NCBI RefSeq assembly: GCF_027359415.1
Contig: NZ_CP114780.1
Coordinates: forward strand, 930,001-994,000
Source of the DNA: Prochlorococcus marinus str. MIT 0918
GTDB taxonomy: Bacteria > Cyanobacteriota > Cyanobacteriia > PCC-6307 > Cyanobiaceae
DNA: 64,000 bases
Reading direction: 5' to 3'
Part shown: piece by piece, positions 1-64,000 of the stretch
Layout of the letters: the number at the start of each line of letters is the position of its first letter
Position numbering within the stretch: the stretch's first letter is position 1
Position numbers and translations under genes: made by a program
The notes under the pieces: generated by a model
What the model saw: the letters and a program-made list of their open reading frames with translations, nothing else
Databases searched by the model: none
What the model was told of the DNA's origin: nothing

Positions 1-320
1 AGAAAAGAAACCTTGAATACTCCTCATAGAAAAGCGAACCACCTTTCTATAACTAGATAGTTCCTCAAAGTTGGAATCGATTCACAAAAAGGTTGGAATG
101 AGTGGCAACCTCAATTCTTTAAATCTACTGGTATTACTAGTTTTCTTATTTAGCACTGATCAATTCTAATTTGAGATTTTTTTCCATCTAGATATCCTAG
201 AAATTCTCCTTCTCTCTGTCTTGAAGTATTGAGAATTTCAAAAGGCCCCGTTAGGTATCGATCGATTGCTCTTTAAACAAGCAAAGGTTCATCAACAGAA
301 CAGAAATATGATCTGTTAGC
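1..320. other. gene-free AT-rich stretch at left edge
   Basis: I see no open frame with a credible start, no tRNA and no terminator here. It lies directly left of the first EVE-fragment repeat and belongs to the same accessory region. The next gene starts past 550. Confidence 0.5.
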
Positions 321-465
321 TATTAGTAATAGAAACTTGATTGAAATAGAATAAAGAAATAGGGGTGAGATTATTAATCCATCCACACACCATCCACACA
401 TCGCAATATCGCTGAAAACCCATGGCACAACAGGAACCTAACTACTGGCTAATGAAGAGTGAGCC
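321..465 (+). repeat. EVE 5'-end repeat, copy A (leader plus first 15 codons)
   Basis: This 145-base block recurs almost unchanged at 829-973. Its last part, from the ATG at 422, encodes MAQQEPNYWLMKSEP, the start of an EVE-domain protein like the intact one at 7607. The frame then runs into unrelated sequence and stops at 522-524. The upstream part is a non-coding leader with a doubled CCATCCACACA. I read it as a displaced promoter and start region of the EVE gene. The resemblance is visible directly; the mechanism is inferred. Confidence 0.75.
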
Positions 466-551
466 GGCAGTCATACCAAGGGGTTCTAACGAAGTGAGAC
501 TAGCCATACTAGCAAAATACTAGCAAGTCAGATATTGGAATTTAGAGGTAA

Positions 552-797
552 CTATTTGTTCTTTGGTTGTTCTTCTAGGTACCACTGCATAGAACAAGGC
601 ATCCACTTTTTACCCATCTTATGAGAACCTTCACATCCAATTTTCTTTGCTGCTTTCTCCGCCTCTACCTTGGTATTAAATACCCTTCCCATCCCAATTG
701 CTTGATCTTGAACTGCAATGGCACATAGAGACATTGAAACAGATAGGAAACATACAACCTGAGGGATCAAAATTTTTTGATAGTGGTTGTTTCTCAT
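552..797 (-). CDS. small secreted protein, DUF3721-like
   Basis: This 81-residue protein has an N-terminal hydrophobic segment (about residues 9-27) that looks like a signal peptide. It is followed by a short domain ending in GCEGSHKMGKKWMPC, which matches the DUF3721 motif of marine picocyanobacteria (a glycine-cysteine, HKMG, then WMPC). The function of that family is unknown; the two cysteines could form a disulfide in the periplasm. It is the only gene between EVE repeat copies A and B, on the strand opposite to them, so it appears to be the cargo of one insertion unit. No operon partner is visible. Confidence 0.7.
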   Translation of the reverse strand: MRNNHYQKILIPQVVCFLSVSMSLCAIAVQDQAIGMGRVFNTKVEAEKAAKKIGCEGSHKMGKKWMPCSMQWYLEEQPKNK

Positions 798-828
798 AAA
801 TTAAGGTTGCTGTGATTAGTTTATTCTT

Positions 829-973
829 TATTAGTACTAGAAACCTGATTGAAATAGAATAAAGAAATAGGGGTGAGAATGTTAAGCCATCCACACACCA
901 TCCACACATCGCAATATTGCTGAGATCCCATGGCACAACAGGAACCTAACTACTGGCTAATGAAATACGAGCC
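829..973 (+). repeat. EVE 5'-end repeat, copy B
   Basis: This is a second copy of the 321-465 block, equal in length and ungapped by eye, with roughly a dozen substitutions. The ATG at 930 encodes MAQQEPNYWLMKYEP followed at once by TAA, so the copy is dead as a gene. Similarity to copy A ends at the same base, after GAGCC. The two copies flank the DUF3721 gene as direct repeats. Confidence 0.75.
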
Positions 974-1039
974 CTAAGTTATAGAAACACATTAAAAGGC
1001 ACTAAAACAATAATCGGTTCCAAAATATTCCCACATTAA

Positions 1040-1522
1040 TCAAAGAAAAGAAGGGTCTAATAATGATGGTCTATATGAAAGTAAAAAGGGCCTCTCTTCG
1101 TTTTTAACCGCAGTGATCACATCTTCTCCAGTATGCCAAATCCATTGTTGTTGAGGAGACCTTCCATCAATATCAACGCTTGTTCCAACTGGAGGACCAA
1201 AACGGTGTCTTAATCCAGCCAATACTTCAGTCATATTTTCATAATCCATTTCGTAAGCAAGCTGTTTCAACCCATGATCATCCTCAACACGAACACGAAG
1301 TCTATTTACAGGTAACCCACTTATCTGAAAATCTCTGACTTCAAAAAGGTCCTTACTTGCTTCTTCCTGTACAGGGTTTAATGACGCACCTAAATGTCTT
1401 TCTACACTTTGGAGATCCATCCCCCATGACAACCCTTCGACACAAGCATTTACAGGCATAGCATTGAGCTGAATCAACACAAGAAGAAAAACTAAACAAA
1501 TTATTTTAAAAAACCTTGCCAT
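1040..1522 (-). CDS. conserved secreted protein of unknown function
   Basis: This 160-residue protein has a clear signal peptide (basic MARFFK, then about 15 hydrophobic residues, then NACVEG). The mature part starts with VEGLSWGMDLQSVERHLG, a form seen in periplasmic proteins with a 'WGM...V...LG' repeat-type fold, and continues with a mixed alpha/beta sequence and only one cysteine. I do not recognise a catalytic motif. It is alone between EVE-fragment copies B and C and transcribed against them. It is a picocyanobacterial-type hypothetical; its role is unknown. Confidence 0.65.
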   Translation of the reverse strand: MARFFKIICLVFLLVLIQLNAMPVNACVEGLSWGMDLQSVERHLGASLNPVQEEASKDLFEVRDFQISGLPVNRLRVRVEDDHGLKQLAYEMDYENMTEVLAGLRHRFGPPVGTSVDIDGRSPQQQWIWHTGEDVITAVKNEERPFLLSYRPSLLDPSFL

Positions 1523-1616
1523 TTAAATGCTTTGATCTTCCTAATTGAAAAGTAGAGGTTTACTTCCACGAGGTACATCTTTTGTGCGGGATTGAACTAA
1601 AAGAAAGATAAGATCT

Positions 1617-1646
1617 CCTAACTGACTGGCTAATGAAAACATAACC
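1617..1646 (+). repeat. decayed EVE 5'-end fragment, copy C
   Basis: The sequence CCTAACTGACTGGCTAATGA matches the CCTAACTACTGGCTAATGA core of copies A, B and F with one inserted base, which destroys the frame. It has lost the leader and the start codon. It is read as the oldest or most eroded class of EVE-start remnant. Confidence 0.55.
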
Positions 1647-1683
1647 TTTAAGCATGGACTAGCTTTTCAGCGAACCAGAAATA

Positions 1684-1705
1684 TTTACCCAAACTTTACC
1701 CAAAC
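1684..1705 (+). repeat. tandem 11-base repeat TTTACCCAAAC x2
   Basis: Two exact tandem copies of TTTACCCAAAC. The same doublet occurs at 5233-5254 and 7312-7333, and a two-mismatch version at 6196-6217, always within the accessory region. Twelve bases further on is ATTTCTCTTTACTTTT (1718-1733), a 16-mer repeated exactly at 6340-6355. At 6196 and 7312 the doublet precedes an EVE fragment, but here it follows one. Confidence 0.6.
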
Positions 1706-1798
1706 TTTCTCTCACTTATTTCTCTTTACTTTTCGTCGACAATCTCTTAAAAGTTCTCGCTCTAGGGAGAACCTTGAATTTTTAATTTGGATTATCGG

Positions 1799-1909
1799 CT
1801 AATTCAGGAAAAAGAACGGTAACACCGATAATGCGATACCTGATATAACCAAGAGAATTACAAACAAATATCTAGGTTCTATTTTTTCTTTATCCGATTC
1901 TTCAGTCAT
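1799..1909 (-). CDS. 36-residue single-helix membrane microprotein
   Basis: The frame encodes MTEESDKEKIEPRY followed by one hydrophobic helix (about residues 14-35) ending at the stop. Its ATG directly follows the TAA of the upstream gene (TAAATG), the same junction as between the two genes before it, so translational coupling is likely. It is the last gene of a run of tiny genes from 2699 down. It is too short for homology claims; the acidic N-terminus plus C-terminal helix suggests a tail-anchored or regulatory membrane peptide. Confidence 0.5.
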   Translation of the reverse strand: MTEESDKEKIEPRYLFVILLVISGIALSVLPFFFLN

Positions 1910-2071
1910 TTATTTGAATCTCCTGCCTTCTACTCGATCAATATAATCTAATGACTTTTTGACATATTCTATTCTCTTTTCACTCGCTCGAAGAGTACGA
2001 GTCAATTTATATCTACGGACTTTGCGCCATAGTCGCATCACAGAATCAGGTATTGGTTTATTTAATGGCAT
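1910..2071 (-). CDS. 53-residue basic microprotein, unknown function
   Basis: The frame reads MPLNKPIPDSVMRLWRKVRR and continues with a strongly basic, helical sequence rich in Arg/Lys and ending RVEGRRFK. There is no membrane segment. It is coupled on both sides: its ATG follows the TAA of the DUF2905 gene and its own TAA is followed by the ATG of the next gene. The tight junctions and conserved reading frame support a real gene. Function unknown; a nucleic-acid or membrane-surface binding peptide is possible but not shown. Confidence 0.5.
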   Translation of the reverse strand: MPLNKPIPDSVMRLWRKVRRYKLTRTLRASEKRIEYVKKSLDYIDRVEGRRFK

Positions 2072-2275
2072 TTAGGAGGATCTCAATAAATTCAGTAGGA
2101 GTGAAACAAGCAAGCTGATCGCAATGCAACTGACTACTGGGAAATAAAAAGTGGTGTTTTCTCCCCTCAAAATTATGTCCCCAGGCAATTGCCCTAAACC
2201 TATTTGCTTTAAGTAAGGATATAGAACACCTATTACGGCAATTCCAAGTCCGAGTGTAATTAGTAATTTTTGCAT
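2072..2275 (-). CDS. DUF2905 family small membrane protein
   Basis: This 67-residue protein has two hydrophobic segments (about 3-20 and 46-64) separated by IGLGQLPGDIILRGENTTFYFP. The LPGDI...G...FYFP signature is that of DUF2905, a widespread small two-helix membrane family of unknown function. It is the third gene of a five-gene run of tiny proteins, with one base separating it from the gene before and none from the gene after. The family call is confident; the role is unknown. Confidence 0.8.
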   Translation of the reverse strand: MQKLLITLGLGIAVIGVLYPYLKQIGLGQLPGDIILRGENTTFYFPVVSCIAISLLVSLLLNLLRSS

Positions 2276-2276
2276 T

Positions 2277-2438
2277 TCAAACCAGGGGTCTTTTTAACTG
2301 AGTTAGTTCCAAACCCTTTTCAGGAAGACATTCAGTCTGGTATGAGATTACATTTTTTGCTGTAAAGCTTGCCCCGATTGCAACCAACCCAATTACAAAG
2401 ATCCACTTGCTTCTCTCACTGGCTAGAAGGTTTCTCAT
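2277..2438 (-). CDS. 53-residue single-helix membrane microprotein
   Basis: The frame starts MRNLLASERSKWIFVIGLVA: one N-terminal membrane helix (about residues 11-27), then a short soluble tail with a single cysteine (YQTECLPEKG). The stop lies one base before the DUF2905 start. It fills the gap between the 64-residue gene upstream and DUF2905, making one continuous transcription unit. Function unknown. Support comes from the tight spacing, the membrane-helix pattern and the absence of an alternative frame. Confidence 0.5.
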   Translation of the reverse strand: MRNLLASERSKWIFVIGLVAIGASFTAKNVISYQTECLPEKGLELTQLKRPLV

Positions 2439-2504
2439 AGAACTAGAAGGTCAAAAGCGAAGAGCTTGTGCCCACCATCGACACAAGCATTTCTATAAAT
2501 CTAA

Positions 2505-2699
2505 TTACTTAGTTGCTTGTCTCCAGATAAACCCAACAAGCAAAGACATCACAATCAAAGGAAGAAACGCTTTCAAGATTCCAATTAATACGACTACACC
2601 AAGTGATATTGCAAGGTAGAAAACCCACTTGGGAACAAAGCGCACAGAGTTATATCCATCAGAACTTGATGGTGGGATTATTTCAGGGTCGATAGCCAC
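2505..2699 (-). CDS. small two-helix membrane protein, probable first gene of microprotein operon
   Basis: This 64-residue protein has a soluble N-terminus (MAIDPEIIPPSSSDGYNS) and then hydrophobic segments at about 26-42 and 43-58, ending WRQATK. Similar short proteins with a proline/serine N-terminus and paired helices are common picocyanobacterial hypotheticals. Four further microprotein genes follow on the same strand; the 66-base gap to the next is the largest in the run. A hairpin lies upstream at 2828-2855. Confidence 0.65.
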   Translation of the reverse strand: MAIDPEIIPPSSSDGYNSVRFVPKWVFYLAISLGVVVLIGILKAFLPLIVMSLLVGFIWRQATK

Positions 2700-2827
2700 T
2701 TTGACTCCTCAGGTATACCAAAATTAGCTTGCTTACAATTTAAAAGGTATGGTTTTCACGAAAGAGACGAAAAAATTTTCACAATGGAAATCCTACTCAA
2801 ACTTTCGATTCATTTTTGAGCATGAAG

Positions 2828-2855
2828 AAGGGGGACGTATTTTGATGTCCCCCTT
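2828..2855. terminator. strong GC-rich hairpin, terminator-like
   Basis: AAGGGGGAC and GTCCCCCTT form a perfect 9-base-pair stem around a 10-base loop. The T run after it is short (TTT then GA), so it is a weaker fit to a classical intrinsic terminator than the one at 13852. It separates the microprotein operon from the genes to its right. Confidence 0.5.
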
Positions 2856-2960
2856 TGAGTCCAGCTCTTATTTTTTAAACCAACGAGCTCGGACTCCTAT
2901 TTCATTTCTAGCCAACTAAGAACAATAGCCACAGAGTATAAACACCTCCTTTTGATCTTT

Positions 2961-2983
2961 GCTAGCTAATGAAAAATGAGCTT
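2961..2983 (+). repeat. eroded EVE 5'-end fragment, copy D
   Basis: GCTAATGAAAAATGAGC at 2965-2981 differs by one base from the matching part of copy G, GCTAATGAAAAGTGAGC. The upstream ACTACTGG is degraded to TTTGCTA. Without the other copies this would not be noticed, so it is the least certain member. Confidence 0.4.
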
Positions 2984-3030
2984 AAAGCTATGACAAGAAA
3001 ATAAAATTACGTTCCGATTTTATGGAGCGT

Positions 3031-3210
3031 TTAAAACGCCATTAGTTGTGCATGATGCAGACGTTTAGCCTTCTCTTTTCTTGCAGCACTATTGGCATTT
3101 AATACTGACTGATCATGGTACTTGCTTCCATGTGAAGTCGATAGCAACTGTGCTTTGTGAAGTCGTTTAGCTCTTTGAAGTTGCGAGCGGATTAAAGGGA
3201 GAGTGTTCAT
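3031..3210 (-). CDS. 59-residue basic protein with internal AKRLHxAQL repeat
   Basis: I place the start at the ATG at 3210 because a good ribosome site (GGAGG, complement of 3217-3221) sits six bases upstream; a start at 3255 would add 15 residues. The protein contains AKRLHKAQLL and, near the C-terminus, AKRLHHAQLM, an internal duplication of an amphipathic basic helix. There is no signal peptide. Function unknown. The repeat suggests two equivalent binding faces, for example for nucleic acid or a partner protein; that is inference. Confidence 0.55.
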   Translation of the reverse strand: MNTLPLIRSQLQRAKRLHKAQLLSTSHGSKYHDQSVLNANSAARKEKAKRLHHAQLMAF

Positions 3211-3255
3211 AACATTCCTCCAAAGTGACAGCCCCGTTCCCTGCTGCCAATACAT

Positions 3256-3594
3256 GCATCCCTAGGGGACGAACGTACAAATATTGTAGCAACAGATACA
3301 AAATAATGGTTTTGTGAAATTACCTTGCCGCGTAGCAAAGGACACCAAATATTCGCTCTAAAAAAACCACCTAACCAAAATTATCTAACTAATCATTTAT
3401 TCCGCCAGGATCATTCTGTTAGACAAAAAAAGTCGGCAATACCGCATGCGAACATTTTGAAATCATAAAACCCTGCTTATCATCTACTTAGCAAAACAAA
3501 GTTAAATAATATCAAATCGATAGTTCTGAATATAAGTAGTATTAAAAGCAAATAAATTATTATTTTTTATTCTGCATGAAACAATAAACGATGA
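3256..3594. other. gene-free AT-rich spacer
   Basis: There are only very short frames on both strands, no full tRNA and no recognised small-RNA signature. It separates two hypothetical genes, both on the minus strand. A promoter for the 3031-3210 gene must lie in its left part, but no clear -10/-35 pair stands out from the AT-rich background. Confidence 0.4.
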
Positions 3595-3888
3595 TTATTT
3601 TTTTGCTGTGGTTAATTTATCTGGATGAAATTTCTTATATAGATCATTTTGATATAAAGGAGTAGAGAAGCAATTCACGTCATCAAAATCACCCTTTTCA
3701 TGCATCTCAGTTAGATAAACCTTCGCATCATTTGAACTAACTTTCAGATTAGCTCTAGAAACAAGCGTCAAGGTTGATTGAATAGCACCTTCATGGTCAT
3801 AAAGAAATTCCTCACATAAAGCTCCAAGTTGGTCTGCCTCAATATTCAAAAGGATTTTTCGAAATTGATTAAAACTTTCCATAAACAC
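3595..3888 (-). CDS. hypothetical protein
   Basis: This 97-residue protein starts MFMESFNQFRKILLN, an amphipathic helical N-terminus. The rest is a soluble, mainly helical, acidic domain with cysteines near positions 25 and 73, ending in a charged tail (KKFHPDKLTTAKK). There is no signal peptide or membrane segment. The N-terminus faintly recalls Nif11-type leader regions, but the family signature is not convincing, so I do not assign it. It stands alone between long spacers. Confidence 0.5.
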   Translation of the reverse strand: MFMESFNQFRKILLNIEADQLGALCEEFLYDHEGAIQSTLTLVSRANLKVSSNDAKVYLTEMHEKGDFDDVNCFSTPLYQNDLYKKFHPDKLTTAKK

Positions 3889-4111
3889 GAAAATGAAAAA
3901 AATTAAACAATAAAAAATGAAAAGTTTTCCATTAAATTATTTTCTTTACTCCAATTAGTGCTCAAAATAGACATAGAAATATCATTTTCTACAAAAAGGA
4001 GGTATAAAACTGATCAAATCGAAGCAACTGTTACTAATGATAAACTCTTTTCAAAGGCTTCAACTGAAAATCGAATGGTAACAAAACTTTCAAAACTTCT
4101 TTTATGTTCTT

Positions 4112-4288
4112 CTACAATTGGGTCCTCCTGTTCACTAATGGTGATTTACCTTTTTGAGAAAGCATAATTAATGCAAGTGGAATCCCAAAAACCAGTAAGG
4201 AAGAAAACAATAGAGCAGTATTTATAGTGAAGGCACTCATGGGCAGATCAGAAGAAGCCAAAGCAAAAACGAATTGATCCAAAGTCAT
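4112..4288 (-). CDS. 58-residue single-helix membrane protein, photosystem-subunit-like size
   Basis: The frame reads MTLDQFVFALASSDLPMSAF and is followed by one strong membrane helix (about residues 24-44) and a basic tail (SQKGKSPLVNRRTQL). Size and layout (short lumenal N-terminus, one helix, basic stromal end) resemble small photosystem II or cytochrome b6f subunits, but I cannot match it to a named one. A PsbN-like gene lies about 340 bases away on the same strand. An internal ATG at residue 17 is an alternative start. Confidence 0.45.
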   Translation of the reverse strand: MTLDQFVFALASSDLPMSAFTINTALLFSSLLVFGIPLALIMLSQKGKSPLVNRRTQL

Positions 4289-4443
4289 AATTAATACGCA
4301 AACTTAATATAGAGACTGTCCAAGGGAGAAATTGCTCTTTTGATCGATCTAAATGCAAACTTTTTTACGTCATCTGCTAAAGAATTTTCTAGATAAGAAA
4401 TAATAAAAGAAAGATCAGTTCGGTATTTACTTCTTACTTTAAT

Positions 4444-4548
4444 TTAATTAAGAGATTGAAAACTATTTTTATTCAGGCTAAGAAAAATAATTAAAAAAGA
4501 GAACCCCAGAAAGAATGCAGTGAATAAAATCAGAACAAATGCAATCAA
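4444..4548 (-). CDS. possible 34-residue membrane microprotein (TTG start)
   Basis: From a TTG at 4548 the frame encodes IAFVLILFTAFFLGFSFLI and onward: a single hydrophobic helix with a short polar tail (LNKNSFQSLN). GGTGAT about 10 bases upstream may serve as a weak ribosome site. It lies between the 58-residue membrane gene and the PsbN-like gene on the same strand. The non-ATG start and tiny size make it a tentative call. Confidence 0.3.
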   Translation of the reverse strand: MIAFVLILFTAFFLGFSFLIIFLSLNKNSFQSLN

Positions 4549-4624
4549 ATTTTAATCACCCTAAAAAAAAGAGCTGAATCTGATATTTGATGTAAGTATT
4601 GAGAGTTCAAAGCATACATGAAAA

Positions 4625-4807
4625 TCAATCATGCCTATGAGCAATACCTAGTTCATGCATTCGAGCATGTTCATCAATACTATCTGTCAATGCCTTAGAT
4701 CCTGGGCCAAACGAGTTATACATACCATATGCTACTGAGCCAAATAGGAAAGATAGAATAATTCCTATCATTAAATATGGTGATAGATTTAAAGATGAGT
4801 TTTCCAA
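4625..4807 (-). CDS. PsbN-like protein
   Basis: This 60-residue protein has one membrane helix (about 11-29) followed by YNSFGPGSKALTD and then DEH. That is the pattern of PsbN (helix, then Y-x-x-FGPxSKxLxDPFxEH), a thylakoid protein needed for photosystem II assembly. Two things are odd. It carries an extra C-terminal tail (ARMHELGIAHRHD) beyond the usual end, and psbH, which normally lies divergently beside psbN, is absent. It may therefore be a paralogue rather than the housekeeping psbN. Confidence 0.6.
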   Translation of the reverse strand: MENSSLNLSPYLMIGIILSFLFGSVAYGMYNSFGPGSKALTDSIDEHARMHELGIAHRHD

Positions 4808-5029
4808 AATAATTACTATATTTGCTAATTATTGTTTAACATCTCCTATCAAATTTCAAGTATTTATTTTACTATTTCAAGAAAAGTAAATGCCTTGTTC
4901 GTGTTATAATTGTTATTCAAATATGTTATATACTCTTATGAATTTTTTCACATCTCTGCGATGTCTAAAATTATATAGACATATACATTAAATGAATATC
5001 TCCATGGTAGTAAATATTATTTTGATCTT

Positions 5030-5194
5030 TTATGAAAAATAACGATCAGCCATTTCTTGCAGCATCTTTCTAATGTGCTCGTCTTGAGCATTAGTCTCTT
5101 CCTTTAGTTTCTCGCATGCACCTTTAACTTGCATCCATACAGCTTCCATAACTTCCCTTTCTTCTTCTGAAGGTTTCCACTTAGGTTTTTCCAT
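5030..5194 (-). CDS. 54-residue charged helical protein, unknown function
   Basis: The frame starts MEKPKWKPSEEEREVMEAVW and continues as a highly charged helical sequence with one cysteine, ending QEMADRYFS. There is no signal peptide or membrane helix. Regular heptad-like spacing of hydrophobic residues suggests a helical hairpin or coiled coil. The ATG is preceded by an AT-rich stretch without a strong ribosome site. Small proteins of this type are common in Prochlorococcus. It is the last gene before repeat copy E. Confidence 0.5.
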   Translation of the reverse strand: MEKPKWKPSEEEREVMEAVWMQVKGACEKLKEETNAQDEHIRKMLQEMADRYFS

Positions 5195-5202
5195 ATGAGT
5201 GA

Positions 5203-5254
5203 TAATAGAAGCAATGCAACCTAGCTCAAAGGTTTACCCAAACTTTACCCAAAC
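5203..5254 (+). repeat. partial leader repeat, copy E (no EVE codons)
   Basis: AATAGAAGCAATGCAACCTA, then the TTTACCCAAAC doublet at 5233-5254, matches the left half of the 121-base repeats F and G. The right half, including the CGCCC boxes and the EVE start codons, is absent. It marks the left side of the unit holding the 5354 and 5587 genes. Confidence 0.55.
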
Positions 5255-5353
5255 TCCTATTCACTTCAATTAAGAGGAATATTTACTGATCGATGAAACA
5301 TTGAAGATCACTATTACCATGAAATTATTTACTAAATAATTCAAACTTTAAAA

Positions 5354-5590
5354 ATGCTTCGATTACTACTTCCATTAGTCGCTGCCCTAGCTCTACCTAT
5401 TGGTGTTATTGCTCATGAGAAGCCACATAAGGTGGTTTGGATGGTTCTTAATCTGAAACAGGGGGGAGGGGTAGTTGTAATACCAACGGCGTCATTGGCA
5501 CAATGTAATGCGGAAGGATCAATTGTAATTGAATCTCGTGAACTCAGTTTGAGAGGGAAGGGATATGAATGTGTGGAGGGCGTCCGTTGA
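5354..5590 (+). CDS. small secreted protein with two cysteines
   Basis: This 78-residue protein has a signal peptide (MLRLLLPLVAALALPIGVIA, cleavage near AHE). The mature domain has cysteines in AQCNAEG and, at the end, GYECVEG. This spacing (C-x2-G ... G-[FY]-EC-[IV]-EG) is shared by many small exported picocyanobacterial proteins of unknown role; a single disulfide is likely. Its TGA overlaps the TTG start of the next gene, so the two are cotranscribed. Confidence 0.65.
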   Translation: MLRLLLPLVAALALPIGVIAHEKPHKVVWMVLNLKQGGGVVVIPTASLAQCNAEGSIVIESRELSLRGKGYECVEGVR

Positions 5591-6117
5591 AAAAGGGATT
5601 CACTTTTTTACCTGTTTTGTTTCTCTTAGCTTTACCTGTTAAAGCAGATTTCGGTGATGCTGATTTCCCTGTTGAATTATTGATGGGAGGACCAAAGAGT
5701 TATCACGATGCTTGGTGCGGACGTCTCAATAATGAATGCCGTGTTCGATTTCAAGGCCCAATGATGTGGGTTGAAGGCCAAGGTGGAATCAAATCCTCGC
5801 AATACATAGAACATACCTATAGCAAAGAGTGTAAGGGTGACCTTTTCAGGAATTGTGGAGCGCATTTCCACTACATCACTTACAAGTCAGATCAAGGGCC
5901 AAATATTCGGCAAGCTCTTTTCTTATTCTCCAGCGGGAGAGCACAAGCTGAATTCTCAAAAGCCTTGAGAAGATGGAAGTCGCAATCAGAGAATGTCTTC
6001 CCTAACTATCGACTACCCGCCAGCCAAGGTCCTCAAGACACACAAGGTAGAGATAAAGGTTTAAATCCTTACGACTATCCCCCTATTACTGACTGGTCAG
6101 AAAAGACCACGGATTAA
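5587..6117 (+). CDS. secreted cysteine-containing protein, paralogue of the 6364 gene
   Basis: I choose the TTG at 5587, which overlaps the upstream stop (TTGA), because it gives a proper signal peptide (MKKGFTFLPVLFLLALPVKA); the ATG at 5569 would add six residues that spoil it. The mature domain has WCGRLNNECRVRF, a GGIKSSQYI segment, a second cysteine pair and LRRW. This matches the protein at 6364 in order and spacing (WCG, C-x-V-x-F-x-G, GI-x-x-S, C...C, EF...L.R). The C-terminal 40 residues are proline-rich and unique. Function unknown. Confidence 0.65.
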   Translation: MKKGFTFLPVLFLLALPVKADFGDADFPVELLMGGPKSYHDAWCGRLNNECRVRFQGPMMWVEGQGGIKSSQYIEHTYSKECKGDLFRNCGAHFHYITYKSDQGPNIRQALFLFSSGRAQAEFSKALRRWKSQSENVFPNYRLPASQGPQDTQGRDKGLNPYDYPPITDWSEKTTD

Positions 6118-6163
6118 GTCGATCAATGCTTCCGAAATCAAAAGCCATGGGAAGGTTGAGCGA

Positions 6164-6284
6164 CAATAGAAACACTTAGATACTGAGCTCAACGGCTTAC
6201 CCAAACTTTATCCAAACCGCCCATTTTCGCCCAAACCCCTTGATATGACTAAACCTAACTACTGGCTAATGGAAAGCGAGCCTG
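6164..6284 (+). repeat. EVE 5'-end repeat, copy F (121 bases)
   Basis: The block is alignable without gaps to 7280-7400, with about 20 differences by eye. In order it contains AATAGAAACA, a TTTACCCAAAC-type doublet (6196-6217), two CGCCC boxes, CCTTGAT, and an ATG at 6245 encoding MTKPNYWLMESEPDV. That frame ends at a TAG at 6305-6307, giving a dead 20-codon stub. The intact EVE gene has similar bases just before its ATG. This is the copy whose coding similarity runs a few codons further than the rest. Confidence 0.75.
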
Positions 6285-6363
6285 ACGTTTGTACCCCAAA
6301 AAGCTAGTGATGCCAATTGATTTAGCCCTTTTTTTGCTGATTTCTCTTTACTTTTGAAGTGAT

Positions 6364-6777
6364 ATGCGCCATTTGCTACTTGCACCGCTAATAATTGGGC
6401 TTTCGTCTCCTGCACTAGCCGATTTAGGTGAGGCTGAACTTACTGAGTTCCAAACAAGAACTTTTGATGTGTGGTGTGGGCAAAGGTATAAGGATTGCGA
6501 AGTTACGTTTACAGGAGAACGGTTAAAAGTTAATGCTGGTAAAGGGATTACACCCAGTTCAATTCTTTTAACACAAGAAGATAATTGTGGAACTTTTTAT
6601 TACTGTGCCCGTTTCACGGTTACTTATCAGAAAGCAAATGGCTCGAAAGCAAATGGGAAATTCCTTATGCAAAACCACCACACAGTCAGAGAGTTTCGAC
6701 AAGAATTGGAGAGATTTACTGGTAGAGAGATTGGAGCTGCGAAAACTATTGATATAGAAGAGACTAGAAACAAATGA
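6364..6777 (+). CDS. secreted cysteine-containing protein, paralogue of the 5587 gene
   Basis: This 137-residue protein has a signal peptide (MRHLLLAPLIIGLSSPALA). The mature domain begins DLGEAEL, comparable to DFGDADF in the 5587 protein, and keeps its WCG...C-x-V-x-F-x-G core, the GITPSS loop, two later cysteines and an EFRQELERF end. Four cysteines suggest two disulfides. The stop overlaps the next ATG (ATGA), so the pair is translationally coupled. Function unknown. Its presence in two neighbouring units suggests cargo duplication followed by divergence. Confidence 0.65.
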   Translation: MRHLLLAPLIIGLSSPALADLGEAELTEFQTRTFDVWCGQRYKDCEVTFTGERLKVNAGKGITPSSILLTQEDNCGTFYYCARFTVTYQKANGSKANGKFLMQNHHTVREFRQELERFTGREIGAAKTIDIEETRNK

Positions 6778-7247
6778 TTAAACGGTTACTTCTCCTACCT
6801 CTAATACTTGGTGTGATCTCTCCTGTTCTAGGCGAAGTCAATCCAAGCATTCATAAGAAGTGTCTTCAAGCGAAAGATTATCTGGGTTGCGTAAAAGCAA
6901 TGTCAGGGGAAGAGTTAAAGAGGAACCAAGTATCTAAGAATGGGAATACATGTCCTACTGGTTATGCCTATATAGGTCAAGGATATTGTCGAGAAGTTAT
7001 ATGTCGAAATTGGGGAAGTGGCCTGACTAATAATCCACTAGTTGCAGGAAAAAAGTGGCGATGTCAAAGAATGGGAGCAGGTAAATTAAATTTGGACTTA
7101 GGAGATTCCATAAAGATCGGAAACAATACTAAATGTCCTACTGGTGAACCAAAGATTGGGTGGAATAGTACATGTGATAAGCCTTATAAAGAGCCGCCCA
7201 AGAAAGATAGAAGCTATGGGAAAGTTATTTTAAATCTTGTTTTATGA
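6774..7247 (+). CDS. secreted cysteine-rich protein
   Basis: This 157-residue protein has a signal peptide (MIKRLLLLPLILGVISPVLG) and then IHKKCLQAKDYLGCVKAM, a motif that recurs in exported marine cyanobacterial proteins. About ten cysteines follow in CPTGYAYIGQGYC- and CPTGEPKIGW-type repeats, suggesting two small disulfide-bonded modules. The tail is basic. It is coupled to the preceding gene by ATGA. Function unknown; a cell-surface or periplasmic role is inferred from the export signal. Confidence 0.65.
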   Translation: MIKRLLLLPLILGVISPVLGEVNPSIHKKCLQAKDYLGCVKAMSGEELKRNQVSKNGNTCPTGYAYIGQGYCREVICRNWGSGLTNNPLVAGKKWRCQRMGAGKLNLDLGDSIKIGNNTKCPTGEPKIGWNSTCDKPYKEPPKKDRSYGKVILNLVL

Positions 7248-7279
7248 AACGCTTAATCCTTCCAGCCTCAAACGCGAGG

Positions 7280-7400
7280 CAATAGAAACAACAAAACCCC
7301 TAGATCTAAGGTTTACCCAAACTTTACCCAAACCGCCCTTTTTCGCCCAAATCCCTTGATATGACTGAAATTAACTACTGGCTAATGAAAAGTGAGCCTG
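7280..7400 (+). repeat. EVE 5'-end repeat, copy G (121 bases)
   Basis: The layout is that of copy F, with an exact TTTACCCAAAC doublet at 7312-7333, CGCCC boxes and an ATG at 7361 encoding MTEINYWLMKSEPAF. The frame stops at 7427-7429. Beyond GAGCC it shares ATACCAA with copy A at the same spacing. The spacer to the right (7401-7606) carries the tRNA fragment and then the intact EVE gene. Confidence 0.75.
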
Positions 7401-7448
7401 CTTTTATACCAATCGATCTCAGCTTTTGATCAAAATCCATTCGAACCA

Positions 7449-7484
7449 TATTCGAACCTGCGACCTATTTGCTCCCAAAGCACT
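7449..7484 (-). pseudogene. tRNA-Pro(UGG) fragment
   Basis: On the minus strand the sequence reads TGCTTTGGGAGCA, the anticodon arm of tRNA-Pro with UGG in the loop, and then GGTCGCAGGTTCGAAT, the variable region with the T-stem and T-loop. The closing T-stem strand, acceptor stem and D-arm are missing, so it is not a functional tRNA. Partial tRNAs of this kind mark integration sites of genomic islands in Prochlorococcus and other bacteria. No integrase is in the window. Confidence 0.6.
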
Positions 7485-7606
7485 AGATCGACTAAAAGCA
7501 CAAACCATATAATTGAGCAAGAATAGAAAAGAGAATGCAGGCAATTCTTAGGTCTTCGTACCAAAATAGCCTAAAGTATCACAATTAAACGCCGAAACTC
7601 CTTGCT

Positions 7607-8080
7607 ATGACTGAAGAAACTAGGTATTGGCTAATGAAGAGTGAGCCTGATGTATATGGAATTAAAGAACTTGAGAAAGAGAAAGAAACACTTTGGGATG
7701 GCATTCGTAACTATCAAGCTAGAAACTTTATGAGAACAATGGAAATTGGAGATAAAGTATTTTTTTATCACTCCAACTGCAAGCCTCCTGGGATAATAGG
7801 ACTTATGGAAGTAATAGCAATTAATCAAATTGATCCTACACAATTTGACCCTAATTCAAAATATTTTGATCCAAAGTCAACAAAAGAAAATCCTAGATGG
7901 GATTGTGCGAAATTGAAGTATCTAAAAGAGTATAAACAGCTTTTAAGTTTAAAAGAAATTGCGAATCAATTTAATGATAAAGAGTTGATTCTTGTAAAAA
8001 AAGGTAACAGATTATCTATTCTTCCTATAGTTCAAGCAGTAGCAGAAAAATTAATTATAACTCTAGAAAAAAGTGAATAA
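7607..8080 (+). CDS. EVE-domain protein (thymocyte nuclear protein 1-like)
   Basis: This 157-residue protein starts MTEETRYWLMKSEPDVYGI and contains WDGIRNYQARNFMR and GDKVFFYHSNCKPPGIIGL, the diagnostic motifs of the EVE fold. EVE domains, relatives of PUA and YTH domains, bind modified bases in DNA or RNA; in bacteria they occur alone and with restriction or toxin systems. Length is normal for the single-domain family, so the gene is intact. Its first 10-15 codons recur six times upstream. The bases before its ATG (CGCCGAAACTCCTTGCT) resemble those of copies F and G. Confidence 0.85.
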   Translation: MTEETRYWLMKSEPDVYGIKELEKEKETLWDGIRNYQARNFMRTMEIGDKVFFYHSNCKPPGIIGLMEVIAINQIDPTQFDPNSKYFDPKSTKENPRWDCAKLKYLKEYKQLLSLKEIANQFNDKELILVKKGNRLSILPIVQAVAEKLIITLEKSE

Positions 8081-8110
8081 AATAAGTTTATCAAAATAGA
8101 AAGTTAATTA

Positions 8111-8380
8111 TTAATCAATTAAAGCATTAGATTTAAACATATTACCTATATATAATCTTGTAATTGGCCTAGAATCAACACCATTCTGCACAAGGAATCC
8201 TGCTAAAGCAGCTTTTATCAATCTATATTGATCCCAATTTGGATGCTTTTCAATAAAATCATTCATAGACTCCTTTAGAGAAAGAGGCAGATTGGCCTGA
8301 AAACTAATTATCGAATCTTTTGGCTCTGATTGAGAGGAGTTATTGCTTGATTCAATTAATTTACCTTTGTCGTACATCAT
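8111..8380 (-). CDS. DUF2811 protein
   Basis: The core, from about residue 25, reads SFQANLPLSLKESMNDFIEK and continues with HPNWDQYRLIKAALAGFLVQ, typical of DUF2811, a small cyanobacterial family of unknown function. I place the start at the first of two adjacent ATGs at 8380. A TTG at 8431 would add 17 residues and has AAGGGG directly before it, so it cannot be excluded. The N-terminal part before the domain is serine-rich and poorly conserved. This gene marks the return to core genome. Confidence 0.75.
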   Translation of the reverse strand: MMYDKGKLIESSNNSSQSEPKDSIISFQANLPLSLKESMNDFIEKHPNWDQYRLIKAALAGFLVQNGVDSRPITRLYIGNMFKSNALID

Positions 8381-8679
8381 AAAAAAATAAAGTCGCCCAA
8401 CTACTTCCTCACATTCAAAGGGAAACGTCAACCCCTTTCTAACTTGGCTGTCTCATGAATTATCAATGTAAGACTAACTGCTTTGCAATGGTTTTACACT
8501 TTGGAAGTGAAATCACTTATAGCTGCATCTGGTAAGAAGTCAAGAAGAATGAGAATTATTTCTCTTTCCACAAGTGAAGGTATGGCAAGAGGGCTATAGG
8601 TAATCTCTGTGGAAAAACTGTGCAATGATTTTGTAGATATTCCGAATCAACTAAAAAATTTAAGATTATCAGTCTTTAT

Positions 8680-9057
8680 TCATTCATATGAATCCCACAT
8701 TGTTCTCATAACTGATGTAACAGTTTGTGCTGTAGGAATAGGCCAATAAATTTCAACACTACGCTGATTAGTTGAGTCACCACACAAAATTAATTTCAAG
8801 CTCCAAGAGACATGATTGCCCTCCAAGGATCCCCACCATATTGATTGCTCAAGTTCTATAGATATCTTTTCTTCAGGCATTAGTCTGGTCTTAATCTGCT
8901 CATGTTCATCAATTAATTTCTCAATAACTTGATTAAGTTCATTCCACTCATCTTCAGAAAGTTCAACTGCCCAATTCTCTCCTCCAATTAACGTTGAAAA
9001 ATTTTTCCTTGAAGTATCCCTTACTAATCTCCACCCAGGACCTTCATTATGAATCAT
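8680..9057 (-). CDS. DUF1818 protein
   Basis: This 125-residue soluble protein starts with [20 protein letters not shown] and [13 protein letters not shown], and has a later WWG...W.L..IL pattern; this is DUF1818, a cyanobacterial and plastid-lineage family with a single-domain beta-rich fold and no assigned function. Its ATG overlaps the stop of rpoZ (ATGA), so it is translated from the rpoZ message. The spacer to its left, 8432-8679, holds no gene I can support. Confidence 0.8.
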
Positions 9058-9281
9058 CCTGGCAATAAATCAGGTTGATCTTGTTCATCACTCAATTCAA
9101 TAATTGATCTTTGCACTGGTTTCACGGAAGATTCTTCAAGCAAACCATCAAAATCATCAAAACGGCGCTGCTTTGCTCTAAAAGCAATGCGGACAGTAGT
9201 TAAATATCTATTACTTGATTGACGAATAAGACTCTCGCCACGTTTTGCAAGATCTTGCGAATTAAATCCAGCTTTATTCAC
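9054..9281 (-). CDS. rpoZ: RNA polymerase omega subunit
   Basis: This 75-residue protein contains [20 protein letters not shown] and [17 protein letters not shown], the signature of cyanobacterial omega. Omega wraps the beta' C-terminal tail and stabilises RNA polymerase assembly. Cyanobacterial omega has the short form seen here. It is followed with a four-base overlap by the DUF1818 gene. The other polymerase genes in this window (rpoC2, rpoC1) lie far away, as is usual. Confidence 0.92.
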
Positions 9282-9374
9282 TAAAAAATTTAGATAGTAT
9301 ATTTATTCTAATAGAAAACGAACCCTAAGTTCCTTAATGAATTTTGGACAGCAATTAAATTCAATAGAAGAATT

Positions 9375-10970
9375 GTGAAAAATAATCTACTTAAATCAAT
9401 AGGAACACTCTCTATTGACCTTGGCAGCTCAACCACTGTAATTGCCTTTCAACCTGAGAATGAAGCATCTGTAAAGCTTCTAGAACTTCCACCAATTACT
9501 AGATGTCCTGGGGAAATCCCAAGTCTAATTTGGCAAGCTAATAATGAAGAATGTTCTTTATTAGTTGGCAATCAAATTACAGAATTACAATTATCTCATC
9601 AAAACAACCCTAGTCTGATTAGTGACTTCAAACGATGGATAGGCGCTCCAAAAAATGAATCTCATTGGGAAGCTAGCCTGTCTCCAGAAGATGCAGGTGA
9701 AATTCTAATTAAGGAAATATGGAGAAGAATACCAACAGAATATGAAATTAGAAAACTTGTTTTAGCTGCACCAGTAGAAACTTATAAAGAATATAGAAAA
9801 TGGCTAAATAAAGTTTGTAGCAAACTAGAAGTTCAAGAAATTGCTTTAGTTGATGAGCCAACAGCTGCTGCAATTGGAGCTGGTCAACAAGGAGGATCCA
9901 AACTTTTAGTCATTGATATTGGTGGAAGCACAATTGATATGTCGATGGTCCGAATAGAAGGAGGAGAAGGAGAAGCACAACCAATTGCACAATTAATTCG
10001 CTTTAATGGAAAAGATCTAGAAGGTATTAGTAAACAAATAATGAGAGGAGCTACAGTTCTTGGCAAAGCTGGGCTAAGGCTAGGCGGAAGGGATATTGAT
10101 AGGTGGATCGCTAATTACCTTTTACCAAATAATAAACAAACAAATTCTCTTCTAAATGCTTCAGAAAAGTTAAAGTGTAATTTAAGTAATCTAGAGATAT
10201 TGGATACAAAAGTTCTTAAGGAGGATCTATTAGATAACGAAAGAGAGGAAATAAAAGAATTACAGTTAAGCAGAAGCGAGTTAGAAGAGCTTCTTAAACG
10301 TAAAGGCTTATTTAAAAGTCTTTCCAATTTGTTAGAACAAACCCTTTCTCAAGGACGATCTAATGGATATGAATTAGAAGACCTTACAGGAGTAGTAATT
10401 GTGGGGGGAGGCTCACGTATGCCCGCAATTAAAAAATGGATTCTTCAAAAAATTAGACCTGAAAAATTGTTAACTCCGCCTCCTATCGAAGCTGTAGCAA
10501 TTGGCGCATTAAAACTAACTCCTGGTGTAATGGTTAAAGATGTCTTAACCAATGGAGTATCTTTACGCTTTTGGGATCAAAAAACAAATCAACATATCTG
10601 GCATCCTCTTTTCTTGGCTGGGCAAACATGGCCTACAAGCAAACCCCTCGAAATTCTTATTAGTGCAAGTGAAGAGAATCAACAAGAAATTGAACTTATA
10701 ATTGCTGATAATGGTTTTAATAAACTCAAAGAGGTTATATATATCGATGGTATTCCTTCAATAACAAATAACGACAAAATATATCAACCAAAAATTGTTC
10801 CATGGAAAGATGTTCCAACTATTATTAAATTAAATAAGCCAACAGAGCCTGGTATAGACTGTTTAAAGTTATTTTTTCACATAAATAATTCTTGTGAATT
10901 ATATGTTGAAGGAATTGACCTTAGAGATGGGACAAAAGTCATAGAAAAAGTCATCGGTCTAATCAGATAA
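9375..10970 (+). CDS. Hsp70-like chaperone (DnaK family, short form)
   Basis: This 531-residue protein starts at a GTG. It has the actin-like ATPase motifs: phosphate 1 (SIDLGSSTTVIAF, near residue 13), VDEPTAAAIGAG (about 160), phosphate 2 (LVIDIGGSTIDMSMV, about 180) and VVIVGGGSRMP (about 342). The nucleotide-binding domain is followed by roughly 150 residues related to a substrate-binding beta domain, without the full helical lid of DnaK (about 640 residues). It is a divergent DnaK paralogue, not the housekeeping one. It is divergent from rpoZ and stands alone. Confidence 0.8.
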   Translation: MKNNLLKSIGTLSIDLGSSTTVIAFQPENEASVKLLELPPITRCPGEIPSLIWQANNEECSLLVGNQITELQLSHQNNPSLISDFKRWIGAPKNESHWEASLSPEDAGEILIKEIWRRIPTEYEIRKLVLAAPVETYKEYRKWLNKVCSKLEVQEIALVDEPTAAAIGAGQQGGSKLLVIDIGGSTIDMSMVRIEGGEGEAQPIAQLIRFNGKDLEGISKQIMRGATVLGKAGLRLGGRDIDRWIANYLLPNNKQTNSLLNASEKLKCNLSNLEILDTKVLKEDLLDNEREEIKELQLSRSELEELLKRKGLFKSLSNLLEQTLSQGRSNGYELEDLTGVVIVGGGSRMPAIKKWILQKIRPEKLLTPPPIEAVAIGALKLTPGVMVKDVLTNGVSLRFWDQKTNQHIWHPLFLAGQTWPTSKPLEILISASEENQQEIELIIADNGFNKLKEVIYIDGIPSITNNDKIYQPKIVPWKDVPTIIKLNKPTEPGIDCLKLFFHINNSCELYVEGIDLRDGTKVIEKVIGLIR

Positions 10971-10981
10971 ATTCAAATCAC

Positions 10982-11536
10982 TTAAGATTTTTGTTCAAGA
11001 TATACTCCCTCTTCACCATCAATTTCCTTCAGTCTCAGCTCAATTGATTCTGTCTTTCTAGTAGTAATTTGACGACCATAGAAATCAGGCTGAATAGGCA
11101 GCTCTCTATGGCCAGTCCTATCAACCATTACTAAAAGCATGACAGATTTTGGCCTCCCCCACGCTTGAAGAGCTTCTATTGCAGCTCTCACAGTTCTGCC
11201 TGTAAAGATCACATCATCTACTAAAACAACTTGTCTTCCTTCTAAACCAGAAGAGATATCTGTCGAAGGAGCAATCCTTGTTCCTACTTTATGAAGGTCA
11301 TCCCTATGAAAAGTGGGATCAATAACTCCTTGCTCAATATTATGGCCAACTTTCTCTTCTATTTCTCTAGCTAAGACCTCGGCAAGTTGTATCCCCCTAG
11401 TTGGAATACCTAAAAGCAAAATACCCTTGCTATCTGAAATATTTTCAAGTATTTGGGAAGCAAGCCTAGAAAGAGTAAGCGCTAACTCAGTTTTAGAAAG
11501 TATCTGTACCTTTTCTTTATCAGAATGATCAGTCAT
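10982..11536 (-). CDS. pyrR: PyrR: uracil phosphoribosyltransferase / pyr regulator
   Basis: This 184-residue protein contains the PRPP-binding loop VVLVDDVIFTGRTVRAAIEA and the PyrR features GIPTRGIQLAE and RDDLHKVG. PyrR converts uracil and PRPP to UMP, and in some bacteria also binds pyr leader RNA. No pyr genes lie next to it, so the enzymatic role is the safer reading here. It is convergent with the Hsp70-like gene (11-base gap) and divergent from gpmI. Confidence 0.9.
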   Translation of the reverse strand: MTDHSDKEKVQILSKTELALTLSRLASQILENISDSKGILLLGIPTRGIQLAEVLAREIEEKVGHNIEQGVIDPTFHRDDLHKVGTRIAPSTDISSGLEGRQVVLVDDVIFTGRTVRAAIEALQAWGRPKSVMLLVMVDRTGHRELPIQPDFYGRQITTRKTESIELRLKEIDGEEGVYLEQKS

Positions 11537-11686
11537 TGAAAATGAAGTAGGTTCTAATTCTATGCAAAATTAATTGATTTGATTCAATTGGGAAAAGCTA
11601 ACCGAATTTGATACAAATTAGTAGCCTGACCAACAAACAAGTAATTTGATGGAAGGAATTAAAGCGACAGGTATTAAATCCTTCAA

Positions 11687-13309
11687 ATGCCCCCCATCAG
11701 TTCCTCCAATTCAATGAGATCAGGACCAGTAGCACCTGTCGTCCTTACCATTCTTGATGGTTGGGGACACAGTAAAGAAACTAATAACAATGCCATTGAA
11801 AATGCAAATACTCCTGTCATGGACGCGCTATGGGAGGCATACCCACATACTCTGATAGAAGCTAGTGGAGCAGATGTAGGCTTACCCGATAATCAAATGG
11901 GGAACTCGGAAGTAGGTCATTTGACTATTGGAGCAGGCAGAATTATTCAGCAAGAATTAGTAAGGATTACAAATACAATCCGCTTAAAAAAATTGGATCA
12001 AATTAGTAATCTTGAGAATCTTGCAAACAATTTAATCCAACATAAAAAAACACTTCATTTAGTAGGGCTATGTTCTGATGGAGGTGTACATAGTCATATA
12101 AATCATCTTTTTGGGCTCTTAGAATGGGCTAAGGAGAAAGGAATCCAAAAAGTTGCAGTACATGCATTTACCGATGGAAGAGATACACCTGCCAAAAGTG
12201 CCTTGAACTTTTTAAAGATAATCAATAAAAAATTTGAATCAATTGGCATAGGAGAACTTGCATCTTTATGTGGCAGGTACTGGGCAATGGACCGAGATAA
12301 TAGATGGGAGAGAACTCAAAAAGCTTATGAATTGCTTACTAATCCAAACGTAGAAATTAGCAAATTATCTCCAGAAGAAATAATTTCAAAGAGTTATAGC
12401 GAAAATATAACTGATGAATTTCTTGAACCTTTCCGCCTAACTTCTTCTTACTTGAAAGATGGGGATGGACTGCTCATGTTCAACTTTCGTCCAGATAGAT
12501 CTCGACAAATAATTAGATCTATAACAGCTAACGAGTTCAATAATTTCAAACGAACTATAAAGCCTTCAATAAATATAGTTACCCTTACTCAATATGACTC
12601 TGAATTACCAGTGTCAGTTGCTTTCCCACCAGAATCCCTAAACGATTTATTAGGAGAAATTGTTGCTAATAATGGTTTACTCCAATACAGGACTGCAGAA
12701 ACTGAAAAATACCCTCATGTCACTTATTTTTTTAATGGTGGAATTGAAAAACCATTACCTGGAGAAAAACGACATTTAGTCCCATCCCCTCGAGTAGCTA
12801 CATATGATCTAGCTCCAGAAATGTCAGCAGATAAACTTACAAAAAGCTGCCAAGATGCTATTGAAAGTGGTATTTACTCACTAATAGTTATCAATTATGC
12901 CAACCCTGACATGGTGGGACATACAGGGGACCATGAAGCCACCACTAAAGCCATAAATAAAGTTGATAGTTGCATTGGAAAGTTATTAAATTCCACGGGG
13001 AAAATGAGCGGTACACTATTAATAACTGCTGATCATGGCAATGCTGAACTAATGCAAGGAGAAGATGGCCAGCCTTGGACTGCTCACACGACAAACCCAG
13101 TGCCAGTAATTCTTATAGAAGGAGAAAGAAGAAAAATAGCAGGCCAAGGGAATTCAATTCGCTTAAGACAAGGAGGTGGGTTGGCAGATATAGCTCCTAC
13201 CCTCCTTCAATTACTTTCACTCCCAAAGCCAAGTTCTATGACAGGTTCATCTTTAATAGAAGTAATTGAAACCCCTTCTAAAACATCTCTAATACCTCAA
13301 CCAGCCTAA
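11687..13309 (+). CDS. gpmI: 2,3-bisphosphoglycerate-independent phosphoglycerate mutase
   Basis: This 540-residue protein of full family length interconverts 3- and 2-phosphoglycerate in glycolysis. Metal and phosphoserine motifs are visible: TILDGWG near the start, [14 protein letters not shown] with the catalytic serine, [33 protein letters not shown] and TADHGNAE. The first ATG is used; the ATG at residue 10 is an alternative, since the first residues are serine-rich and poorly conserved. secG follows 12 bases downstream, a common pairing in cyanobacteria. Confidence 0.95.
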
Positions 13310-13321
13310 ATCAATTTAAAA

Positions 13322-13552
13322 ATGCTTATTACAATTCTTTCATGGGTATGGGTATCTAGTGGATTAATTCTAATCCTATTAGTCCTGCTTCATAGCCCGA
13401 AAGGAGATGGGATGGGAGGATTAGCTGCGAGTGGGAGCTCAATGTTTTCTAGCGCAAGTAGTGCCGAAGCCACTTTAAATAACGCGACATGGTTAGTCTT
13501 AACAATATTTCTCGCCCTTGCAGTAATTCTGAGTGCAGGATGGTTAAAGTAA
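13322..13552 (+). CDS. secG: preprotein translocase subunit SecG
   Basis: This 76-residue protein has two membrane helices (about 4-22 and 55-74) flanking a glycine/serine-rich loop with KGDGMGGL and SSMFSSASSAEATL. SecG is the small accessory subunit of the SecYEG channel and assists SecA-driven export through the plasma and thylakoid membranes. It sits 12 bases behind gpmI and 28 bases ahead of a small exported-protein gene. Confidence 0.92.
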   Translation: MLITILSWVWVSSGLILILLVLLHSPKGDGMGGLAASGSSMFSSASSAEATLNNATWLVLTIFLALAVILSAGWLK

Positions 13553-13580
13553 GTCTTCTTAGAAATATTTTTGAAGCAAT

Positions 13581-13853
13581 ATGTTAAAGCTAAGAAGAAA
13601 AGTATTTACCTTCTTTGTTATCATCTTCACTGGATGTACATACAAAGTATTTGCAAAGAGTAAAATTTGCGAAATTAAATTTGATGTCAAAAGCAATGCA
13701 ATAGTATTGGAAAAGAAAATGAATTTAACAAACTTTAGGAGTAAATCAGCAACTAAAAGTCTCTTTCAATGCTATCAAATAGGTCTTGAGCATGATATTA
13801 ATAGAAAGCCATTAATTGACAATCCTATTTATGCATGTTGCCGAAAAATATAA
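13581..13853 (+). CDS. small exported or lipoprotein-like hypothetical
   Basis: This 90-residue protein has a basic N-terminus (MLKLRRKVF), a hydrophobic stretch and FTGC at residue 19, a weak lipobox. The mature part carries cysteines in KICEIKF and SLFQCYQ and a CC pair near the end (YACCRKI). I do not recognise a family. It follows secG on the same strand and ends directly at the hairpin at 13852-13883, so it is probably the last gene of the gpmI-secG unit. Confidence 0.55.
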   Translation: MLKLRRKVFTFFVIIFTGCTYKVFAKSKICEIKFDVKSNAIVLEKKMNLTNFRSKSATKSLFQCYQIGLEHDINRKPLIDNPIYACCRKI

Positions 13854-13883
13854 AAAGGGAGATACATAAGTACCTCCCTTTTT
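13852..13883. terminator. bidirectional intrinsic terminator
   Basis: AAAAAGGGAG and CTCCCTTTTT form a perfect 10-base-pair stem with a 12-base loop, followed by a T run on the plus strand and bounded by an A run that serves the minus strand. It lies between the convergent 13581 gene and groEL, so it probably ends both transcripts. Confidence 0.85.
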
Positions 13884-13913
13884 TATTTTGAAAGCAAAGG
13901 CTAAATGGATATA

Positions 13914-15590
<1,677 letters not shown>

Positions 15591-15619
15591 TTAGCTTTTA
15601 GAAAAGCAATTTTTTAAAG

Positions 15620-15931
15620 TCAATTGACTACTGCAAGTATGTCCTTTTCAGATAAAAGAACGTACTCATCACTGCCAATCTTGATATCAGTTCCGGCATA
15701 CTTGCTGTAAAGGACTTTATCGCCCACTCCAACTTCTGGAGCCTGACGAGAACCATCATCATTACGTTTGCCTGGTCCAATCTGAGCCACCTCACCAACC
15801 TGAGGTTTTTCTTTGGCAGTATCTGGGAGCAAAATCCCACCCGCCGTTTTCTCTTCTGATTCAGAGACTTTAATGAAAACACGATCTCCAAGTGGCTTAA
15901 CAGTGGAGACGCTGAGAGATACAGCCGCCAT
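15620..15931 (-). CDS. groS: co-chaperonin GroES
   Basis: This 103-residue protein contains [14 protein letters not shown] at the start, the mobile loop [19 protein letters not shown], and [11 protein letters not shown] near the end. It is the lid of the GroEL chamber. It is the first gene of a groES-groEL operon divergent from atpD. An AT-rich box (TATATAAAAT, complement of about 15973-15982) about 50 bases upstream could be the -10 element, but this is tentative. Confidence 0.95.
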
Positions 15932-16053
15932 GAATTAATGCAGGATCAAGAATTTGGCGAATTTACGCCTTTATTTTATATAAGAACGAGATTTACTCGG
16001 TGCCTTATGAACAACAAGATATTCACCTAAGCCTCCTCACGACTACAACTATT

Positions 16054-17634
<1,581 letters not shown>

Positions 17635-17645
17635 TTAAACTTGTA

Positions 17646-17672
17646 TTTGAGACTTTAAATTAAAGTCTCAAA
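17646..17672. promoter_or_regulatory. hairpin between atpD and atpC
   Basis: TTTGAGACTTTAA and its inverted copy TTAAAGTCTCAAA are separated by one base, a 13-base-pair palindrome. It starts 12 bases after the atpD stop. Without a following T run it is more likely an mRNA stability or processing element, or a leaky attenuator, than a full terminator. Confidence 0.5.
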
Positions 17673-17719
17673 TAAATTACTAAATTTACCAATCTCTAAT
17701 TACTTAACAAACTAATAAA

Positions 17720-18124
17720 ATGCCCCTCAATCTCAGAGTACTTGCTCCAGACAAGAGTGTTTTCGATGACAAAGTTGAGGAGGTTATACTCCCAAGTACT
17801 ACCGGTCAATTAGGAATTCTTCCGGGGCATATTTCTATGGTTACCGCAATAGAAATTGGAGTACTTAAAATTCGCATACAAGGAATTTGGAACTCAATAG
17901 CTCTAATGGGAGGTTTTGCAGAAGTTGAGTCTGATGAAGTGACTGTTTTAGTTAATGGAGCTGAGCTAGGTAAAAATATTGATGCAACTTCAGCTGAAAA
18001 AGAACTTGAAGAAGCTAAAAATAAATTTAGTCAAATTTCAGATGAAGCAAACTCACCTGAAAAAATCCAAGCTAAAGAGAGGCTCGAAAAAGCAAATGCA
18101 AGGTTAAAAGCTACAATTAGTTAA
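17720..18124 (+). CDS. atpC: ATP synthase F1 epsilon subunit
   Basis: This 134-residue protein has the N-terminal beta-sandwich (LNLRVLAPDKSVFDDKVEEV, LPSTTGQLGILPGH) and a C-terminal helical pair rich in Glu/Lys (from about residue 88). Epsilon links the c-ring and gamma and restrains ATP hydrolysis. It lies 85 bases behind atpD, separated by the hairpin. Confidence 0.94.
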   Translation: MPLNLRVLAPDKSVFDDKVEEVILPSTTGQLGILPGHISMVTAIEIGVLKIRIQGIWNSIALMGGFAEVESDEVTVLVNGAELGKNIDATSAEKELEEAKNKFSQISDEANSPEKIQAKERLEKANARLKATIS

Positions 18125-18169
18125 TAAGCCTTAAAAAACGAAGAATATTTTTTGTAGCCCTTTTGAAGA

Positions 18170-18649
18170 TTAAGCAGTTCCACAGAAAGTTACCTCAGGG
18201 AACTTAAGTTTTGCGTCTTCAAGGCTCTTGCCTTTACCCTCTTCCTGCCAATAATTAATAACTTCAGTTGCTTTATTTAAGACTTCAACCCTTTTATTAT
18301 CTGTTATCCATGCTTTTTCTTCTAACTCTGTTTTAAGTGTTTCCCAAGCATCTTCTCTAGGCCAAAAGAAATAAGCTGTGAGAGGACTAGTCCCTCCTCC
18401 AACAATTTGATCAACAGCCAAGGCTACGTTATCTGGCAACCAAAGAATTTTCAAAAGAAATCTTCCCTCATCTGCTTTAGGCGTATGTCCAGAAGGCACT
18501 CCATCAGCATCAAATGTTGCAGACGCAAGAACTTCTGCAGCACCTAACATTCCAGGACGACCTGTTTTGGCATTTTCTTCCGAATTCTCTTTTGAATTTG
18601 ATTTAGTCTGATCCTCTTGAATAGTGGAGGAACCATCAGAAGCACTCAT
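18170..18649 (-). CDS. ycf65: PSRP-3 / Ycf65 ribosomal protein
   Basis: The 159-residue protein contains [20 protein letters not shown] and [17 protein letters not shown], the signature of PSRP-3 (Ycf65), a 30S-associated ribosomal protein of cyanobacteria and plastids. The conserved domain starts at about residue 62; the first 60 residues are a hydrophilic, low-complexity extension rich in Ser, Glu and Asn. It is convergent with atpC and divergent from the HAD gene. Confidence 0.88.
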
Positions 18650-18706
18650 TACTAAGCCTTAACCAACTAACAATCTACTAACTTAACAGGAATTAGTACC
18701 AAACAA

Positions 18707-19498
18707 ATGAATTTAAATTTAAAAGGGCTTGTACTATTTGATATCGACGGTGTTATTCGTGATGTTGCCAAGAGCTATAGATTGTCAGTACAAAAAACTG
18801 TAAAAAAATTTTGCGGGTGGGAACCAACTAATAAAACAATTGATGAACTTAAATCAGAAGGGTTTTGGAATAATGATTGGGATGCAAGTTTAGAACTAAT
18901 TAAAAGACATATTAATTCTCATAATTTAGATATAAAATTACCTAAAAAAACAAATTTAATAAAAGAATTTAGCACCTTTTACTTTGGGGAGAATTTCTCT
19001 CTAAGCCCAAATGAATGGAATGGCTTTATCAAGAATGAAAAGCTTTTAGTAGAAAAAGAATTTTTTCAAAAGTTAACCGAAATGGGTTTTAACTGGGGTT
19101 TTGTTAGTGGAGCAGAACCTCCATCCGCAAAATTTGTACTGGAAAATCGACTTGGGCTTACAAAACCGCCTCTAATAGCCATGGGAGAAGCACCCGAAAA
19201 ACCAGATCCATCAGGCTTCATTAAGCTTGCTTCAAACCTTTTACCAATGCCTCTTGGCAAAAACAATGTTCCTATTGCATATCTAGGCGATACAGTTGCT
19301 GATGTAATGACTGTTGAAAATGCCCGTGAGATATTACCAACTCAAAAATTTATAAGTATTGCAGTTGCTCCTCCTCACCTTCACAGCGTAAATAACAGCT
19401 CAAACCGTAATGCTTATGAAAAAAAATTAATAGCCGCAGGGGCCAATAAAATACTCAAATCAACAAATGACATTTTTGAATACCTAGCAACCTGGTAA
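18707..19498 (+). CDS. HAD-superfamily hydrolase (subfamily IA, TIGR01548-like)
   Basis: This 263-residue protein has motif I FDIDGVIRD near residue 11, a helical cap, a motif II-like serine (FVSGAEP), a lysine in EKPDPSGF, and motif IV YLGDTVADV. It is probably a phosphatase or related phosphotransferase; the substrate cannot be read from the sequence. TIGR01548 proteins in cyanobacteria are named from similarity to imidazoleglycerol-phosphate dehydratase-like HADs. It is convergent with pepP (eight-base gap). Confidence 0.8.
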   Translation: MNLNLKGLVLFDIDGVIRDVAKSYRLSVQKTVKKFCGWEPTNKTIDELKSEGFWNNDWDASLELIKRHINSHNLDIKLPKKTNLIKEFSTFYFGENFSLSPNEWNGFIKNEKLLVEKEFFQKLTEMGFNWGFVSGAEPPSAKFVLENRLGLTKPPLIAMGEAPEKPDPSGFIKLASNLLPMPLGKNNVPIAYLGDTVADVMTVENAREILPTQKFISIAVAPPHLHSVNNSSNRNAYEKKLIAAGANKILKSTNDIFEYLATW

Positions 19499-19506
19499 AA
19501 GTTATT

Positions 19507-20826
19507 TCACTCTTCTATTTCTTTTAAAAGCTTCAAAGCATTAGAGCTAAGGATGTCCGGCTTACCATTAGTAACTACAACATCATCTTCGACTCTTATT
19601 CCAATTCCTTTCCACCTATCTTCAATCAATGGTTGACCATCAGGAACTGGAAAAAAATCACTGATATAAATTCCTGGTTCGACAGTTAAAACCATTCCTG
19701 CCTCTAAAGGTATTGGATATTCACCAAGCCTATAAGCACCTACATCGTGGACATCTAAACCCAACCAATGTCCTGTGCGATGCATATAAAAATGCCTATA
19801 AAGCCCCTGCTCAATAAGGGAATCAACATTTCCTTTAAGTAATCCAAGGTCTACTAATCCTTGTACCAAAACTCTTACAGCTTGTAAATGAACTTCTTCC
19901 GTATTTTTCCCAGGCAAAACACAATCAATCGCCTTTGCTTGAGCTTCTAATACAAGTTCGTACAGGTCACTTTGTTCTCCTGTGAATTTGCCATTAACAG
20001 GAAAAGTTCTTGTTATATCTGAGTTGTAATAATCAACCATTGAACATCCAGCATCAATAAGTAACAATTCTCCATCCCGCAACAAAGCATTATTAGCCGT
20101 ATAATGGAGAATGCATGCATTGTCTCCACTAGCAATAATCGAAGGATAAGCTGGTCCTCTAGCCCCTTCTTCAAGAAAGGTTTTTTCTATAACTGCCTGA
20201 ACCTCTCGCTCATTCATACCAGCTCTAACAATTTGACGGGCAAATTCATGTGCCTTCGCTGAGATCGAAGAAGCTTCTCTCATCCTTTGAATTTCCCAAT
20301 CATCCTTTCTCAATCTCAAATCATGAAGAAAAATACTCGGCGCAGTTAAATCAAATGGGACCGCACCAGTTCTCGAAGATCTCTCAATTTGTTCGGAGAA
20401 TATTTTTAGGACTAATGGTTCTATGTGTGGATGTTTACCAATAGAAAAAGAAATTCCATCAGCACCTTCTAAATAACTCCACAATCTATTTTCTAATTCA
20501 TCTAAAGGATGAGATACGTCAACATCAAACTGATCAACCACTGCCTCAACACCCCAACGAAATCCATTCCAGACTTCATCTGATGAGATCTTAGGTAAAA
20601 CAAATAGAATATATCTTTCCCCCTTAGGACGATGAGGAAGAAATAATGCAACTGATTCAGGCTCGTCAAAACCTGTTAAATACCAAAAATCACTGTTTTG
20701 TCTAAATGGATAGTCACAATCGGCATGATGTGGAACCATCCTTGCCGCAGGGATAATAGCTGCTCTACCCTCTAATTTACCGAGAAATTGCTCCCGATGA
20801 TTTTTATAGATCTGCTGATTATTCAT
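19507..20826 (-). CDS. pepP: Xaa-Pro aminopeptidase
   Basis: This 439-residue M24B peptidase removes N-terminal residues before proline. The N-terminal creatinase-like domain includes HHADCDYPFRQNSDFWYLTG. The C-terminal pita-bread domain holds the five metal ligands in LLIDAGCSMVDYYNSDITRT (two Asp), HRTGHWLGLDVHD (His), TVEPGIY (Glu) and GIRVEDDVVV (Glu). All are present, so it should be active. It is divergent from the CNNM-type gene. Confidence 0.92.
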   Translation of the reverse strand: MNNQQIYKNHREQFLGKLEGRAAIIPAARMVPHHADCDYPFRQNSDFWYLTGFDEPESVALFLPHRPKGERYILFVLPKISSDEVWNGFRWGVEAVVDQFDVDVSHPLDELENRLWSYLEGADGISFSIGKHPHIEPLVLKIFSEQIERSSRTGAVPFDLTAPSIFLHDLRLRKDDWEIQRMREASSISAKAHEFARQIVRAGMNEREVQAVIEKTFLEEGARGPAYPSIIASGDNACILHYTANNALLRDGELLLIDAGCSMVDYYNSDITRTFPVNGKFTGEQSDLYELVLEAQAKAIDCVLPGKNTEEVHLQAVRVLVQGLVDLGLLKGNVDSLIEQGLYRHFYMHRTGHWLGLDVHDVGAYRLGEYPIPLEAGMVLTVEPGIYISDFFPVPDGQPLIEDRWKGIGIRVEDDVVVTNGKPDILSSNALKLLKEIEE

Positions 20827-20928
20827 AAGAAACTAATAATCAATTAATTCTTAAAAGATGGCATGAAATCAAACTTAGTGGACAATAGAGATCTAATGAG
20901 TCTTTGGCACTTCTAAAGATCCCAAGGT

Positions 20929-21915
20929 ATGAATTCTGACATTCTATTCCTAACAATTCTTGTTGTTGTGGTACTAATTGGTTCAGCATTATGCTCAGGA
21001 GTCGAAGCAGCATTATTGGCCGTCAATCCATTACACGTCCATGAACTGACAGGAAAACAACCTCCTGTTAGAGGTGCAAAAAAATTAGCAAAGCTTCGAC
21101 ATAAACTAGGTAGAACTCTAACTGTCGTAACCATTACTAATAACACTTTTAATATTTTTGGGAGTTTAATGCTAGGAGGCTATGCAACCTTTGTATTCAA
21201 ATCAGGGATAGCTCTTCCTGTATTTTCAATAACATTAACTATTCTTGTATTACTTTTAGGAGAAATATTACCAAAGTCAATAGGAACAAAACGTTCTTTG
21301 CAAATAGCACTGGCAAGTGCACCAATGTTATACGTCCTTAACTCATTAATGCGTCCATTAACAATCCCACTGGAACATTTATTACCTGTAATTACCACTG
21401 AGAATGAGATTAGTACTGACGAAGAAGAAATTAGACAAATGGCACGACTAGGTTTGCAAAAAGGACAAATTGAAGCTGATGAAGCTGCAATGATCAACAA
21501 AGTTTTTCAACTAAACGATTTAACTGCTAGAGATCTTATGACTCCTAGAGTATCTGTTCCAACTCTTGATGGATCATTAAAATTAGAAAAACTAAAAAAC
21601 AATCTCATTCTGAACAATTCACAATGGTGGGTAGTGCTTGGTAAAGAAGTAGACAAAATACTAGGCATTGCCAACAGAGAACGTCTCCTTACTGCATTAT
21701 TACAAGGCAACAATCAATTAACTCCGATAGACCTTTGTGAAGCAGTTGAATTTGTTCCAGAAATGATTAGAGCAGATAGGTTGCTTACATCATTCAATAA
21801 AGATAAAACAGGAATAAGAGTAGTAGTTGATGAATTCGGTGGATTTGTAGGTTTAATTAGAGCAGAAGCAGTTTTAGATGTTTTAGCAGGATGGTGGAGG
21901 AAATCAAATAAATGA
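20929..21915 (+). CDS. CNNM/CorC-type membrane protein with CBS domains
   Basis: This 328-residue protein begins with a DUF21/CNNM transmembrane domain (hydrophobic segments at about 5-25, 60-80, 88-105 and 120-135). A tandem CBS module follows (from about 195; DLMTPRVSVPTL and DEFGGFVGLI). Such proteins take part in magnesium or other divalent cation transport or sensing and were once labelled hemolysins. It is shorter than full CorC proteins and lacks an extra C-terminal domain. It starts a cluster whose next three genes overlap by four bases each. Confidence 0.82.
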   Translation: MNSDILFLTILVVVVLIGSALCSGVEAALLAVNPLHVHELTGKQPPVRGAKKLAKLRHKLGRTLTVVTITNNTFNIFGSLMLGGYATFVFKSGIALPVFSITLTILVLLLGEILPKSIGTKRSLQIALASAPMLYVLNSLMRPLTIPLEHLLPVITTENEISTDEEEIRQMARLGLQKGQIEADEAAMINKVFQLNDLTARDLMTPRVSVPTLDGSLKLEKLKNNLILNNSQWWVVLGKEVDKILGIANRERLLTALLQGNNQLTPIDLCEAVEFVPEMIRADRLLTSFNKDKTGIRVVVDEFGGFVGLIRAEAVLDVLAGWWRKSNK

Positions 21916-23234
21916 AGGCTAAACAAACAACTGCAAAAAAATGTAGTTTCTTACTTAATCAATGGAAAAAGAGCTTATCTCTAACTGCTTTTGAAAAATC
22001 ACAATTATCAGTGGAACTAAAAGCCCTTGATCGTCAAATAAATCGCTTATCACAACAACATTTGCGTGTTACAGTTTTTGGAAGAGTAGGAGTTGGGAAA
22101 TCAAGTCTCTTAAATGCACTATTTGGTGAAGAGAAGTTTTCAACTGATATTGGTCATGGCTCTACTCGTAAAATGAAAGGAGTGATTTGGGAGCAAGGTA
22201 TTGATAACCTGCAATACGTTGAATTAGTAGATACTCCTGGAATTGATGAAATTACTTCGGCAGAAAGAGCTCGACTAGCATCAAGAGTTGCTCTTCATTC
22301 AGATTTAATTTTATTAGTTATTGATAGTGACATTAATAGTATTGAGTTAGATGCAATGCAAACACTTATAAACAGTAATAAGCCTATTTTATTAATTCTC
22401 AATCGATGTGATCAATGGACCCCCACTGAAGTAGATCAAATTGTTCATAGTATTCGAAATCGTCTACCATCCACGGCAAAACATCTGCTAATTGAAACTG
22501 TTGCTGCTGCACCAAGGTCAGCGAAGCTTCAAGCAAATGGGAAAGTGCGGAGTGAGAAATCCAGTCCCAAAGTTACCTCACTGAAAAGAACACTATTAAA
22601 TCTCTTATCAGAACAAGGTAATCTTCTTTTAACACTGAATGCTGTACAGCAAGCAGATAATTTTTACCATTCTTTAAAGCTTGGTCGGTTAAAAAGAAGA
22701 AAGTTAGAAGCGCAGGGGCTTATTGGTAAATTTGCTGCTTTCAAAGCATCAGGGGTTGCAGTAAACCCACTTTTAGTTTTTGATTTTGCTACAGGAATAG
22801 CTTTAGATACAGCTCTAGTTATGCAACTCAGTAAATTATATGACTTAGAATTAAAAGGGCATTCTGCTAGAGAGTTATTAAAAAAACTATCTCTTCACAA
22901 TTTTCTCTTAGGCGGAGCACAAATTGGGATTCAAATTCTCTTAGGAAGCATCAAGCATCTCTTACTATCTGCTGCTCCATTCACAGGTGGATTAAGCCTT
23001 GCCCCTGCAGCTCCAGTAGCATTGGCACAAGCAGCTGTGGCAGTTCATACAACTAAACTAACAGGTAAATTAGCCGCAAAAGAATTACTCCAAGCGTCTC
23101 ATTTACCAGGCGCCAATCCAAATCAAATCTTACGTTGTCTTGCCAGATCCAATCCTAAGGTAAAGGATTATTTGAATAGCTGGCAGATAATAGCTCAAAA
23201 AAAAGCTGCTCATATTCACACTTTGCTACCGTGA
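21912..23234 (+). CDS. Era-like GTPase with C-terminal DUF697-type membrane domain
   Basis: In this 440-residue protein the G domain shows G1 GRVGVGKSSLLNALFG (about 55), G3 DTPG (about 113) and G4 NRCD (about 158). The C-terminal third has two or three hydrophobic helices (FLLGGAQIGIQILLG; GGLSLAPAAPVALAQA), as in DUF697-containing GTPases. It probably acts at the membrane in an unknown process. ATG overlaps the previous stop and its own stop overlaps the nadD GTG, so all are coupled. Confidence 0.82.
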   Translation: MKAKQTTAKKCSFLLNQWKKSLSLTAFEKSQLSVELKALDRQINRLSQQHLRVTVFGRVGVGKSSLLNALFGEEKFSTDIGHGSTRKMKGVIWEQGIDNLQYVELVDTPGIDEITSAERARLASRVALHSDLILLVIDSDINSIELDAMQTLINSNKPILLILNRCDQWTPTEVDQIVHSIRNRLPSTAKHLLIETVAAAPRSAKLQANGKVRSEKSSPKVTSLKRTLLNLLSEQGNLLLTLNAVQQADNFYHSLKLGRLKRRKLEAQGLIGKFAAFKASGVAVNPLLVFDFATGIALDTALVMQLSKLYDLELKGHSARELLKKLSLHNFLLGGAQIGIQILLGSIKHLLLSAAPFTGGLSLAPAAPVALAQAAVAVHTTKLTGKLAAKELLQASHLPGANPNQILRCLARSNPKVKDYLNSWQIIAQKKAAHIHTLLP

Positions 23235-23821
23235 GTAGTCGTTCTTATCAGTCAATAGCCTTACTAGGGACAAGCGCCGACCCACCTACTACTGGACATA
23301 AAGCTTTGTTAATAGGTTTAACCAAGTTGTTTCCTAAAGTCGTCACCTGGGCGAGCAATAACCCTACCAAAAAGCATAGAGAACCTCTTGAAAAACGACA
23401 TGAACTATTAAATGCTCTGGTAGATAGTATTAACATCCCCAACCTTGAGTTAAAACAAGAATTAAGTAGTCGATGGGCAATCAAAACTGTAGATAAAGCT
23501 TTAAAATATTGGCCAAAGAGCACTCTGATTTTAATCATAGGTAGTGATTTAATATCAGATATTCCTAAATGGCATGAATCAAATCAATTACTACTAAGAG
23601 CCCAACTTGGCATTGTCCCTCGTCAAGGGTGGGACCTCGACAACCAAAGACTCAAAGTTATTAACAGAATGGGAGGCATAATACACTTATTACCACTAAA
23701 TATACCTGCTAGTGCTAGTTCAAATATTAGGAATAAACCAATTTTATCTCAAATACCCGAAGCAATCTTACCCATGCTTTTAAAGGAAAACCTCTACGGT
23801 ATAACTAATACAACACAATGA
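23231..23821 (+). CDS. nadD: nicotinate-nucleotide adenylyltransferase
   Basis: This 196-residue protein starts at a GTG overlapping the previous stop (GTGA). It has the nucleotidyltransferase signature ALLGTSADPPTTGHKALL (a T/HxGH-type site, here TTGH) and a C-terminal SSNIRNK motif (ISSTxxR-like). It adenylates nicotinate mononucleotide to form deamido-NAD. The next gene, nadE, performs the following and last step, so substrate and product genes are adjacent and overlapping. Confidence 0.88.
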   Translation: MSSRSYQSIALLGTSADPPTTGHKALLIGLTKLFPKVVTWASNNPTKKHREPLEKRHELLNALVDSINIPNLELKQELSSRWAIKTVDKALKYWPKSTLILIIGSDLISDIPKWHESNQLLLRAQLGIVPRQGWDLDNQRLKVINRMGGIIHLLPLNIPASASSNIRNKPILSQIPEAILPMLLKENLYGITNTTQ

Positions 23822-25512
23822 AAATTGCTCTAGCACAACTAAATCCTCTAATAGGAGATCTAAAAGGGAATAGTGAAAAGATTATTGATGCCTGTAAAGA
23901 TCAAGCAGCAGACAAGGTAAATATTTTAATTACACCAGAACTATCCCTTTGGGGATACCCACCACAAGACTTATTATTCCAACCAACTCTTATTGATCAG
24001 CAATGGAGTCTGCTGGACAAAATAGTAAAATTTCTAGCAGTACAAAATTTAGAGTTAACTGTATTAGTTGGCATAGCTGAACCTACAAAAGACCTTCAAG
24101 TTCCTAACTTATTTAATTCAATTGTTCTTCTCAATAATCAAGGTTGGGAAATAATCGCAAGGAAACAATTGCTTCCTTCTTATGACGTTTTCGACGAAAA
24201 GAGATATTTCAGAGCTTCTAAAAGTACAGGTCTTATCAATTACAAGCTAGGAAACAAAGCCTGGAATATTGGCGTCACTATATGCGAGGACTTATGGGTT
24301 GAAGAAAGAATTCAAGGACATCGTATAAAAGGCCCAAATCCTATTGAAAGTCTTACTAATCAAAGAATTGATCTACTTGTAAATCTCTCTGCTTCTCCTT
24401 TTACAACTGACAAAGCATTACTTCGTGAACGCATTGCAGCAAAAGCAGCAAGACGACTAAAATGCCCAGTCATATATGTTAATCAAGTGGGCGGAAATGA
24501 TGAGCTTATTTTTGATGGTTCTAGTTTCGCAACTAATAGTGAAGGTGATATAACACTGTCTCTTCCCAAATGCCAAGAAACTATAGCTATTTGGGATACA
24601 AATCAAAACTTATCTTATAGAGAAGCATTAATTATTGATTCGGAAGAAATACTCTTACAAGCACTTGTGCTTGGGTTAAGAGATTATGCTAGGAAATGTA
24701 ATTTTAAAAGTGTTTTACTTGGTCTTAGTGGAGGTATTGATTCTGCCTTAGTAGCAATTATTGCTTGTGCTGCCATGGGCTCTGACAACGTTTCTGCGAT
24801 TTTAATGCCATCTCCATGGAGCTCAGAAGGATCTGTACAAGATGCATTAGCACTTGCAAAGAGAATAGGAATTAAGACAGCAACTATACCCATTTCCTCT
24901 CTCATGAAGACTTATCATCAAACTCTAGAGGAACCTCTTGGAGAAGCCCCTAAAGGACTTACCGCAGAAAACCTTCAGTCACGTATCAGAGGAACGCTTT
25001 TGATGGCAATAGCAAATGCACAGCAACACCTACTATTATCAACTGGCAATAAATCGGAACTAGCTGTTGGGTATTGCACTCTCTATGGTGATATGAATGG
25101 AGGCCTTTCAGTAATAGGTGATCTATATAAGACCAGTGTCTTTAATTTGTGTTACTGGCTAGACAACAAGAAATCATTTCGATGCAGAAAAGCTTTAGGG
25201 CTCCCAACACAAGGAGAACTAGTGGGTTCAATTATTCGAACTAAACCTCCAAGCGCCGAACTAAGTCCTAACCAACTTGATAGTGATTCTCTCCCTGATT
25301 ATGCAATTCTAGATCCAATTCTCAAAGCCCTCATCGAAGAACGACAAGACTCATTAACACTTGTGAATCAAGGTCATGATCCAGATTTAGTAACAAAAAT
25401 TCAACGCTTATTAAAAAAAGCTGAATTTAAAAGGAAACAAGCGCCTCCCACGCTGAAAGTAAGTGATCAAGCTTTTGGGAGTGGTTGGAGAATTCCCATT
25501 GCCTCAACATAA
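23818..25512 (+). CDS. nadE: glutamine-dependent NAD+ synthetase
   Basis: This 564-residue protein has two domains. The N-terminal nitrilase-like glutaminase has its Glu-Lys-Cys triad in TPELSLWGYPPQDLL, KQLLPSYDVFDEKRYF and VTICEDLW. The C-terminal synthetase has the ATP-pyrophosphatase loop LLGLSGGIDSALVA (about 300) and STGNKSELAVGYCTLYGD. It converts deamido-NAD to NAD with ammonia from glutamine. ATGA overlap with nadD supports coupled synthesis. Confidence 0.94.
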   Translation: MKIALAQLNPLIGDLKGNSEKIIDACKDQAADKVNILITPELSLWGYPPQDLLFQPTLIDQQWSLLDKIVKFLAVQNLELTVLVGIAEPTKDLQVPNLFNSIVLLNNQGWEIIARKQLLPSYDVFDEKRYFRASKSTGLINYKLGNKAWNIGVTICEDLWVEERIQGHRIKGPNPIESLTNQRIDLLVNLSASPFTTDKALLRERIAAKAARRLKCPVIYVNQVGGNDELIFDGSSFATNSEGDITLSLPKCQETIAIWDTNQNLSYREALIIDSEEILLQALVLGLRDYARKCNFKSVLLGLSGGIDSALVAIIACAAMGSDNVSAILMPSPWSSEGSVQDALALAKRIGIKTATIPISSLMKTYHQTLEEPLGEAPKGLTAENLQSRIRGTLLMAIANAQQHLLLSTGNKSELAVGYCTLYGDMNGGLSVIGDLYKTSVFNLCYWLDNKKSFRCRKALGLPTQGELVGSIIRTKPPSAELSPNQLDSDSLPDYAILDPILKALIEERQDSLTLVNQGHDPDLVTKIQRLLKKAEFKRKQAPPTLKVSDQAFGSGWRIPIAST

Positions 25513-25575
25513 TAAAATCAGTTACGTGGAGAATTATTTTAAATGCCAATGCTCTACCTAATTTCTCAAACTTAA

Positions 25576-26715
25576 ATGCCATCTTCAGTTCTCTCAGCGC
25601 CGATTTCTAGTATCGGCATCCCTAAAGAAATCAAGTCAGACGAACTTAGAGTTGCCATTACTCCCGATGGTGTAAAAGAGCTAGTATCTCAAGGGCTTGA
25701 AGTTCGTGTGCAAACAGGTGCTGGAACAGGTGTAGGAATTGAAGATCAATCTTTTGCACTTGCAGGAGCAAAAATTGTTAGCAGAGATGAAGCCTGGTCC
25801 TCACACTTAATTGTAAAGGTCAAGGAACCTCAGGAAGAAGAGTATCAACTACTTCGTGAAGACATGGTTCTTTTTACATATCTACACTTAGCTGCATATC
25901 CAAAAGTTGGCGAAGCATTACTTAAAGCTGGTACTACAAGTATCGGCTACGAAACAGTTCAGATGGAAGACGGTACCCTCCCTCTATTAGCACCAATGAG
26001 TGAAATAGCCGGGCGATTAGCTGCTCAAGTAGGTGCACATTTACTTGAAAAGCCTAATGGAGGAAGAGGAGTTCTCATAGGAGGCTGCACTGGAGTCCGG
26101 CCTGCACGAGTAATTGTTTTAGGTGCAGGTACTGTTGGATGGAATGCTGCAAGACTTGCAGCAAATATGGATGCGGAAGTGATGCTACTAGACCGCTCAC
26201 CTGAGAGATTGCGCAAACTAGAAGCACACCGAAAAGGAAGACTGGTAAGCGTTGTGAGCAGTAGAGGTCTTATAGAGCGGCTAATCCCAACTGCTGATCT
26301 TATTATTGGGGCGGTGCTTACTCCAGGCGGGAGAGCACCTACACTCGTTGATGAAAGAATGGTTGAACAAATGAAAAGCAAATCAGTTATCGTTGATGTA
26401 GCTATAGATCAAGGGGGTTGTATTGCTACTAGCAAAGAAACAACTCATACCAAACCCACTATCAATATTAAAGGTGTTGAACATTACGCTGTAAGTAATA
26501 TGCCTGGCGCAGTGCCTTTTACTTCAACAGAAGCTTTGGTTAGTGTAACTCTGCCATATATTCTTTGCATTGCAGGTCGTGGTCTTGAAGGTGCTATTAC
26601 TGAACGGCCAGAAATAGTCTCTGGGCTCAATACAATTAAAGGATCAGTATGCCACCCTGGCGTAGCAAAAGCTCTTAACCTGCATCCAAGGCACCCAATG
26701 GCATGTTTAAATTAA
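25576..26715 (+). CDS. ald: alanine dehydrogenase
   Basis: This 379-residue protein starts IGIPKEIKSDELRVAITPDG. The catalytic lysine lies in LIVKVKEPQEEEY and the histidine in FTYLHLAA. The NAD-binding Rossmann motif is VIVLGAGTVGWNAARLA (about 178). It interconverts alanine with pyruvate and ammonia. It is 63 bases behind nadE on the same strand and may share its transcript. It is convergent with the DUF3326 gene (eight-base gap). Confidence 0.94.
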   Translation: MPSSVLSAPISSIGIPKEIKSDELRVAITPDGVKELVSQGLEVRVQTGAGTGVGIEDQSFALAGAKIVSRDEAWSSHLIVKVKEPQEEEYQLLREDMVLFTYLHLAAYPKVGEALLKAGTTSIGYETVQMEDGTLPLLAPMSEIAGRLAAQVGAHLLEKPNGGRGVLIGGCTGVRPARVIVLGAGTVGWNAARLAANMDAEVMLLDRSPERLRKLEAHRKGRLVSVVSSRGLIERLIPTADLIIGAVLTPGGRAPTLVDERMVEQMKSKSVIVDVAIDQGGCIATSKETTHTKPTINIKGVEHYAVSNMPGAVPFTSTEALVSVTLPYILCIAGRGLEGAITERPEIVSGLNTIKGSVCHPGVAKALNLHPRHPMACLN

Positions 26716-26723
26716 TCATTATT

Positions 26724-27827
26724 TTATTTACTAACAGTTACCTTTTTTATTGGTCTCATTAATGAATCAATAGATAAACCTTCTCTCAACGCTAATACTA
26801 TAGAAGCTGCTTCCAAGTAATTTTTTACAGAAAAAATCGGCATGTTTTTTTTTAATTGCAAATCTGAAGAAAGCCCTAGAGCATCTAAACCTACACTTAG
26901 GATTCCTGAATTAGCTACAACAATCAATGGAATTCTTCTTGCAATACACGCTAAGACAGCCTCTCCACCAAGTGCACCTTGAGGTGCAATAATAGCACCA
27001 ACTTGTTCAACACCTATTAAAGGTAGATTTAACCCTAAATTCATTTTTTCAATATCATCACTCTTAGGAATTAAATTAGGTGCTCGACTTAAACCAACCA
27101 ATACAGATGATAAAAATGTATATCCGATTTCTTCTGCCGCTGCACGTGGGTCTAGACATTCATCTATTGGCAAAGGGAACATTGCAGGGGCATGTGCGCA
27201 TGGTAGACATAAATGACGAACTAATAAATGACTAATCAAAGCCTCAGCTCCTGCAATTACATCTACACCTCTTCCCTTCCGATAAGCCTCCAAACTATTG
27301 CTTTCTATATCATCAGGAAATCTTGTAACTACAGCTATAGCAGTCGCACCTTCATCTTTTAATCTCTCACCAGCCTTTACTAATAATCTAGGGTTAATAA
27401 TTTCGCCTGTACTAGCTCCACTAGAAGATGTTTTAAAACGCATTTCAAGTGGTGACTCAGTAGCAACAACAGGTCCAATATCAATACCCAAAGTAGCTCG
27501 GCACGCATCAACAACATGAATATGTCTTTGATGCAATTCTTCTTCTAATCCTGCATCAAATAGAACACCTACTTTTTGTTTACGAACAGGGCTCAACATC
27601 AATTCACCACAAGCAAATTGATCTAGCGCAAAACCTTCAACATATTGAATCCTCTTATCATCCCAAAACAATGAAGCCCCATTCATTACATTTGGATGGG
27701 TAATCAAGCATCCACTAGCTGCAGCTAATAAACGTGCAAAAGGAATGGCATCACCAGCATAACCCCCTATTTCACAGCCAATTCCCGTGGGAATTACTAA
27801 AAGAGATGGCAATGGGGAAGAAGTCAT
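26724..27827 (-). CDS. DUF3326 protein
   Basis: This 367-residue protein starts LLVIPTGIGCEIGGYAGDAI and has HPNVMNGASLFWDD, GVEQVGAIIAPQGALGGEA and VANSGILSVG, characteristic of DUF3326, a cyanobacterial and plant family of unknown biochemical role. There is no signal peptide; the glycine-rich segments suggest a nucleotide- or ligand-binding alpha/beta fold. It lies at the 3' end of the ATP synthase operon, six bases after the 64-residue gene, so it may be cotranscribed with atp genes. Confidence 0.8.
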   Translation of the reverse strand: MTSSPLPSLLVIPTGIGCEIGGYAGDAIPFARLLAAASGCLITHPNVMNGASLFWDDKRIQYVEGFALDQFACGELMLSPVRKQKVGVLFDAGLEEELHQRHIHVVDACRATLGIDIGPVVATESPLEMRFKTSSSGASTGEIINPRLLVKAGERLKDEGATAIAVVTRFPDDIESNSLEAYRKGRGVDVIAGAEALISHLLVRHLCLPCAHAPAMFPLPIDECLDPRAAAEEIGYTFLSSVLVGLSRAPNLIPKSDDIEKMNLGLNLPLIGVEQVGAIIAPQGALGGEAVLACIARRIPLIVVANSGILSVGLDALGLSSDLQLKKNMPIFSVKNYLEAASIVLALREGLSIDSLMRPIKKVTVSK

Positions 27828-27833
27828 CTAAAA

Positions 27834-28028
27834 CTAATCAATGATCAATACTGCTTCAATCCTTAATTTCCTAGAACAATCTAATTCCTCATCAAAACTA
27901 ATACTTGCAATTGACCACCTAAGAGGATCTCCATACTGACTTAATTTACTCAATATGAATACTCTTAAAGAATTTAGTGGCATTTCAACTGGCCAATCTA
28001 ATTCGAGCTCTAGAGACTGAAGTCTCAC
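27834..28028 (-). CDS. conserved 64-residue hypothetical protein
   Basis: The frame starts at a GTG with GGTGGAA just upstream and encodes MRLQSLELELDWPVEMPLNS, continuing with YGDPLRWSIASI and KLRIEAVLI. It looks like a single small alpha/beta domain without membrane segments. It starts 17 bases after the atpG stop and ends just before DUF3326, so it is part of the atp transcription unit. No family is recognised with certainty. Confidence 0.65.
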   Translation of the reverse strand: MRLQSLELELDWPVEMPLNSLRVFILSKLSQYGDPLRWSIASISFDEELDCSRKLRIEAVLIID

Positions 28029-28045
28029 ATTTCCACCTAAAATAC

Positions 28046-28996
28046 TTATCCGCCAGCTCCACCAACAACCTCAAGAATTTCTTGAGTAATTGCAGCTTGA
28101 CGAGCCTTATTATATGTAAGATTTAAAGTCTTAGCCAATTCTTTAGCATTATCGCTAGCATTATTCATTGCAGTCATTCGACTTGCCAATTCAGAAGCTG
28201 CTGCTTCTTGAAGCGCTCTAAGTAGTTGGTTTTGCAAATATAGTGGCAATAAGGAATTTAATAATTCATCTGGACTCTGTTCGAAAACCACATCTGAAGA
28301 TAGCTTAGGCTCTTCATTGGCTGGAGCAGAATCTTTTTCAATTACAAGCCGGCTATCTTTTGTAGTTATTCTAAAGATTTCATCATCCTCTTGAGCAATT
28401 CCCTGAGGGTCCAGAGGAAGCAGAGTCTGAACAACAGGACTACAACTAACTAAGCTAATAAATTTTGTATAAATCACCTCAACCCGATCAGTGCTTTCTG
28501 AAAGAAACTCAGATAACACTTCACTAGTGGCCCCCTCTGCGTCTTTAGATGTAGGCACTTGTTCTAAATCCTGAAAAGAAGCACGTATCTTGTACTGACT
28601 ACTTCTGTTTTGGAAATAAGTAATAGCCTTGCGACCAATGAGAACCAGATCAATATCAAAACCCTGCTTCTTTAATTCCCCATAACGTTGCTCAGTAAGC
28701 TTAATCACATTAGTGTTATAACCACCACATAAACCGCGATCTCCAGTAACTGCTAGCAAAGTAACGTTTTGAACATCACGAGTTTTGAGCAGGGGAGAGT
28801 CTGCTGCCTCAAATTGCATCCTTGATTGGATGTTCTGAAGAACTCTTGCTAAGCGATCAGCAAAAGGTCGGCTTCTAAGAACCTGCTCTTGTGCTCTCCT
28901 AACTTTTGCAGCTGCAACCAAGCGCATTGCTTCAGTTATTTTTCGAGTGTTTTTAACTGAAACAATCCTGTCCCTAATTTCTTTTAGGTTTGCCAT
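28046..28996 (-). CDS. atpG: ATP synthase F1 gamma subunit
   Basis: This 316-residue protein is the central rotor shaft. It starts [20 protein letters not shown] and ends [15 protein letters not shown]. The middle contains the photosynthetic-type insertion (from about residue 195, [20 protein letters not shown] onward), which makes it longer than the E. coli protein and limits ATP hydrolysis in the dark. The cysteine pair of plant gamma is absent. It is the last core subunit in the operon. Confidence 0.95.
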
Positions 28997-29026
28997 AAAT
29001 CAATAATCTCCTGGGTAACCTAAGGT

Positions 29027-30544
29027 TTAAGCAGCTGCCAACATTGAGGTTTTAACCTCGTTGATTGACTCTTTAAGTACAGACTCAATCTCATCATCAA
29101 GTTTTTTCTCTGTCAAAACCTTATTGATAAAGTCTGGCTTACTTGTTTTTAAATAATCACGTAATTCGGACGCAAATTGTGTTACTTGATCTACAGGAAC
29201 TTCATCAATCAAACCTTTTACACCTGCATAAACTACTGCAACTTGTTCTGCAAGATTCAAAGGAGCAAATTGTGCTTGTTTAAGAAGCTCTCTTAAACGC
29301 TTTCCTCTTTCAAGTTGTTGTTGAGTTGCTTCATCCAAATCAGAAGCAAATTGAGAGAACGCAGCTAATTCATCAAACTGAGCTAATTCAAGTTTCAATG
29401 TACCTGCAATCTTCTTAATCGCTTTTGTTTGGGCTGCCCCTCCAACACGACTCACTGAAATCCCAACATTAATTGCAGGTCTTAAACCTGAATTAAATAA
29501 ATCAGCACTTAAGAAAATCTGACCATCAGTAATTGATATGACATTGGTAGGGATATATGCGGATACATCTCCTGCTTGAGTTTCAATTATAGGTAATGCT
29601 GTCATTGATCCACTACCCATAGCATCAGAAAGTTTTGCTGCTCTTTCCAACAAACGGCTATGACAATAGAAAACATCACCAGGATAAGCTTCACGTCCTG
29701 GTGGACGACGTAACAGGAGAGACATCTGACGATAAGCCTGAGCTTGCTTGGTTAAATCGTCATAGATCACCAAGGTAGCCTTGCCTTGATACATAAAGTG
29801 CTCTGCAATAGCGGCACCTGTATAAGGTGCTAAATATTGAAGTGCTGCAGGCTCTGAGGCACTGGCATTAACAACAATTGTATATTCAAGAGCTCCCTTT
29901 TCTCTTAAAACTTCTACCACTTGCGCAACAGATGCAGACTTTTGACCAACAGCGACATATACACATACAACATCTTGCCCCTTCTGATTGATAATTGTAT
30001 CGATTGCAATAGCTGTCTTACCTGTTTGACGGTCTCCAATTATCAATTCACGTTGACCTCGACCTATAGGTATCATTGCATCTATAGAAGTAATGCCTGT
30101 TTGCATAGGCTCATGAACAGATTTCCTTTTAATAATTCCAGGTGCTAATGATTCAATAAGACGAGAGTCGCTAGTAGCAATTTCACCATTACCATCTACT
30201 GGTTGCCCAAGTGGGTTCACAACCCTACCTAACATTGCATCTCCAACAGGTACAGAAGCTATCTTTCCAGTAGCCTTAACAGTACTTCCTTCTTGAATGC
30301 CTAAGCCTTCTCCCATGAGAACGGCACCTACATTGTCGTCTTCGAGATTTAATGCAATTCCTTCTGTGCCATCTTCGAATTCTACTAATTCCCCAGCCAT
30401 CGCCTTTTCAAGACCATAGACTCGTGCAATTCCATCACCGATTTGAAGAACGGTACCTACATTGCTTACAGAAACAGACTTATCATAATCAGCTATCTGT
30501 TTCTTCAGAAGTGAACTGATTTCGTCGGGGCGTATAGAAACCAT
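29027..30544 (-). CDS. atpA: ATP synthase F1 alpha subunit
   Basis: The 505-residue protein has P-loop [13 protein letters not shown] (about 170), [20 protein letters not shown] and the alpha signature in [20 protein letters not shown]. It carries the non-catalytic nucleotide sites of the F1 hexamer. It lies between atpH (71-base gap) and atpG (30-base gap) in standard cyanobacterial order. Confidence 0.96.
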
Positions 30545-30615
30545 GGGAGGAGAGTGTGATGAAAGAGAAAAAGTGGTGAACTAGAAAAGAAGGTTGTTCT
30601 GAAAGTTGGATAGAG

Positions 30616-31164
30616 CTAGTTTACTTTTGATAGCTCAAGACCCAATCTTCGAACCTGTCCAGAAAGACTTGCATCAATAACCTTAGAGCCAACATTAACA
30701 ATAAAACCACCTATCAAAGTAGGGTCTACTTTCAAATTAAGCTCTAAGTTATCAGTGCCTGCAACTGATTGAACTGTCTTAAGAATTTCGTCCTGCTGAT
30801 TATCATTTAACGCAGTTGCAGAGGTGACAGTTGCTAATGCAATGTTACGTTGTTCGCGATACAGCTCCAAAAACCTAATAAGGACAGAATCCAACAACCC
30901 AATACGTTGACGATCAGCCAATAATTTCAAAAGGTTTAGAAAAGAAGGAGTTAAGTCCTTAGAAAAAATCTTTTCAATAAAGGCTTTTTTTGTTTCGATT
31001 TCAAGAACTGGGGAAGCCATGGCATTACTCAATTCTGAGGAATCATTCCATAATTCAAGTAGAGACTTAGATTGAGAAACTACTTCATCAACTTCATTTC
31101 GACTTTCAGCAACTTGCAGGAATGCTTCTGCATATGGAGTAGTGATGGTGTTAAGAAGTGGCAT
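30616..31164 (-). CDS. atpH: ATP synthase delta subunit
   Basis: The 182-residue protein starts with an N-terminal six-helix domain (TPYAEAFLQVAESRNEV) and ends with the conserved PTLIGGFIVNVGSKVIDASL region. Delta ties the peripheral stalk (b/b') to the top of F1. Its start overlaps the atpF stop by one base, so the two are coupled. Confidence 0.93.
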   Translation of the reverse strand: MPLLNTITTPYAEAFLQVAESRNEVDEVVSQSKSLLELWNDSSELSNAMASPVLEIETKKAFIEKIFSKDLTPSFLNLLKLLADRQRIGLLDSVLIRFLELYREQRNIALATVTSATALNDNQQDEILKTVQSVAGTDNLELNLKVDPTLIGGFIVNVGSKVIDASLSGQVRRLGLELSKVN

Positions 31165-31679
31165 CAGATATCTCCTATGTTTTTGATTGATTGTCTTAAG
31201 AACTTGTCTTGGGCTTTATCATCAAGACTATTAGACAAAGAAGATAAGGCTTTTTCAATTGCCAATCTTGCAGCTTCTCTGCGCAACTGACCACTGACTC
31301 TGGCGGCCTCTAGATTGAGATCTGAAGCAGCACCTTGTTTAATTCTAGCCATTTCCTCTACAGTGCGTTTTTCACTTTCCAAACGAATAGCTTCAGCTCG
31401 TTCCTTGCAATCATTACGAATCTTGCCTGCTTTTTGTTCAGCAGATGCAAGATCTTTTTTTGCTTGGTTAAGAGAGATAGCGGCGTCTTCTAATCGGTCT
31501 TCAGCATCTTTAAGATCCTGCAAAATTGCAGAGCGCCGACGCTCAAGCATTGATCCCAAGAAATTGGGAAGAAATTTGTAAAGACCAAAAACAACAACAG
31601 CTAAATTAAGAATATTTGTCTCAAATAAATTGAGATTTAATCCAAAGCCTTCTGTTGCGAAAATTAGAGAATCATTCAT
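31164..31679 (-). CDS. atpF: ATP synthase Fo subunit b
   Basis: This 171-residue protein has one membrane helix (about 20-40, [19 protein letters not shown]), followed by a long charged helix with heptad character that forms the peripheral stalk with b'. Its ATG overlaps the b' stop by four bases. The length is typical of cyanobacterial subunit b. Confidence 0.93.
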
Positions 31680-32137
31680 TTGGCTGCTAGTAATCTTTTA
31701 ACAATCAAATCGCCAAGTTTTTCAGCATCTGAATTTAGCTGCTTTAGTGCCTGGTTTTTTTGTGTGTCAATCTCACGTCTTGCTTGCTCTCTAGAAGCAT
31801 TAGCTTCAGAAGTTGCCAAAGCCAAAGCCTCTCGATAAAGCTTCTCAGAATCTTCTTCAGCTTCAGTAATAACTTGTTGTGCAGCCTGACGAGCTTCTTT
31901 GAGTTGTTTTTTTAAATCAACTTCAAGCTTTGAAACCTCAGCAAGCTTCTTTTTAGCTTCAGCTCGACTAGTTGTGACATAGTCTTCCCTTTCCTCTACA
32001 ACCCTTCCAACGGGTTTAAAGAACAAAGCATTAAGGATGAATGTGAGGAGAACAACTTGAGCAGCCATAAGAGGCAAAGTTGCATCAAAGTCAAACAGAC
32101 CTCCCTCACTAGCACCAAATAGAAGCAAGCTGGTCAT
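31676..32137 (-). CDS. atpF2: ATP synthase Fo subunit b'
   Basis: This 153-residue paralogue of subunit b occurs in photosynthetic organisms. It has one N-terminal helix (about 18-40, [20 protein letters not shown]), then [14 protein letters not shown] and a long charged coiled coil. It pairs with b in a heterodimeric stalk. It is also named atpG or atpX in some annotations. A palindromic hairpin (32167-32185) lies in the 147-base gap to atpE. Confidence 0.92.
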
Positions 32138-32166
32138 TTGGCAGGGGTGCGTGAAATTAAAATGGA

Positions 32167-32185
32167 CCTTAAAAAGTTTTTAAGG
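32167..32185. promoter_or_regulatory. palindromic hairpin between atpE and the b' gene
   Basis: CCTTAAAAA and TTTTTAAGG are perfect inverted copies around a single G. In the minus-strand transcript it lies downstream of atpE and just before the b' gene. It could be a 3' stabiliser or partial terminator that lowers expression of genes after atpE. Confidence 0.45.
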
Positions 32186-32284
32186 ACTGAAGGGAATAGA
32201 AAGATCAGATCAAGTTGGAGATAGATCAATTAACCAAATAAAAATTTATTCGATTAAAGATCAACCTCTTGATTGAACTACTTA

Positions 32285-32554
<270 letters not shown>

Positions 32555-32598
32555 CTAAGCGCGAATTTAAGAGAAACCGGGAGTTTATACCTGCGAGG

Positions 32599-32628
32599 GG
32601 GTCATCTCATAGTTCATAAGATGGGCCC
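32599..32628. promoter_or_regulatory. hairpin between atpB and atpE
   Basis: GGGTCATCT pairs with AGATGGGCCC through a stem with one bulged base around an 11-base loop. It is GC-rich for this genome and lies in the 167-base gap upstream of atpE. There is no T run in the transcribed direction, so it is more likely an RNA processing or stability element than a terminator. Confidence 0.4.
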
Positions 32629-32697
32629 AAAAATAAAAGGACCTAATCGCAAGGGTTTTGCCAGAAAGATTAAACAAATCTGACAAGAAAGTTTTGA

Positions 32698-33423
32698 TTA
32701 ATGATGCTCTTCAACTGCTTCACCGATGTAGTAAGCAGCAAGAGTGGCAAAAATCAGGGCTTGAATAGCACTTGTAAACAAACCGAGAAACATTACAGGA
32801 ACAGGTAGAACAAGTGGTACTAGAAAAACTAGAACAGCAACAACAAGTTCATCCGCCAAGATGTTCCCAAACAAACGGAAGGAAAGTGAAAGAGGCTTAG
32901 TGAAATCTTCAACAATCTTGAAGGGGAGCATGATTGGCGTTGGATGAACGTAATACTCGAAGTACCGCAATCCTTTGTTGCTCAAGCCCGCATAAAAATA
33001 AGAAAGTGAAACTAAAAGAGCTAATGCGACGGTTGTATTGATATCCGCCGTAGGGGCCCCTAATTCTCCACTAGGTAATTCAATTAACTTCCAAGGGATC
33101 AAAGCTCCTCCCCAATTGCTCACGAAAATGAACAAGAAAAGAGTGCCTATAAATGGCATCCAGTCTCTATAGACTTTTTCTCCTATCTGCGTGCGTGCCA
33201 AATCGCGAATGTAATCCCAAAGGAATTCAAGAAGGTTCTGCACACCTTTAGGATCACGTTCCATCTTTTTGGTGCCAACTACAACAAGAGTCAGCAATGC
33301 ACCAATAAGAATCCAAGAGGTCATAAAAACCTGTCCATGAATTCTTAAGTTTCCTATCTGCCAATAAAGATGTTGACCAACTTCTAAAGCAGCAAAAGTT
33401 AAAGCAAATGGAGAGGTACCCAT
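32698..33423 (-). CDS. atpB: ATP synthase Fo subunit a
   Basis: This 241-residue membrane protein has five to six helices. It contains the essential arginine segment [14 protein letters not shown] (about 178) and the C-terminal [17 protein letters not shown]. It forms the proton half-channels beside the c-ring. The short hydrophilic end VEEHH is typical. Confidence 0.95.
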
Positions 33424-33505
33424 TTTTAAAAAATAAATAATCGCATAAGCGACATTGAGTCTTGATCAGCCTTCAAATCCATCAATTTAAAATCCCCATA
33501 GTTTT

Positions 33506-33862
33506 TCAAGCAGAACGCTTAAATAAAAAATGAATAATGAAAGATGGTTTATATAGTAAAAAGCCAGCTAAAGAAGGCAATAATTCAAGAAATGGCAATT
33601 TTGTAATTACCAAAACTAGTAAAACCGGCACAAGCAATTGAACCTTACCGATTGAATTCGAAGTTCGTCCTAGTGATCCAATACTTTTAGCCAGAAGCCT
33701 CAAATAAAGAATTCCACATAAAGCTCCTAAAAGAAGACTAATAGCAGCACTCAAATCCAAAAAAATGGCAGTTAACAATCCAAAAAAGAGTGTTAAAACC
33801 AAAGTCATCCTATAAATGTGACGTTGAAAAGTCACATATTCTTGGGATGAGTCTTTAGACAT
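33506..33862 (-). CDS. atpI: ATP synthase subunit I (assembly factor)
   Basis: From the ATG at 33862 the protein has 118 residues and about four hydrophobic segments, beginning MSKDSSQEYVTFQRHIYRMT. This fits AtpI, a membrane protein that helps c-ring assembly and leads cyanobacterial atp operons. The open frame continues upstream to an ATG at 34024 and a GTG at 34063, which would add 54 or 67 hydrophilic residues. I prefer the inner start because similarity begins there, but the longer form is possible. Confidence 0.7.
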   Translation of the reverse strand: MSKDSSQEYVTFQRHIYRMTLVLTLFFGLLTAIFLDLSAAISLLLGALCGILYLRLLAKSIGSLGRTSNSIGKVQLLVPVLLVLVITKLPFLELLPSLAGFLLYKPSFIIHFLFKRSA

Positions 33863-34063
33863 GGCATCTAAAGAACCAAGGTCAATTGAAGGCTTTAGCA
33901 GATTACTAGCTTCTACATCTGAACACGTTACAGAATCCTCTTCATTAGAAGAGTTCTTGAAAGGTAAAACAAGACGAGATGCCAGCAAGAGCTCCTTACT
34001 CCAAAGGCCCGCGGAATCTACCATGCAGTAGGTAAAAAAACCGAGCCAAAACTGAAAAACCAC

Positions 34064-34361
34064 CTAAAAAATTGTTCTATTGAAAATAAATACTTACAAA
34101 AAAACTCTTTTTACAAAAAATTCCAATAAGATTGATCTATATTGAATAAAAAGCTCTTAGATTTATTCTAATCTTAATTTAATTATCGTTAAATCAATAC
34201 AAGCTTAAACAATATAAGTATACGTATCTCTATTTAAGATTAATGTCTTTAAATAAATAAATAATTAACTCTAATGAATTTAATATAAATATTTCTTCTA
34301 AGCACTTGGCAAAAGTCAAAAAAGACGGCTCAATAGGAAAAACAATTTCCAACAAAAGAAA
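34064..34361. other. AT-rich intergenic region between atpI and ftsW
   Basis: This very AT-rich spacer lies between divergent genes and should contain the promoter of the atp operon (minus strand) and that of ftsW (plus strand). Several TATAAT-like boxes occur by chance in such sequence, so I do not pick one. No small frame or hairpin stands out. Confidence 0.4.
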
Positions 34362-35600
34362 TTGAGTAGTCCATCAATAAAAAGAATAAGTCGAAAGCGA
34401 GTATCGCCAAAGATTTCAAAAGTATATTCTACAAGAAATATAGAAAGAAATCAATTATGGGAAAGGTTTATACCACTGCCTTGGGAGCTATGGCCCTCTG
34501 AAGCAAAGTTACTATTAGCACTGATTTTCGTTTGGAGTATTGCAGGCTTATTAATACTTGGATCTGCAAGCTGGTGGGAAGCAAGTAAAGAAATGGGAGA
34601 CGGAAGTTATTTCATAAAAAAACAACTCTTATGGCTTTTAGCGAGTTGGACTATTGCATGGTTAGCCATATCAATAAATCTAAGAAGATGGTTAAGGATT
34701 TCTAAAGCTGGTTTGATAATTTGCATAGTATTAGTTGGATCAACTCTACTCTTTGGGAACACAATTAATGGCGCCTCTAGGTGGTTAATTCTTGGCCCTA
34801 TTCTAATTCAACCATCTGAAATAGTTAAACCATTTGTAATTCTTCAATCAGCTAATATATTTGCTCAATGGAAAAGAATAAAAAATGGTCAAAAGCTATT
34901 AGAGCTAAGTCTTTTAGGAATGTTAATTCTTTTAATACTTAAACAGCCAAACTTAAGTACAGCAGCATTAATAGGCATGCTCATTTGGATGATGGCACTT
35001 TCTTCAGGAATAAGTTTTAAAAGTCTTATTTCAGCTTCACTATTAGGAGGATCATTAGGGATATGGAGTATTACTAGATACCAATATCAACTTCTTCGAG
35101 TCACATCATTCCTAAACCCATGGCAAGATCCTGAAGGGAATGGATATCAACTTATCCAAAGTCTCATGGCGATAGGTTCTGGGGGCCTATTTGGAGAGGG
35201 ATATGGTCTTTCTACTCAAAAGCTTCTTTATTTACCTTTCCTAAGTACAGATTTTATTTTTTCGGTATTCGCAGAAGAGTTTGGATTTGTAGGTTCCATA
35301 ATGCTCATTTCATTTTTTGTTTTAATTGCATTCCTTGGCTTAAGAATATCTTTGAGAAGTAGAAATAATTATTCCAAACTCATAGCAATTGGTTGCAGCA
35401 CTATGCTTATAGGGCAATCGATCTTGCATTTAGCTGTTACTGCGGGAGCAATGCCAACAACTGGACTTCCTCTTCCTTTTGTTAGTTATGGAGGCAATTC
35501 ATTATTATCTAGTTTTCTAGTAGGCGGCATCCTCTTAAGATGCGCACTTGAATCCACAGGATTAATTGGTGGATTAAAAATTAAAAAAGAACTCAGATAG
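34362..35600 (+). CDS. ftsW: FtsW/RodA-family septal peptidoglycan polymerase
   Basis: This 412-residue SEDS protein starts at a TTG (SSPSIKRISRKR). After a basic cytoplasmic start it has about ten membrane helices. Family motifs are NGASRWLILGPILIQPSEIV and, near the end, TTGLPLPFVSYGGNSLLSS. It polymerises peptidoglycan at the division site with a partner penicillin-binding protein. The GlnPSE motif is intact. It is followed by ccdA 63 bases downstream. Confidence 0.9.
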   Translation: MSSPSIKRISRKRVSPKISKVYSTRNIERNQLWERFIPLPWELWPSEAKLLLALIFVWSIAGLLILGSASWWEASKEMGDGSYFIKKQLLWLLASWTIAWLAISINLRRWLRISKAGLIICIVLVGSTLLFGNTINGASRWLILGPILIQPSEIVKPFVILQSANIFAQWKRIKNGQKLLELSLLGMLILLILKQPNLSTAALIGMLIWMMALSSGISFKSLISASLLGGSLGIWSITRYQYQLLRVTSFLNPWQDPEGNGYQLIQSLMAIGSGGLFGEGYGLSTQKLLYLPFLSTDFIFSVFAEEFGFVGSIMLISFFVLIAFLGLRISLRSRNNYSKLIAIGCSTMLIGQSILHLAVTAGAMPTTGLPLPFVSYGGNSLLSSFLVGGILLRCALESTGLIGGLKIKKELR

Positions 35601-35663
35601 ATCCTAAAAGATTAAATTAAAGAAGTAATCAAGGAGTTTGTTATTAATTTTCCAGACCTTGCA

Positions 35664-36362
35664 ATGTCTGACTTGGCTCTCAAAAGTGAGCAATTGATTA
35701 CTAATGGTTTGAGTTCTCCTGGACCAACAACAATAATAATTATTTTTATAAGTGGTTTATTAACAAGTTTAGGGCCTTGTTCTTTATCACTATTGCCTGT
35801 AACCATTGCTTATCTTGCAGGGTTTCAAGACAACAAAAAACCATCCGTAAGAAGTCTATTTTTTTGCAGTGGTATTGTTCTTTCTTTAGTAATACTAGGA
35901 AGTTTAAGTGGCCTTTTTGGAAAAGTTTATGGGCAAATCCCATTAAAGATAGGTTTACTAGTCCCAATAATTACTATTTGTATGGGAATGAATCTTCTAG
36001 GAATATTTCAACTACAAATGCCTATTGGGCCAGATCCAAATTGGTTAAAAGAAAAAGTGCCAGAACCTCTTGCACCAATTGCAGCAGGCTTAACATTTGG
36101 CTTAGCAGCATCACCATGCACCACCCCTGTATTAGCAGTTCTGCTTGCCTGGATGGCAGATAATGGTAATCCTATAACTGGGGTTTTTCTTCTAGCAGTT
36201 TTTGGAACAGGGCAAGTTATACCTTTGCTCATAGCAGGAACAACAGCTGCAACAATTCCAAAACTTCTTTCTCTTCGTTCTATTAGTAGTTGGATCCCAT
36301 TAATGAGCGGAATGTTTTTTGTAATAATTGGCTTTCTAAGCCTTTTTGCTAGATGGATATAA
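35664..36362 (+). CDS. ccdA: cytochrome c biogenesis protein CcdA
   Basis: This 232-residue membrane protein has about six helices and two cysteine motifs, LGPCSLSLLPVTIAYLAGF (first helix) and ASPCTTPVLAVLLAWM (fourth helix). CcdA passes electrons across the membrane to keep apocytochrome c cysteines reduced for haem attachment. It precedes ccsB by three bases, a functional pair of the System II pathway. Confidence 0.92.
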   Translation: MSDLALKSEQLITNGLSSPGPTTIIIIFISGLLTSLGPCSLSLLPVTIAYLAGFQDNKKPSVRSLFFCSGIVLSLVILGSLSGLFGKVYGQIPLKIGLLVPIITICMGMNLLGIFQLQMPIGPDPNWLKEKVPEPLAPIAAGLTFGLAASPCTTPVLAVLLAWMADNGNPITGVFLLAVFGTGQVIPLLIAGTTAATIPKLLSLRSISSWIPLMSGMFFVIIGFLSLFARWI

Positions 36363-36365
36363 GCC

Positions 36366-37658
36366 ATGAAATATACGCTGAAAATTTTGAATTGGTTATC
36401 AAGTTTAAAAGTTTCTATAGTACTTATCATTTTGATTGCATTAGCAAGTGGCATTGGCACAGCTCTTCCACAAGGAGAGCCTCTTGAGGCTTATCTCTCT
36501 AAATACCAAATCAATAAATTCCTAGGGATAATTAATGGAGATTGGGTAATTCGTCTACAGTTAAACCATGTTTACTCAAGCAATTGGTTCTTAGGGCTTC
36601 TTTTTTGGCTTGGTTGTGCATTAATAGCATGTACTTGGAGAAGGCAATGGCCGGCACTAAAAAAAGCAATGATATGGATCGACTATAAAGATCCAAAACA
36701 AATTCAAAAGTTGGCAATATCTAAAACATTCAAAATTCAAGAATCATCTCTCGGCATCGAAAAACTAGACAAATATTTAACTAGTCATGGATGGAGCGTC
36801 CAAAATAAAACCTCCAGATTAGCTGCAAGACAAGGATTACTTGGAAGAGTTGGCCCTCCTTTAGTACATCTTGGCCTAATACTTCTAATGATAGGAGCCA
36901 CATTTGGAGTATTAAAAGGGGAACGTTTCGAAAATTTTCTCGCTCCAGGGAGATCAATCGATCTTATAAGCCCAAACAGAAGCAATCAACTAAGTATTAA
37001 ATTAACTGATTTTGAAATTGAAAGGAGTCCTTCAGGTGTACCAGAACAATTCCGTTCATACTTATCACTAAACAATAAAAATTCAGACGAAATAATATCT
37101 AAAGAAATCAGCGTAAATCATCCATTGCGTTTTAAGGGACTAACTATTTACCAAGCAGACTGGGCACTTGCAGCAATCACAATTCAAATAAATGAAAGTC
37201 CAAAGTTACAACTTCCCCTTCAAAAATTTAATGAATTAGGTGATCAAGTTTGGGGAGTAGTTATACCATGGATGAATAAGGAGAATGAATCAATTTTGCT
37301 AACGCTTTCAAGTGAGCAAGGACCTATTAAAATATTTAACCAAACAGGTAAGCAAATTGGTATCACAAGACCTAATATTAGTTCTTTTAAGGTTTTAGAT
37401 AAGCAAATAAAGGTTTTCGATATTTTGCCAAGTAGTGGGATACTAATCAAATATGACCCTGGGGTACCCTTTGTTTATATAGGTTTTGCAATATGTCTCT
37501 TAGGGGGAGTGATGAGTATTATATCTACTAACCAACTATGGGTAATTACAGAAGATGATAAGAAATTATTACATATAGGATGTTTGTCTAATAGAAACTC
37601 TTCGGGTTTAGCAAATCAATTACCAATTATATTAAAGTCTTTATCTTTATATGAATAG
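36366..37658 (+). CDS. ccsB: cytochrome c biogenesis protein CcsB (ResB)
   Basis: This 430-residue protein has three N-terminal membrane helices (about 12-32, 70-88, 156-176), a large lumenal domain and one C-terminal helix (about 365-385), the ResB/CcsB layout. The GRVGPPLVHLGLILLMIGAT segment contains a conserved haem-ligand-type histidine. With CcsA (not in this window) it exports haem and attaches it to apocytochromes such as c6 and f. Confidence 0.92.
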   Translation: MKYTLKILNWLSSLKVSIVLIILIALASGIGTALPQGEPLEAYLSKYQINKFLGIINGDWVIRLQLNHVYSSNWFLGLLFWLGCALIACTWRRQWPALKKAMIWIDYKDPKQIQKLAISKTFKIQESSLGIEKLDKYLTSHGWSVQNKTSRLAARQGLLGRVGPPLVHLGLILLMIGATFGVLKGERFENFLAPGRSIDLISPNRSNQLSIKLTDFEIERSPSGVPEQFRSYLSLNNKNSDEIISKEISVNHPLRFKGLTIYQADWALAAITIQINESPKLQLPLQKFNELGDQVWGVVIPWMNKENESILLTLSSEQGPIKIFNQTGKQIGITRPNISSFKVLDKQIKVFDILPSSGILIKYDPGVPFVYIGFAICLLGGVMSIISTNQLWVITEDDKKLLHIGCLSNRNSSGLANQLPIILKSLSLYE

Positions 37659-37660
37659 AT

Positions 37661-38050
37661 TCATTTTCTTACACCATGAATCGTTTTTATAACTGTATGA
37701 ACATTACCACGAGGGTTGAAATCTGCTTCTATTTGCATCCAAGTAGGATTTGCTGCAGAAACTAGATCATTTAAAATTTTATTTGCTACTTCTTCATGTG
37801 AAATCTTCTGATTACGATAACTATTGATATAAAGCTTGATCGATTTAAGCTCTATCACCTTTTCGAAAGGTTGATATAAGACTCTAATTACTGCAAAATC
37901 TGGGTAACCCGAAAAGGGACATTGACAAGTAAATTCAGGTAATTCTATAGAAATCTCATATGGTCTTGAAGGGCTAGGGTTAGGGAAGCAAAAAATCTCG
38001 GAATTAGAAATTAATCGTTCTCCATAGAACTCAGAATGATTTTTTTTCAC
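37661..38050 (-). CDS. queF: NADPH-dependent 7-cyano-7-deazaguanine reductase QueF
   Basis: The 129-residue protein has the unimodular QueF fold: catalytic cysteine in [13 protein letters not shown] and the binding motif [17 protein letters not shown]. It reduces preQ0 to preQ1 in the synthesis of queuosine for tRNA wobble positions. It is convergent with ccsB (two-base gap). The 214-base spacer to its right holds no further gene. Confidence 0.94.
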
Positions 38051-38264
38051 TTAAAAGAACCCACTAAAGAATCATAGAGTTAACAAATAAAAAATAAATC
38101 TTTCTTATTTAATTACAAGTGTTATATCCAAAAAATTAGTTTTAGCTAAAAAATCATCGCAACTCAAAAGAGTTTTTTTAAAGAAATAATTGAATATGTA
38201 TCATCAAGCACAAACTTTATTCTCATAACAACCGCTAATAGAGTCAAGTTAAGGAACATTTTGC

Positions 38265-38492
38265 ATGGACATCTGCTTTCTAGAATTCAATGAATGGGTC
38301 CATCTGAGAGTAAATAGTGTTCATGGCATGCTTTGGCTTCAAACACATTTCGAAGACAGTCAATGGGAAGCAATTGCTTCTCAACAAGTAAAGCTAACAA
38401 AAAACAACGCTAAAGCTCTTGCAGCAGATGCTACTGAAGCAGGATTAATACTTAATTCAGTTCAATCAGCTTTAAATTTCAGCAATTCCTAA
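38265..38492 (+). CDS. conserved 75-residue hypothetical protein
   Basis: The ATG has AAGGAAC about ten bases upstream. The protein reads MDICFLEFNEWVHLRVNSVH, then a QTHFEDSQWEAIASQQVKL segment and a helical C-terminus (ALAADATEAGLILNS). It is soluble, with one cysteine and no export signal. It lies 41 bases ahead of glnB on the same strand and may share its message. I do not recognise the family. Confidence 0.65.
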   Translation: MDICFLEFNEWVHLRVNSVHGMLWLQTHFEDSQWEAIASQQVKLTKNNAKALAADATEAGLILNSVQSALNFSNS

Positions 38493-38506
38493 ACAGAACA
38501 GATTAA

Positions 38507-39673
<1,167 letters not shown>

Positions 39674-39749
39674 ATCGTCATAAAAACAAACAGGAAACCG
39701 AAAAAAAACCGCAGAAGTAAGTGAATTTTAAAAATCTACTAGAGGATCT

Positions 39750-40031
39750 ATGCATACATTTCTAAAGGACGTGTCAGAAAAGTATTCTCATCAATCCTTT
39801 CAAAATGGGAAAAAAAGTACAGGGCACTCAAATATTGTGCCAATAAATCACCATCGAAACCTTTTAGAACTTCTTCATCCTGGAAGTTTTGTCAGATTAG
39901 ATAATCAACCAAAGGATTTACCACCTTTCCAAGTTATTGTTTGCAAAGGTGGTCGCTGTTTAGTCAGGCAGCAAAGTTGGGGGAGATATATTCATTGGGA
40001 AGTTGCGCATAACCGGCTAAAATCAGCTTAA
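39750..40031 (+). CDS. conserved picocyanobacterial hypothetical protein
   Basis: The 93-residue protein has a polar N-terminal half and a compact C-terminal half, LLELLHPGSFVRLDNQPKDL continuing PFQVIVCKGGRCLVRQQSW. That suggests a small beta-barrel like those found in NAD(P)H dehydrogenase- or RNA-associated proteins; this is a structural guess only. A ribosome site (AGAGGA) precedes the ATG. It is followed 40 bases later by purB. Confidence 0.65.
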   Translation: MHTFLKDVSEKYSHQSFQNGKKSTGHSNIVPINHHRNLLELLHPGSFVRLDNQPKDLPPFQVIVCKGGRCLVRQQSWGRYIHWEVAHNRLKSA

Positions 40032-40071
40032 AATGGACTTTTTCTGAGTTCTATTAAAATTCCACAACCCT

Positions 40072-41367
40072 TTGATTGAACGTTACACACTCCCAGAAAT
40101 GGGACAAATCTGGACAGAGCAAGCCAAATTCCAAAGTTGGCTAGATGTTGAAATTGCTGCATGTGAGGCAAACATGCAGCTAGGGAAAATTCCTGAAAAT
40201 GCAATGAAAGAGATTCGTGAAAAAGCGAAATTCTCTCCCAAACGAATACTGGAAATTGAATCAGAAGTACGTCACGACGTGATTGCTTTTCTCACCAATT
40301 TAAATGAAAATATTGGAGATTCAGGACGGTTTATTCATTTGGGAATGACAAGCAGTGATGTACTGGATACTGGCCTCGCCTTGCAATTAAAAGCTGCTTT
40401 AAAGTTATTAATCGAAGAGATCAAAATACTAAAGCAAACAATTCTTTTAAAAGCGAAGGAACACAAAAACACAATCATGATTGGCAGGTCTCATGCTATT
40501 CATGGAGAACCAATAACTTTTGGATTTAAACTTGCTGGATGGTTAGCAGAAACAATTAGGAATCAAGAAAGACTTGAACAATTAACAAAAGAGATCTCTG
40601 TTGGACAAATCAGTGGTGCAATGGGAACTTATGCAAATACTGATCCCGAGATTGAAAGAATTGCATGTAATCATCTTGGTTTAACTCCTGATACCGCAAG
40701 CACACAAGTCATTTCAAGAGATAGGCATGCAAATTATGTTCAAATACTTGCATTAATTGGCTCCTCATTAGATAGATTTGCAACGGAAATAAGAAACCTT
40801 CAAAGAACTGATGTTCTTGAAGTAGAAGAAGGATTTGCCAAAGGACAAAAAGGTAGTTCAGCTATGCCTCACAAACGAAATCCAATTCGCAGTGAGCGTA
40901 TTAGTGGACTTGCAAGAGTGCTACGTAGTTATGTAGTTGCTTCGCTAGAAAATGTTGCTTTATGGCATGAAAGAGATATAAGTCATAGTTCAATCGAAAG
41001 AATGATGTTACCTGATACCTCTATCACACTTCACTTTATGTTGAGAGAAATGAGTGAAGTAATAAAAGATCTAGGTGTTTACAAAAATAATATGATTAAC
41101 AATATGAATATTTATGGAGGAGTAGTTTTTAGTCAACGAGTCCTTTTAGCTCTTGTAGAAAATGGTATGCAAAGAGAAGAAGCTTATCAGTTAGTACAAA
41201 AACATGCACATGCTGCTTGGAATACAGAGTCTGGTGATTTCAAAGCTAACCTTAATGCCGACAAAATAATTACTGACTTTCTATCCACTAGACAATTAAA
41301 TGATTGCTTTAGCACTGATTTACATCAAGCAAATTTAGATGTTATTTGGAATCGGCTTGGAATTTAA
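40072..41367 (+). CDS. purB: adenylosuccinate lyase
   Basis: This 431-residue protein starts at a TTG (IERYTLPEMGQIW), which fits the family N-terminus exactly. The fumarase/aspartase-superfamily signature GSSAMPHKRNPIRSERISG is at about 262, and the catalytic-base region at HLGMTSSDVLDT. It cleaves SAICAR and adenylosuccinate in purine synthesis. It is followed by the related fumarase gene. Confidence 0.95.
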   Translation: MIERYTLPEMGQIWTEQAKFQSWLDVEIAACEANMQLGKIPENAMKEIREKAKFSPKRILEIESEVRHDVIAFLTNLNENIGDSGRFIHLGMTSSDVLDTGLALQLKAALKLLIEEIKILKQTILLKAKEHKNTIMIGRSHAIHGEPITFGFKLAGWLAETIRNQERLEQLTKEISVGQISGAMGTYANTDPEIERIACNHLGLTPDTASTQVISRDRHANYVQILALIGSSLDRFATEIRNLQRTDVLEVEEGFAKGQKGSSAMPHKRNPIRSERISGLARVLRSYVVASLENVALWHERDISHSSIERMMLPDTSITLHFMLREMSEVIKDLGVYKNNMINNMNIYGGVVFSQRVLLALVENGMQREEAYQLVQKHAHAAWNTESGDFKANLNADKIITDFLSTRQLNDCFSTDLHQANLDVIWNRLGI

Positions 41368-41431
41368 CCCAAAGAAGTTTTTCAATCCCTTCATTCACAA
41401 CTAATCATTTCTGCATTCCATTGAAACCTAA

Positions 41432-42829
41432 ATGACTACATCATATCGAGAAGAACATGACAGCATTGGGACAGTAAAAGTACCATCTAGTGCCCTCTGG
41501 GGTGCTCAAACACAAAGATCCCTGATCAATTTTGCAATTGGAGAAGATAAAATTCCTTTAAAACTTATCTATGCATTAGTAATTATTAAGAAATCTGCAG
41601 CCATAGTTAACTGTGAATTAGAAGTATTATCGAAGAGTCACAAAGATCTAATCATTCATGCCTGCACTAAAATTCTTAAAGGTCTCCATGATGATCAATT
41701 TCCATTAAGTGTGTGGCAAACAGGTAGTGGCACTCAAACTAATATGAATATCAATGAGGTGATTAGTAATTTAGCATCAATAGAAAGTAGCAATCCTTTA
41801 GGGAGTCATCAACCTTTACACCCCAATGATCATATCAACCTCTCTCAATCAACAAATGATGTTTTTCCAGCAGCAATACAAATAGCTACATCCCAAGAAA
41901 TTTGCTGTACTCTCTTACCTGAGATTGATCTCGTAATTAATACTTTCGAAAAAAAGATAAATGATTGGGATCAAATTGTAAAAACTGGCCGTACTCACCT
42001 TCAAGATGCAGTCCCACTTACTCTTGGCCAAGAAGCATCAGCATGGAAAGAGCAGCTTCTTACTGCTCGAAATCGACTGAAGAAAAGTATAGATGAACTA
42101 TTGCAACTCCCCCTAGGTGGCACTGCAATAGGCACAGGGCTAAACGCTCCTTCTAAATTCGATAAAAAGATAGCACTTGAAATTGCCACTTCAACTAATC
42201 TTCCTTTCACTACGGCAAAAAATAAATTTGCCATCATGGCAAGTCATGATGGTCTGGTTCAGGTAATGTCTCAACTCAAAATGTTAGCTATTTCGCTCTT
42301 AAAAATAGTTAATGATCTTCGACTTTTATCATGTGGTCCACGAGCTGGCTTAGGAGAATTATTATTACCGGCCAATGAACCTGGGAGTTCAATAATGCCA
42401 GGTAAAATCAATCCAACACAATGCGAAGCCATGGCAATGGTTTGCACTCAAGTAATTGCACTTGACTATGGTGTGACAATGGCTGGAAGTGGCGGACATT
42501 TACAGATGAATGCCTACAAACCTCTAATCGGCTTTAATCTTCTAAAAAGCATTGATTTACTTACTAGCGCATGTAAAAGCTCAAGATTATTTATGCTAGA
42601 AGGTCTTGAACCTAATCTTAAGAATATAAACAATAATCTTCAGAAATCTTTAATGCTTGTTACTAGTTTAGCTCCAACAATCGGTTATGAAAAAGCTTCT
42701 GAAATTGCTCAATATGCTCACACAAATAACCTCACCCTTAAGGAAGCCGCAACTATCTTAGATTATGTAGGTGCAGATGTCTTTGATCAAATTGTTGACC
42801 CTAAAAAGATGACTGGATTAAATATCTAA
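41432..42829 (+). CDS. fumC: class II fumarate hydratase
   Basis: This 465-residue protein has the signature GSSIMPGKINPTQCEAM (about 317), plus QTGSGTQTNMNINEVI, QSTNDVFPAAIQIA and KTGRTHLQDAVPLTLGQE, all class II fumarase motifs. It interconverts fumarate and malate. Together with purB next door, which releases fumarate, this suggests recycling of the purine by-product. It is convergent with the helicase gene. Confidence 0.95.
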   Translation: MTTSYREEHDSIGTVKVPSSALWGAQTQRSLINFAIGEDKIPLKLIYALVIIKKSAAIVNCELEVLSKSHKDLIIHACTKILKGLHDDQFPLSVWQTGSGTQTNMNINEVISNLASIESSNPLGSHQPLHPNDHINLSQSTNDVFPAAIQIATSQEICCTLLPEIDLVINTFEKKINDWDQIVKTGRTHLQDAVPLTLGQEASAWKEQLLTARNRLKKSIDELLQLPLGGTAIGTGLNAPSKFDKKIALEIATSTNLPFTTAKNKFAIMASHDGLVQVMSQLKMLAISLLKIVNDLRLLSCGPRAGLGELLLPANEPGSSIMPGKINPTQCEAMAMVCTQVIALDYGVTMAGSGGHLQMNAYKPLIGFNLLKSIDLLTSACKSSRLFMLEGLEPNLKNINNNLQKSLMLVTSLAPTIGYEKASEIAQYAHTNNLTLKEAATILDYVGADVFDQIVDPKKMTGLNI

Positions 42830-42851
42830 TTACAAAGTAATCATACTAACA

Positions 42852-45626
42852 TCATTTTTTATTAGGTAATCTTTGAGTCGCCGGATTAAAACTACCATCA
42901 CTGCCTACAACTTGATACAAAAGATCCTCAGACTCTCTTACTGGAAAGCGGTTTAATGCTTTTAAAGCTAAAGAAGCATTGTTCTTAAGCTGATTACTAA
43001 TTGCCATGCAATAAGGGATTTGTGAAAGAAGGTCAATTGTTCGGCGTAATATCCGCACAACATCTCCTTCATCAAGAGAGGTGTTTGCAATTAATTCATC
43101 CCAAGTTGCGCCAGCTGCCCATTTTTCAACTAAACCCATAAATTCTATTTCAGACCATATTGGAATATTTAAATGATATTGTTCTTGGGTTCGTAATAAT
43201 TCACGTCGAATCCCTGAGAGATCATTTAGAGCTTCTAAAGATTCAGAGGAAGGAGGAAACCCAGACCACAGATCAGGTCGATTTACTTCTGTATTAACAG
43301 CTTGTAAAACAGCTGCTAATTGGGCTGGTTGTAATTCATCAAGGTGCCCACTCATCAGAACGAGTCCTAACCAAAGCTCATTGTCTCCTCGCAAAGCTGA
43401 AACGGTACTACCAATTTCTGTTGCTTCAAATTCTTCAAGGCATCCAAAATGTTCCAAAATCTCTAACAAAGCTAAGAAAGTCTCCCAATGACGATTAGCA
43501 CGATGATGAATCAATCTTTCTCGATCCTGTATTTCAAGTTCTAGTTCTTCAATCTTTCTGCGATGTTTCTTTAATTTTTTACGATCCCCCCAATCATGTG
43601 CAGGCAATGACACCAATTGTTCTTCTAGCGTTTTAACAAAATTTAATTGGGAAATAACTTCACTAGCGAGATCATATTGAGGTGTGCGCATATCATAAAT
43701 CTTAGCCATATTAGAAATTGCCCTAGCTAATTCCCGACTATTTTCATCACCATAATTTTTTTCGCCTAGGTGCTTAAGCGAAGGAGGAGTAACCATGTGA
43801 ATATCTAAGCAAGCTAACTCTGCATGTAAACTAACTACAGATTTACAAGGGATTAAAACCCAAACATTTTCATCAGTTAGACATAATAACAATGGGAAAG
43901 GAGTGTTCCCCTCGACCTTGTCGACGATTACTGCAGGAACAACACGTTCATTTAGTGAAGAGGTCTTTAAACTAATCAGTGTTCCAACACTGGCAAACTC
44001 CACAGCCAAAGTAAGCTCATTAGCAAGAGTTTCTGCGGCCTGCTTCTGAAGAATACGTAGCAATCTTCTTTCTTCCTTTAATCTGCCTTTACGTTTTTCA
44101 TAATCCTCAAAATCATCCCATGGTATATCCCTAGATAGATTTTGAAGTGCCCCCAATTGATTTTTTAATTTATCAACAATCTCTTCATCATCAAACAAAT
44201 CCAAACTAGCTAAATAACAACCAAAACTCCTAAGGACTAACTCTCTAGATTTCTCAAGGTCATAACGCTGTAAAAGGTTTAGAACCATTCCATAGCTTGG
44301 ACTAAATTGACTGATTAATGGATTGGCAGGACTCGTCGCTAATTGACCTGCTTCACGAACACCTTCAAAACGAGTTTGAACAGTTACAACATGTCCCTGA
44401 GAATCCAAGCCTCTTCGTCCAGCTCTGCCAGCCATCTGTAAAAATTCACTCCCCATAAGTTGCCTATGACCATTTTCCGTTCTCTTAGATAAAGAAGAGA
44501 TCACAGTACTCCGAGCTGGCATATTGATTCCCGCAGCCAAAGTCTCTGTAGCGAATACAACTTTCACTAAACCTTGTTGAAACAACTCTTCGATTAGCTC
44601 CTTCCAAGCAGGCAATACACCTGCATGATGAGCCGCAATACCTTTCTTCAAGGCCTCAACATGCGGACCTTTGCGAACTCCCTCTGGGTTATCTTGAACA
44701 TATGCATTTAATCGTTCTTCAATTTTATTTTTATCTAGTCGAGAAACCAAGTCACACGTACCATACAAATCCCTAACAGCCTTGTCGCATCCACGGCGAC
44801 TAAAAATAAAACAAATAGCAGGAAGCATATTCTGTTCGACCATTTTAGAAATAAGAAAACAGATCGAAGGAGCTTCTGGCTGCAATGGTTTAGATACTTT
44901 CCCTTTACGTCTTTTTCCTTTTGGTGGTCTCCAGATTTTGCAATTTGGATGCAGACCTGTTCGCGCATCATTTAACAAAGGGTGAAGTCCTTTAGCACTA
45001 CAGAAAGAAAAACTTAATGGGACAGGTCTGAAATCACTGAAAATCAATTCTGTAGGCCCATGAACTTGCTGAATCCAATCAGTTAATTGCCCTGCATTTG
45101 CAACGGTTGCAGAAAGTGCAATTAATTGAACAGATGAAGGACAATGAATTATCGATTCTTCCCATACTGTCCCTCTTTGAGAATCATTCATATAGTGGCA
45201 TTCGTCCAAGACAACTGTTTCTACATCAACAAGTGGATCATCACGTTCATCTGCTTCTGCATAAAGCATGTTTCGGAAAATCTCTGTGGTCATAACAGTT
45301 ACAGAAGCACCTCGATTCACACTCAAATCACCAGTCATAAGTCCAACATTTTCATAGCCAAATTGACTGCGGAAATCTCGAAGTTTTTGATTTGATAAAG
45401 CCTTTAAGGGAGTGGTATATAAAACTTTTTGCCCATGAGCAATTGCACGATAAATAGCATACTCACCAATCAATGTTTTCCCAGATCCAGTAGGGGCACT
45501 CACAACTACAGAATGTCCCTGATTTAAAGCATCAATAGCTTCTATTTGAAAATCATCCAATGGAAATGAGAAAATACTGCTTGGGTCCAAACTCTCATGC
45601 ATCAGATTAGAAGTTGTTTTACTCAC
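42852..45626 (-). CDS. Ski2/Mtr4-like DExH RNA helicase
   Basis: The 924-residue protein has superfamily 2 motifs: I APTGSGKTLIGEYAIYRA, II DECHY, III SATVAN, and VI QMAGRAGRRGLD, followed by a long helical region and a C-terminal DSHCT-like domain (residues from about 740). Cyanobacteria and plastids have such Mtr4/Ski2-like enzymes (ISE2 in plants), thought to act in RNA processing or turnover. The length is normal, and there is no frameshift. Confidence 0.9.
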   Translation of the reverse strand: MSKTTSNLMHESLDPSSIFSFPLDDFQIEAIDALNQGHSVVVSAPTGSGKTLIGEYAIYRAIAHGQKVLYTTPLKALSNQKLRDFRSQFGYENVGLMTGDLSVNRGASVTVMTTEIFRNMLYAEADERDDPLVDVETVVLDECHYMNDSQRGTVWEESIIHCPSSVQLIALSATVANAGQLTDWIQQVHGPTELIFSDFRPVPLSFSFCSAKGLHPLLNDARTGLHPNCKIWRPPKGKRRKGKVSKPLQPEAPSICFLISKMVEQNMLPAICFIFSRRGCDKAVRDLYGTCDLVSRLDKNKIEERLNAYVQDNPEGVRKGPHVEALKKGIAAHHAGVLPAWKELIEELFQQGLVKVVFATETLAAGINMPARSTVISSLSKRTENGHRQLMGSEFLQMAGRAGRRGLDSQGHVVTVQTRFEGVREAGQLATSPANPLISQFSPSYGMVLNLLQRYDLEKSRELVLRSFGCYLASLDLFDDEEIVDKLKNQLGALQNLSRDIPWDDFEDYEKRKGRLKEERRLLRILQKQAAETLANELTLAVEFASVGTLISLKTSSLNERVVPAVIVDKVEGNTPFPLLLCLTDENVWVLIPCKSVVSLHAELACLDIHMVTPPSLKHLGEKNYGDENSRELARAISNMAKIYDMRTPQYDLASEVISQLNFVKTLEEQLVSLPAHDWGDRKKLKKHRRKIEELELEIQDRERLIHHRANRHWETFLALLEILEHFGCLEEFEATEIGSTVSALRGDNELWLGLVLMSGHLDELQPAQLAAVLQAVNTEVNRPDLWSGFPPSSESLEALNDLSGIRRELLRTQEQYHLNIPIWSEIEFMGLVEKWAAGATWDELIANTSLDEGDVVRILRRTIDLLSQIPYCMAISNQLKNNASLALKALNRFPVRESEDLLYQVVGSDGSFNPATQRLPNKK

Positions 45627-45763
45627 CTCACCAACTCATCTAACTTAATCCTAATAAGTCAATTCAATATCCTAATTGAATAATTTCATCTCAAGAAAGG
45701 CAGACCAATGCAAAATATCAAGCAATCAACTTTCTTCGTTAATGTCTTAAAGATACTAGTTTC

Positions 45764-46909
45764 ATGAATAATCCCCCTAATTCAAGATTAAGAAAAATGA
45801 GGACCTGGACTCCAGGGGCCAGTCTAGGAGAACTTATTGGCCCTCTTGAGAACAAAAAAAGACTCTCATTGATTGATCTAGCTAGCAATGATTATTTAGG
45901 GCTAAGTCAAAATCCAAGGCTTATTGAAGCAGCCAGAAGAACAATGATTGAAGAAGGAGTAGGTGCTGCAGGATCCCGATTCATAACAGGCAGTCGCCCA
46001 ATACATAAAAAACTAGAAGAAGAGTTGAGTAAATGGCTGGGCTTTGAAAAAGTATTTCTTTTCCCTAGTGGATTTCAAGCCAATTTAGCTGCAGTAAGTC
46101 TTTTGGCAAATCGAAAAACAACTGTAATAACAGACAGATTGATTCATAATTCACTATTAACAGGTGTAAAAGCAAGTGGTGCAAAGTTAAAAAGATTTGC
46201 CCATAACAACCTTGAAGATCTAGAAAGATTAATCCAAAACTGTTTAAAACAAGAACAAAGTCAACCTCCTTTAGTCATTACTGAAAGTCTCTTCAGCATG
46301 GAAGGCACTAGCCCTAATCTGAAAAAGATGGCGGTCTTGTGTCAAAAATATCAAGTTATGCTTTTAGTAGATGAAGCTCATGCTCTTGGAGTAATCGGTA
46401 ATAAAGGCAAAGGACTATCTCATGAGATATCAGCTCCAATAACAATGATAAGTGGAACTTTTGGTAAAGCCTTTGGTAGTGGAGGAGCTTTTCTAGCAAC
46501 AAATCAACTACTGGGCGAAAACTTAATCCAAAAAAGTGGTGCTTTTCGTTACACCACAGCCCTTGCACCTCCTTTAGCAGGAGCTGCGCTAGAAGCATTA
46601 AACCTTATTCAAGAAAATCCAGATTGGATTACAAATCTTCAAAGGAAATCAAAATCTTTAAGATTAAAACTTTTCAAACAGGGCTGGGAAATTCCTGAAG
46701 GAAATGGACCCATAATTCCAATTATTTTTGGAAGTGATCAGGCCTCGCTGGATAAGCAACTTGAACTAGAATCAAAGGGATTATTAACCGTCGCAATAAG
46801 GCCTCCTACTGTCCCAGAAGGAAGTGCACGCCTCAGAATTGTAGTGAATAGAACTTTAAGTGAAGATACTTTGAATAAATTACTTTTTCATCTCGGGCAA
46901 AGGCAATGA
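45764..46909 (+). CDS. bioF: 8-amino-7-oxononanoate synthase
   Basis: The 381-residue PLP enzyme has LASNDYLGLSQNPRL, GSRFITGSRPIHKKLE, LLVDEAHALGVIG and the PLP lysine in SGTFGKAFGSGGAF. It condenses pimeloyl-ACP with alanine, the first step of biotin ring formation. It leads a five-gene biotin operon; its stop overlaps the next ATG by four bases. Confidence 0.94.
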   Translation: MNNPPNSRLRKMRTWTPGASLGELIGPLENKKRLSLIDLASNDYLGLSQNPRLIEAARRTMIEEGVGAAGSRFITGSRPIHKKLEEELSKWLGFEKVFLFPSGFQANLAAVSLLANRKTTVITDRLIHNSLLTGVKASGAKLKRFAHNNLEDLERLIQNCLKQEQSQPPLVITESLFSMEGTSPNLKKMAVLCQKYQVMLLVDEAHALGVIGNKGKGLSHEISAPITMISGTFGKAFGSGGAFLATNQLLGENLIQKSGAFRYTTALAPPLAGAALEALNLIQENPDWITNLQRKSKSLRLKLFKQGWEIPEGNGPIIPIIFGSDQASLDKQLELESKGLLTVAIRPPTVPEGSARLRIVVNRTLSEDTLNKLLFHLGQRQ

Positions 46910-47619
46910 ATCAAATTATTGCTATGCATGGGTGGTGCGGTGACAGTACCTTTTGGGAAAATTGGGAAGATCACTTTAAGTTAAATGGTTGGCAATGGAG
47001 AAATTCTGAAAGAGGGTATGGCCATCTCACGCCTTCAGAGCCGTTTTGGATGGTGAATGCTCAAGAAAATCATCTAACCAAAAAGGTTATTTTTTGCCAC
47101 TCACTAGGAATACATCTAATATCAAGCAAAGTCCTGAAAGAAGCCTCTCACATTGTTTTATTAAATAGTTTTAGTCGCTTTATCCCTAAAGGTAGAGAAA
47201 GTAGATCAATAAAAACCGCTCTGAATGGAATGCAAAAACATTTAAATAAAGCAACTGAAAGAGCTATGCTTTTAAAATTCATTCAAAAAGCAAATCAACC
47301 CTATAAAGAAAACTATTGGCTACCAGAACTCTTGAAAAATAGTCTCTCACCAAAAGGTCGGAAAATGCTAAGTCAGGACTTAGAGTTATTAATTAATACC
47401 AAAGGCTTGCCACCTGCCTTCCCAAAAACTGGACGAGTGCTAGTAATTAATGGAGGCAACGATCATATATTGAGCTCTGTTGCCAGATCTGAACTTTTAG
47501 ATGATTTATCAAACCACCTTAATCAGTCACCTCTGAATTGGATTATAAAAGATGAAGGACATAACATCCTTTGTATTGACTTGGTCGACAGAATAAATAA
47601 CTGGTTGAAAGCAAATTAA
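46906..47619 (+). CDS. bioK: BioK-type pimeloyl-ACP methyl ester esterase
   Basis: The 237-residue alpha/beta hydrolase has an oxyanion-side MHGWCGDSTFWENW, nucleophile serine in FCHSLGIHLISS and a catalytic histidine in DEGHNILC, with an aspartate in NGGNDHIL. Marine picocyanobacteria use BioK in place of BioH to release pimeloyl-ACP from its methyl ester. Position between bioF and bioC with overlapping ends strongly supports this role. Confidence 0.82.
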   Translation: MNQIIAMHGWCGDSTFWENWEDHFKLNGWQWRNSERGYGHLTPSEPFWMVNAQENHLTKKVIFCHSLGIHLISSKVLKEASHIVLLNSFSRFIPKGRESRSIKTALNGMQKHLNKATERAMLLKFIQKANQPYKENYWLPELLKNSLSPKGRKMLSQDLELLINTKGLPPAFPKTGRVLVINGGNDHILSSVARSELLDDLSNHLNQSPLNWIIKDEGHNILCIDLVDRINNWLKAN

Positions 47620-48374
47620 TGACTGCAAATTGGCCAAAACTTATTTTAAAAAACTTTGATAGAGCTTCCCATTCCTACAATCAAGGAGCCAGTTTGCAAA
47701 TATTTTTTTCTGACAAACTTGCAAAGTATTGTTCAAAGCAAATTATAGAACCAGGACTCTGGGTTGACTTAGGTTCTGGAACAGGTCTACTTGCAGATGC
47801 AATCGAAAAAAACAACCCTAATCAACGTGTGTTAAGAGTTGATGGTTCAAAACGCATGCTTCAACAACATTCTCATAATAAATCTACGCAGCTTTTTAAT
47901 CTCAATGATGGTTTACCAAAATGGAAAGAACCTCCTAAATTACTTGCCTCAAGTTTTACACTACATTGGTTAAACCATCCAGAAAAAAGATTAAAAGAAT
48001 GGTTCGCCGCTTTAGCTCCAGGGGGTTGGTTAGCATTAGCATTACCTGTCAAAGGAAGTTTCCCTGAGTGGCATAACGCTGCGAAACGCGCAAACGTGAC
48101 TTGCACTGCTATTACATTTCCATGTCAAAATTCTTTGCTTAAAGCAATTCCAAAAAAACATATCAAATTTCATACCGTAGAAATTTATTATCAAGAAAAG
48201 CCACGAATCACTTCCTTATTAAAACCCTTAGTACAAGTTGGTGCTCAAGCAAGTCCACACCAAATGCTTACAATTAGGGAATGGCGAAAACTTGAAGCAT
48301 CATGGTCGCTTTCAAGCAAGCGTAATTGTTTCAAATTATCCTGGTCAATACAAATCCTTTTGGCAAGAAAATGA
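47619..48374 (+). CDS. bioC: malonyl-ACP O-methyltransferase BioC
   Basis: This 251-residue SAM methyltransferase has motif I LWVDLGSGTGLLADAI (about 48) and a post-motif region LASSFTLHWLNHPEK, as in BioC (S-x-LxW). It caps malonyl-ACP with a methyl group so fatty-acid enzymes can build the pimeloyl chain. Its start shares one base with the bioK stop; its own stop overlaps bioD. Confidence 0.9.
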   Translation: MTANWPKLILKNFDRASHSYNQGASLQIFFSDKLAKYCSKQIIEPGLWVDLGSGTGLLADAIEKNNPNQRVLRVDGSKRMLQQHSHNKSTQLFNLNDGLPKWKEPPKLLASSFTLHWLNHPEKRLKEWFAALAPGGWLALALPVKGSFPEWHNAAKRANVTCTAITFPCQNSLLKAIPKKHIKFHTVEIYYQEKPRITSLLKPLVQVGAQASPHQMLTIREWRKLEASWSLSSKRNCFKLSWSIQILLARK

Positions 48375-49036
48375 AATCTCCATGTTTTCGTCTAATAGTT
48401 TGTGGAACAGATACAGATATTGGGAAGACTGTAGTCAGTAGTCTTCTAGTGCAAGGTTTAGATGCAATGTATTGGAAGCCTATTCAAAGTGGTTTAGAAA
48501 ATGGTGGTGATACAAATACAGTACGCACACTCTTAAATCTTACAAAAGATAGATTAATCCCTGAAAAATATAGGTTTAAGGCGGCAGTATCACCTCATTG
48601 GGCAGCAGAACAAGAGAATACAATAATTAAACATAAAAATATTATATTACCTTCAGTAAAAAAAACTTTGATAATAGAAATGGCTGGTGGGGTAATGGTT
48701 CCATTAACTAGAAAATATCTTCAAATTGATTTATTAAAGAATTGGATGCTCCCAGTTATTCTTGTTGCAAGAAGTGGTTTAGGCACACTCAATCACACAC
48801 TTTTAACCATTGAAGCATTAAAGAAAAGAAACATCCCAATTTTAGGACTAATCCTGAATGGTGAACTTCACAAAGACAACCCAAAAACATTAGAGCAAAT
48901 GGGAGGAGTACCAGTTATTGCTCAGTTACCAATACTAACCAAACTTTGTAGAGAAACGCTTGCCGATCAATGGATCAACCAAAATCTAGATGAAACATTT
49001 AAAAAACTTCTTGTCTCTAATCTTTCAAAACTTTAA
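48371..49036 (+). CDS. bioD: dethiobiotin synthetase
   Basis: The 221-residue protein starts at the ATG overlapping the bioC stop (ATGA), which puts the P-loop CGTDTDIGKTVVSSLL near the N-terminus as in the family; the frame extends to 48326, but that start would lie within bioC. Other motifs: YWKPIQSGLENGGDT, IEMAGGVMVPL, and a nucleotide-base region LILNGE. It forms the ureido ring of dethiobiotin from diaminopelargonate, carbon dioxide and ATP. Confidence 0.92.
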   Translation: MKSPCFRLIVCGTDTDIGKTVVSSLLVQGLDAMYWKPIQSGLENGGDTNTVRTLLNLTKDRLIPEKYRFKAAVSPHWAAEQENTIIKHKNIILPSVKKTLIIEMAGGVMVPLTRKYLQIDLLKNWMLPVILVARSGLGTLNHTLLTIEALKKRNIPILGLILNGELHKDNPKTLEQMGGVPVIAQLPILTKLCRETLADQWINQNLDETFKKLLVSNLSKL

Positions 49037-49204
49037 ATCTATAATTTTAAGCATATATGTCTCATTTCATTAGACTTTCAATATAGCTTTCATAAAAATA
49101 ATTTAGTGATTTTAAACAAATTATGGTACAGAAACAAAGGCATAGTGAATACTCTATTAGTTCTCGTGCAAGCTAACCCATTAATGGCATTATTCTTTTA
49201 GCAA

Positions 49205-50515
49205 ATGATCAAGCAAAACAACACACAAATGGATGCCTCATATACAGGGAAGTGGCACGACAATCTCTGGCCCCCATTCACTCAAATCACTTCAGCAATA
49301 GCACCTCAAACAATCAGACATGCTAAAGGGGCTCTTCTTTTCAAAGAAGATGGTACAACCTTAATTGATGCTATCAGTAGTTGGTGGGTTACTTTACATG
49401 GACATTCAGATCCATATATCGCAAAGGCCATCTATGAGCAAGCACAGACACTCGAACAAATAATCTTCGCTGATTTCACTCATCCTCAAGCAAAGCTTCT
49501 TGCAGAAAGACTAAGTCAGGCTAGTGGACTACAAAGAGTATTCTTTTCTGATAATGGATCAACTGCAGTAGAAGTAGCTTTAAAGCTTGCTATTCAATGG
49601 TGGCATAACCAGGGAGAATCTCGGCATCAAATTATTGCATTCGAAGGAGCATACCATGGCGACACATTTGGAGCCATGGCAGTTGGAGAACGCAACCTAT
49701 TTAATGAGCCATTTAACAAACTTCTTTTCCCAGTATGTAGAGTTCCTTGGCCATCAACATGGTGGGGCGACTATGAGGTTGAAAACAGAGAAAAAAAGGC
49801 ACTTGACCATCTAGAAACCCTTCTGGAGGTACCAACTGCTGCAGTTATCATCGAACCACTAATTCAAGGCGCTGGAGGCATGAAAATGGTGAGGCCTGAA
49901 TTTTTGCAAAAAGTTCAGCAAGTTGTTCGTCAATCAAATGCACTGCTTATCGCTGATGAGGTGATGGTTGGGTTTGGAAGGAGTGGGTCTTTATTTGCTT
50001 CTCAGCGTGCAGAGATTTTCCCCGATATTATGGCTTTTTCAAAAGGACTAACAGGAGGGTTCCTCCCCATGGGTGTAACAATGGCAAGTAAAAAAATATT
50101 TGAAAACTTTTTGGGAGATGATCCCAAAAAAACTTTTTGGCATGGTCACAGTTTTACAGCTAATCCTCTTGGTTGTGCCGCTGCAAATGCAAGCCTAGAC
50201 CTTCTAGAAGCCAACCCAAATTCTTACCTCAATTTTGAACATCGACATCTACCCTTCTTAAAAGATATTTCAAAGCATCCAAAGGTAACAAAAGTCAGAC
50301 TAACCGGTACAATCGCAGCCTTTGAATTGAAGACAGATGAGAGTAATGGCTACCTAAATGTAGCCGGTAAAAACATCAAAGCCTATGCATTACAACATAA
50401 TGTATTCATCAGGCCATTAGGGAATGTAATTTATCTTTTACCTCCTCTTTGTATTGAAGATTCTCAATTAGAACATTGTTATCATGTTATCAAAAAAAGT
50501 CTTGACTGTTTCTAA
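49205..50515 (+). CDS. bioA: adenosylmethionine-8-amino-7-oxononanoate aminotransferase
   Basis: The 436-residue class III aminotransferase has HDNLWPPFTQI, VFFSDNGSTAVEVALKLA, AYHGDTFGAMAVGERN, LIADEVMVGFGRSGSLFA and the PLP lysine in AFSKGLTGG. It makes diaminopelargonate. It is the last gene of the run and has a 168-base gap before it, so it may also have its own promoter. The ATG at 49229 is an alternative start. bioB is not in the window. Confidence 0.94.
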   Translation: MIKQNNTQMDASYTGKWHDNLWPPFTQITSAIAPQTIRHAKGALLFKEDGTTLIDAISSWWVTLHGHSDPYIAKAIYEQAQTLEQIIFADFTHPQAKLLAERLSQASGLQRVFFSDNGSTAVEVALKLAIQWWHNQGESRHQIIAFEGAYHGDTFGAMAVGERNLFNEPFNKLLFPVCRVPWPSTWWGDYEVENREKKALDHLETLLEVPTAAVIIEPLIQGAGGMKMVRPEFLQKVQQVVRQSNALLIADEVMVGFGRSGSLFASQRAEIFPDIMAFSKGLTGGFLPMGVTMASKKIFENFLGDDPKKTFWHGHSFTANPLGCAAANASLDLLEANPNSYLNFEHRHLPFLKDISKHPKVTKVRLTGTIAAFELKTDESNGYLNVAGKNIKAYALQHNVFIRPLGNVIYLLPPLCIEDSQLEHCYHVIKKSLDCF

Positions 50516-50519
50516 ATAT

Positions 50520-50786
50520 TTAAGGGCCATGTTGTAAGGCTGCTTCAACATCTTGACGTGATAATCCATAGGGAAAACTAAACTGACTTTTTGTCTCACC
50601 CTCCACCCAATTAATCATTAGTTCATCTTGTTTAATCATTATCTCAGCAGCCCCTTGAGGCATTATCCACTTCCAAAGACAAGGATTCTCACTTGTTCTT
50701 TCAGCACCCAAACTACGTAGCCAGAATTCAAGCGCTCCTAATGAATGTTGATTCAAAGGTGTTTTAGCGGGAGGCAAAATCGACAT
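50520..50786 (-). CDS. DUF3143 protein
   Basis: The 88-residue protein, with LGALEFWLRSLGAERTSENP and CLWKWIMPQ, then INWVEG and FPYGLSRQDVEAAL, is typical of DUF3143, a small cyanobacterial soluble family. It overlaps the end of the DnaJ-domain gene by 23 bases and is transcribed with it. The pairing with a J-domain protein suggests a chaperone-linked role, but nothing in the sequence proves it. Confidence 0.82.
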   Translation of the reverse strand: MSILPPAKTPLNQHSLGALEFWLRSLGAERTSENPCLWKWIMPQGAAEIMIKQDELMINWVEGETKSQFSFPYGLSRQDVEAALQHGP

Positions 50787-51279
50787 CTTGAATTGTTGGG
50801 GAAGAAGGTTGAATCAAAGTATTAGTAGAATTAAGCCAACTTGGACTTACTTGCAATTGTTTACCATCTAAGAACGCAAATCCAATACCCAACAACAAAC
50901 TAATACTAATCGCAATACCTAGAAGTAACAACGAAAATAATTCTCCTCCTGACAATGGCCTTCTATGTCCAATGCTTGTAACACTTTCCCTTGAAATATC
51001 TACAGCTATATCTTTAGAAGGACTATCATCGCTCAAACGGTCCATTCTCAAAGTTTTATCATAAGCCTTTCTTCTAATAGGGTCGGATAACAATTCATAT
51101 GCCTCACACAGGATATAAAATTTCTTTGCAGCTTCATCAACAGGCAAAACAGTAGTATCTGGATGCAAAGACTTACTTAAACGATGAAACGCTTTTTTAA
51201 GAGTCTGTAAATCAGAGTTATGAGAAACTCCCAATAATTCATAATAAGTGTTAGGTACAGTCAAACTATCAAATCTCAC
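50764..51279 (-). CDS. J-domain membrane protein
   Basis: The 171-residue protein has an N-terminal J domain with the HPD tripeptide (FHRLSKSLHPDTT, about 31-43) and EAYELLSDPIRRKAYD. One membrane helix follows near residues 115-138 (LFSLLLLGIAISISLLLGIG), then a short tail. It would recruit Hsp70 to a membrane. It lacks the zinc and substrate domains of full DnaJ. It is divergent from rsmG. Confidence 0.85.
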   Translation of the reverse strand: MRFDSLTVPNTYYELLGVSHNSDLQTLKKAFHRLSKSLHPDTTVLPVDEAAKKFYILCEAYELLSDPIRRKAYDKTLRMDRLSDDSPSKDIAVDISRESVTSIGHRRPLSGGELFSLLLLGIAISISLLLGIGFAFLDGKQLQVSPSWLNSTNTLIQPSSPTIQDVDFASR

Positions 51280-51333
51280 AAATCAAAAGGTTCAGAAAAT
51301 TATACAAGCTAATTTCACAAAAATTGCTTCTAC

Positions 51334-52095
51334 ATGACCATTTCACCCAAGTTTTGGACACCAACTCATAACATCTGGAATTGTCTTGACTGGCATCCTA
51401 CAAAACAACAATTTGAACAATTTACCAAGCTGCAGAATCTCCTAAGAGAATGGAACAAGAATATAAATTTAACGAGGCTCATTGAAGATAATGATTTTTG
51501 GATTTCACAAATAATAGACAGTCTTTGGCCTATAAAAAATGAGCTTAAAAATCACGATAAACAGCTACAAATAATTGATGTTGGTACAGGGTGTGGGCTA
51601 CCAGGTCTTGCTATAGCTATTGCACTTCCTAACTCATCAATCACATTAGTAGATTCAATTTATAAAAAAACACATGCTGTAAAGGAAATTACAAAAGATC
51701 TTGGCCTGAAATCTAGAGTGAGCATTCGTACAGAAAGGATAGAAGTAACAGGTCAAAGTTCTCAGTTTAGAGGCAACTTTGATCTTGCTATCGCAAGAGC
51801 TGTGGCTCAAGGGGCTGTATTGGCAGAGTATTTAATTCCACTTCTAAAGCCATCAGGTCAAGCAATTCTATATAAAGGACAATGGCAAGAGTCTGAAAAA
51901 AAAGAATTGATAGAAGCACTTGCAATTCTAAAAGGAAAGATTTTGTCAAGTGAATATTTTTTGTTACCTGAGCATCAAGGTAAAAGGCATTCAATACGGC
52001 TTGGCTCAACACATGAATGTCCAAAAAAATTTCCCAGGTCTATAGGCATTCCTCTTAAACAACCTTTAAATAATCAATCGACTACCAACCTCTGA
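51334..52095 (+). CDS. rsmG: 16S rRNA (guanine527-N7)-methyltransferase RsmG
   Basis: This 253-residue protein contains FTKLQNLLREWNKNINLTRL, SAM motif IIDVGTGCGLPGLAIAI and the AIARAVAQ segment of the RsmG (GidB) family. It methylates G527 of 16S rRNA. The C-terminal 22 bases overlap the end of the aldo/keto reductase gene on the opposite strand. Confidence 0.93.
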   Translation: MTISPKFWTPTHNIWNCLDWHPTKQQFEQFTKLQNLLREWNKNINLTRLIEDNDFWISQIIDSLWPIKNELKNHDKQLQIIDVGTGCGLPGLAIAIALPNSSITLVDSIYKKTHAVKEITKDLGLKSRVSIRTERIEVTGQSSQFRGNFDLAIARAVAQGAVLAEYLIPLLKPSGQAILYKGQWQESEKKELIEALAILKGKILSSEYFLLPEHQGKRHSIRLGSTHECPKKFPRSIGIPLKQPLNNQSTTNL

Positions 52096-53288
52096 GAGAT
52101 TTCTCCCTTAAATTTTTCTCTCAATTCCCTAAGCCTTAAAATAATTTCATCAACCCAAGGACTAGCTTTTAAAACGCTTCTCAGCTCATCCTCACTAACT
52201 TGAGAATCTAAATCATCAGCATTAGACCCCGGAAACCAATGACTCCCATTCCCTAGCAAACCATATCGAGATTTGACATAACCTTCCATTCCCCAACACT
52301 TATACAATATATAAAGCCACATTAGAGTTCGAACATTTATGTCTCCAGGAATATGCTCCCAAGATGGGAGGCCATGCTTCCAAGTAGTCATCCATTCTTT
52401 ACCTAATTCTTCATTGGCGGTGGACATAAGACGTTTATATATATTTGGCAATATAAAATGAGACTTATCTAATAAGCTAATTGAATCTAGATGTAAGCAA
52501 AAATCTTCAACCTTTGATGCACCAACACTAATTGTGTGAACTCTTGGATCACTTAAACAAAATAAATCATTAAAGACAATGGGATGAAGTGGTGCACATA
52601 ACTCCAAAAGTTTTTCTGAAGGAGTATGCAAATGCCCTCCCTTGTCAGTAGGACTTATAATAAAAACTCCTAAATCAAATTTAGAAGCAGCCGTTAAAGC
52701 AGGTTCATTATCCTGAAAAATAAAATACCAATGAAGGTTTACATAATCAAATTCACCTGTCTCAATAGCTTGAACAATTAATTCAGTAGGGCCATGGGTT
52801 GAAAACCCAATATGGCCAATAAGACCATTATTTTGCCACCTGCGTAAAACAGATAAACACCCATCTGGCTTTAAAGTCTGCTCTAAATGCTCTGGAAGGT
52901 TTAAACCATGTATAGAAAGAAGATCAATTTTGGAAGATTGTAATTTTGAGAAGCTAGTTTCAAGCTCTTTCTCAAAATGGTTCGGATCCCTTGAAGGTGG
53001 TATTTTTGTTTGAATTATTCTATTGACTTGAGGCACTTTCTTCATACCCCAACCAAGTTGCATTTCAGAAGTGCCATAATGTCTAGCTGTCTCAATATGA
53101 TCAAATCCATTTTGCGCAGCAAATTTAAGAATATTTTCAATATTTCTCTGGTTTTCTATTGAGACTTTATCGCCCTCTAAGTCTTTCCAACTATGCTGAA
53201 ATCGCATCCCTCCTAGCGATAAAACAGGGACATGAATTTCAGTACGTCCAAAACGCCGAGTAGGGAGCGTTTGTATAGATGGCTGCAT
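52074..53288 (-). CDS. aldo/keto reductase
   Basis: The 404-residue TIM-barrel oxidoreductase has FDHIETARHYGTSEMQLGWG (Asp/Tyr region), QTKIPPSRDPN (Lys), IDLLSIHGLN (His) and NGLIGHIGFSTHGPTELI. The C-terminal 100 residues form an extra helical region with one cysteine (LYKCWGMEGYV). Related proteins often carry a C-terminal iron-sulfur motif, not seen here. The ferredoxin gene eight bases upstream suggests a redox partner. Substrate unknown. Confidence 0.85.
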   Translation of the reverse strand: MQPSIQTLPTRRFGRTEIHVPVLSLGGMRFQHSWKDLEGDKVSIENQRNIENILKFAAQNGFDHIETARHYGTSEMQLGWGMKKVPQVNRIIQTKIPPSRDPNHFEKELETSFSKLQSSKIDLLSIHGLNLPEHLEQTLKPDGCLSVLRRWQNNGLIGHIGFSTHGPTELIVQAIETGEFDYVNLHWYFIFQDNEPALTAASKFDLGVFIISPTDKGGHLHTPSEKLLELCAPLHPIVFNDLFCLSDPRVHTISVGASKVEDFCLHLDSISLLDKSHFILPNIYKRLMSTANEELGKEWMTTWKHGLPSWEHIPGDINVRTLMWLYILYKCWGMEGYVKSRYGLLGNGSHWFPGSNADDLDSQVSEDELRSVLKASPWVDEIILRLRELREKFKGEISQRLVVD

Positions 53289-53295
53289 ATTGCTT

Positions 53296-53667
53296 TCACC
53301 TCAATGGTGGCAAGCCAAGTGGTCTGATCGACTTTTTTTCCAGCTGTAAACGTAAATCATCTAAATCTTCAAACCTAACCCAATCAATACAATTAACTGG
53401 GCAAGTATCAATAGCCTCTTGAATTAAATTCGAACTATCTCCATCCTGCCTAATTGCTCTTGCTCTGCCATTAATTGGCTCCATTGAAAATGTATTAGTG
53501 GCAACACAACTGCAATAAGTGCAACCAATACATAAAGATTCATCAACCCATACTGCCTTTGATCGAAGTTCTCCCCCAAGAACTGGTTCTTTACCATTAC
53601 GTTTATTTTGAGCTTGAGCTTTTGCCTGAAAAGCTACTGAGGGATCATTCTCCAAAAAACTAATCAA
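53296..53667 (-). CDS. single-cluster [4Fe-4S] ferredoxin
   Basis: In this 123-residue protein the cluster ligands are in SLCIGCTYCSCVATNTF and, 40 residues later, IDTCPVNCIDWV, the pattern of monocluster ferredoxins in cyanobacteria and plastids. The N-terminal 35 residues are a polar extension. It lies between the aldo/keto reductase (eight-base gap) and ycf35 (no gap), and all are transcribed together. Confidence 0.88.
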   Translation of the reverse strand: MISFLENDPSVAFQAKAQAQNKRNGKEPVLGGELRSKAVWVDESLCIGCTYCSCVATNTFSMEPINGRARAIRQDGDSSNLIQEAIDTCPVNCIDWVRFEDLDDLRLQLEKKSIRPLGLPPLR

Positions 53668-54060
53668 TCAAGAATCCCAACGTGTTACAACTAATTCAAT
53701 AGAACCGTCAATATTATTTTTTCTCTCTGCAACTTCAAAACCTTCTTCTGCAGTAGCAGCAAGGACAGTACTTAAAGCATATTGCTGAGTTAGTTTTGAT
53801 AAGAAACGATCAAATGGAATTTGTTGTTTCCATAAGTCTAGATCAGTTACCAATTCATAAGCTTTTTGGTTTTCATTCCATCTAAAACCTATATCCCCTC
53901 CTTCAGGCATCTTTACAGCCAATTCTGCCTTAACTGTTTGCCCACGAAATCCTCTGACTGTATTCTTTCCTTCTTGAGGAACATAACCAAGGTGAACCAA
54001 AGCCTGCATCAATGGTTCTTTCTTTCGCAATTGTGTTTTGACAGTGGAGAAATGGGACAT
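53668..54060 (-). CDS. ycf35: Ycf35 (DUF1257) protein
   Basis: The 130-residue protein starts MSHFSTVKTQLRKKEPLMQA and has the EGKNTVRGFRGQTVKAELAV region, matching Ycf35/DUF1257, which is kept in cyanobacteria and some red-algal plastids. Its function is unknown. It abuts the ferredoxin gene directly and overlaps the DUF2997 stop by one base. These three genes travel together in cyanobacteria, suggesting one redox or assembly process. Confidence 0.88.
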   Translation of the reverse strand: MSHFSTVKTQLRKKEPLMQALVHLGYVPQEGKNTVRGFRGQTVKAELAVKMPEGGDIGFRWNENQKAYELVTDLDLWKQQIPFDRFLSKLTQQYALSTVLAATAEEGFEVAERKNNIDGSIELVVTRWDS

Positions 54061-54269
54061 TAGTGGAGTTTAATTTGTTCTTGAATGAACTGTGATTGCT
54101 CTTCTGGGCATATATAGGCCTCAGAAGTCAATTCTGTCTGCTCAACATTGCCTAGGGCAGATTCGAGCTTTTCAGTCAGCTGATAACAAGCTTGACCAAC
54201 AATTCCCTCGACAGTTTCCTCAACGACACCGTCTTGACGAATCTTAAATCTCAATACGCGTTGAGGCAT
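54060..54269 (-). CDS. DUF2997 protein
   Basis: The 69-residue protein starts MPQRVLRFKIRQDGVVEETV and has the segment EGIVGQACYQLTEKLESALG, typical of DUF2997, a small partner family of Ycf35. It has two cysteines (ACYQL, YICPEEQ). It is the first gene of the DUF2997 - ycf35 - ferredoxin - aldo/keto reductase unit. Confidence 0.85.
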   Translation of the reverse strand: MPQRVLRFKIRQDGVVEETVEGIVGQACYQLTEKLESALGNVEQTELTSEAYICPEEQSQFIQEQIKLH

Positions 54270-54357
54270 CTGAGGGAGTTAAATGAAATAAATGATATAT
54301 AAAACCAGGCAAAATAGTAACTTCAATTGATACATAGACACATTCGGAATTGCTCAA

Positions 54358-55167
54358 TCAAGGCAAAATTCCATCTTCTACAAGTTTTTTTAATCTCAGA
54401 ACAACATCTGGATGTTGAATTTGCTCCACAACTGTGCGAGCTTCATAACGCACTGATGGTTCTAAATCATTTAATAAAACAAGGAAAAACCCCTCATTTA
54501 ATTCCAATTTGAAAGGCTCGGGTAAAAGATCATATAAACGACCCAGTGACCAAATACAATTACTACGAACTAATGGCTCTTGATCAATTCGCAAACTAAT
54601 CAGTAGCTCAGCAACAACCCTTTCAGCCTTTTCAATAGAACTAGAACCAACTTCAGCAAGGGAGCTAGCGGCCCATAATCTGACAGCTGCTACATCATTA
54701 TGCAAAGCCTTAATCAGTGGATTCATTACAGGCGAATCGGAATAATTACCTAAGCTCCAAGCGGCTGCTTTCCTTACATAAGCATTACTATCTGTCTTTA
54801 ACAGTTGCAGAAGTTTTTCAACTGCCAAGAGAGAAGGATTTCTACCTAAAGCATAAACAGCACTCATTCTTTCTACAGGGCAAGGCTCAGATAATAAGGG
54901 TATTAAGAGGTCCAATGCTCTGGGATATCTATGCTCACAAAAAACTCTAAGGCCCTGCAAGCGTTCTTCATGACCTTTCTGAAGCCAAGACAACCCTAAT
55001 TGGCATTCATTTAAAATTTTTGTTTTATCTGCATCAAATCTTTCAATATCAATTTCATCTAGGGGATCTCCCTGTAGTTCAGCGGCTAACTCCTCTGCAA
55101 GGACATTCGGATCAATTGCAAGGCTCTTGAGCCCTTCATCAGTTGAATTAAAGCTTTCTTCTTTCAT
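54358..55167 (-). CDS. HEAT-repeat protein (PBS lyase-like repeats)
   Basis: The 269-residue all-helical protein carries repeated segments such as SAVYALGRNPSLLAVEKLLQ, AAWSLGNYSDSPVMNPLIKA, WAASSLAEVGSS and CIWSLGRLYD. These are tandem HEAT/PBS-lyase repeats of about 31-35 residues. In cyanobacteria such proteins act in phycobilin attachment or as scaffolds. Prochlorococcus has little phycobiliprotein, so a lyase role is unlikely. The N-terminus is acidic and non-repetitive. Confidence 0.85.
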   Translation of the reverse strand: MKEESFNSTDEGLKSLAIDPNVLAEELAAELQGDPLDEIDIERFDADKTKILNECQLGLSWLQKGHEERLQGLRVFCEHRYPRALDLLIPLLSEPCPVERMSAVYALGRNPSLLAVEKLLQLLKTDSNAYVRKAAAWSLGNYSDSPVMNPLIKALHNDVAAVRLWAASSLAEVGSSSIEKAERVVAELLISLRIDQEPLVRSNCIWSLGRLYDLLPEPFKLELNEGFFLVLLNDLEPSVRYEARTVVEQIQHPDVVLRLKKLVEDGILP

Positions 55168-55200
55168 ATATAGATATTAACCACAGGGAGCAACTCTCAT

Positions 55201-55326
55201 TCAACCAATTGGCGCAGGAGCCATCATGTCCCCTGGAAGCCAAATGCGAGCAGTTACAGCTAACAAAGCAATCCCAAAGAGGAGAACTATGAGTAAAGGG
55301 AAAATAGTTGTGCGTAAAAAACTCAA
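55201..55326 (-). CDS. 41-residue membrane microprotein (TTG start)
   Basis: From the TTG at 55326 the frame encodes SFLRTTIFPLLIVLLFGIAL, one membrane helix, then LAVTARIWLPGDMMAPAPIG at the end. AAGGA about ten bases upstream is a fair ribosome site. The proline-rich C-terminal motif (WLPGDMMAPAP) and lack of alternative frames suggest a real, conserved peptide. It lies between the symporter and the HEAT-repeat gene on the same strand. Function unknown. Confidence 0.5.
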   Translation of the reverse strand: MSFLRTTIFPLLIVLLFGIALLAVTARIWLPGDMMAPAPIG

Positions 55327-55377
55327 GAGAATTAATCCTTTTGATTCATTGTGGTTGAAATTCTAGAAAATTAAACC

Positions 55378-57141
55378 TTAATGCAATGAAAACGCTCTTT
55401 TTACAAAGTTCCCTCTTATTGCATAAATACAACAAACTCCACAAACCAACCCTATCCAACCTCCTCGTTCTTGATGAAGCAAAAAACCTCCACAGGCAAA
55501 AAGAAACCCATACAAAATTCCAACACTCAAGACAAAACGAATTAGTAAACTCTGCAAAGAATCAACTGGAATAATTCCAAAGCGCTTTCTTAAACGCTCC
55601 CATCCTGGTCCAGGTGGTCTTACCAAACGAACAAATTTTTCCAATACTTCATCAGATTCTGGAGGACTTAATCGCAAAGCAACTAACCAAATAATTGCAG
55701 TTAACAATGTTGTAATCAGAAGTTTAAGCCCATAATCTTCCACTCTCAGAAGCGGAACTACTGAGGTTACAAATCCAATGAAAAACCCACATATCATTGC
55801 AGTTAATTCCGCTATCGCATTCACACGCCACCAAAACCATCGCAAAACAAGAACAACTCCAGGGCCAGTGCCTATTGCAATTACAAGACGAAATATTGAG
55901 CCAATACTGTCACTTATTAAAGCAGTGATAATTCCAATTATCAAAAGAATGACACAAGTTATTTGTCCAACAAAAATCAACTCTTTATTACTCGCTTTAG
56001 GGCGCAAGAATCTTTTATACAGATCGTGTGTGAGGTAACTGGCTCCCCAATTTAAAGAAGTGCTCACGGTACTCATGAATGCCGCCACCAATGAGACAAC
56101 TACAATTCCAAGTACTACTGGGGGAAGGTATTGAACTGCAAGAGTAGGGTAACTCAACTCCCAGTCCTGCTGATTTGGGAGCAAAACAAGCGCAGCAAGT
56201 CCAACAACAATCCATAACCAACTACGTAAAAGATAATTCACAACAAGGAAAACCCACCCTGCCAATTCGGATTGGTTTTCATTCTTAGTTGCAAGCAATC
56301 TCTGTATAAACTCTCCACCCCCATCACTTCTACGGAAACTCCACCATTGAAGAGAAAGGAATGCTGTAAACGTTGCAATACTAATCCCAGCCTGACCTAT
56401 CCATTGAAAACCATTTTCATCCCAAGTCCATGGGAAAACTGAGAGCAATTCAGGTCTCTCTAACTCTTGTATTTGAGACAACATGGCTGACATACCGCCA
56501 GATGCATGCACCACAGCAAATGCAAGCGTACACGCACCAATTAAAGCCAACAGTAACTGAACACAATCATTGAGTACGACAGCCCATAGTCCACCTATAG
56601 CTGTATATACAAGCATGAATAAACCAACTGCAATAAGGAGCAGTAGAGTATCAGTTACAAATCCAATCAAATAATGACCATCAACCATCCCCAAAGCTTC
56701 TGCAACCTTTCTCATCGCTAAAAATGCATATCCAATCCCAATACAATTAATAGGTACTGCCAATAAAAATGCCTTTGTTCCTCTTAACCATGCAGCGGCA
56801 ACACCGCCATATCGCAATTCTGTAAACGCAGCATCAGTCAAAACCCCACTCCGCCGCCACATAGGTGCAAAGATTACTGTCATAGCAACATGTGCTAAAC
56901 CAAAACTCCACCACTCCCAATTCCCAGCGAGTCCTCTTGTCCCAATCAAACCTGCTACATATAGAGGTGTATCTATTGAAAAGGTTGTTGCTGCCATTGA
57001 AGCTCCAGCCAGCCATCCCGTTAAACTTCTGCCAGCAACAAAATAATCTGCTTCATTTTGATTTCTCCGTGACAAAGCAACACCAACACTCACTGAAAGA
57101 ATTAAATAAATACTGAGAATCATCCAATCTATTAATGTCAT
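55378..57141 (-). CDS. sodium/solute symporter (SSS family)
   Basis: The 587-residue integral membrane protein has about 13-14 helices. The start, DWMILSIYLILSVSVGVALS, and NEADYFVAGRSLTGWLAGAS are typical of SSS transporters; a sodium-site-type helix AAFMSTVSTSLNWGASYLTHD lies near residue 355. It imports an organic solute with sodium, as suits a marine cell. The substrate (for example proline, sugar or a related osmolyte) cannot be read from sequence. Confidence 0.88.
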   Translation of the reverse strand: MTLIDWMILSIYLILSVSVGVALSRRNQNEADYFVAGRSLTGWLAGASMAATTFSIDTPLYVAGLIGTRGLAGNWEWWSFGLAHVAMTVIFAPMWRRSGVLTDAAFTELRYGGVAAAWLRGTKAFLLAVPINCIGIGYAFLAMRKVAEALGMVDGHYLIGFVTDTLLLLIAVGLFMLVYTAIGGLWAVVLNDCVQLLLALIGACTLAFAVVHASGGMSAMLSQIQELERPELLSVFPWTWDENGFQWIGQAGISIATFTAFLSLQWWSFRRSDGGGEFIQRLLATKNENQSELAGWVFLVVNYLLRSWLWIVVGLAALVLLPNQQDWELSYPTLAVQYLPPVVLGIVVVSLVAAFMSTVSTSLNWGASYLTHDLYKRFLRPKASNKELIFVGQITCVILLIIGIITALISDSIGSIFRLVIAIGTGPGVVLVLRWFWWRVNAIAELTAMICGFFIGFVTSVVPLLRVEDYGLKLLITTLLTAIIWLVALRLSPPESDEVLEKFVRLVRPPGPGWERLRKRFGIIPVDSLQSLLIRFVLSVGILYGFLFACGGFLLHQERGGWIGLVCGVCCIYAIRGNFVKRAFSLH

Positions 57142-57191
57142 TTTTAATTAATAAAGACTAATACTTCAATTTAAACGTCTTTCAGCCTTAA

Positions 57192-58244
57192 TTACTCATG
57201 CATACTTCTAAGTTGTCCACATGCTGCATTTTTATCTAAGCCTCTGCTTGTACGTAGACTCACCGCAATTCCTCGTTCTTGTAATCGACTCATAAATTTT
57301 CTTATCCTATTGGAACTAGGTCTCTCAAATTTTTCCCCATGAATTGGATTATAGGCAATTAAATTAACATGGCTCTGTAACCCACTTAATAACACTGCCA
57401 ACTCTTCTGCATGTTCAATATGATCATTCAAATGTCCTAAAAGTATGTATTCAAAACTAACTCGTCTCCCTGTTATTTCTAAATAGTGTCTACAATCTTC
57501 TAATAATGCCGCTATAGGGTAGTTATTTGCTGATGGTATCAATGCTTGACGCAATTCTTGATTTGGAGCATGTAAGCTTAATGCTAATGTGAATTGAACA
57601 GTGCCTAAATAATGCCGAGCCAACTCTGCAAGCCGAGGTAAAGTATTAGCAACTCCAACAGTACTAACTGTAATTCGACGTTGTCCAATCCCTATATCCT
57701 GATTCAAACAACGAATAGAATTAAGGACAGCATCAATATTTAAAAGAGGTTCCCCCATACCCATGAAAACAACATGAGAAGGAGCTCTATCAAAGATTTG
57801 TTTTATTGCAAAAAACTGATCAACAATTTCATTAATATATAAAGAACGTTCAAAGCCACCTTTCCCTGTGGCACAAAATCGACAACTCATGGGGCAACCA
57901 ATTTGACTGGAGACGCAAATAGTTAAACGATTTTTTGTAGGGATTCCAACTGTCTCAATGATTTGATCATCTTCTGTTTGTAGTAATAATTTCACAGTTT
58001 GATCATCAGCTAACAAACGCTGAATTTCTTTAAGAGATCCGATTCTGAATCCTTTTTCAATTAAGGAGTTTTTCCAACTCTTAGGTAAAACAGTGATATC
58101 TTCAAGATTTCTAACACCTCTCTTATATAACCACTGATAAATCTGACGCCCTCTAAAAGAAGATTGCCCATTGTTTATAGCCAATTGCTCTAATTGGCTA
58201 AGGTTTAAGCCAAGCAACGAAAGCTTTTTACTTTCCAATATCAA
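57192..58244 (-). CDS. rlmN: dual-specificity 23S rRNA/tRNA adenine-C2 methyltransferase RlmN
   Basis: This 350-residue radical-SAM enzyme binds its cluster by [14 protein letters not shown] (about 118). Further motifs are [25 protein letters not shown] and a C-terminal cysteine in DKNAACGQL that forms the methyl-transfer intermediate. It methylates A2503 of 23S rRNA and A37 of some tRNAs. An hli gene starts just upstream and ends five bases before it. Confidence 0.94.
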
Positions 58245-58249
58245 AAAAA

Positions 58250-58411
<162 letters not shown>

Positions 58412-58442
58412 TCAGTGGGCAAGGGCAATTAAGACTATAAGA

Positions 58443-62558
<4,116 letters not shown>

Positions 62559-62593
62559 CTAATCAGAATGGGGGAAAGTAATGAAATAAAGGT

Positions 62594-64000
<1,407 letters not shown>

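Follow-up and report, generated by a model that had tools for sequence, protein, structure and literature searches.

Here we present a 34-base fragment of tRNA-Pro(UGG) in Prochlorococcus marinus str. MIT 0918 that, judging from its sequence, was probably once the core of an attachment site for tRNA-Pro(UGG)-targeting elements and has since been worn down; it lies in an island that related elements appear to have built by insertion at the 5' end of an EVE-domain gene. The genome of this strain (labelled G000) consists of one contig of 1,789,313 bases, and the window, the whole stretch of 64,000 nucleotides that was analysed, comprises its bases 930001-994000. The main repeated site of the locus, which the original prediction had missed, is the start of the EVE gene and not a tRNA. 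The features of the window on which the analysis rests are as follows:

7450..7483, minus strand: tRNA-Pro(UGG) fragment, 32 of 34 columns identical to the genome's own tRNA-Pro (genome-wide E 3.3e-7)
7439..7458, plus strand: direct-repeat pair with an 11-bp period, ATTCGAACC-AT-ATTCGAACC, the second word being also the tRNA T-loop
7484..7606, plus strand: putative element right end (type A upstream sequence), now the EVE upstream region, with homology to G003, G009, G013 and G014
7607..8080, plus strand: intact EVE-domain gene, 157 aa (PF01878, E 2e-51)
7625..7647, plus strand: EVE core in the intact gene (codons of YWLMKSEP), a putative attachment site
7376..7398, plus strand: copied EVE 5' core (TACTGGCTAATGAAAAGTGAGCC), the left boundary of a 249-bp unit
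6260..6282, plus strand: copied EVE 5' core with its own upstream right end
1624..1646, plus strand: copied EVE 5' core, degenerate, followed by a repeat pair at 1684-1708
951..973, plus strand: copied EVE 5' core, with a repeat pair at 887-908 upstream
443..465, plus strand: copied EVE 5' core, with repeat pairs at 379-400 upstream and 506-526 downstream
7312..7333, plus strand: repeat pair with an 11-bp period, TTTACCCAAAC twice, upstream of the core at 7376
5233..5255, plus strand: repeat pair with an 11-bp period, TTTACCCAAAC twice, the word identical to the others, with no recognisable EVE core alongside

The fragment covers the anticodon arm to the T-loop. In the 34-column alignment with the resident tRNA-Pro(UGG) gene (G000:C1:48855-48928, minus strand), the two differences, one substitution and one inserted base, both fall in the variable region. 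The anticodon arm, variable region and T-loop had been claimed for the minus strand by the original prediction, with the acceptor and D arms gone, and both statements are borne out by the alignment; neither ARAGORN nor Rfam called a tRNA at the fragment, as is expected where those arms are missing. A whole-genome search with the fragment returned the tRNA-Pro gene and, at E 1.1e-6, a second copy of the tRNA-Pro 3' end (46922-46953). Among 31 of the 39 tRNA genes of the genome, tRNA-Pro gave a local score of 56 and the runner-up, tRNA-Asn, 33. The best of 500 single-base shuffles scored 30, so that the predicted better-than-random match to the resident tRNA-Pro holds; a comparison of 2128 other tiles of the window with Pro and Asn alone gave no score above 24. 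Also, the exact 15-mer TTCGAACCTGCGACC occurs at four sites in the genome, namely the tRNA-Pro gene, its 3'-end copy, the fragment and a tRNA-Asn gene at 1403383; the reversed pattern gave no match in the genome, even with 2 mismatches. Thirty-four bases is short, and a chance similarity might be suspected, but the E-value and the shuffles rule this out for practical purposes, and the stretch recurs in the relatives G003 and G007, the latter carrying an identical 33-base stretch when the sequences are compared by eye. About 9 of the 34 bases (ATTCGAACC) are common to a direct-repeat word with an origin of its own; the remaining 25 or so, together with the identical stretch in G007, still make the fragment tRNA-Pro. 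The fragment is a genuine piece of tRNA-Pro(UGG), and the observation is confirmed.

Partial copies of tRNA-Pro are common in the genus. In G000 itself, 47 bp of the tRNA-Pro 3' end (48853-48899 in the gene) are repeated exactly and directly at 46907-46953, 1.9 kb away. The two repeats enclose a fatty-acid desaturase gene (PF00487), and the segment 46907-48899 (locus L047) is a candidate for a small element of the tRNA-Pro kind. Across the genus loci, a core pattern identified 10 full tRNA-Pro genes and 24 partial copies, the window copy falling outside these 24 owing to its inserted base. In all 24, the tRNA is lost on its 5' side 0-6 bases from CCCAAAG, and in the window copy after 3. At the other side, readable in 23, at least 25 of the 29 bases of the 3' end are kept in 17 copies and not in 6; truncation is therefore not confined to EVE fusions. 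Where the 3' end is retained, the common order on the antisense strand is a repeat pair, a CCTTGAGATCC-like block and the tRNA 3' end. An exact repeat pair of period 11 or 12 lies within 110 bases of 12 of 20 tRNA-Pro cores, and CTGAGATCC (up to 1 mismatch) lies near 15 of 31 complete tRNA-Pro 3' halves, full genes and viral contigs counted in. Furthermore, the 33-base tRNA-Pro 3' half is present in nine viral contigs, some of which carry, by eye, repeat pairs and GAGATC-type blocks while others resemble full tRNA genes. The comparison suggests that tRNA-Pro-type elements are present in the virus-classified contigs L164, L165, L168 and L169. Inspection of these four by eye showed tRNA-Pro 3' halves with repeat pairs, and also GAGATCCC blocks in L165, L168 and L169.

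The window copy thus matches the resident tRNA better than chance and shares its boundary with other element-borne copies, as would an attachment-site copy. An exact match to one end of the tRNA, which the original prediction had named as a further sign, is absent from the window copy, which stops in the T-loop and reaches neither end; such a match was found only in relatives, where a complete tRNA-Pro 3' end stands at the homologous place in G014 (contig C34) and near-complete ends, short of exact, in G013 (C35), G014 (C15) and G016. Given the 5'-side boundary common to all 24 partial copies and the 3' ends at the homologous place in G013 and G014, the fragment is best read as a relic attachment-site copy. 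Together with the 47-bp repeat elsewhere in the genome, the same evidence upholds the predicted link between the locus and tRNA-Pro-targeting elements.

The second component of the island is the start of the EVE gene. Copied WLMKSEP codons are spread over 40 kb upstream of EVE in G000, all co-oriented. With a pattern of 20 bases and up to 3 mismatches, applied to 14 genus genomes, the forward matches in G000, with EVE itself counted, numbered 12 and all fell at 898-938 kb, the single reverse match lying at 1752 kb. Each of the 14 genomes had 3-13 matches, and the reversed control gave 1 in total. At 2 mismatches, 130 of 151 family genomes have at least one match, the reversed control none; most of these matches are presumably to the EVE gene. 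Outside the genus, two matches or fewer are the rule, as against 10 in G016 and 6 in G051, so the arrays are a feature of the genus and a few others. A search of IMG/VR with the EVE core returned one match, L160; its context is without such ends, and it was rejected as an EVE-site element and read as chance.

The EVE frame is without stops in 14 of 14 genus genomes, and the N-termini before WLMKSEP vary. In 13 of 91 genome pairs the 110 bases preceding the EVE core are 0.80-0.95 identical, above the EVE coding identity of 0.71-0.84 (gaps counted); in the other 78 pairs the upstream identity is not above that of the coding sequence, and the medians over all 91 pairs are 0.55 upstream and 0.73 for EVE coding (gaps counted). 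The upstream DNA thus falls into a small number of types, within each of which the similarity exceeds that of the gene downstream. These types and the varied N-termini fit elements that bring the gene start with them. Consensus scans of 7200-7700 for sigma-70 promoters and terminators found none (shuffles gave 1.1 and 0.5), and such scans miss other promoter types.

An integrase lies within the same island. The 517-aa ORF at G000:C1:908998-910551, 27 kb upstream and outside the window, was recognised as an integrase by PHROGs (phrog_1, E 2.6e-14), only part of the island ORFs having been searched. Against PF00589 it scored E 5.9e-5 and 23.3 bits, compared with a Pfam cut-off of 27.1, and it was absent from the matches of a whole-genome PF00589 search. 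Relatives of this integrase are found in 48 of 300 family genomes. Twenty loci were retrieved and 17 examined; in 12 of these, from 12 genomes, an EVE core lies 98-223 bases before the divergent tyrosine recombinase. The core is exact to the pattern in 9 and has 1-2 mismatches in 3. A repeat pair follows it in all 12, with period 11 in 11 and period 12 in one, 7 pairs being exact and 5 having one mismatch in 10. As for the five remaining loci, L190 is limited to residues 113-517, L193 begins at residue 25, and L196-L198 are more distant, at 48, 40 and 39% identity. Ten of ten aligned integrases (L182, L183, L185-L189, L191, L192 and L195) have a Ser, in GMSPEEI or a close variant, at what we take to be the expected position of the first catalytic Arg of the recombinase. 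A PDB sequence search with the integrase profile gave no recombinase match. The predicted structure is of low confidence (mean pLDDT 61.2, pTM 0.38), and the fold search with it, in which the top five were recombinases (Cre-type, XerA, integrase N-terminal domain), all at E 0.065 or above, was not relied on. Among viral contigs in IMG/VR, 96 pattern stretches yielded 0 integrase relatives.

The G000 unit at 908.9-916.2 kb (908904-916205, locus L148) has the same repeat word at both ends and encodes the integrase, a PrsW-type protease and a DnaB-type helicase; with these matching ends and this gene content, it looks like a complete EVE-site element. EVE cores bound both this unit and a unit at 29.3-38.7 kb in G007. 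From this anatomy and the proximity of the integrase we infer site-specific recombination at EVE, the 5' end of the gene serving as attachment site and each insertion supplying a new gene start.

The array, in which units of unrelated small genes follow one another in the same orientation with a conserved site at their boundaries, also recalls the cassettes of an integron, the EVE 5' core taking the part of the cassette site. In such an array the integrase would sit at a fixed platform, but here it lies inside the units next to the core and is accompanied by 11-bp repeat pairs; when 3 integrases were compared with NCBIfam, one had a weak XerA/integron-model match only (E 0.0074, 15.9 bits against a cut-off of 220). 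An integron is thus highly improbable. It might also be supposed that the copied EVE starts arose passively, by replication slippage or homologous recombination with no integrase involved, and that the fragment is incidental debris. Repeats do favour recombination, and searches with four island ORFs of the window (5354-7247) brought up no mobility family; the ORFs gave no Pfam match, and one weak PHROGs match was to a family whose function is unknown there. These four ORFs are small, with signal-peptide-like starts by eye. Against a passive origin, which we regard as improbable, stand the integrase genes 98-223 bases from the core at 12 of the 17 loci, the upstream and downstream ends that differ among the EVE-start copies, and the clustering of repeat pairs at those ends.

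This clustering was quantified in 27 loci (409,483 bases) chosen for EVE or tRNA-Pro copies, counting exact direct repeats of at least 8 bases. There were 94 at a distance of 11, 31 at 12, and 3-22 at each other distance from 7 to 20. Thirty-six of the distance-11 pairs lie upstream and 25 downstream of EVE cores, 8 lie beside tRNA-Pro cores and 25 elsewhere; of 89 loosely matched EVE cores, no more than 36 are preceded and 25 followed by an exact pair. Of 88 EVE cores, 33 have the CTGAGATCC block, with at most 1 mismatch, in the 50 bases upstream, and 13 have its inverse on the downstream side; the expectation is about 0.006 per site. Within the window, 8 of 9 distance-11-type pairs fall in the first 7.5 kb. 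The paired short repeats may be arm-type integrase sites, and the pair at 7439..7458 in particular is a predicted arm-type site at the left end of an EVE-site element. In G026 and G084, elements that carry an integrase have this kind of pair equally far from a copied EVE start but no tRNA beside it, and the word ATTCGAAC begins 63 bases past the core start both in the window (core 7376, word 7439) and in the integrase elements L186 and L194.

Comparison of the fragment block among relatives indicates how its 3' end may have been lost. The tRNA block is followed by a copied EVE start in G013 and on both contigs of G014 (degenerate in C15); the 260 bases after the G016 block contain none. Whereas these relatives keep the tRNA 3' end, it is replaced in G003, G007 and the window by a pair of the form ATTCGAACnnn-ATTCGAACC, in which the second word is also the T-loop. 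The end would thus be missing because the T-loop word ATTCGAACC has been fused to the 11-bp-period repeat pair. Origin of the pair by duplication of the T-loop was rejected, since integrase elements have the pair in the absence of tRNA sequence. The simplest history is one of fusion at the common word, in which the order of events is a reconstruction from few genomes, several of them fragmented assemblies. With gapped columns left out, the identity to G003 is 0.90 for the repeat pair, fragment and spacer; with gaps counted, the 110 bases that precede the core have an identity of 0.85 to G003 and 0.80 to G009, compared with 0.71-0.72 for EVE coding. The sequence at 7484..7606 is shared with G013 and, in its first part, with G014, and G007 has the left side of the block and the tRNA but not the EVE-side spacer. 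A very short stretch of the spacer beside the core has a weak similarity to the tRNA D-arm region. The description of this unit as the youngest-looking finds no support: it is a 249-bp remnant without cargo, and the block of tRNA and EVE upstream sequence recurs in another genus (G014).

The same features could have arisen had EVE-site elements captured tRNA DNA by illegitimate recombination, the fragment never having been an attachment site. The fusion at the T-loop end is to a brief common word, which resembles microhomology joining; neither tRNA end is present in the window copy, and 6 of the 23 partial copies are without most of the 3' end. Capture does not, however, readily account for G013 and G014, which at the homologous place retain the complete or near-complete tRNA 3' end with a repeat pair and a CTGAGA/GAGATC flank of the kind found at tRNA-Pro attachment copies, and we consider it unlikely, if the least so of the alternatives.

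Under the preferred reading, that of a worn attachment-site core, tRNA-Pro-targeting integrative elements would have left a core that was later worn. At EVE, a tyrosine recombinase would recombine the element site with the WLMKSEP codons, so that every insertion pushes the old EVE start upstream and gives the gene new first codons and new upstream DNA. A right end of tRNA-Pro type would at some stage have become joined to one of EVE type, an arrangement still seen in G013 and G014. In the lineage that led to the window, G003 and G007, a later recombination at the common word ATTCGAACC would have fused the EVE-element repeat pair to the T-loop and thereby removed the tRNA 3' end. EVE cores do occur on contigs with tRNA-Pro copies (G004:C2, G005:C5, G010:C11 and G012:C9), and near-identical EVE left ends lie 1.4 kb (G004) and 2.0 kb (G010) from a tRNA-Pro copy; in the one-contig genomes G000 and G001 none of the EVE cores that match the 20-base pattern lies near the tRNA-Pro gene. 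A search of IMG/VR with the fused arm/tRNA word gave 0 matches. The fragment itself is probably without function now. A tRNA scrap alone is an ordinary relic, and the value of this one would be as a marker of exchange between kinds of elements.

Several known systems share parts of this anatomy. Seven tRNA genes are described for the tycheposons, according to a later paper (PMC10872708). As with these, we find Prochlorococcus islands, tyrosine recombinases and tRNA-bounded elements with cargo; the recombinase here, in the 908.9-916.2 kb unit and its relatives, falls below the Pfam cut-off and outside the window. The main attachment site here, in place of a tRNA gene, would be the 5' end of a protein gene: a tRNA-Pro relic is present, but the repeated site of the island is the EVE start. 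Intergenic partial copies of tRNA-Met in a hypervariable island of Prochlorococcus MIT9313 were described as a putative attachment site in connection with P-SS2 (PMC2784084). The setting resembles ours, but that site involves tRNA-Met and is phage-linked, and the sections of the paper on it mention no copied protein-gene starts (PMC2784084). Insertion at the 5' end of a protein gene is known from IMEVchUSA3 in dusA and the ICE SXT in prfC, with the element-supplied gene start given as experimental for dusA and as reported for prfC in the relevant part of that account (PMC8409611). A core repeat in the 5' coding end at both element ends is likewise found here (the G000 and G007 units), and EVE stays in frame with the element-borne start in all 14 genus genomes. 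The gene is another one, however, and the bacteria are unrelated, and here many copied starts stand in tandem over tens of kb, with apparent exchange with tRNA-Pro elements. Tn916 has 11-bp direct repeats, and elements of the Tn916/Tn1549 type, whose integrases have an N-terminal arm-binding domain, are not known to target one gene. The paired repeats near the element ends resemble arm-type sites such as theirs in arrangement; for Tn1549, the arm-binding domain of the integrase and 11-bp inverted ends have been described (PMC5871717). In literature searches on Prochlorococcus with the EVE domain, islands or attachment sites, nothing on EVE appeared by title or abstract start among the matches listed; we do not claim its absence from print.

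More broadly, and tentatively, we propose that a picocyanobacterial element family may target WLMKSEP, the best-conserved codons close to the EVE start, replacing the EVE upstream region and N-terminus at each insertion and building tandem islands, and that the word of its arm sites, which is ATTCGAAC in one class, matches the tRNA T-loop, so that tRNA-targeting and EVE-targeting elements could exchange ends, the fragment being a fossil of that exchange. This proposal is plausible, with the odds somewhat against it in the full form given here. If it is right, a large hypervariable island of Prochlorococcus would have a definable entry site and enzyme, making its gene turnover testable, and mobile elements would serially replace the start of a conserved gene. 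It would also provide a sequence route by which hybrids could form between elements with different targets, a tRNA and a protein gene.
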